Both the position numbers and the translations under genes were made by a program. The notes beneath the pieces are model-generated. The model made no database searches. It was not told the origin of the DNA and saw only the letters and a list, made by a program, of their open reading frames with translations. Shown one piece after another: positions 1 to 32,143 of a stretch of 32,143 nucleotides of DNA. Numbering within the stretch: the stretch's first letter is position 1; every line of letters starts with the position of its first letter. Source of the DNA: Geobacteraceae bacterium (GTDB lineage: Bacteria; Desulfobacterota; Desulfuromonadia; Geobacterales; DSM-12255); contig JACABD010000037.1 in assembly GCA_013377075.1 (NCBI GenBank), forward strand, positions 1-32,143, read 5' to 3'.

Positions 1-3000
1 TATTATTCCAGGTCGGAGCAGTACCGGTTCCTGAGTTGAACTTGCCGGTATGGCAGTAGGTGGCACTACAAGTTATAACACCGCCAACCCTGGTAACGAT
101 TGGAGTATGACCTTGATTCTTTGAAGGATAACCGAAAGTAAGTGTTGCAGTTGTTCTGTTATCAAGCTGAGCATGATTTATGGCTTTACCTGGAAGAGCG
201 GTAGCATCATGGCATGAACCGCAATGAACCTTGTTCGGTGTCACCAGTGAAGCATTGAGGTGCTCCTGATGGGTACCACCACGAACAGTTGTGCCGGTAT
301 TGCGACCGGTATCAATATTACTGCCACCTGGTGCTACTGTAGCTGCAGAATTGTTTGTGAAACCAAGTGACTGCGAACCATGGCAACGGAGACACTTAGC
401 TGTTGGAACTGAAGCGCCCCAGGCCGGTGACTTCTGACCGTGGCAGACAGCTGAGCTACATGTAACAGTACCTGACGGGGGAGTGTTACCTGCCCCGGAA
501 CCGGCAACAGCGGAATCAAGCTTGACAACTACATCAGCCTTTACTTTGGCCGTTTTACTGGAGTAGTTACCATGGACTGCAGTACCTGTACCGCCACCCT
601 GGTGACAGACGGAACAGGCATAAGCAAATGCCATATGAGCTGAGTGGCTACCGCTGATGTTCGGGAAGGCGTTACCATTTGGAGCAGCGTTAGCAGCTGC
701 AGCGCCTGAACCGTGGCAATCCCAGCAGCCTGGTGTAGAGCCCTGGAAGTTGGTGCTATTTATGTGGCAGGTTGTACAGACAACAAGTGTTGCATCATTA
801 CGCGCTGCCGGGGGATAGGTGCCGCCGGTTGCAGTAGTGTGGCAACTGTTACACATAGTGAATGGATATACTCCGGTAGCATCGGCCTTATGCCTGGAGC
901 CACCATAACTCCATACGTGGGCGGATGCTTCTACTTTACCGTTTATATGGAGATTTTTGTCCTTGATATTATTTGACGCATCGACAACAGCACCATGACA
1001 AGTGTAGCAGGTTTGTGAAGCAGAGTGGCTATTTGAAGTCGGCGGATAACCGTGACATCTCGAACAGGCATTAACTTTATCGGTGTAATTGATCATCGCC
1101 GAATAGTTCCAATAAGGTTTGCGATAAGTACCACCGACCTCACCGTTTTTCATACGACTACCGTGACAATAGACACTGGAGCATGTTGCTGCCTTGTTTG
1201 CAGTACCTTCTGTGTACCCAGCAAATGCCGTGAGATATGAAGGAGTACCAGCTTTAGCAACACCAATCAGAATTGTTGCAGTTGATGCTTGCGCAAATGT
1301 TAGTGTTTGATTGCCATAACGTGGTGTATCGGTATGGCCTGCATCAAACGGATTAGACGGGACTCTGTGACACTCGTTACACTTGATCGCCTTCATATAA
1401 ACAGAGGAGAGGTGCTTGAAGTGAGAACCGACACGATAGTCATTTGAAGAAGCAGTTCCGTCCGTGCTGATACCTTTGTTTACGCCAGTGCCGTAGCCTG
1501 GAGCAAAGAACTTGCGGTTAGCAGCAGTGTTTGGTAGAGCTGCAGATGTCGTTGCCTGGCCATGACAATGGACGCAGGTATTATCATTGTTGACTGAAGA
1601 ACGCTCAGACCATGAGCTACGTGTTTTACCACCGTGACAGGATATGTTCCTGCAGGTTTGATCTGTACCAGCAGATCCCTGGCCTGACTTCTTATAGGCA
1701 GTGTATGTGCCATAGGCAAGGTTGGTGAAGTAAATGGTTTTTGAACCGTTTGCGTGTTTGGTAGCACCTGTATAGTCCACAAGTGCAATGTTGCTGGCAG
1801 CTGTCTTGCCGTGACAAATCTGGCAGTTCATCTGCGCAGCGGTGTATTTGCCAAGATGCTGACCATGGGTGGTGGAAAGTTTAAATCTATTTGCGCTTGT
1901 GGTGTATCTGTTTTGGCCAGCTGAACTACGACCGCCGTGGCAGGAGAGGCATGTGTCTGTTGTGCCCCAGTTAAGACCGGTGGCGTACTGAAGGGGGTTG
2001 GTACGTCCGTTACTATGGCAACTTACGTTGTTACAGTAGCCGAATGCAGGAGTATTTGTTTTTGCGATCAATTTCCCGGCCGAATATGCATTTCCAGGCA
2101 CGCTGCTGCCGGAAATATTCTTGTAACCAGTACTGTGGTCATAGGTGGTGTTGTTGTAATGGCACTGTGTACAAACCATGTTGTACTGGTTAGCGTTGCC
2201 GCCTGCATGCTTGTCGTGTGAACCAGCGAATTGACCACCCGGGACGTTACGGGCAGTACCATTCTGAGGAGGATAGCCGTGGCAGTCACCACAGGTATTG
2301 ACAGTATTGTAATTAGTGCCGGTATTTGTTACCGGGGTGAGCCCGATACCGGCAAGGACACCGGATACGGCTGCCGAAGCAGTAACTGTCTGGTTGTCAG
2401 CTGCGTTTGTCACAACCGATTCAGCGCCGGCGCCAATATTCATGTTTGCACCGGCATATTCACGAACCTTTGCTGCTGTACCAGTCGTGTTAAGTGTTGC
2501 TCCGGCAAAGTTGGAAATAAAGGCTGCCAGACCGTTGTTGCCGACTATGCCGCTGACGGCAAAGTTTGCAGTAGTAAGAGTCGCTGTGCTCCCTGAGGCA
2601 GCACCAGCACCGCTTATCGGCGACCCCTGATTAACACCGTTATATACGGCAGCAGTAACGTAAGTGGCAGTCAAACCGGCGACACCAGTATTTGTTACTA
2701 CAATGTTAGCTTTAGATGTTGCAGTTGCGTTCCCCAACACTTGATAACCGACCCAGATCTTGTTGAGACCGGTAGTGTTGGTAGCAGCGGCAATATTTGT
2801 TACCGGCGATCCGCCGTATGTAACTGTAAGTGCCGGGGTACCTGACGTGTATTTGGTAGCAACCGCCACAAGGAGTAGCCTGTTATTGCCAACACCAACA
2901 GTAAAGGAACCTGTCAGGCTGCCGGAAGCCGAGTTGCTGACAATCGCCGGCAATGCTGGCCACTGGGTGACAGCGTCGACTGACGCCGCTGCCACCTGTG

Positions 3001-3070
3001 GAGAGATCAATCCACCCAGCGCACAGACAGTTGCTGCCAGTACAAGAAGGAGAGCGCTTCTTAGTTTCAT
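1..3070 (-). CDS. Giant multiheme c-type cytochrome (C-terminus beyond window)
   Basis: Open from an ATG at 3070 to the left edge (1023 residues visible), so the gene is truncated by the window. AGGAG lies 7 bases before the start. Residues 1 to about 28 form a Sec signal peptide (MKLRSALLLVLAATVCALGG, ending near VAAA). Residues 30-255 contain no heme motif and look like an exported beta-sandwich; they share phrases such as NRLLLVAV, YGG and AAVYNGVNQG with the upstream cytochrome. From residue 260 I count 14 CxxCH motifs and 5 CxxxxCH motifs (for example CNNVSCH at 2015-2035, CSSVYCH at 1163-1183). All were checked to be in frame. This supports at least 19 covalently bound hemes. CxxxxCH alternating with CxxCH is typical of Geobacter cytochromes. 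Likely periplasmic or surface electron transfer. The donor and acceptor cannot be told from sequence. Confidence 0.9.
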   Translation of the reverse strand, partial: MKLRSALLLVLAATVCALGGLISPQVAAASVDAVTQWPALPAIVSNSASGSLTGSFTVGVGNNRLLLVAVATKYTSGTPALTVTYGGSPVTNIAAATNTTGLNKIWVGYQVLGNATATSKANIVVTNTGVAGLTATYVTAAVYNGVNQGSPISGAGAASGSTATLTTANFAVSGIVGNNGLAAFISNFAGATLNTTGTAAKVREYAGANMNIGAGAESVVTNAADNQTVTASAAVSGVLAGIGLTPVTNTGTNYNTVNTCGDCHGYPPQNGTARNVPGGQFAGSHDKHAGGNANQYNMVCTQCHYNNTTYDHSTGYKNISGSSVPGNAYSAGKLIAKTNTPAFGYCNNVSCHSNGRTNPLQYATGLNWGTTDTCLSCHGGRSSAGQNRYTTSANRFKLSTTHGQHLGKYTAAQMNCQICHGKTAASNIALVDYTGATKHANGSKTIYFTNLAYGTYTAYKKSGQGSAGTDQTCRNISCHGGKTRSSWSERSSVNNDNTCVHCHGQATTSAALPNTAANRKFFAPGYGTGVNKGISTDGTASSNDYRVGSHFKHLSSVYMKAIKCNECHRVPSNPFDAGHTDTPRYGNQTLTFAQASTATILIGVAKAGTPSYLTAFAGYTEGTANKAATCSSVYCHGSRMKNGEVGGTYRKPYWNYSAMINYTDKVNACSRCHGYPPTSNSHSASQTCYTCHGAVVDASNNIKDKNLHINGKVEASAHVWSYGGSRHKADATGVYPFTMCNSCHTTATGGTYPPAARNDATLVVCTTCHINSTNFQGSTPGCWDCHGSGAAAANAAPNGNAFPNISGSHSAHMAFAYACSVCHQGGGTGTAVHGNYSSKTAKVKADVVVKLDSAVAGSGAGNTPPSGTVTCSSAVCHGQKSPAWGASVPTAKCLRCHGSQSLGFTNNSAATVAPGGSNIDTGRNTGTTVRGGTHQEHLNASLVTPNKVHCGSCHDATALPGKAINHAQLDNRTTATLTFGYPSKNQGHTPIVTRVGGVITCSATYCHTGKFNSGTGTAPTWNN

Positions 3071-3130
3071 TGTTAATCTCCTGTAAATATATTCACACAT
3101 TATGTTCAGTTTCATATTTACCCCCCCCCG
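3071..3130 (-). repeat. Intergenic spacer with G9 homopolymer between the two cytochrome genes
   Basis: The 60-base spacer starts, on the minus strand, with C then nine G (plus-strand C9 at 3121-3129) directly after the TAA of the upstream cytochrome. An ATG at 3115-3113 follows the G run and is in frame with the downstream gene, giving a possible 15-residue longer N-terminus. The ATG at 3070 has the better ribosome site and gives a normal signal peptide. No terminator is visible, so the two genes are probably co-transcribed. Confidence 0.6.
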
Positions 3131-6100
3131 TTAGTAAGTCGACCAGATTGGTGAGGTTCTGTAGTGGCAGTCTGTGTTGGAGCATGACTTCGGATTAACC
3201 GATGAAGATGTTCCGCTCTGACCATTGTACTTGGCGTGCAGCGTACCAAATTGACGCGATGTAGATGCAGTACCAAAAACAATACTGCGTGGGTTGCCAG
3301 GTGTTGCTGTTGTGTGCTGTGCCGAATCAGTAGTATGGCAGACACCGCAAATCACATTAAAGGTTGCACCGCCAAATGTATCGCCGGATGCGTTCATGGT
3401 CACACCAGGGTTTCTGGCAAGCAGGTAGTTAATATGCTTGATGTGAGCGCCGACCCCCTGGTTATTAGCACCGTAGTTTGAAGTCCATGAATCTGTCGGC
3501 AGATAACTGTGACAGCTGTTGCAGGACATGGTGACTTCTACGCTGCCATTAACATGGAGATTCTTGTCAGTAAAGACGTTACTGACACTGGTCGGTGCTG
3601 CTAGTACGTTATAGTGACAAGTCTTACAGCTGGTGGATACTTTAGCGATCGAACTGATGTTACTCAGTGTCTTTACGCCGATAGACAGGTGTGTTCCTGT
3701 TTGTGGCGGCATGGCGTGGCACTTGATACATTCGCCAACTGTATTGCCGGATTCCCTGACTATTCCGGTAATATTCCAGAACGGTGAAGCCATGCTGCCG
3801 GTCTTGCTCTGACCGTTGTGACAGTAGACATTGCTACACTGGAAGATACCGCCTACCCGCCCGACTGTAGGAGTTGTGATTGTAGCCCTTGCCCCACGGA
3901 AAGAGAGGGTAGCTGTTGAGTAGTTCCAGTGGCTGCCAGAACTCATATTGGTTACCGGCAGGTGACATTCACCGCACTTGACCGGAGCGGAAATGACATT
4001 AGATACAAGGTGACGTTGGTGAGCACCGACTCGTGCTGACGTCGCTGCACTGTTCACCATTGATGTATCGGTACCCTCATTGTTGTAGCCCGGAGCGATC
4101 ATTGCTGAAGAGTAGTTAGTGAGGTAGTCAGCAGTTGTTGTAGTACCGTGACACTTGGTGCAGCTTCTTACACCGGCTGCGCCTGAGTTGGCAGACTTGG
4201 CACCGCCCCAGACCGGCTGTGCCTGGCCGTGGCAGATTACGTTGCTGCATGTTACCTGATTGACGTTCTGCACTGCTGCCGCATTTGGTCCTACATATGC
4301 CTTTGTTTTATTGAAGACTAGATCCAGTCCGCTATTAAGGTGAGCAGTTGAGATAGGCCTGAACCTGTTTGCAGTCAATGCATCGCCTGTTTTTCTGTGA
4401 CAGTCAGCGCAGGCTGTTGTATCAGCCATGCCGGCAAGGTGACCCTGGTGGAGGTTGGATGTTGGGGAATTAGCACCACCGTTGACATAGTCAGGATAGC
4501 CGAGAGCATTACTGCGACCATGGCACTGGTTGCAGGTAGTAATTGTGTAAGATGAATTCCAGTTTTTGCTGGCAGTCATATTTACATAAACAATTGCACG
4601 CGGGTTACCGTTGGAGTGACAGTAGACGCTATTACAGTTGCCGTTTTTCCCGGCAGATGTATCAAGACCTTTATTGGCCTTTGCACCGGAGTAGTTCACT
4701 GCTGCATTTACGTGCAGTTTCTTATTAGCAAGCGTGATGTTGTTGGTATTGGAAATAACCTGAGCATGACAGTCAACACAGTTATAACCGTTGCCCCTTC
4801 CCATGAACTGGTTTGAAGAGTAGTTCATGTGAGCATCATGCTTACCTGAAAGGGTAGATCTTTTTGCTGGGACTGTCGTACTCTTCTTGCCGTCGTGACA
4901 GAAGAGACAGTTTTGTCCAGCTGCAACCGGAGTCGTCGTCCAGTTAAGGAAGGTGATTTTTGGTGCCCCACCTTTGCCATCAGAGTGACAGTAACTTGTG
5001 TTACATGAACCGGCAGTAAATTTGAAGCCGTTGTCGTTCTTGCTGTTTGCAGTGCCACCATATGAGTAGATACCGCGTTTGCTGCTGGTCGCCGGTGTCG
5101 CAGAGGAGATCCCGTAGAATACCCTGGCAGCGCTGTTGGCAGAAGCAGGCTTGAGGCTGTGTTTGGCTACGTTATCGTCATGGCAGTGAGCGCAGTTGAA
5201 ACGGTAGCTGTTTGTGTCGCTGATATCACGAACTGTATCGGTATAAACCGTAGGCAGCGATGTGTAGTTGTAATGTGTTGCGTGGCGACCTGACCATGAA
5301 ACGTCAGATGCCTTAGTTGATGCGGAGTGGCAGGAGTTACACTGGGTAGTGCCGTTGCCCCACTGAGGTGATGATTTAACGCCGTGGCAGAACGTGTTGG
5401 AACATGACCCAAATGCAGCTGAGCCTGAAGGCTTCAATTTACCAGTAAGGTAAACAGAACCTACAGAGTAACTATTTGGCTGAAGCTGAATGTAACTGGT
5501 GAAGTTAACAAAGACGTTGCCATCGGCATGCATGTTATCAAAGCCGTCGCCACCATCCTGATGACAGTAACCGCAAGGTACGTTCATACCGGATGTTGTG
5601 TTGGCATGTTTGAAGTGACTACCTGTGGAGGTTCCGACAGGCTCAACAGCGAAGTTCTTGTGACAGGAACCGCAGTAAACATCGCTGCTCTTGCCCCATT
5701 GCGGTGTGGCATAATTGTTTGGCAAACCTTGACCAAGACCTGTTTTTCCTTGAACATCGCTATGACAGTAAATTTGTGAACAGGTACGATAGTCTGTACC
5801 GTTATTTCGAGGGACCAGACCCATTATAGTCCCGGAAGACATGCCGTTATAGGCGGCATTTGGGCCGAATACCGGGCTGGTACGATCAAGCTGCCAAGAG
5901 ATACCTCCCTTGATGTGTGTTCCGTTATCCGGAACAACACCGTGGCAGGATTGACAACCAACAGCCATAACTTTAATGGCATGGCGCTGGTGAGATCCAC
6001 CGGTAGGTGCGTTTGCGTTATCAGTACCGTGACAGTCACCACAGACAACAGCACCTTCCCAGTTAGGTGTTGTATTTGCACCACCGCCGATAGGCTTCAG

Positions 6101-9100
6101 GTTATTACTATCGCTACCACTCCCATTGCCGGTACCGCCACCATGGCAGTAAAGGTTTGAGCAGGTGACTCCCTTGACATTCGATTTTGCCAATGTAGTA
6201 CCGGCGCTTGTGGCAGACCAGTGCGGCCCGTTGACACTGTTGGTATACCCTGTAAAGGTACCGGTGGTAACTGCACCGCCAAGACCATTGAATCCGATCT
6301 CTAGCGTGTTGCTCGGCATTGCTCGGGTATAGCCGTTATGGCAGGTATTACAATTTGAGGATATCTGCGGCAGCAACTGGTGAGCGTTGTGTGCACCTGC
6401 CTGACCGGATGTCAGCGCGTTCTGTGCCGGTGTTGCCAGACCGTCAACGGTTCCTATGGTGGAGCTAATAGGAGGATTACCGTGGCATCCGCCGCAACCG
6501 CCGTCTATCTTGCCGTTAACGTGGAGTTTCTTGTTGGAGAAGCTGAGGCCGTCACCACCGACATGATTGTGACAGTCTTTGCACATCGCAAGGGTTACAC
6601 CACCAAGGTGCTGTGAGGTTGCACCAAGAGGTGGCATGGCATGACAGCTAGTACAATCGGCATTACCGTTGCCAGTGAGGAATTCCTGATTCCATTTGGG
6701 CACTATCCGATTTGCCGGGGCAAGACCGACGTAACTTCCCTGACCGCGGTTGGAGTTCATACCTGCACCGTGACACCAGATATTGTTACAGGTTTTAGTG
6801 GCTGCGTTGAAGGTCGGTGTAGAATAATAACCGAAAGTATCACCGTTATGTGAGATTGAGCTGACGTGCGCGAAGGTAGACTCAGCCGGTAGTGCTGAAT
6901 CGATGTGTCCTGGGGAGAATGGTCCGGTAGGCACATAGTGGCACTGATTGCAGCTGAAAGGTGCAGCGTATGAAGTGAATCGGGCAAATGCAGTTTTTCG
7001 CGGAGCATTCAGATTCTGTATATGAATACTATGTGTACCGACACCGGATTCATTGGCATAGGCAGAAGAGCCTGGCCCTTTTGTGCCATAGAAACCGCCT
7101 GTTGATGTTGCAGAGCCATGACACTTCTCACAAAGCGGAAGGCCGGATGGTGCTGTTCCCCACGCTCTCTGGAAACGACCGTGGCAATCGCTGTTATTGC
7201 AGACACCAAATGCAGTTCCTACTTTTACTTTTGTACCTTTTGAATAGGCGGTGTTTTGTGCAAGACCGTTAAACTCGAAGTCGACATAACCATTAGCATG
7301 ATTTCCAGGTGTGGTAGTACCACCGTTTCTATGGCAGACGTGGCAGTCAAATGCCACCTCTGCATTTTCATGGTTAAGGTGCGATCCACTGGCATTTGGC
7401 AGAGCATGACAGCTTCCGCATGGCGCTGTACCGCCCCAGGTTGCAAATTTATAGTTCTGAGGACCGCCAACACCATTAGCTGCCTGGGTAATATTACGAA
7501 CGTCACTGTGGCAGTAGAGATTGGTACACTGTCCATATGTTTTGGTGCTATCTGCCATACCGGTTGTTGCACCGGCATTGGAGCCATTGTACGTTGCAGA
7601 CGTACCAAATGAGGTATATGTAGCCATGGACCATTCAACCTTACCGTTTATATGAGCTGCTCCGGTATAGGATTTATAGGTTCCGTGACACTTTGTGCAG
7701 GCAATACCGAGACCAGCACCTGTTGTTGAAGCATGCTTCAGGTGGCTTCCACCCTGGGGAGGAGTTGTGCCGGTTGCATAGTGGCAGCTACCGCAGACGA
7801 TTTCGTTTCCATCGCCACCCCAGATAGGCTCCTGCTGGGCACCCTGATTAGCATTGCCCGGCCAGTTACCGTGACAGTAGGTTACGCAGGAGTTATTATA
7901 ATCATTGGTTGTGTTAATAGTTGTACCAGGGCCACCGGTCCAGGCTAGTGGAAAGTTAAGATTTGTTGTCCCCCAGAAAGTGCCACCTGTTACCGATGCA
8001 GATGGGTCAGTGTTAAAGCCGGCAAAGGTATCCTTGTTAATCAGGAATCCCATCTCCAGGAAATTATTGCCAAGCCAGCCGGATGTGGCAGCACCGTGAT
8101 TGGTATTGCTGTGACATGCGGCGCAACCAACTTGAATAGCATCATGACGTTTGTGAGCACCATAGTTTGAAGGTAGTGGCCCCATTGCGTTTGTAGCAGG
8201 TTTGGCCATCGTATCATTGTCAACAGGGAAGAAGCTTACGGAAGTACCATGACAATCGCCGCAGACACCGGTTATTGAGCGGAAAGCGGTGTTGTGGGTG
8301 TGGCAGTTTATACAGTCACGGGAATTATTGTGATTTGACTGATAAGTATCGCTATTGGTCGGACCACCGAAAGGCTTATTGGCGCTGTATTGGTGCTGAC
8401 GTGTTTTATGATGGCAGACGGAGCAGACCATGGTCGATCCGTTCTTTACAGCACGCTGGTCGTTTCCATATGCACCGGTTGACCCTGATGTTGCGTTAAA
8501 GACGACATTACGACGTCCGATTGGTGTTGAAATTTGCTGAAAGATACCTTTGATATTGGTTGTACTGTTAGAGTGGCAGGTTGCGCAGGTATAAGTCTGG
8601 CCCCAACCACCATAGGAGAACTTGCCCATATTGGCACTGTTATGGACGATCGGTGGCATATCATTCAGAACACCTGAAACGGCTGCACCGATATTCGGGT
8701 TAATTGTCGGGGTTGTCTGGTAATTGGCATAAATTGGAGCACCACCGTTATATCCTGGTGCTGTTACTGTAACCTTGAAAGAGTAATTCTCAAGTTGGCG
8801 GGCGTCAAGCTGTTGCTTGGTACCTACAGAGCTGATTGTAATAGGTACGCTTGTTCCTGTGGAGGCATGGCCTGCGCCACCAGTACCGAGGGTAACTGTT
8901 GGCGAAAATGTCTTGGTAAAATCGGTGACATTCTGACTGGCGGTTTCACTCACAATTGCAATATCGTAGGTAACATCCGGACAGACACCGGTATCCATGT
9001 TGGAAACCTGCAGGCCGTATGGTGTACCTGTAGACTTGATTATCTGCGAATCGGGAACAAGCTTGACCAGCGGAAGATTACCGCAGACGCTATGAACTTT

Positions 9101-11263
9101 TGCTGTGCCGGCTGCTGTCAACCCCTGGCTGATATTCCCGAGGAGATCGACTGTACAGATACGGTATTTGTACTTGGTTGCCTGTGTACTGACAAGTCCG
9201 GAATCAGTAAATGCAAGCACATTTCCAGCAACACCTATGTCAGTTCCATCAATACAGTAAGGATTCGGGTAGCCTCCACTCGGAGCAGAGCGCATAACCT
9301 TGTAAGGAGTGGCGACATTAAGAGAACCACCGTTAGGATCGGATGCGGCTGTCCAGGTAAGATTCAGAGTACCGTCAGTGTCTGTTGTTTGAGCTGGAAG
9401 CGCATTAAAAGCAGGAACATTGTTTGGATTTTCAAAGTCAATAGCAACTGTCTGGCTGCCTGTATCCCCAAGAACCAGCTTATTGTTGGATTTGCTGTGC
9501 ATCAGGCCGGTAATCTTGCCACTGACACCGTAGTATCCGGTTGCAGTGCCTGATGTGTCATTTAGGGATGGGATAATATTGTCGGCAGTGCTGATGCGAA
9601 TGTAGTAGGTCGCAGGAGATGATGTCACCGGAATAGCTGTTGTAAGCGGGATATCCCAGGTATCACCGGCCAATGCTGACGGCATTGAGCCATAAGAAGT
9701 GGTGTTGGCGACAGAACAGCTGTAGCCATCCGGCTCCAGAGAGCTGCACTTAATAATCTCCACCTTCTTTATTTTAGAGAGCGTTGCAGCAGTACCACCG
9801 GAGATATATTGGGGGGCAAGTGTCGCAGTGACTGATGTGATAGTGTCATCATCTGTCGGAGAGGTGCCAGTATGGCTGACAGTAAATGCATCCATAAGAG
9901 TCGGCGCACTTGAGTTTTTGACACGAGCAGCGGCTGGCTCTGTGCCGTTGCCAATCACTGTAGACACCATAAGGGTTAGTGTAGCGCTTGTTGCAGCCGT
10001 ATCACTGACAGTTCCGCCAGTCGGTGTTATCCCGGTGATATTTCCAGTGAGCTTGACTGCTGTTCCGTTGCCAATAGCCGCCGGGTTAATGTCGTAGGTA
10101 ATTATGTAGTTTGTATTTGCCACAATAGTTTCGGATACCGGTACCGTTACCGGGAATGTTGGGTTTGAAACGGATCCAATAAGAGTATCAGTAGGTGATC
10201 CCGAGTATACTGTTGTATTGGCATCCCCTTTTTTATAGATCGAAACTTTAGAAATATTGGCAGGAGTTGTGTATGCATTACCTGTGATGGTAATACCGGT
10301 CAGAGTGCCACCCCCTGTTACAGTAAAGGCATCAACAACCTTGTTTGCATCGCCGGCGTAAACATCAAGTGGCGGCGGTGTTACACCAGTAGTAATCCCA
10401 GGCATTGCCAACTGCTTTATCACCAGGGCTGTCATACTGTTAAGAGTTGACGCATTGGATGTATGCTGCGAGGTGTAAGTTCCTGCGGTATTTCTGTAAG
10501 CAACTTCGAGTCTTGCACCATAAGCTGCAGCGCCTGTGCCGCCGGTCCTGGTTGTATTTCCCCGGGCTGTCCAGCCTGTCTGTAGTGTAATTGTCGGCGC
10601 AGTTGCAATTCCGGTACGCAGACCATCAATTACTTCGATAGCATAATCACCAGTTGCAATTACCAGGGAAGGTGTTATTGGACCAACAACAGTTCCTGCT
10701 GTCCCTGCATTGCTATATGTTGAGGGTAACGGAGTCTGGAAAGGTGTTCCCTGATCTACACCACTGTATACCGCGGCATTGGCGTATGTACCTGTGTAGG
10801 TGGAACCACCGGTAAAGGTGAAAGAAAGGTTTGTTCCTACAGCAGCAGCGATTTGAGCCTCTTTGAGATAATAGAGGTATGTATGCTGCCTGGTGAGGCT
10901 TGCTTGGTCCGATGTTGCCAGCGAAAGCGTCTGGGCACCGAATTGTATGGTCGGCACCGGCCCGGCAACTGCAGTGGCCGTATTAACAACCAGAGCAACA
11001 ACCATCAGCCTGTTACTTCCAGCCGGAACCGCTCCAAAAGCGTTGGTTGCAGTCGGCAGTGCGGTTGTACCACGGAAATATGCTGTGCCTGTTACCGAAG
11101 TACCAGCTGTATTCCTCCAGTTCTGGAGAGCCGCCACAGCTGCATCAGCACTTCGAGGCAGAGTCAAACACGAGAAGGAGACAAGGAGCGCCAATAATAA
11201 TAACGTCCCCCTTCTTGCTAGTGGATTCATTCCTCGGATGTTATTCACGAGTTGTTTTCCCAT
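3131..11263 (-). CDS. Giant 43-heme c-type cytochrome, 2710 aa
   Basis: Signal peptide at residues 1-42 (hydrophobic TLLLLALLVSFSC, cleavage near ADA/AV). Residues 42 to about 890 are heme-free: first the beta-sandwich shared with the downstream cytochrome (NRLMVVALV, AAVYSGVDQG), then Thr/Gly-rich beta repeats, then a fibronectin-III-like segment near 635-740 (LTWTAASDPNGG, YKYRICTVD). Residues 893-2700 hold 43 heme-binding motifs by direct count: 31 CxxCH, 11 CxxxxCH and one CxxxCH. From the CxxxCH onwards the order is one spaced motif followed by two CxxCH, repeated, with two five-heme exceptions. GGGAGG lies 9 bases before the ATG; a second ATG at codon 12 is less well placed. Family knowledge suggests extracellular or outer-surface electron transfer. 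Whether it forms filaments, or sits with a porin, cannot be seen. Paralogue of the next gene downstream. Confidence 0.93.
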   Translation of the reverse strand: MGKQLVNNIRGMNPLARRGTLLLLALLVSFSCLTLPRSADAAVAALQNWRNTAGTSVTGTAYFRGTTALPTATNAFGAVPAGSNRLMVVALVVNTATAVAGPVPTIQFGAQTLSLATSDQASLTRQHTYLYYLKEAQIAAAVGTNLSFTFTGGSTYTGTYANAAVYSGVDQGTPFQTPLPSTYSNAGTAGTVVGPITPSLVIATGDYAIEVIDGLRTGIATAPTITLQTGWTARGNTTRTGGTGAAAYGARLEVAYRNTAGTYTSQHTSNASTLNSMTALVIKQLAMPGITTGVTPPPLDVYAGDANKVVDAFTVTGGGTLTGITITGNAYTTPANISKVSIYKKGDANTTVYSGSPTDTLIGSVSNPTFPVTVPVSETIVANTNYIITYDINPAAIGNGTAVKLTGNITGITPTGGTVSDTAATSATLTLMVSTVIGNGTEPAAARVKNSSAPTLMDAFTVSHTGTSPTDDDTITSVTATLAPQYISGGTAATLSKIKKVEIIKCSSLEPDGYSCSVANTTSYGSMPSALAGDTWDIPLTTAIPVTSSPATYYIRISTADNIIPSLNDTSGTATGYYGVSGKITGLMHSKSNNKLVLGDTGSQTVAIDFENPNNVPAFNALPAQTTDTDGTLNLTWTAASDPNGGSLNVATPYKVMRSAPSGGYPNPYCIDGTDIGVAGNVLAFTDSGLVSTQATKYKYRICTVDLLGNISQGLTAAGTAKVHSVCGNLPLVKLVPDSQIIKSTGTPYGLQVSNMDTGVCPDVTYDIAIVSETASQNVTDFTKTFSPTVTLGTGGAGHASTGTSVPITISSVGTKQQLDARQLENYSFKVTVTAPGYNGGAPIYANYQTTPTINPNIGAAVSGVLNDMPPIVHNSANMGKFSYGGWGQTYTCATCHSNSTTNIKGIFQQISTPIGRRNVVFNATSGSTGAYGNDQRAVKNGSTMVCSVCHHKTRQHQYSANKPFGGPTNSDTYQSNHNNSRDCINCHTHNTAFRSITGVCGDCHGTSVSFFPVDNDTMAKPATNAMGPLPSNYGAHKRHDAIQVGCAACHSNTNHGAATSGWLGNNFLEMGFLINKDTFAGFNTDPSASVTGGTFWGTTNLNFPLAWTGGPGTTINTTNDYNNSCVTYCHGNWPGNANQGAQQEPIWGGDGNEIVCGSCHYATGTTPPQGGSHLKHASTTGAGLGIACTKCHGTYKSYTGAAHINGKVEWSMATYTSFGTSATYNGSNAGATTGMADSTKTYGQCTNLYCHSDVRNITQAANGVGGPQNYKFATWGGTAPCGSCHALPNASGSHLNHENAEVAFDCHVCHRNGGTTTPGNHANGYVDFEFNGLAQNTAYSKGTKVKVGTAFGVCNNSDCHGRFQRAWGTAPSGLPLCEKCHGSATSTGGFYGTKGPGSSAYANESGVGTHSIHIQNLNAPRKTAFARFTSYAAPFSCNQCHYVPTGPFSPGHIDSALPAESTFAHVSSISHNGDTFGYYSTPTFNAATKTCNNIWCHGAGMNSNRGQGSYVGLAPANRIVPKWNQEFLTGNGNADCTSCHAMPPLGATSQHLGGVTLAMCKDCHNHVGGDGLSFSNKKLHVNGKIDGGCGGCHGNPPISSTIGTVDGLATPAQNALTSGQAGAHNAHQLLPQISSNCNTCHNGYTRAMPSNTLEIGFNGLGGAVTTGTFTGYTNSVNGPHWSATSAGTTLAKSNVKGVTCSNLYCHGGGTGNGSGSDSNNLKPIGGGANTTPNWEGAVVCGDCHGTDNANAPTGGSHQRHAIKVMAVGCQSCHGVVPDNGTHIKGGISWQLDRTSPVFGPNAAYNGMSSGTIMGLVPRNNGTDYRTCSQIYCHSDVQGKTGLGQGLPNNYATPQWGKSSDVYCGSCHKNFAVEPVGTSTGSHFKHANTTSGMNVPCGYCHQDGGDGFDNMHADGNVFVNFTSYIQLQPNSYSVGSVYLTGKLKPSGSAAFGSCSNTFCHGVKSSPQWGNGTTQCNSCHSASTKASDVSWSGRHATHYNYTSLPTVYTDTVRDISDTNSYRFNCAHCHDDNVAKHSLKPASANSAARVFYGISSATPATSSKRGIYSYGGTANSKNDNGFKFTAGSCNTSYCHSDGKGGAPKITFLNWTTTPVAAGQNCLFCHDGKKSTTVPAKRSTLSGKHDAHMNYSSNQFMGRGNGYNCVDCHAQVISNTNNITLANKKLHVNAAVNYSGAKANKGLDTSAGKNGNCNSVYCHSNGNPRAIVYVNMTASKNWNSSYTITTCNQCHGRSNALGYPDYVNGGANSPTSNLHQGHLAGMADTTACADCHRKTGDALTANRFRPISTAHLNSGLDLVFNKTKAYVGPNAAAVQNVNQVTCSNVICHGQAQPVWGGAKSANSGAAGVRSCTKCHGTTTTADYLTNYSSAMIAPGYNNEGTDTSMVNSAATSARVGAHQRHLVSNVISAPVKCGECHLPVTNMSSGSHWNYSTATLSFRGARATITTPTVGRVGGIFQCSNVYCHNGQSKTGSMASPFWNITGIVRESGNTVGECIKCHAMPPQTGTHLSIGVKTLSNISSIAKVSTSCKTCHYNVLAAPTSVSNVFTDKNLHVNGSVEVTMSCNSCHSYLPTDSWTSNYGANNQGVGAHIKHINYLLARNPGVTMNASGDTFGGATFNVICGVCHTTDSAQHTTATPGNPRSIVFGTASTSRQFGTLHAKYNGQSGTSSSVNPKSCSNTDCHYRTSPIWSTY

Positions 11264-11828
11264 CTTCAGTTACCTCCCTCTCGGTTACGAGTACAAATAT
11301 AAATTATGTCTTATCCTAAATCGCTAATTGACTGAACATTGCTAAACATCAACAATACCAATAAGATAGGTTTCATGTTAACCCACTTATACGGCCTGAG
11401 CAACACTGTCCAAATCGCTCTAAATCACTTATTTTTCAAGGCTTTTACCATCAATGGCGGCACATAGTAAGACATACACAACTACGCCATAAAACGGTTA
11501 AATGGCCCTTCTTCTTCTAACTATGCAATTCCATCGCCATTCACGCATTTCATTGCAATAGAAAATGATTAGCACCATTTAATGACCTGCAATGCAGCTA
11601 ACGCCTATAATAATTTAGCTACTGGTTCCATGTTATCCAATAGCATACTTTAATTAACAACAATATTGTCATCGTCAGCTTTCCACAAGTCTGGCACTTT
11701 CACTGAATTCTTATATTGCTACCGCTATTTCACTGCCTGCAATGGCATTTGCGTATTTATACTTATTCCGCTAACAACTTCAAACCATCAGCCATTAATC
11801 ATCACACATTAACCCCCTTCCCATGCAC
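11264..11828. other. AT-rich non-coding region upstream of the giant cytochrome gene
   Basis: No convincing gene on either strand. It must hold the cytochrome promoter, but I cannot pick one box with confidence. Visible structure: a direct repeat on the minus strand around AGCGATTT (11409-11424 and 11314-11326), each followed closely by GGA. Four TGCAAT copies also lie between 11520 and 11750, including the palindrome CTGCAATGCAG near 11587 and the palindrome ATTGCAAT near 11553. These could be regulator sites. The region may also be decayed sequence. Confidence 0.45.
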
Positions 11829-11865
11829 AAAAAAAGGGTGAAGCCTTTTCATTAAAGCTCCACCC
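11829..11865 (-). terminator. Intrinsic terminator of the glnK-amtB operon
   Basis: On the minus strand a 12-bp stem (arms 11854-11865 and 11836-11847, two G-T pairs) with a 6-base loop is followed by seven or more T (A-run 11829-11835 on plus). It lies 35 bases after the amtB stop, so it ends that operon before the cytochrome promoter region. Confidence 0.9.
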
Positions 11866-11900
11866 CCCCTCCTAACACGTTAGACACTTAAAGTATTTTT

Positions 11901-13364
11901 CTAGTTGTATGCACTCTCCGAATGCTGAGTCTGGTCAAGCCCCATAACCTCGTCCTCTTTTTCAACTCTTAAGCCAATTGTCTTATGGAGTACAAACACT
12001 ATTACAAGTGTAACCACAAAGGCGTATACACCTGCTGCGCCGACTGCAATCAACTGGGTAACAAACTGCTTTACATCTCCGGCAAGAAGCCCTTTGGCTC
12101 CGACAGTCGCAAAGACACCGGTCAAGATCGCTCCTGTGGTCCCACCTATACCATGAACACCGAAAGCATCAAGAGAGTCATCATATTTGAGTTTGGCCTT
12201 GAGCATAACGCCACCATAGCAGATGACACCGGCAACCAGACCGAGAATTATTGCGGCCCCTGGCTGCACAAAACCTGCAGCAGGGGTGATGACAACCAGA
12301 CCAGCAACCACGCCTGAACCGAAACCGAGAGCAGACGGCTTCCCAGAGTGAATCCATTCAGCGATCATCCAGGAAAGACCTGCTGCCGCCGGAGCTATAG
12401 TTGTGGTTGTCATAGCAAGACCGGCAAGTCCTCCAGCGGCATCGGAACAGTTCGCACCGACAATGGCTGAACCGGCGTTAAACCCGTACCATCCAAACCA
12501 GAGCATACCGACACCGAGCATGGTGAGTGGCAGGCTGTGTGGTGCCATCCTTTCCGTTGGGAATCCATGACGCTTGCCAAGAAAAATAAGCGCTGCCAGA
12601 GCTGAAACACCTGAAGAGAGGTGAACGACAGTTCCACCAGCAAAATCAAGGGCACCCTTTTTAAAAAGCCAGCCGTCGGTCATCCAGACCCAGTGGGCAA
12701 GTGGATCATATACCAGCGTTGTCCAGAGCAGAACAAACAGACAGTAAGCAGAGAACTTGATCCGCTCTGCAAGGGCACCTGATATAAGGGCAACTGTGAT
12801 TATAGCAAACATGCACTGATACATGGCAAACACATACTCAGGAATGGAACCGGGTTCAGTTGCAACGTTCTGAAAGAGCGCATATATCGGATTACCGTCC
12901 TTGCCAAAGGTAAGCAGACCGTTCAGCATGGCCTTGCTGGTATTACCGATAAGCCCCATAAATGCATCGGGGCCGAAGGAGAGTGAGTATCCGATAACTG
13001 CCCACTGCACTCCGACAATCCCCATGGCAACAAAAGAGTGCATCATTGTCGAGAGAACATTCTTCTGGCGCACCATTCCGCCGTAAAAGAAAGCAAGCCC
13101 GGGGATCATGAATAGTACCAGCGCGCTCGAAATAAGCATCCAGGCCGTGTCTCCGGTATTGAGAACCGGTTCGACATTTTTAGGTTTCGGCGTTTCTGCC
13201 GGCGCGACAACAGCCGCCGTTGCTCCGCTAGCCGCAGGAGCCGCCGGATCTGTAACTGAAACTTGAGCCGGTGTAGCCTTTGGCTCTTCGGCTGTTGCAA
13301 TTAATGGGAGCATCAGCAGAGTCGAAAGTAGTAGCAGCTTTATCAACAATCCTCTTGTTTTCAT
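11901..13364 (-). CDS. amtB: Ammonium transporter AmtB
   Basis: Inner-membrane ammonium channel of the Amt/Mep/Rh family, 487 aa. Residues 1-25 are a signal peptide. Residues 26-66 are an Ala/Pro-rich linker. The channel then begins at LNTGDTAWMLISSALVLFM with about eleven membrane helices. The twin pore histidines are visible at about H248 (VVHLSSG) and H404 (GVHGIGGTTG), spaced as in characterised AmtB proteins. The signature GMLWFGWYGFNAGSA is present around 286-300. GGAGG lies just before the ATG. It follows glnK by 53 bases in the usual glnK-amtB order, so GlnK should gate it. Transcription is expected from the RpoN-type promoter at 14714-14729, subject to the leader terminator. The long linker is typical of some bacterial Amt proteins and is not a sign of fusion. 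Confidence 0.97.
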   Translation of the reverse strand: MKTRGLLIKLLLLSTLLMLPLIATAEEPKATPAQVSVTDPAAPAASGATAAVVAPAETPKPKNVEPVLNTGDTAWMLISSALVLFMIPGLAFFYGGMVRQKNVLSTMMHSFVAMGIVGVQWAVIGYSLSFGPDAFMGLIGNTSKAMLNGLLTFGKDGNPIYALFQNVATEPGSIPEYVFAMYQCMFAIITVALISGALAERIKFSAYCLFVLLWTTLVYDPLAHWVWMTDGWLFKKGALDFAGGTVVHLSSGVSALAALIFLGKRHGFPTERMAPHSLPLTMLGVGMLWFGWYGFNAGSAIVGANCSDAAGGLAGLAMTTTTIAPAAAGLSWMIAEWIHSGKPSALGFGSGVVAGLVVITPAAGFVQPGAAIILGLVAGVICYGGVMLKAKLKYDDSLDAFGVHGIGGTTGAILTGVFATVGAKGLLAGDVKQFVTQLIAVGAAGVYAFVVTLVIVFVLHKTIGLRVEKEDEVMGLDQTQHSESAYN

Positions 13365-13417
13365 TTTATCCTCCGTAAAACCATAAATTATTGTTTAACT
13401 CACAAAAGGCGAAGAGA

Positions 13418-13771
<354 letters not shown>

Positions 13772-13807
13772 TTATTAAAGTATTTTTCAATCAAACTTCG
13801 GGGCTGG

Positions 13808-14548
13808 TCAGAAAACGAAAGCGGCCTTCAGTCCGACAATGCTCTGATTCTTAACACCACCAATTCTCCCTGCAGAGTTAAATGCGTTCGAGTAGAGATA
13901 ATTGGGGGTGACTTTGAATTTGTCGTTAATTGAATAATCGACACTGGCGCTAAGTTCATAGTTGTCCAGGTTATTATATTTAACGGCAGATGCAGAAGGG
14001 TTCTCCATATTGTAACTTGCCAGAGCACCCAGGTTTAGGCCGAGATTCTTTGCCAGCTCAACTGTATGGCCGACTGAAAGAGAATAGAAAAGTCCGGTGT
14101 TCCTGCTCTTGTCCCAGTCATAGTAAACGGCGAATGTCGGTGAAAGTAGTTTGTTGAGTGTTGCCTTCAGATAGACTTCGTTTGTATTGGGAGCACCACT
14201 AAGAGTGTAGTAGGTATTACCGACGTTCAGGGTCAGCGCCTCGACAGGTGTGTAGGCATAATTTAACGTAATGTCTGTCTCGGTAGTCTGACCTGCTTTA
14301 AAAGTGGTTGCAGGATCATAGCCGCTGAACATCTGCTCATTACTCCAGTAACTGACTGTAAAGTTCTTGTAGCTGACATCAACTCCACCCTGCATTACCC
14401 CTCTGCTCTGGCTAAGATCAAGCCCTCTAAAGACATATTTGCTGGCAGGATTGATATAGACATCTCCGGTAACCTTATCCTCTGCCACTGCTACTGCCGC
14501 CACTGCTAACGATAAAACTGCTGAAACTGCAATAATAATTTTTTTCAT
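13808..14548 (-). CDS. Gcw_chp / TorF-family putative porin
   Basis: 246 aa, starting at the ATG at 14548 with GAGGGG about 8 bases upstream. Residues 1-24 are a signal peptide ending AVAVAEDK. The mature protein begins DVYINPASKYVFRGLDLSQS, a pattern of the Gcw_chp (TIGR02001-like) family, followed by alternating beta strands and the closing IVGLKAAFVF, where the terminal aromatic residue suggests an outer-membrane barrel. The family often accompanies glnK-amtB in Geobacter-like and other proteobacteria, and its exact substrate is not established. The gene is first in the operon and lies 155 bases from the predicted transcript start, with the ANTAR-type leader between. A role in uptake of a nitrogen compound under limitation is inference from context only. 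Confidence 0.88.
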   Translation of the reverse strand: MKKIIIAVSAVLSLAVAAVAVAEDKVTGDVYINPASKYVFRGLDLSQSRGVMQGGVDVSYKNFTVSYWSNEQMFSGYDPATTFKAGQTTETDITLNYAYTPVEALTLNVGNTYYTLSGAPNTNEVYLKATLNKLLSPTFAVYYDWDKSRNTGLFYSLSVGHTVELAKNLGLNLGALASYNMENPSASAVKYNNLDNYELSASVDYSINDKFKVTPNYLYSNAFNSAGRIGGVKNQSIVGLKAAFVF

Positions 14549-14615
14549 AATCAATACCCCTCTTAGTAATTTAATCTGGTGACTGGCACCTTTTCATTTT
14601 TCCAGGTCGCCCAAT

Positions 14616-14654
14616 AAAAAAGGCGCTCTTCCGTAATGGTAAGATGGCGCCTTT
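14616..14654 (-). terminator. Leader attenuator (intrinsic terminator) before the Gcw_chp-glnK-amtB operon
   Basis: Minus-strand arms AAAGGCGC (14654-14647) and GCGCCTTT (14626-14619) pair perfectly. Inside them TCTT pairs with AAGA, and CC with GG around ATTAC. The T run reaches 14616. It lies upstream of the first gene of the operon, so it must be bypassed for expression. Its 5' arm is the loop and 3' side of the second hexaloop hairpin. Confidence 0.88.
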
Positions 14655-14693
14655 GCCTTCCTTGCGTTTCATCATATGCACGACATTGTGCAT
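14641..14693 (-). promoter_or_regulatory. Dual hexaloop ANTAR-type RNA target in the operon leader
   Basis: Hairpin 1 (14693-14676): stem ATGCAC/GTGCAT, loop AATGTC. Hairpin 2 (14662-14641): stem AGGAAGGC/GCCATCTT with one A-A mismatch and one G-T pair, loop AAAGGC. Both six-base loops have A at position 1 and G at position 4, the known ANTAR recognition rule. The hairpins are 13 bases apart. Hairpin 2 uses bases of the terminator 5' arm, so the two folds exclude each other. An ANTAR protein is encoded immediately upstream, which makes it the obvious ligand. Confidence 0.82.
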
Positions 14694-14713
14694 TCTGATT
14701 GTAGTTAACTTAT

Positions 14714-14729
14714 AGCATAAGCCGTGCCA
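14714..14729 (-). promoter_or_regulatory. RpoN (sigma-54) promoter for Gcw_chp-glnK-amtB
   Basis: Minus-strand TGGCACGGCTTATGCT. The -24 GG (14728-14727) and -12 GC (14716-14715) have the required 10-base separation, and TGGCACG matches the consensus -24 box exactly. Predicted transcript start is near 14703, about 10 bases before the first ANTAR hairpin. glnK-amtB operons are classic RpoN targets. An activator site was not identified. Confidence 0.85.
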
Positions 14730-14823
14730 GTATTAGTTGTCTTGTATTTTAGGGTACTTACAGTTAGCAGATACATTAAAACAATAATTACCTGGCTGGT
14801 TATCGAATCCACACATTCATAAC

Positions 14824-14840
14824 TGCTCAAAGATTGAGCA
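14824..14840 (-). other. Small hairpin after the ANTAR gene
   Basis: TGCTCAA-TCT-TTGAGCA forms a 7-bp stem 20 bases after the ANTAR stop codon. No T run follows, so it is at best a weak terminator or an RNA-end stabiliser. The ANTAR transcript may continue into the glnK leader. Confidence 0.4.
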
Positions 14841-14859
14841 CTCATGCTTATATAAATGC

Positions 14860-15450
14860 CTAACGAGCAACAGAGCCATTTACCCCACCCTCGGTAAGCA
14901 GGACAGCTTCGGCGATTCTAAGAAGCGTCGTCCGTTTATCCATAGCAAGCTTCTGCATTCTTCTGAATGCCTCTGGTTCGCTCAGCCCGTGCAAACTCAT
15001 CAACACACCCTTTGCCCGCTCAATCGACTTCCTGTTTTCAATGGCACCTTCAAGAGCAGTAATTTTGTCCTTGAGCTCCTTCAATTCGTGATCGTGAACC
15101 GCTGCAACCTCTATTGCCGACCAGAGTTCCTCCTTGCGCAACGGCTTGGCAAGAAAACCTCCGGCGCCAGCAGCAATGGCTTTATCTATTAATTCACTAC
15201 TGAGTGCATCTCCAAACAGAATGACCGGAATCTTGATCTTCTCCCGCATGGATTTAAGCGCATGAAACCAGTCTCCTCCAGAAACAGATGTGTCGATAAT
15301 CACCACATCGGGAAGGTGGTCAACCGCAAGCATAACTAACCGCTCGGCAGCAGTGGACTCTAAAATTTCAGCAAACCCCAACTCTATCAGCATAATTTTG
15401 AGGCGTTCACTCTCTGAGGCAGTAGCTGTACATATAAGTGCATTCTTCAT
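14860..15450 (-). CDS. ANTAR-domain response regulator, putative transcription antiterminator
   Basis: 196 aa from the ATG at 15450, chosen because AAGGGGGTG precedes it at good spacing. A 20-residue longer reading starting at 15510 would overlap the probable promoter. Residues 1-120 are receiver-like: Asp53 (VVIIDT) and Lys102 (LAKP) are present, but the acidic pair after the first strand is replaced by TATASES. Residues 122-140 look like a coiled linker. Residues 138-190 form the ANTAR RNA-binding domain (IENRKSIERAKGVLM then a helical end with LLRIAEAVLL). ANTAR proteins bind dual AxxGxx hexaloops and stop terminator formation. In Geobacter sulfurreducens the ANTAR protein GnfR acts this way on nitrogen genes. 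This protein may be GnfR or a relative; I do not assign the symbol. No partner kinase is in the window. Confidence 0.9.
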   Translation of the reverse strand: MKNALICTATASESERLKIMLIELGFAEILESTAAERLVMLAVDHLPDVVIIDTSVSGGDWFHALKSMREKIKIPVILFGDALSSELIDKAIAAGAGGFLAKPLRKEELWSAIEVAAVHDHELKELKDKITALEGAIENRKSIERAKGVLMSLHGLSEPEAFRRMQKLAMDKRTTLLRIAEAVLLTEGGVNGSVAR

Positions 15451-15510
15451 ATTTTTCACCCCCTTACAGATATTACGGAAGCATGTGCAAGCATTCGTCA
15501 GAGTACTCAA

Positions 15511-15526
15511 AGCATCAATCGAGCCA
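15511..15526 (-). promoter_or_regulatory. RpoN (sigma-54)-type promoter of the ANTAR gene
   Basis: Minus-strand TGGCTCGATTGATGCT has GG and GC elements with the 10-base separation. It shares TGGC-CG and ATGCT with the promoter at 14714-14729. The predicted start near 15500 gives a leader of about 50 bases to the ATG at 15450. One mismatch in the -24 box makes it somewhat weaker than the operon promoter. Confidence 0.65.
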
Positions 15527-15555
15527 AAATTGCGGCTTTTTTATAACGAATCTGT

Positions 15556-15585
15556 TTGACACAAGCAGATCCATATTGTTATAGT
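15556..15585 (+). promoter_or_regulatory. Sigma-70 promoter of the cold-shock gene
   Basis: TTGACA (15556-15561), an 18-base spacer and TATAGT (15580-15585). Predicted start near 15592 gives an untranslated leader of about 57 bases. It is divergent from the ANTAR gene promoter. Confidence 0.75.
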
Positions 15586-15648
15586 GCCTCGTCTGCGAAT
15601 TATCATAGACATATCAAAAAGAAGAAAGATCAGGAGAAGGTAAGTAAA

Positions 15649-15849
15649 ATGGCAAACGGTACAGTAAAATGGTTTAACGACAGCAAGGGTTTTGGTTTCC
15701 TCGAGCAGGAAAATGGCGATGATGTTTTCGTTCATTTTTCAGCAATCAGCGGTGACGGCTTCAAATCTCTGTCAGAAGGCGACAGAGTTACATTTGACCT
15801 CGTAAAAGGCCCTAAAGGCCTTCAGGCTGCAAACGTAACCAGAGTCTGA
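15649..15849 (+). CDS. cspA: Cold-shock protein, CspA family
   Basis: 66 aa single cold-shock domain, full length for the family. It carries the RNA-binding motifs KGFGFL (RNP1) and VFVHFS (RNP2) and starts [20 protein letters not shown] precedes the ATG at 15649. A longer reading from a TTG at 15556 would overlap the -35 box and adds unrelated residues, so it is rejected. The protein binds single-stranded RNA/DNA and acts as an RNA chaperone. Monocistronic: own promoter upstream and strong terminator downstream. Confidence 0.96.
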
Positions 15850-15873
15850 GCAGTTATTAGATAAAGGTTGATT

Positions 15874-15903
15874 AAGGCTCCGGATTTTCCGGGGCCTTTT
15901 TTT
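15874..15903 (+). terminator. Intrinsic terminator of the cold-shock gene
   Basis: AAGGCTCCGG pairs with CCGGGGCCTT (10 bp, one T-G pair) around loop ATTTT, followed by seven T (15897-15903). Confidence 0.93.
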
Positions 15904-15928
15904 GTGTTCCTCTATAACGAAAAGGCTC

Positions 15929-15957
15929 TTGAATGTACGTCCCAGTAAGGCTATAGT
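15929..15957 (+). promoter_or_regulatory. Sigma-70 promoter of the DUF4388-pilT-like cluster
   Basis: TTGAAT (15929-15934), a 17-base spacer and TATAGT (15952-15957). Transcript start is expected about 30 bases before the ATG at 15994. Confidence 0.65.
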
Positions 15958-15993
15958 GTCTGCTTATATGATCAATTGAGAGGTTGAGCCCTA

Positions 15994-17754
15994 ATGTCCT
16001 TTGTTGGTGATCTTGAGCATCTCCCCATAGTGGACGTAATACAACTACTTCACGCCACAAGGAAATCAGGCACACTCTGCCTGAAGAGCAGCAAAGGCGA
16101 AAGTCAGCTTGTTTTCAGTGACGGCTGCATTGTCAGCGCAAACCACTCAAACAACAGTGTCCGCATTGGCCAGATACTTGTTCAGATGAACAAGATTTCT
16201 CGCGAAACACTTGATGAAACCCTTCTTGAGCAGAAAAAGTCCGGTGCAGATAGAGCCCCCCTCATTGCCTCCCTGATTGAAAGTGGCAAGCTCAACAAAG
16301 AGGATGCCTTCAAGGGGCTTGAAACTCTCATAGAAATGACCATTGTTGAGGTTCTGACCTGGACAGAAGGGACTTTCGAGCTTGATGTAGACACATCCGT
16401 AATCTCGGACGAATATCGCTATATCCCCGAAAACCTCAAGCTGGATCTTAATCTCAACACCCAGAATGTCCTGATGGATGCCCTGCGGATCTACGATGAG
16501 AAAAAGCGTGACGGCACACTTATGACTGAGACTTTCTCAGACGGCCAGCCTGCTGATGACTTTCCTTCCGACTGCGAGCCACCACTGGCTGACGATCAAA
16601 TTATATCAATTGACGACCTTGGACTCGATGTCCTCGACGATCTAGAAAAGGTCATCCCCGGCTTCTTCACCCCCGTAAAAATTCACGATCCAACAACCAT
16701 CCACAGAGAGAGAGCCGGAACATCTCTTGGCGACATACCGCAGGAGCAACAGGAACGACTTTATTCCTATCTTTCAAATACAACTGCTGGCGCTGAAGAA
16801 ACTCCTGCCGAGCATACTCATTCACCTACCCATGCGCTGATACTATTCAGCGCATCAGACTTTATCCGTCACACGGTCATGACAGCCTGCAAGCACGAAG
16901 GTTTTTTTACTTTCTCAACAGACGAAGAAGAAAACCTTGAGCATATAATCAGCCAGTCTCACTCAAAAGAACTTCAGCCAATCATACTGCTCGACCAACC
17001 CGAACCGTCATCAACGGTTGACATTTTCGGCCTGTCAGGGCGAATACTTGACAAAAACCCTGACATCCCACTGTTTCACCTGATCAACCCTGCCGGGTTC
17101 AGTTCCATACTGGATTCAATGGATTCCGGTGCAAGAGCCGTACTACCAAGACCTGACGCTGCTACCTGCAAGAACTCATTTGTGGAAGATACCATCCGTT
17201 TTCTTGAAACCGTCAAAAAGTGCCTTAAAGTCCCCCCAGTAATAAAAAGTAATAAAATACCAGTAATCCTCCGTGATTGCATGGAAGAAATCTCAACAAA
17301 GCGAGAGCTTTCAGAGATAATTCCTATTATTGACCGTTACCTATCATCTGTCATGGGAAGAGCAATAACATTCATTCACAGAAGGAATGAACTTGTTTGC
17401 GAAAGCATCTCGCGATCCGAATCTGCCCAGCCCCTTAATATTTGCATCCCGATAGATGGCGATTCACCACTCCAGAAGGTAATGTCAAGCGGAGTAATAT
17501 ACTTCGACATATCTGACCACCAACTCCTCAATGAATGCGTATATTCACAGATAGGTGCTCCTGTAGACAAACAGATCCTGGTTGCACCATTCAAGTGCCT
17601 TGGTAGGGTACTGGCAGTTTGCTACGGTGATTTTGGCTCAAGACATCAGGTAAATATCGACCCTGAGATGATTTCGATTCTGTTGAGGCACGCAGGGCTT
17701 GTATATGAGAATGCTCTATACAGGAAGAAATTTGAAAAGATGCTACAGACATAG
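15994..17754 (+). CDS. DUF4388 (PATAN) protein with receiver-like and GAF-like domains
   Basis: 586 aa, cytoplasmic, no signal peptide or membrane segment. Residues 1-60 are the DUF4388/PATAN start (MSFVGDLEHLPIVDVIQLLH, SGTLCLKS, LVFSDGCIVSA). Residues 57-115 resemble an MshEN-like segment (RIGQILVQMNKISRETLDETLLEQ). Residues 275-395 look like a receiver or pseudo-receiver with IILLDQPEPS holding a possible phosphorylation Asp. Residues 420-586 look like a GAF-type sensor. DUF4388 proteins in Desulfuromonadia and Myxococcota are usually signalling scaffolds linked to motility or polarity. GAGAGG about 10 bases upstream fits the start. It lies 59 bases before a PilT paralogue, so a role in controlling a pilus-type motor is inferred. 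Confidence 0.8.
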   Translation: MSFVGDLEHLPIVDVIQLLHATRKSGTLCLKSSKGESQLVFSDGCIVSANHSNNSVRIGQILVQMNKISRETLDETLLEQKKSGADRAPLIASLIESGKLNKEDAFKGLETLIEMTIVEVLTWTEGTFELDVDTSVISDEYRYIPENLKLDLNLNTQNVLMDALRIYDEKKRDGTLMTETFSDGQPADDFPSDCEPPLADDQIISIDDLGLDVLDDLEKVIPGFFTPVKIHDPTTIHRERAGTSLGDIPQEQQERLYSYLSNTTAGAEETPAEHTHSPTHALILFSASDFIRHTVMTACKHEGFFTFSTDEEENLEHIISQSHSKELQPIILLDQPEPSSTVDIFGLSGRILDKNPDIPLFHLINPAGFSSILDSMDSGARAVLPRPDAATCKNSFVEDTIRFLETVKKCLKVPPVIKSNKIPVILRDCMEEISTKRELSEIIPIIDRYLSSVMGRAITFIHRRNELVCESISRSESAQPLNICIPIDGDSPLQKVMSSGVIYFDISDHQLLNECVYSQIGAPVDKQILVAPFKCLGRVLAVCYGDFGSRHQVNIDPEMISILLRHAGLVYENALYRKKFEKMLQT

Positions 17755-17813
17755 CCCTGATATCATACGGGTTTTGAGCTCAAAAGACATTTTTTGCAAG
17801 GAAGGATAACATT

Positions 17814-18884
17814 ATGGACTCAAAAGTACTCAATCAGATCCTAGACATCGCTTTTCAGAAGAAGGTTTCAGACCTGCACTTTGAAGTTGACAACCCTCCT
17901 TTTTTCCGTGGCAGAGGCCAGCTTATCCGCTCAAAACTCCCTAATCTGACCCCCAAGGACACGGAATTTATCGCGACTACGGTTCTCGAGCACAACGGGC
18001 GTAAACTCGCCCACGACATGAAGGAACTTGATGCATCCTACTCCCTGCCAAGCGGTGGGAGATTCAGGGTCAGCATCTTCAAACAGCGTGGGAATTTCGG
18101 CATAATAATGCGCGTAATACCCCCTCATATTGGAACCCTTCAGGAGCTTAACCTCCCTCCGGTACTCTCCGAGATTGTCAAGGCACCTAACGGACTGATA
18201 CTTGTTACCGGTCCAACCGGCAATGGTAAATCCACTACACTTGCATCCATGATCCGGCTTCTCAACGAAAGCCAGAACTACAACATCATAACCATCGAAG
18301 ACCCGATTGAGTTCCTCTTCACATCACAGAAAAGCTGCATAATCCAGAGAGAAGTCGGAATCGACACCGAGGATTTTAATGCTGCGCTCAAGGCCTCCCT
18401 GCGGATGGACCCTGATGTAATCATGGTAGGTGAATTACGGGACAAGGAAACGATAGACTCATGCATAAAGGCGGCAGAAACAGGCCACCTGGTATTTTCA
18501 ACACTTCACACCCAGAGTGCGGTATCGACAATCAACCGGCTTCTTGGCTCATTCCCTCCTGAATCACAGGAGATAATCAGGCAAAGGCTTGCTGATATAC
18601 TGGTTGCGGTGGTTTCGTTACGCCTCATCAAGGACAAAACCGGAGAAAACATCTTCCCTGTTGTGGAGATAATGAGATCCACCACAACCATCCAGTCCTG
18701 CATAAGGGAAGGGAGGCTGGAAGAGATCGAAAAACATATCGAAAACGGACAGTCCATGTACCAGATGCAGACACTCGACCAGCACCTGCTACAGCTCTAC
18801 AAACAGGACATCATCACCATGGAGGATGCCAAGAGACTGTCGCATTCTATGGATCTCGAACGCAAGATGATGTTTGACAACTGA
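17814..18884 (+). CDS. PilT-like type IV pilus retraction ATPase paralogue
   Basis: 356 aa AAA-type secretion ATPase of the PilT/PilU group. Walker A GPTGNGKSTT at 133-142, Asp box ITIEDPIEFLF at 159-169, Walker B DPDVIMVGELRD at 199-210, His box GHLVFSTLHTQ at 224-234. The C-terminus keeps the PilT plan (MQTLDQHLLQLY, ITMEDA) but the usual AIRNLIRE motif, needed for retraction in PilT, reads TIQSCIRE. That points to an accessory paralogue rather than the main PilT. It would form a hexamer at the inner membrane. AGGAAGGA precedes the ATG. Probably co-transcribed with the DUF4388 gene upstream and the 51-aa gene 2 bases downstream. Confidence 0.88.
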   Translation: MDSKVLNQILDIAFQKKVSDLHFEVDNPPFFRGRGQLIRSKLPNLTPKDTEFIATTVLEHNGRKLAHDMKELDASYSLPSGGRFRVSIFKQRGNFGIIMRVIPPHIGTLQELNLPPVLSEIVKAPNGLILVTGPTGNGKSTTLASMIRLLNESQNYNIITIEDPIEFLFTSQKSCIIQREVGIDTEDFNAALKASLRMDPDVIMVGELRDKETIDSCIKAAETGHLVFSTLHTQSAVSTINRLLGSFPPESQEIIRQRLADILVAVVSLRLIKDKTGENIFPVVEIMRSTTTIQSCIREGRLEEIEKHIENGQSMYQMQTLDQHLLQLYKQDIITMEDAKRLSHSMDLERKMMFDN

Positions 18885-18886
18885 TC

Positions 18887-19042
18887 ATGAAAAAGCCGAT
18901 GGCAATTCTCATTATTATATTCACGCTGTTTCTTATCGTATTTGCCACCTGGCACCTGTTTAAAGGGAATCTGGAGGCGGCATTCATGCCGCTTCCGTTC
19001 CTTCTCATTATCTACTTTTACCTCAAACGCTCAGAGAGTTAA
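18887..19042 (+). CDS. Small 51-aa membrane protein
   Basis: Starts 2 bases after the PilT-like stop: MKKPMAILIIIFTLFLIVFA, then a short polar turn (FKGNLE) and a second hydrophobic stretch (MPLPFLLIIYFYL) ending KRSES. This predicts two membrane helices with few extramembrane residues. No ribosome site stands out; translational coupling to the ATPase gene is likely. Not recognised as a known family. Its position between a PilT-like motor and a predicted outer-membrane protein suggests an accessory role in the same machine, which is inference only. Confidence 0.7.
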   Translation: MKKPMAILIIIFTLFLIVFATWHLFKGNLEAAFMPLPFLLIIYFYLKRSES

Positions 19043-19043
19043 G

Positions 19044-19988
19044 GTGCATCTACGCCATTTTGCATTAGCCGTTTCATTTCTGTTTTTATCTCCTTTTCCA
19101 GTTTTTGCCGCAGACCCTCCACCCACCACACAACCACTGCCCATACCCAGGGCTGAAGTTGAGATAACCCCGGAGCTTGATGCGTACTACACAAACATTG
19201 GCATCCATATTCCACTTACAAACCAACCTATTAGTGATGTAGGCGAATCTGACGAACTGAAGGTTTACAGCGACCTATTCAGGAACTCCCTGACACCCAG
19301 ATTTCTTCTTCTTGAAGCCAGCGTCTTTCCGATGCCGGTTCTGGGGACATACCTGAAGAAAAACAATCGGAGTTTTTACGACAGCAGCGGTTTCAGTGAC
19401 GATTTCAATCTGATCGGTTCAATTACCGCAGGCTTTCAGGAGCCGTACTCCTTTTCTCTCTTTTTCGGAGACGTTGTCACCTTTGTAAAGCCAGGTGAAC
19501 AACGCAACGGCTCAAACAAGGGGTACATGGGCTATCTCTTTACCTTTGCCGATCAGCATATAAAAAACAATCAGCTGATAAACGACAAGTCTCTTGAAAT
19601 TGAATGGAAAATGAAGGGGGAAAGGAACTTCAGTGACGAGAAACTTAACTGGAGTTTCAGACTTGGCACTAAAATTCATGATAATCCTGATATTGCCGAT
19701 GTCATGTATCTTGGTCTGCGCAGGAGCAATCTTGATTTTAAATCATCAGCTCTCTCCTGGCTTAAGAACAGCAGTTTCGATTTCAGGTGGGATTTTGGAC
19801 TAAAGGGGGCAGGAATCCTCAGGCAAGAGTATATAATCGGCAAAAAACTCCCTTTCAAGAATTATAATATGGCGCTCAAACTGGATGTGGGGATGATCTG
19901 GCAGAACAACAAATACTATTCCGGGGGCCTTAGAGATAAGGAAGGGGACAGATTCACCTTTGTGTTCAGGCCAAACCTGGAGTTTTAA
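19044..19988 (+). CDS. Putative outer-membrane beta-barrel protein
   Basis: 314 aa if started at the GTG at 19044, one base after the stop of the 51-aa gene. This start gives a clean signal peptide (HLRHFALAVSFLFLSPFPVFA then ADPPPT). An ATG further upstream (18942) would overlap the small gene and add a basic non-signal sequence, so it is not favoured. The mature protein has a Pro-rich start, many alternating aromatic/polar strands and ends with TFVFRPNLEF, a terminal aromatic typical of outer-membrane barrels. No family is recognised. Its stop codon overlaps the stop of the convergent 48-aa gene. Confidence 0.72.
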   Translation: MHLRHFALAVSFLFLSPFPVFAADPPPTTQPLPIPRAEVEITPELDAYYTNIGIHIPLTNQPISDVGESDELKVYSDLFRNSLTPRFLLLEASVFPMPVLGTYLKKNNRSFYDSSGFSDDFNLIGSITAGFQEPYSFSLFFGDVVTFVKPGEQRNGSNKGYMGYLFTFADQHIKNNQLINDKSLEIEWKMKGERNFSDEKLNWSFRLGTKIHDNPDIADVMYLGLRRSNLDFKSSALSWLKNSSFDFRWDFGLKGAGILRQEYIIGKKLPFKNYNMALKLDVGMIWQNNKYYSGGLRDKEGDRFTFVFRPNLEF

Positions 19989-20131
19989 ACTGATCCTCGC
20001 TTCATCGCTTCAAGAAGGACACCGAGCCTCTTGCCGCTCCCTTTCTGACGTTCCAGCGCCCGGACAAGAGTCGTCTTTGAGATGATTTCCTTTTCAACGA
20101 GAAGGGTTCCAAGCTGTTTCTTAGCGTCCAT
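19985..20131 (-). CDS. 48-aa stand-alone MshEN-like small protein
   Basis: Reads MDAKKQLGTLLVEKEIISKT, then TLVRALERQKGSGKRLGVLL and EAMKRGSV. GGAG lies 8 bases before the ATG at 20131. The pattern G-x-LLV-x-K-x-I-I-(4-6)-L-x-x-AL-x-x-Q-(5)-RLG-x-LL is that of the MshEN / T2SSE N-terminal domain found at the front of PilB and GspE ATPases, where it binds partners or c-di-GMP. Here it stands alone, and one repeat is shorter than the usual two-part domain. It could be a free adaptor or a remnant. Codon pattern and ribosome site favour a real gene. It is downstream of, and in the same direction as, the TonB-like gene. Confidence 0.65.
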   Translation of the reverse strand: MDAKKQLGTLLVEKEIISKTTLVRALERQKGSGKRLGVLLEAMKRGSV

Positions 20132-20254
20132 AACAATCTCCACAATAAAGTTATCCAGATGAATACCACGCTAATTAAGCTATTACCAATAAATTAATGC
20201 AAATATTCGGTTATAACTATCTTGCTATTTCATCATAAGTTATGCAGTAACTTA
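20132..20254 (-). other. Spacer between the TonB-like gene and the 48-aa gene
   Basis: 123 AT-rich bases with no gene. No terminator with a T run was found after the TonB-like gene. A promoter for the 48-aa gene could lie here, but none is clear. Confidence 0.4.
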
Positions 20255-21112
20255 TCAGCGAATAAACCTCATCCCTCCTTGGGAAATTATGTAGTGGCAA
20301 CGCAAAAGCAGATTAAAAATATCCTTATCATAGCCCTTAGGTAATGAGCCCACGGGACCAAGTTCGTCAATGGCGCGCAAGACTTCATCATCCAGTATCT
20401 TGCTACCGGAACCCTCCAAAAGCTCCCGTTTAACAATAACTCCACGACGGTTAAAGGTTATCATTACTACTGTAATGCCTTCAATACCAAGCTTTCCGGC
20501 AGATTCTGGATATTTCCAGACAGCATCTAAAGCCTTACCGAAACGCGACATAAATGAACCAAACAGCATATCATTTTTATCAAAAAAACTGGTTTCACCG
20601 GCAGCAATAGAATCACCGTACTTTTTTCTGTAACTCTCCTCAAGCCTCGCCATTTTATCAGCCCCAGGATAAAGCGCTGAAGTGTCAGGAGCCTTTGCCT
20701 CACCCCTTTTTCTGAAAAGAGCATCTGCGGGGGAGCGCTCACGCACACCAATATCAGGCGCTGATGGATACCCTAACTGAGGTTTTGCAGCACGCTCAAG
20801 GTCAGGACGAGCGGATGAGGGGGGAGGAGATTGCCATGGAGAATTAGTAACCCTTTCCTTGAAAGAATCCCCTTTCGGAGGGATCTCCGGCGCTTCAGTC
20901 CGTGGCACGTCGACAGGTATTTTAATCGGTGGCGGAATAACTTTTGGCGGGACATAAGCAGGAATCCCTTCAAGATCTACCATCTGCGGTTCAGGGGAAT
21001 GTACAGGTTTCTCATTGGGCATATTCAGCAGCAGTGCAAATATAGCTGCATGAATAAAAACTGAGACCAGAACAAGATAAAGAAAGTTTTTTTCGACTGA
21101 ATTTTCTGACAT
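20255..21112 (-). CDS. TonB-like energy-transducing protein
   Basis: 285 aa from the ATG at 21112, with AAGG six bases upstream; two TTG codons just before it are possible alternatives. One membrane helix at residues 10-28 (FLYLVLVSVFIHAAIFALLL) follows a short cytoplasmic tail. Residues 33-130 are Pro-rich and basic, the usual periplasmic spacer. Residues 205-285 form a TonB C-terminal domain (GITVVMITFNRRGVIVKREL, SKILDDEVLRAID). The protein would couple inner-membrane proton motive force to outer-membrane receptors. No exbB, exbD or receptor is next to it, so its partner is unknown. It may be a TonB-domain protein with another role. Confidence 0.82.
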   Translation of the reverse strand: MSENSVEKNFLYLVLVSVFIHAAIFALLLNMPNEKPVHSPEPQMVDLEGIPAYVPPKVIPPPIKIPVDVPRTEAPEIPPKGDSFKERVTNSPWQSPPPSSARPDLERAAKPQLGYPSAPDIGVRERSPADALFRKRGEAKAPDTSALYPGADKMARLEESYRKKYGDSIAAGETSFFDKNDMLFGSFMSRFGKALDAVWKYPESAGKLGIEGITVVMITFNRRGVIVKRELLEGSGSKILDDEVLRAIDELGPVGSLPKGYDKDIFNLLLRCHYIISQGGMRFIR

Positions 21113-21220
21113 CAACAACCTTGCACAGATGCTATTTACGGTATATTTTACGGGCTGCGGGGAGTAAAAGCAACCTCACTCTGCCAGAAACAGTAGAAGA
21201 GTTCCAACAGGAGATTTACT

Positions 21221-22159
21221 TTGAGCAACCAGGCTGTTTTGTGGATCGGATTTACCATAACACTTTGCATAATGTTCGCCATTGACCTTGGCATTTTCAA
21301 TCGGAAAACCCATGAAGTGAGCTTCCGCGAAGCATCTGCCTGGACAGCCGTCTGGGTCGCGCTGGCACTGCTCTTCAACATTGGTGTCTACTTCGAACTC
21401 GGCAAGGAAAAAGCCCTGGAGTTCCTCGCCGGATATACAATCGAGCAGTCTCTTTCCGTTGATAATCTCTTTGTTTTCATCATGATCTTCTCCTACTTTA
21501 AAATCCGAAAAAATCATCAACCCAAGATCCTCAAGTGGGGTGTCATCGGTGCCCTTGTCCTGAGAGCCATCTTCATAATTGCAGGCATCGATCTTATAGA
21601 GCGCTTCAGCTGGACTATCTACATTTTCGGAGGGATTCTGATTGTAACTGGCTTTAAAATGGCCTTTGGCAAGGAAGACTCGATAAATCCTGACAAGAAT
21701 TTTGCCGTACGGCTGGTGAGGCGCTTCATGCCCATAACCAAAAGAACTTACGGCGACCGGTTTTTCATCAACCGCCAGGGGGTTCGGGCTGCCACCCCTC
21801 TCTTTCTAGCTCTAGTCGTAGTCGAAAGCAGTGACGTAATCTTTGCAGTGGATTCAATTCCGGCCGTCCTCTCGGTTACCAGGGACCCGCTGATCGTCTA
21901 CACATCAAACGCCTTTGCGATCATGGGGCTCCGCTCTCTCTACTACCTGCTGGCAAATGTCATGGGGATGTTTGCCTACCTGAAGCTGGGTGTCTCTGTC
22001 ATACTTGCCTTTGTCGGCATAAAGATGCTTCTCGGGCACAGCCAGTACAGCTTTTCAACCCAGTTCTCGCTGGGGGTTATTCTCGGGGTGCTGCTGATTT
22101 CCATTCTGACTTCAATAGTATTTGCCAAAGGTAAAGGGACTAGTTCACGGACCTCTTGA
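21221..22159 (+). CDS. TerC / Alx family membrane protein
   Basis: 312 aa, starting at the TTG at 21221 with AGGAG 7 bases upstream and no better ATG. About eight to nine membrane helices. Family signatures are the acidic membrane motif AIDLGIFNRK near the start, the segment EQSLSVDNLFVF, and VVESSDVIFAVDSIPAVL in the middle, where the Asp and Glu residues are thought to bind metal ions. TerC/Alx proteins are linked to manganese export, tellurite resistance and metal loading of exported enzymes. Here manganese homeostasis is the likeliest role by family. The 3' end overlaps the convergent CorC/HlyC gene by 20 bases. The upstream leader was examined for a manganese riboswitch and rejected. Confidence 0.92.
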   Translation: MSNQAVLWIGFTITLCIMFAIDLGIFNRKTHEVSFREASAWTAVWVALALLFNIGVYFELGKEKALEFLAGYTIEQSLSVDNLFVFIMIFSYFKIRKNHQPKILKWGVIGALVLRAIFIIAGIDLIERFSWTIYIFGGILIVTGFKMAFGKEDSINPDKNFAVRLVRRFMPITKRTYGDRFFINRQGVRAATPLFLALVVVESSDVIFAVDSIPAVLSVTRDPLIVYTSNAFAIMGLRSLYYLLANVMGMFAYLKLGVSVILAFVGIKMLLGHSQYSFSTQFSLGVILGVLLISILTSIVFAKGKGTSSRTS

Positions 22160-23441
22160 CACTGACCCTGACAATGGAGTTTTTGGCAACCTCTACACAG
22201 CCGAAATGATACCCCGACCACTCGACCGCCTCACCCTTTTCCGGAAAACGTCCAAGGCTCTGGAGAATAATCCCGGCAACAGTATCAAATTGCAGGTCTT
22301 CTCCAAAAGAGACCTCTAGCAGATCCTCAAGATCGTTTATAGAGAGAAGCGCATCAACAACATAGCTCCCGTCGCCGGCATGCTGAATCCTCAGGGGCTC
22401 ACCCTCATCATGCTCATCCTCTATCTCGCCCACCAGCTCCTCAAGGAGATCCTCTGTCGTCACCATACCGCTGAGGCCGCCATACTCGTCAATGACAAGG
22501 GCAAGATGAACCCTTTTACGCTGCATCTCCTTCAACAGCTCATTCACCTTCTTCCCTTCTGGGACATAAAAGGCCGACCTGACTATGGACTGAATGTCAA
22601 ATGATGAATCTTTCACCATCTGTGCAAGAAAATCCTTGGCATGGATGAAACCTGCGATCTCCTCAATATCCCCGCGATAGACAGGATACCTTGTGTACTG
22701 GCTCTCCAGAATTATTGCAAATATGTCCTCTTTTGTTTTTTCGAGATCGACCGCAGCCATCCTTGTACGCGGAACCATCACCTCCCTGGCTGTCGTATGG
22801 GTAAAGTCAAAGATGTTCTTTATGTACTCGTTTTCTGCGGCGGTAAACGTACCTGCTTCATGCCCTTCAGAAACGATATACTGGATCTCTTCCCGGCTTA
22901 TGAACCCCTGTTCCCTCCCCTGAATACCAAAGATCTTCAAAACGCTCCTGCTTGAATAGGAGAGGATACTGACGACAACTCCACAGATACGTGCAAAAAT
23001 ATCAAGGGGCCTTGCAAAGTGAAGTGCCGCCGGGTCAGCATACTGAAGGCCGATTGCCTTTGGAGCCAGCTCTCCGACAACGAGAATGAAGTAGGAGAGA
23101 ACAATGACGACAAAAGAGACTGAAATAGGCTCAGCCCCCCTTCTGATGAATTCAACTGATGAGTCGAGCAGAATCGGCTTTAGGTGCGTGACAGCGACAA
23201 CTCCACCGAGTGCCGATGCTGTAGCACCGACAACAGTCATGCCGATCTGGGCAACGGCCAGAAGCCTGTGCGGATCCTTTTGCAGAGCCTCAATTATCTG
23301 TGCTCTTTTATCTCCTGCCGCAACCAGCTGAGCAACGCGACTCTTTCTTATGGAAATGACCGCAAACTCGGCACATGCAAAAAATGCATTTACCAGTATC
23401 AGCAGAGCAATAACAAAAAGCTCAATAATAACTGTTTTCAA
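22140..23441 (-). CDS. CNNM/CorC (HlyC)-type transporter with CBS pair
   Basis: 433 aa from a TTG at 23441 (an adjacent TTG at 23444 is equally possible), with AAGGAGG five bases upstream. Residues 1-200 are the CNNM (DUF21) membrane domain with three to four helices ([40 protein letters not shown]). Residues 215-340 are a CBS pair ([33 protein letters not shown]). Residues 355-430 are the CorC_HlyC domain ([19 protein letters not shown]). Related proteins are implicated in Mg2+ or Co2+ efflux and in membrane repair. The name hemolysin is historical. Divergent from the protease gene, sharing the 23442-23606 promoter region. Confidence 0.92.
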
Positions 23442-23494
23442 CAACGCCTCCTTTTATAACCAGGCTCTTCATCAATAAGTAGACAACTTACAGA

Positions 23495-23524
23495 CAGGAG
23501 TTTATATCCAGTCAATTACTCCTG
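23495..23524. repeat. Inverted repeat CAGGAGT / ACTCCTG
   Basis: Perfect 7-base arms at 23495-23501 and 23518-23524 with a 16-base centre. Located between two divergent genes and 14 bases before the -35 box at 23539. Arm centres are about 23 bases apart, near two helical turns, so it could be an operator for a dimeric regulator. Confidence 0.4.
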
Positions 23525-23538
23525 GCAATGCATAAACA

Positions 23539-23568
23539 TTGACAGCCTACGGATAAAACCTGTAATTA
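23539..23568 (+). promoter_or_regulatory. Sigma-70 promoter of the protease cluster
   Basis: TTGACA (23539-23544), an 18-base spacer and TAATTA (23563-23568). Good -35, poorer -10. Start would fall about 30 bases before the ATG at 23607. Confidence 0.55.
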
Positions 23569-23606
23569 GATACTCTGTAAAAATGCTACAGGAGAGTATA
23601 CCTTTA

Positions 23607-25037
23607 ATGCGGAACATAATCAAAGTCATCCTCTGTATCATCTTCCTTTCGACAGTAACCGCCATGGGGTTACATCTCTACAAGAAGCTCAGAACAGGCG
23701 AAACCGTTACTGCCAGTACTGACCAGATCAAGCTGGTCAAAGAGGTAATGGATATTGTCAAGAAGAGCTATGTCGAAGAGGTCGACAATAAAAAGCTTGT
23801 TCAGGGCGCCATAGATGGCATGCTCTCCAAGCTCGACCCCCACAGCGCGTTCATGACGCCGGAACCGTACAAGGAGATGAAGGTCAACATGGCCGGATCC
23901 TTTGGCGGCCTCGGCATAGAGATCAATATCAAAGATGGCAAGCTGACCGTAATATCGCCGATTGAAGATACTCCCGCCTGGAGAGCCGGGCTAAAGCCAA
24001 ATGACCATATCTGGAAGATTGACTCCACCCCGACCAAGGATCTCTCCATCCAGAAGGCTGTGTCACTGATGCGCGGTGAAAAAGGGACAAAGGTAACGAT
24101 TCATGTTGCCCGGGAAGGGGAGAAAAAATCCCTGACATTCCCCCTTATTCGCGACATCATCAAGACAAAAAGCATGAAGAGCCGAACCCTTGTTCCGGGG
24201 TATGGCTATATACGCATCATCCAGTTTCAGGAGAGAACCGGTGAAGACTTTGCAAATGCCCTCAAAAATCTCCATGCAGAAAATCCGGAAGGGATCAAAG
24301 GCCTTGTGCTTGATCTTCGCAACAACCCTGGCGGCCTAGTAGACAGCGCTGTACTGGTCGCGGACAAGTTTATCGGCGAAGGGAAAGACGACGGCACCAT
24401 CGTTTCATTGAAGGGCAGGCTCCAGGGCGCAAAAATGAGTTATTTTGCCAAAGTCGGCGAAAAGGAGCCACATTACCCGATTGTTGTTCTGATAAACGGC
24501 GGCAGCGCTTCTGCCTCGGAAATCCTTGCCGGTGCCCTTCAGGATAACGGCAGAGCAATAGTCATGGGAACCCAGAGCTATGGCAAAGGGTCGGTGCAGT
24601 CGGTTATACCTCTTCGTGAAGGCTATGGTCTGAAGATCACCACAGCCCGCTACTACACTCCGAAAGGGCGCTCAATCCAGGCCAAGGGGATAACCCCTGA
24701 CATCATAGTCGCCCAGCAGGATCTCTCCAAAAAGGCAAAACCGGGCGAAGAGCCGATGCCGGAGCTGAGAGAAAAAGATATTCAGGGCCACTTCAAGGGT
24801 GAGCCGGAAAAGACTCCTCCAGCACCACCTGTACCTGCGAAGCCGGAGATCAAGATAAAGAAACAGGAAAAAAAGCCTGCGGAAAAAACAGCGCCAATTG
24901 ACGAAACCGCCAGCGATTACCAGTTAGCACGTTCTCTGGAGATGCTTAAAGGGCTTGATGTGTTCTCGACAATCAATAAAGGGAGTACTCTCAAACAACC
25001 CGCTCCCGCGGCTTCGGGCAACAGTGCCACTAAGTAG
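23607..25037 (+). CDS. C-terminal processing protease, S41 (CtpA/Prc family)
   Basis: 476 aa. The ATG at 23607 is favoured because it directly gives the signal anchor MRNIIKVILCIIFLSTVTAM and has AGGAG 12 bases upstream; an ATG 24 bases earlier has no ribosome site. Residues 90-175 form a PDZ domain (GLGIEINIKDGKLTVISPIE, AGLKPNDHI). Residues 185-370 are the S41 core with catalytic Ser302 (GGSASASE) and Lys327 (SYGKGSVQ), 25 residues apart as in Prc. A Pro/Lys-rich tail from about 395 may bind partners. It acts in the periplasm, trimming C-termini of exported proteins or cell-wall hydrolases. First gene of a plus-strand run with the GspA/GspB-like genes. Confidence 0.94.
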   Translation: MRNIIKVILCIIFLSTVTAMGLHLYKKLRTGETVTASTDQIKLVKEVMDIVKKSYVEEVDNKKLVQGAIDGMLSKLDPHSAFMTPEPYKEMKVNMAGSFGGLGIEINIKDGKLTVISPIEDTPAWRAGLKPNDHIWKIDSTPTKDLSIQKAVSLMRGEKGTKVTIHVAREGEKKSLTFPLIRDIIKTKSMKSRTLVPGYGYIRIIQFQERTGEDFANALKNLHAENPEGIKGLVLDLRNNPGGLVDSAVLVADKFIGEGKDDGTIVSLKGRLQGAKMSYFAKVGEKEPHYPIVVLINGGSASASEILAGALQDNGRAIVMGTQSYGKGSVQSVIPLREGYGLKITTARYYTPKGRSIQAKGITPDIIVAQQDLSKKAKPGEEPMPELREKDIQGHFKGEPEKTPPAPPVPAKPEIKIKKQEKKPAEKTAPIDETASDYQLARSLEMLKGLDVFSTINKGSTLKQPAPAASGNSATK

Positions 25038-25054
25038 CTATAAACAGAGGTCTT

Positions 25055-26023
25055 ATGTACTGTAACTATTTCGGTTTCAGGGAAAAGCCTTTTAATATAA
25101 CTCCTAACCCACGTTTTCTCTACCTGAGCAAAAGCCATAAAGAGGCAATTGCTCACCTTCTTTACGGCATAAAAAATCATGCGGGTTTCATTGAACTGAC
25201 CGGCGAGGTCGGCACTGGGAAAACCACCATTTTAAGGACTGTTCTTGGCGAACTTGAAGAGGGACTTTACCGAAGCGCCCTTATCCTCAATCCCTGCCTC
25301 TCGGCAACCGAACTGCTCCGCAGTATAAACCGCGAGTTTGCGATCCGCCACGAAGGTCTTGAAAACGGCGAACTTCTCGATGAACTAAGTCGTTTTCTCT
25401 TTTGTGAAAACCATGCAGGGAAAACCGTCGTCCTCGTCATTGACGAGGCTCAGAATCTGGCCCCCCAGGTTCTGGAGCAGATAAGACTTATCTCCAATCT
25501 CGAAACCGAGTCTGACAAGCTGATCCAGATTATCCTTTCAGGTCAGCCCGAGCTTGCAGAGATGCTCGCAAAGCCTGAACTGCGGCAGCTTGCCCAGCGG
25601 ATAACCGTTCGTTCCCACCTGAAGCCCCTCGATTTTATTGAGTGTGGCAGCTACATAAAGCACAGGATTTTAATTGCCGGAGGAGGTGGCTGGATCAGCT
25701 TTTCCGATTCAGCCGTTAAGAAGCTTTTTAATTACTCAAAAGGCTCTCCACGGCTCATGAACATAGCTTGCGACAGGGCCCTGCTTACTGCCTTCACAGA
25801 GGACAGCGGCGTTATATCCGCAAATATTGCAGCATCGGCGATCTCAGAAATCAAGAGACCGGCTGGAGGGATTAGATCTGGTCGAAAGGTTACTCTCCAG
25901 CTTTTCATAGCTGCGTTGCTGATTATTGCCACTCTTATCGGTGCTTTCATGGTTAAAAGCAGCATGAATGACGTCGCAGAAAAACATCCGGCACAGCCAG
26001 GAAACAAGGTGATTAGCAGATGA
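25055..26023 (+). CDS. GspA/ExeA-like AAA ATPase with C-terminal membrane anchor
   Basis: 322 aa. The start MYCNYFGFREKPFNITPNPR is diagnostic of the ExeA/GspA and MSHA-biogenesis ATPase group. Walker A GEVGTGKTT at 50-58, Walker B VVLVIDEA near 125-132, sensor ILSGQPEL near 160. One membrane helix at about 280-300 (LQLFIAALLIIATLIGAFMV) with only a short periplasmic tail. Aeromonas ExeA has a large periplasmic peptidoglycan-binding region, which is missing here. It would work with the GspB-like protein, whose start overlaps its stop by 4 bases (ATGA). The family helps assemble type II secretion or pilus secretins through the cell wall. Confidence 0.9.
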   Translation: MYCNYFGFREKPFNITPNPRFLYLSKSHKEAIAHLLYGIKNHAGFIELTGEVGTGKTTILRTVLGELEEGLYRSALILNPCLSATELLRSINREFAIRHEGLENGELLDELSRFLFCENHAGKTVVLVIDEAQNLAPQVLEQIRLISNLETESDKLIQIILSGQPELAEMLAKPELRQLAQRITVRSHLKPLDFIECGSYIKHRILIAGGGGWISFSDSAVKKLFNYSKGSPRLMNIACDRALLTAFTEDSGVISANIAASAISEIKRPAGGIRSGRKVTLQLFIAALLIIATLIGAFMVKSSMNDVAEKHPAQPGNKVISR

Positions 26024-26706
26024 GCTCGATCCTAAAGGCACTTAAGAAACTGGAAGATGAGAAGATTGCCCAGCATGAAGAAAGTAAGCGCCATGTTTCA
26101 GGGGAGATTCTCAAGCCGCAGGTTGAGAAAGGTGTTAACGCCAGGTGGCTCTGGCTTCTTGCTGGGGCTTCAGCGGTTGTCATACTGCTGCTCATTGTCG
26201 CGCTGCTTCGCAAAGCGCCGTCAGATACGACCTCAATAAAGACTCCGCCTCTTGCTGCACCTGAGTTGTCACCTACACCTGCAGCAATGGAACCTTTGAC
26301 TGTAAAGGCAGCTGAAGGGGCTCCCAAAACAACAAACCACCTGATTTCACCAGTCCCAGCTAAACCGCTAAATAGCCAGACGGTGCAGACACCTCCACCG
26401 CCCCACAATCTGCCAGGACCCGCTGAACCCGAGTTGCCAGGTTTCAAAGCCCCTGAGCCACCAAGAGTTGAAGCACCAGCGCCCAAATCATTAAATGCTT
26501 CAGCAGAACCGGCACTGACGCTCAACGGAATCGCCTGGAACAGGGACAGTGCCGACAGATTGGCAATAATCAACGGCCAGCCGGCAAGAGTCGGTGAAAT
26601 TGTGGCAGGCGCTGTAGTGGTAGAGGTCCTCCAGGACAGGGCAAGGCTCACCAGAAATGGCAAATCAATCGAACTTTCAATAGGCAAATCATCAGCAAAA
26701 GAGTAA
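26020..26706 (+). CDS. GspB-like type II secretion accessory protein
   Basis: 228 aa. The start MSSILKALKKLEDEK is the typical GspB/ExeB N-terminus. One membrane helix at 43-63 (WLWLLAGASAVVILLLIVAL). Residues 66-165 are Pro/Ala-rich, spanning the periplasm. Residues 166-228 form the T2SSB domain (LTLNGIAWNRDSADRLAIIN, GEIVAGAVVVEVLQDRARL). The ATG overlaps the stop of the GspA-like gene, so the two are translationally coupled. The pair probably forms an inner-membrane complex supporting secretin assembly. No secretin gene is in the window. Confidence 0.88.
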   Translation: MSSILKALKKLEDEKIAQHEESKRHVSGEILKPQVEKGVNARWLWLLAGASAVVILLLIVALLRKAPSDTTSIKTPPLAAPELSPTPAAMEPLTVKAAEGAPKTTNHLISPVPAKPLNSQTVQTPPPPHNLPGPAEPELPGFKAPEPPRVEAPAPKSLNASAEPALTLNGIAWNRDSADRLAIINGQPARVGEIVAGAVVVEVLQDRARLTRNGKSIELSIGKSSAKE

Positions 26707-26716
26707 GGAATACAAA

Positions 26717-27334
26717 ATGAACACTGAACAGAAATCTGAAATTGATTCAAAAGCAAAACTGGAGGAGATCTTTAACTCATCCAACCCCGTAGCTGCCGTT
26801 CAGGCCCTTTCAGCAACGGAGATTTACTCAATCATTCAGGATATCGGCCTGGAAAACTCTTTCGAACTCTTCCAGTTTGCCACCATCGAACAGGCCAGGG
26901 TTATTCTCGATCTCGATCTCTGGGACGAATGGACTATCTCCCTGGAGCGGACTACCAAATGGCTCGACATGATCCTTTCAGCCGATGATAATTTCGCCTT
27001 GAACCTCCTGTCTAATATTGACCAGGAACTATTGATAATCCTGCTCAAAAAAACCCTGACCGTCGGTGGAGGGGTTGCAGACATCATCAACAGCGAAGAT
27101 CTCAACAGGGAGTGGGATCACACTTTTGATGAAGTTTTTTTCCTCCGATTTGAGGATGAGGAGCATAGCGATCTGATAATGAAACTGCTTGAGCTGCTCC
27201 ATAACGAAAATCACAGGGTTTACCGCTCACTTATGCTGGGAGCTGAAAGCGAGCTGGTAACCGAGCTTGAGGAGACTGCCTGGCAGTTCCGTGTCGGAAG
27301 GCTTGAAGATGAAGGGATCACCGTTGAGCACTGA
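26717..27334 (+). CDS. DUF6178-like protein, short form
   Basis: 205 aa, acidic, mostly helical, no signal peptide. The stretch NPVAAVQALSATEIYSIIQD, followed by ARVILDLDLWDEW, resembles the start of DUF6178 proteins of Desulfuromonadia, which as I recall are usually more than twice as long; here only the N-terminal part is present and the stop is intact. It could be a natural short form or a truncated gene. Function is unknown. It starts 10 bases after the GspB-like stop and overlaps the following metal-binding gene by 26 bases, so it belongs to the same operon. Confidence 0.65.
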   Translation: MNTEQKSEIDSKAKLEEIFNSSNPVAAVQALSATEIYSIIQDIGLENSFELFQFATIEQARVILDLDLWDEWTISLERTTKWLDMILSADDNFALNLLSNIDQELLIILLKKTLTVGGGVADIINSEDLNREWDHTFDEVFFLRFEDEEHSDLIMKLLELLHNENHRVYRSLMLGAESELVTELEETAWQFRVGRLEDEGITVEH

Positions 27335-27599
27335 AAACATCGTGGCAGACCTTCCTGCCTGGGAATCGAAGTGCAACCAGTGCGGCTTCTGCTGTTTCGA
27401 GAAGTACGAAAACGACAACGGCACAATCTTCTACAGCCAGACACCTTGCCGCTATCTGGACATTGTCACAAGAGAGTGCAAGGTCTATAACAGGCGCTTC
27501 GAGATAAATCCGGACTGTATCCAGCTTACGCCTGAACTTGTATCAAGCCTCAAATGGCTCCATCCCCAGTGCGGCTACAAGCAAAAGGAAGATGACTAA
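27309..27599 (+). CDS. YkgJ-type Cys-cluster (CxxCxxCC) metal-binding protein
   Basis: 96 aa from the ATG at 27309, with GGAAGG six bases upstream. An upstream ATG at 27267 would overlap the preceding gene by 68 bases. Contains CNQCGFCCFEKY (Cys22, 25, 28, 29), then further cysteines in TPCRYLDI, RECKVY, PDCIQ and PQCGY. This matches the UPF0153 / YkgJ family (PF03692), thought to bind zinc or an iron-sulfur cluster. Biological role unknown. Overlaps the previous gene, indicating co-translation. Confidence 0.85.
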   Translation: MKGSPLSTENIVADLPAWESKCNQCGFCCFEKYENDNGTIFYSQTPCRYLDIVTRECKVYNRRFEINPDCIQLTPELVSSLKWLHPQCGYKQKEDD

Positions 27600-27628
27600 A
27601 TCGACACCTTGAAATTTAAGGAGATGCC

Positions 27629-28117
27629 ATGCGTCGCCAGCCCTTTCCACCTCCATACCGCCATGAACACGGACCGGTAAAAAACGCCAATGAGGTTGTC
27701 AAAGAGCAGCTGACTTTTGGGCAGAAGGCTTCCGACTGGATTGCCGACAAAGTCGGCTCATGGCAGTTCATCATCAGCCAGTCAGCTATTCTGACCATCT
27801 GGGCGATACTGAATGTCACTGCCTGGATGCAACATTGGGATCCATACCCTTTCATCCTGATGAATCTTGTCCTCTCTCTTCAGGCAGCGTACACGGCTCC
27901 CATGATCATGATGAGTCAAAACCGCAAGGCTGATCGTGATCGAATTGAGGCCCACATTGATTATGAAGTCAACCTGAAGGCTGAAATCGAAATCAAGGCA
28001 ATTCTGGAAAATCTTGAGGCTCAAAATATTGTCATTGCCGAGCTTCACCGAATGGTTGAAGAGTTGCGCAACGATAAAGTTTCTGTAGCCTCAGATGCAA
28101 ACCCGGATCACAGTTGA
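27629..28117 (+). CDS. DUF1003 membrane protein
   Basis: 162 aa, preceded by AAGGAGA four bases before the ATG. Residues 28-45 hold the family opening (LTFGQKASDWIADKVGSWQF). Two membrane helices follow (FIISQSAILTIWAILNVTAW and PFILMNLVLSLQAAYTAPMI). The family motif MMSQNRKADRDR comes next, then a cytoplasmic coiled coil (residues 110-150). Matches DUF1003 (PF06210). Function unknown. The stop overlaps the start of the next gene by 4 bases (TTGA). Confidence 0.9.
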   Translation: MRRQPFPPPYRHEHGPVKNANEVVKEQLTFGQKASDWIADKVGSWQFIISQSAILTIWAILNVTAWMQHWDPYPFILMNLVLSLQAAYTAPMIMMSQNRKADRDRIEAHIDYEVNLKAEIEIKAILENLEAQNIVIAELHRMVEELRNDKVSVASDANPDHS

Positions 28118-28632
28118 AACCACGTAAAATAACTCATCATTTGGCCCTGCACAAAAAAATGATCGGCAAGATTTCAGTTTCAAAGGGTCTGCGGACTGTT
28201 GCTGTACTGGAGGGGGCCAAAGGTGCATTCGTTCTTTTGGCAGGATTTGAGCTTCTCACATTTATCCACAAGGATCTGCACCACGCAGCTGTTCGGCTGG
28301 TAGAGCATCTGCATCTGAATCCTGCAAGGCATTACCCGCGAATTTTTCTTGATCTCTCGGAACGAATTACCGACGGCCAGCTCTGGGCTCTGGCAGCTGC
28401 GGCGCTGTTTTATGCAATTGTGCGGTTTATTGAAGCAACTGGATTATGGCTTGAGAAAAAGTGGGCAGAGTGGTTTGCCGTTATGACAGGCGGGATATAT
28501 ATTCCGATTGAACTCTATGAAATCACCCGCGGCGCCAGCTGGCCGAAAGTCTCCCTGTTTGCCATCAACATAGCAGTCGTAACGTATCTGCTCTATGCCC
28601 TCAACAAAAGGGGTGGTGTTTGGAAAAACTGA
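28114..28632 (+). CDS. DUF2127 membrane protein
   Basis: 172 aa, starting at a TTG that overlaps the DUF1003 stop. No ribosome site is obvious, so coupled translation is assumed; an ATG at 28159 is an alternative. About four membrane helices. GLRTVAVLEGAKGAFVLLAG and YIPIELYEITRG match DUF2127 (PF09900). Function unknown. It converges on mtaB with a 57-base spacer that holds no clear terminator. Confidence 0.85.
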   Translation: MKPRKITHHLALHKKMIGKISVSKGLRTVAVLEGAKGAFVLLAGFELLTFIHKDLHHAAVRLVEHLHLNPARHYPRIFLDLSERITDGQLWALAAAALFYAIVRFIEATGLWLEKKWAEWFAVMTGGIYIPIELYEITRGASWPKVSLFAINIAVVTYLLYALNKRGGVWKN

Positions 28633-28689
28633 ATTAACTTTTCCGGGTCGCAGCGCAGGGAAGTCAGGATTGCTCCAGCACAAGCGGCA

Positions 28690-30000
28690 TCACGGCAGAA
28701 TTCCCCCGTTGCAACTACCGTCCGAATTAACTCCACTAACCTTGACAGCAACCTCTTCACCGACGACGCCAACCCCATCTTCAAGCTTCACGGTCAGATA
28801 ATTTCTCGCAATCCCGCTATGGCCGTCACCCTGGATCAGAACCCCAAGCTCCCGTCCGATAAAACCTTCGGCAAACGCCTGTCTCTTTTTCTCACCCAGC
28901 CTGCGAAGCTCCTCTGCACGGCGCTTTATGACCGATGAGTGCAGATGCCCCTTCATGGCAGCTGCTTTTGTGCCCGGCCTTGAAGAGTAGGGAAATACGT
29001 GCAGATAGGCAACCGGCAGCGACTCGATAAGCATCATGGTAGCGGCATGATCCTCTTCGCTCTCCCCGGGGAAACCGGCAATCACGTCAAAGCCGATGGA
29101 GACATCCGGCATTGCTGCGGTCAGCTTTTGAGCAAGAGAAGCGATCAGATCGCTGCCGTAGCCTCTTCCCATGGCAGCAAGCACCGGATCGGATCCGCTC
29201 TGCAAAGGGAGGTGCAGATGGGGGCAGACTGTTTTTGAAGAGACAATAAAGGAGATGAACTCGTCAGAGACCTCATTGGGTTCTACGGACCCGATTCGAA
29301 GCCTCTTCACCGATCCGTCAGCATCAATGGCTTGAATCAGCTCAAGAAGGCTTCTCTTTGGCGCGAGATCGAGACCATACACACCAAGATGAATGCCGGT
29401 AAGGACAACTTCACCAAAACCGGCTGAGGCCGATTTTCGAGCTCCGGCAAGAACCTCGTCAAAAGGGACGCTCCTGCTTCTGCCACGGGCATAGGGGACG
29501 ATACAATAACTGCAGAAGGAGTTGCAGCCGTTCTGCACCTGCAAAAAAGCCCTGGTATGCTCGGCAAAGCTCTCCAGATGGAGTGATTCAGAGCTTCTGT
29601 CCATGGCAATATCGGCAACCTGAACTTTTGCCGTCCCGTCAAGGGTCTCAAGAAGAGCGACGACCCCTCGCTTCTCGCTGTTTCCCATTACCAGGGAGAC
29701 GTTAGGCATCTCGGCAAGCTCTTTAGAGGCAAGCTGGGCATAGCAGCCGGTGACTATCACCCGGGAAGCAGGGTTCTGCCTGGCTGCACGGCGGATCAGG
29801 CGTCGCGACTCCGCATCACTTTTTGCCGTAACAGTACAGGTATTTATTATGTAAATGTCAGCAGCCTCGCTGAACGGCACAGCCTCATATCCGGCTGCGA
29901 CCAGCGATTCGCTCATGGAAGCAGACTCGAACTGGTTCGTCTTGCAGCCAAGCGTAGTTATTGCAACCCTTCTACTCACGTTAAAGTGCCCCTCTTTCAT
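28690..30000 (-). CDS. mtaB: tRNA t6A37 methylthiotransferase MtaB
   Basis: 436 aa. Adds a methylthio group to t6A37 of certain tRNAs. The N-terminal UPF0004 domain has cluster cysteines C19 (TTLGCKTN), C55 (INTCTVT) and C86 (VTGCYAQ). The radical-SAM domain has CNSFCSYC (C159, C163, C166). A TRAM-like RNA-binding end follows from about residue 375. The opening VAITTLGCKTNQ distinguishes MtaB from MiaB and RimO. A GTG at 29979 preceded by GAGGGG is an alternative start 7 codons in. It lies 28 bases after mnmA, so the two tRNA-thiolation genes are probably one operon. Confidence 0.93.
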   Translation of the reverse strand: MKEGHFNVSRRVAITTLGCKTNQFESASMSESLVAAGYEAVPFSEAADIYIINTCTVTAKSDAESRRLIRRAARQNPASRVIVTGCYAQLASKELAEMPNVSLVMGNSEKRGVVALLETLDGTAKVQVADIAMDRSSESLHLESFAEHTRAFLQVQNGCNSFCSYCIVPYARGRSRSVPFDEVLAGARKSASAGFGEVVLTGIHLGVYGLDLAPKRSLLELIQAIDADGSVKRLRIGSVEPNEVSDEFISFIVSSKTVCPHLHLPLQSGSDPVLAAMGRGYGSDLIASLAQKLTAAMPDVSIGFDVIAGFPGESEEDHAATMMLIESLPVAYLHVFPYSSRPGTKAAAMKGHLHSSVIKRRAEELRRLGEKKRQAFAEGFIGRELGVLIQGDGHSGIARNYLTVKLEDGVGVVGEEVAVKVSGVNSDGSCNGGILP

Positions 30001-30028
30001 ACTTCATCCCTTCAGCCTTCAGCCCGCC

Positions 30029-31066
30029 CTATTCTATCCACCCGCCACCAATCACTTCATCGCCACGGTAAACAACCGCCACCTGCCCCGGCGTGACCCC
30101 TTTCTCAGGGTTCACGAAGCTGATTTCAGCCCGCCCATCCGCCAGCAGCCTGACTTCGCAGGGAACCTGTCTGTGGCGATAGCGGATCTTGCACTCAAGC
30201 CCTTTTTCACCCAGCTTCGGCTGCCGGATCCAGTTGCAACTGCCGATGGTCAGGGAGCTCTTGTAAAGCTCCGTCTCCACCCCGACAATGACCCTGTTGC
30301 CAATGGGATCAATCTCAAGCACATAGAGTGGCTCTGTCCAAGCGATCCCCATGCCGCGGCGCTGACCGACCGTGTAGCGATGAATCCCCATATGACGGCC
30401 TATGACAGTTCCATCGGCCAGCACAAACTCCCCCGGGTTTGAGACAACCCCTCTTCTCTCCAGAAAACCGGTATAATCCCCGTCCGGAATGAAACAGATG
30501 TCCTGACTGTCACTCTTCTCTGCCACCGGAAGACCATACTGAGCCGCAATCCTGCGAACCTCGGCCTTGTCGCTCATGCCACCCAGCGGAAAGAGTATCT
30601 GCCCAAGCTGATCACTGTGCAGCGAAAAGAGAAAATAGGACTGGTCCTTTGGTATGTTTACGGCCTTTTGCAGATGAAGCTCACCATCATCACCGCCGAC
30701 AATCCGGGCATAATGGCCGGTTGCCAGCGTATCGGCGCCAAGCTCTTTTGCCTTGTCAAGAAGTGCCCCGAACTTGACCAGCTTGTTACACTTTGCACAG
30801 GGGTTCGGCGTCCTGCCGCCAAGATACTCAGCGGCAAAATAATCCATAATATCCTTCTCGAAGGCTGCGGAAAAATCGGCGACATGATGTTCAATGCCAA
30901 GGTGGGCGGCAACCTTGGCAGCATCATCAACAGCGGCTGTGCCACCATCCCAGAGTTTCATGGTGATTCCGAAGACATGATGACCGGCAGTTTTAAGAAG
31001 TGCGGCCGTGACCGATGAATCGACCCCGCCGCTCATGGCTACTGCAATAGTTTTCTTTTCAGACAT
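30029..31066 (-). CDS. mnmA: tRNA 2-thiouridylase MnmA
   Basis: 345 aa from the ATG at 31066 (AAGGT seven bases upstream); an ATG 21 bases earlier lies next to the terminator T run and is less likely. The enzyme makes 2-thiouridine at tRNA wobble position 34. PP-loop AMSGGVDSS at 10-18. The catalytic Cys93 (PCAKCNKLVKF) and the persulfide Cys191 (SQDICFIPDGDY) are present. GHYARI and YTVGQRRGMG are conserved tRNA-contact segments. The gene follows cysE, so the block joins cysteine synthesis with sulfur use in tRNA. Confidence 0.96.
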   Translation of the reverse strand: MSEKKTIAVAMSGGVDSSVTAALLKTAGHHVFGITMKLWDGGTAAVDDAAKVAAHLGIEHHVADFSAAFEKDIMDYFAAEYLGGRTPNPCAKCNKLVKFGALLDKAKELGADTLATGHYARIVGGDDGELHLQKAVNIPKDQSYFLFSLHSDQLGQILFPLGGMSDKAEVRRIAAQYGLPVAEKSDSQDICFIPDGDYTGFLERRGVVSNPGEFVLADGTVIGRHMGIHRYTVGQRRGMGIAWTEPLYVLEIDPIGNRVIVGVETELYKSSLTIGSCNWIRQPKLGEKGLECKIRYRHRQVPCEVRLLADGRAEISFVNPEKGVTPGQVAVVYRGDEVIGGGWIE

Positions 31067-31088
31067 TTGGTTACCTTTTAGATACAAG

Positions 31089-31118
31089 AAAAACGGGAGG
31101 CTATTTTATAGCCCCCCG
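31089..31118 (-). terminator. Terminator between cysE and mnmA, with a -10-like loop
   Basis: Minus-strand CGGGGGGCTA pairs with TAGCCTCCCG (10 bp, one G-T pair) around TAAAA, followed by five T. It ends only 22 bases before the mnmA ATG. Stem and loop together read TATAAAAT, which could also serve as a -10 box for mnmA (TTGAAT at 31131-31126 is a candidate -35, spacer 15). Confidence 0.8.
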
Positions 31119-31147
31119 CCCCTACATTCAAGCCGATAATCGGCCTG

Positions 31148-31816
31148 TCAGGAAACTCTCTTTTTCAGCTCATCATTTTCCTTTTGCAGCACCAGAAACT
31201 TTCGGTCCAGCTCCCTGATCTGGTCAAAGAGGCAGGAGATTGCCTTTGCCTCCGGGTCGGGCATGTTGCCATGCTCCAGATCCGGCTTTTCAGGCGGTTT
31301 CTCCTCGGTCATGACCACCCGCCCGGGAATACCGACAACCGATGAATTGGGGGGGACTTCCTTGACAACAACAGAATTAGAGCCGATCTTGCTGTTGGCC
31401 CCCACCGTAAACGGCCCCAGAACCTTGGCACCTGAGCCGATGACCACATTATCGCCGATGGTCGGATGACGCTTCACCTTGTCCCAGGTGACGCCACCAA
31501 GGGTTACACCATGGTACATGGTCACATGGTCGCCAATCTCGGCAGTCTCACCGATGACAACCCCCATGCCATGATCGATAAAGAACCTGCGGCCGATCTT
31601 TGCGCCGGGATGGATCTCGATGCCGGTAATGAACCGTGACACCTGGGAGGTAAACCGTCCCAGAAAGAGCATGTTGTTTGTCCAGAACCAGTGGGCAACC
31701 CTGTGCAACCAGATGGCATGCAAACCAGGGTAGCAAAAGAGCACCTCGACAACATTACGAGCCGCCGGATCACGATCAAATACAGATAATATATCTTCTT
31801 TCATTCGGGAGAGCAT
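31148..31816 (-). CDS. cysE: Serine O-acetyltransferase CysE
   Basis: 222 aa from the ATG at 31816, preceded by GAGG; an upstream ATG adds 14 residues with no ribosome site. Transfers acetyl from acetyl-CoA to serine, the first step of cysteine synthesis. An N-terminal helical part (residues 1-60) is followed by left-handed beta-helix hexapeptide repeats ([36 protein letters not shown]). The catalytic pair Asp81-His82 is visible in [15 protein letters not shown] and the IPGRVV end are typical. A coiled-coil tail (residues 190-222, [18 protein letters not shown]) replaces the short tail of enterobacterial CysE. Terminators lie on both sides, so it is probably its own unit. Confidence 0.94.
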
Positions 31817-31891
31817 TGGCCACCTCAGCAAAAAACCCTTTTCTTGTCTTGTTAGCATACCCGACTATTTTAGTCAAGTTGGATAAACCAC

Positions 31892-31919
31892 AAAAAAGGG
31901 CGACCCTTGCAGATCGCCC
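31892..31919 (-). terminator. Intrinsic terminator of the gene at the right edge
   Basis: Minus-strand GGGCGA and TCGCCC form a 6-bp stem with a 10-base loop, followed by six T (A-run 31892-31897 on plus). It lies 34 bases after the stop at 31953. Confidence 0.8.
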
Positions 31920-31952
31920 ATAATTTATTTGATTAACAGCAAACTGACTAAC

Positions 31953-32143
31953 CTATTTCCCCATACTGTGGGGCACAATCACCGTAGTTGATTTTGTCGT
32001 CCTGTTCCCTGCCAAATCCGTCACCACAGCGGTGATGGTGTAGACCCTGCCGTCCATATCATTGCCTTCACGCCACGCCTCCAGCATGACCGTATCGCCG
32101 AATTTCAGCCCCTGCATGTTGTACTTGCCATATTCATCGGCTA
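31953..32143 (-). CDS. C-terminal part of an exported Ig-like-domain protein (N-terminus beyond window)
   Basis: 63 codons open from the right edge to a TAG at 31955-31953. The read ends ADEYGKYNMQGLKFGDTVML, then YTITAVVTDLAGNRTTKSTT and VIVPHSMGK. The pattern ITAVVTDLAGN...STTVIVPH is the last strand pair of an extracellular Ig-like/HYR-type beta domain found at the C-terminus of large secreted proteins. Only the end is visible, so the full protein cannot be named. Confidence 0.75.
   Translation of the reverse strand, partial: ADEYGKYNMQGLKFGDTVMLEAWREGNDMDGRVYTITAVVTDLAGNRTTKSTTVIVPHSMGK

Follow-up and report, generated by a model that had tools for sequence, protein, structure and literature searches.

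The window, by which we mean the whole stretch of 32,143 nucleotides from a Geobacteraceae bacterium, harbours on its minus strand the gene of an ANTAR protein (15450-14860), followed by a sigma-54-like element, two hairpins (P1 and P2), an intrinsic terminator and the genes Gcw_chp, glnK and amtB. The features discussed here are the following:

15511..15526, minus strand: sigma-54 promoter-like element of the ANTAR gene, TGGCTCGATTGATGCT, 76 nt before the ATG, conserved in orthologs
14860..15450, minus strand: predicted ANTAR antiterminator with a decayed receiver, a GnfR relative (PF03861 1.8e-20, PF00072 2e-10)
14714..14729, minus strand: sigma-54 (-24/-12) promoter-like element of the leader, TGGCACGGCTTATGCT, one mismatch to TGGCAYG-N4-TTGCW
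14676..14693, minus strand: P1 hairpin, ATGCAC[AATGTC]GTGCAT, 6 bp with an A1/G4 hexaloop, from folds and covariation
14646..14657, minus strand: P2 (antiterminator) hairpin, GGC[AAAGGC]GCC, 3 bp with an A1/G4 hexaloop, from fold and conservation
14616..14654, minus strand: intrinsic terminator, stem AAAGGCGC/GCGCCTTT and U run, -16.3 kcal/mol
13808..14548, minus strand: Gcw_chp outer-membrane-like protein, first gene after the leader (PF09694 2.4e-6)
13418..13756, minus strand: glnK, P-II protein (PF00543 3.7e-34)
11901..13364, minus strand: amtB, ammonium transporter (PF00909 6.5e-129)
3131-11263, minus strand: giant multihaem cytochrome after amtB, 2710 aa with 31 CxxCH motifs

Around the ANTAR gene lie genes for cold-shock, DUF4388, Gcw_chp, P-II and AmtB proteins. 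The identity of the first operon gene varies: proteins similar to the Gcw_chp protein of the window occur in G004 and G012, and in most relatives (e.g. L032:3931-4674) another outer-membrane-like family (PSTQIWIPSTD...) without a Pfam match comes first.

The leader has the anatomy of an ANTAR target RNA, comprising two hairpins of at least 3 bp whose hexaloops carry A1 and G4, an intrinsic terminator overlapped by P2, and one ANTAR protein encoded in the same genome, adjacent to the leader. An earlier note on this DNA had described the hexaloops AATGTC and AAAGGC, and both are present at that place in hairpins folded on the minus strand. The 13-base spacing that it gave between them applies only when P2 is extended to 14662-14641 across an A-A mismatch; the spacer between the minimal stems is 18 nt, and it ranges from 11 to 20 nt in the relatives scanned. 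The terminator arms lie at 14654-14647 (AAAGGCGC) and 14626-14619 (GCGCCTTT), and the U run then extends to 14616. The 5' arm consists of the P2 loop and the P2 3' arm, as the earlier note had proposed, and the P1+P2 fold and the terminator fold are therefore mutually exclusive. Folding bears this out: a growing transcript ended at 14640 or 14630 adopts the P1+P2 fold, and the terminator fold wins once its 3' arm exists (-27.2 vs -20.1 kcal/mol with P1+P2 forced). The 104-nt leader region has a Z-score of -2.88. A scan for dual A1/G4 hexaloops with an overlapping terminator returned one site in the window, with a score of 28, and the same scan of 60 Markov-simulated, window-sized sequences gave a best score of 22.5 and none equal to 28. 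The observation of the earlier note is confirmed, as is the position given for it.

The sigma-54-like element of the leader combines a -24 GG with a -12 GC at the right spacing and stands at the same place in homologous leaders; the genome also carries a sigma-54 gene. The near-perfect sigma-54 promoter that had been claimed some 10 bases before the first hairpin is upheld by its single mismatch and its conservation, and the transcript is predicted to start at about 14702, about 10 nt ahead of P1. The element of the ANTAR gene is present with no more than two mismatches in 37 of 56 orthologs, where 1.4 would be expected, and its usual distance from the start codon is about 75 nt. Since a sigma-54-like element precedes the ANTAR gene as well as the leader, regulator and target are probably switched on together. 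In Geobacter sulfurreducens a sigma-54 promoter was predicted for the P-II gene GSU0939, where primer extension did not detect it and an RpoD start was seen (PMC2725144); this weighs against the preferred explanation.

The arrangement extends beyond the window. Relatives found by their ANTAR protein (L032-L034) keep the order of ANTAR gene, sigma-54-like element, leader and glnK-amtB, the genome G002 has the layout of ANTAR gene, leader and operon seen in the window, and leaders directly before glnK also occur in more distant Desulfuromonadales loci (L069, L072, L077). Of 58 related genomes searched with a covariance model built from seven leaders (R1), 28 contain the leader; these belong to seven genera in two families. 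This count includes genomes with E<1e-6 only; weak matches of relatives near E 0.01 were left out because two matches at that level in the genome of the window (C2:51120 and C64:21805, E about 0.01-0.02) had to be rejected: they lack hexaloops and are simply terminators. In the leader alignment (A3) A1 and G4 of the P2 loop are invariant; the three top P2 pairs and the terminator are retained in 22/22 leaders, the latter with 93% of cells paired. In the seven leaders 92% of the P1 and P2 cells pair, with a covariation of 0.466 compared to 0.147 after shuffling and at most 0.249 for slid versions; in a structure-free alignment of the 22 leaders the corresponding values are 0.150 and 0.074 (shuffled). 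The covarying positions reside in P1 and the outer P2 pairs, the inner P2 pairs being invariant among the 22 leaders, and covariation of the terminator is uninformative since its pairs hardly vary. Compensatory changes in homologous leaders, which the earlier note had named beforehand as a test of its proposal, are thus present in P1.

These data also bear on the simplest alternative, namely a plain terminator whose hexaloop hairpins arose by chance, or a palindrome in the DNA, in which the ANTAR protein would have no role. Intrinsic terminators are common, and in two relatives that hold the leader no ANTAR gene is detectable: G007 and G010 (genus g5; loci L105, L137 and L147) are near-complete genomes that possess both the leader and the kinase described below, and a search for an ANTAR protein in these two found none, which counts against our preferred explanation as well. 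However, the hexaloop letters, the stem covariation, the overlap of P2 with the terminator and the sigma-54 spacing are conserved jointly, and shuffled sequence gave no comparable site, all of which makes a plain terminator or palindrome very hard to believe.

The genome contains one further convincing R1 match (E 4e-6), located just upstream of nifH (G000:C45:8171-8251, L098). A sigma-54-like element is present in this second leader, and P2 and the terminator are perfect. The P1 is atypical in that, from a reading of the sequence, only a 5- or 7-nt loop is possible; it is a weaker leader, and we count this against the preferred explanation. In two relatives (L043, L050) the ANTAR gene itself precedes nif genes.

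Leaders of this type have precedents. Like the ANTAR dual-hexaloop RNAs of EutV (eut), NasR (nasF) and AmiR (amiE) (PMC3369931, PMC8934654), the leader has two A1/G4 hexaloop hairpins with P2 over the terminator; unlike them, it has a sigma-54-type promoter, a longer linker and a Geobacterales-specific sequence, and a search of Rfam matched no family above threshold. The linkers of Enterococcus faecalis ANTAR RNAs measure 5-12 nt, and 14 nt reduced induction (PMC3369931), whereas the linker here is 18 nt (or 13), a difference that speaks against the preferred explanation. ANTAR leaders preceding P-II and ammonium-transporter genes, and the nitrogenase regulon of Pelobacter carbinolicus, have already been listed (Ramesh et al. 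2012, PMC3369931). Since these leaders have been reported and GnfR is known, the leader is not new: it illustrates known biology cleanly and belongs to the GnfR-type antitermination system of Geobacter. In that system a sigma-54-type master system and GnfR antitermination reportedly act in series, as Ueki and Lovley are said to have described in 2010.

The claim that an ANTAR regulator is encoded immediately upstream proved correct: the protein matches PF03861 and PF00072 and is the sole ANTAR protein of its genome, and in the relatives surveyed ANTAR genes likewise occur once per genome where present. Its ANTAR domain is homologous to those of EutV (6wsh) and Rv1626 (1s8n), the closest solved relatives of the protein. 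Because the genome has no other ANTAR protein, and because four close relatives share the layout of ANTAR gene, leader and operon, the natural reading is that this protein would act on the adjacent operon. The protein is 46-49% identical to the orthologs of loci L035-L041 and nested among them in the protein tree, where the clade of the window (100/100) falls on a long branch within a Geobacteraceae group with intact receivers.

It is in the receiver that the protein departs from its relatives. The key positions read T-A-D-G-K in the window compared to D-D-D-T-K, that is, both acidic metal-binding positions and the Thr have gone and the phospho-Asp and the Lys are still there; as these two residues remain, the window receiver might still be weakly phosphorylated, a point against the preferred explanation. 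Both acidic positions and the Thr are also lost from the receivers of G002, G003, G005 and G009, and in the sister G002 as well as in 12 g14 genomes the phospho-Asp is replaced by Glu, which by analogy with other response regulators could mimic phosphorylation. Loss of phosphorylation residues, and the Glu for Asp of G002 and g14, are shared with the aspartate-less receiver (ALR) domains (PMC4395418); in contrast to these, the window protein retains the Asp and has lost the acidic pair and the Thr. The decayed receivers are under purifying selection (L033-L034, dN 0.09, dS 1.31) and are therefore not debris; they possibly serve dimerisation or the binding of a partner. In the Malonomonas relatives (L073, L074, L075) a further ANTAR group lacks the receiver Thr (D-E-D-A-K).

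The decay of the receiver coincides with the loss of a kinase. The gene immediately downstream of amtB codes, in those relatives that were inspected, for a short kinase (HisKA and HATPase_c); in the window this place is taken by the giant cytochrome gene. G002, G003 and G009 likewise have a similar giant gene next after amtB, and the contig of G005 ends there. The paired kinase GnfK and regulator GnfR of G. sulfurreducens are GSU0941 and GSU2822, respectively (PMC7962754), and we take the kinase after amtB to be GnfK by its position (P-II GSU0939, gnfK GSU0941) and because it forms a single orthologous family. This kinase was the query in a search of 58 genomes that separated orthologs (at least 222 bits) from background kinases (at most 166 bits); a GAF-type Desulfuromonas kinase beside L076/L077 was dropped as a query because its matches were mostly generic kinases. 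In the genome of the window, which is 95% complete, the search for a GnfK ortholog yielded a best kinase of 146 bits, i.e. background, and only background scores were obtained in the sisters G002, G003, G005 and G009. Among the 52 genomes with an ANTAR protein that were compared (G038 and G054 were left out, and G001 and G006 are incomplete), the receiver is intact in 28/28 kinase-bearing genomes (DDDTK, once EDDTK) and decayed in 24/24 kinase-less ones. Counted by genus, the kinase-bearing are 11 intact and none decayed, the kinase-less none intact and six decayed; the exact probability of 8e-5 assumes independent genera, which they are not, and serves as a guide only. Three families (f1, f3 and f4) each contain both states, so that parsimony on the taxonomy requires at least three independent losses.

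On these grounds we consider it probable that the locus is a GnfR-type attenuator that has lost its kinase, whose ANTAR protein is likely to work independently of phosphorylation under feed-forward control driven by sigma-54. RNA polymerase with sigma-54 would start about 10 nt ahead of P1 and, unless prevented, stop at the terminator. The neighbouring ANTAR protein would bind the hexaloops of P1 and P2, hold P2 and block the terminator, whereupon transcription would proceed into Gcw_chp-glnK-amtB, and it probably acts likewise before nifH. With GnfK gone and the receiver hardly phosphorylatable, antitermination would most likely occur without phosphorylation; a regulator that does not depend on phosphorylation is also what the loss of the kinase most simply suggests. 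The nitrogen signal would then enter mainly via sigma-54 activators acting on the ANTAR gene as well as on its target. This would make a feed-forward AND gate, to which the terminator would add the need for accumulated regulator.

An unlinked, diverged kinase could instead still phosphorylate the receiver. The window protein does retain the phospho-Asp and the Lys, and its genome is rich in other histidine kinases; against this stand the loss of the acidic metal-binding pair and the Thr, the Glu for Asp of G002 and the 12 g14 genomes, and the gap between 146 bits for the best GnfK similarity in the genome and the 222 bits or more of orthologs. We regard such a kinase as improbable. Somewhat better placed, though still unlikely, is a variant in which leader and ANTAR protein act as proposed and the decayed receiver is governed by a protein partner, P-II (GlnK) being one candidate. 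Purifying selection indicates that the decayed receivers are still functional, glnK lies in the target operon, and control by a partner is documented for ANTAR proteins of the AmiR and NasT type, which are controlled by AmiC and NasS, respectively (PMC3369931, PMC3795266). As in AmiR and NasT, a receiver-like domain would be used without a phosphorylating kinase; in contrast to them, the decay arose inside a kinase-keeping family, and no AmiC- or NasS-like sensor was found among the genes near the ANTAR gene. A more elaborate conjecture, to which we give little credence, is that after the loss of the kinase GlnK came to bind the decayed receiver in a nitrogen-dependent manner, forming a feedback loop to its own antiterminator that arose more than once.

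Measured against GnfK/GnfR of G. sulfurreducens, the preferred reading of a phosphorylation-independent attenuator retains the orthologous ANTAR family, nitrogen genes including nif targets, and control at both sigma-54 initiation and termination; it differs in the missing GnfK ortholog, the decayed receiver and the position of the ANTAR gene beside the glnK leader. The analogy to EutV and GnfR drawn in the earlier note accordingly holds for the dual-hexaloop leader and fails for the phosphorelay, given the decayed receiver and the absence of the kinase, a change of input that the note had overlooked.

Unexpectedly, every sampled genome that lacks the kinase has also lost phosphorylation residues from the receiver. 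With both states in each of three families, this constitutes a natural experiment on the passage from a phosphorelay to an RNA regulator that works without phosphorylation, and it leads to the prediction that nitrogen control is altered in specific ways in these bacteria. The RNA-binding domain is retained despite the decay; its key ANTAR motif residues are preserved in the f1 and f3 lineages, with some of them changed in f4. The RNA switch is retained too in two of the three families, f1 and f3. In genus g9 of f4 (L204, L205, L207, L208 and L210) a different conserved leader lies 150-170 nt before glnK, in which a sigma-54-like element is followed by a GTCCTCCTTCT stretch and a GC-rich terminator without a dual hexaloop; this is possibly another attenuator.
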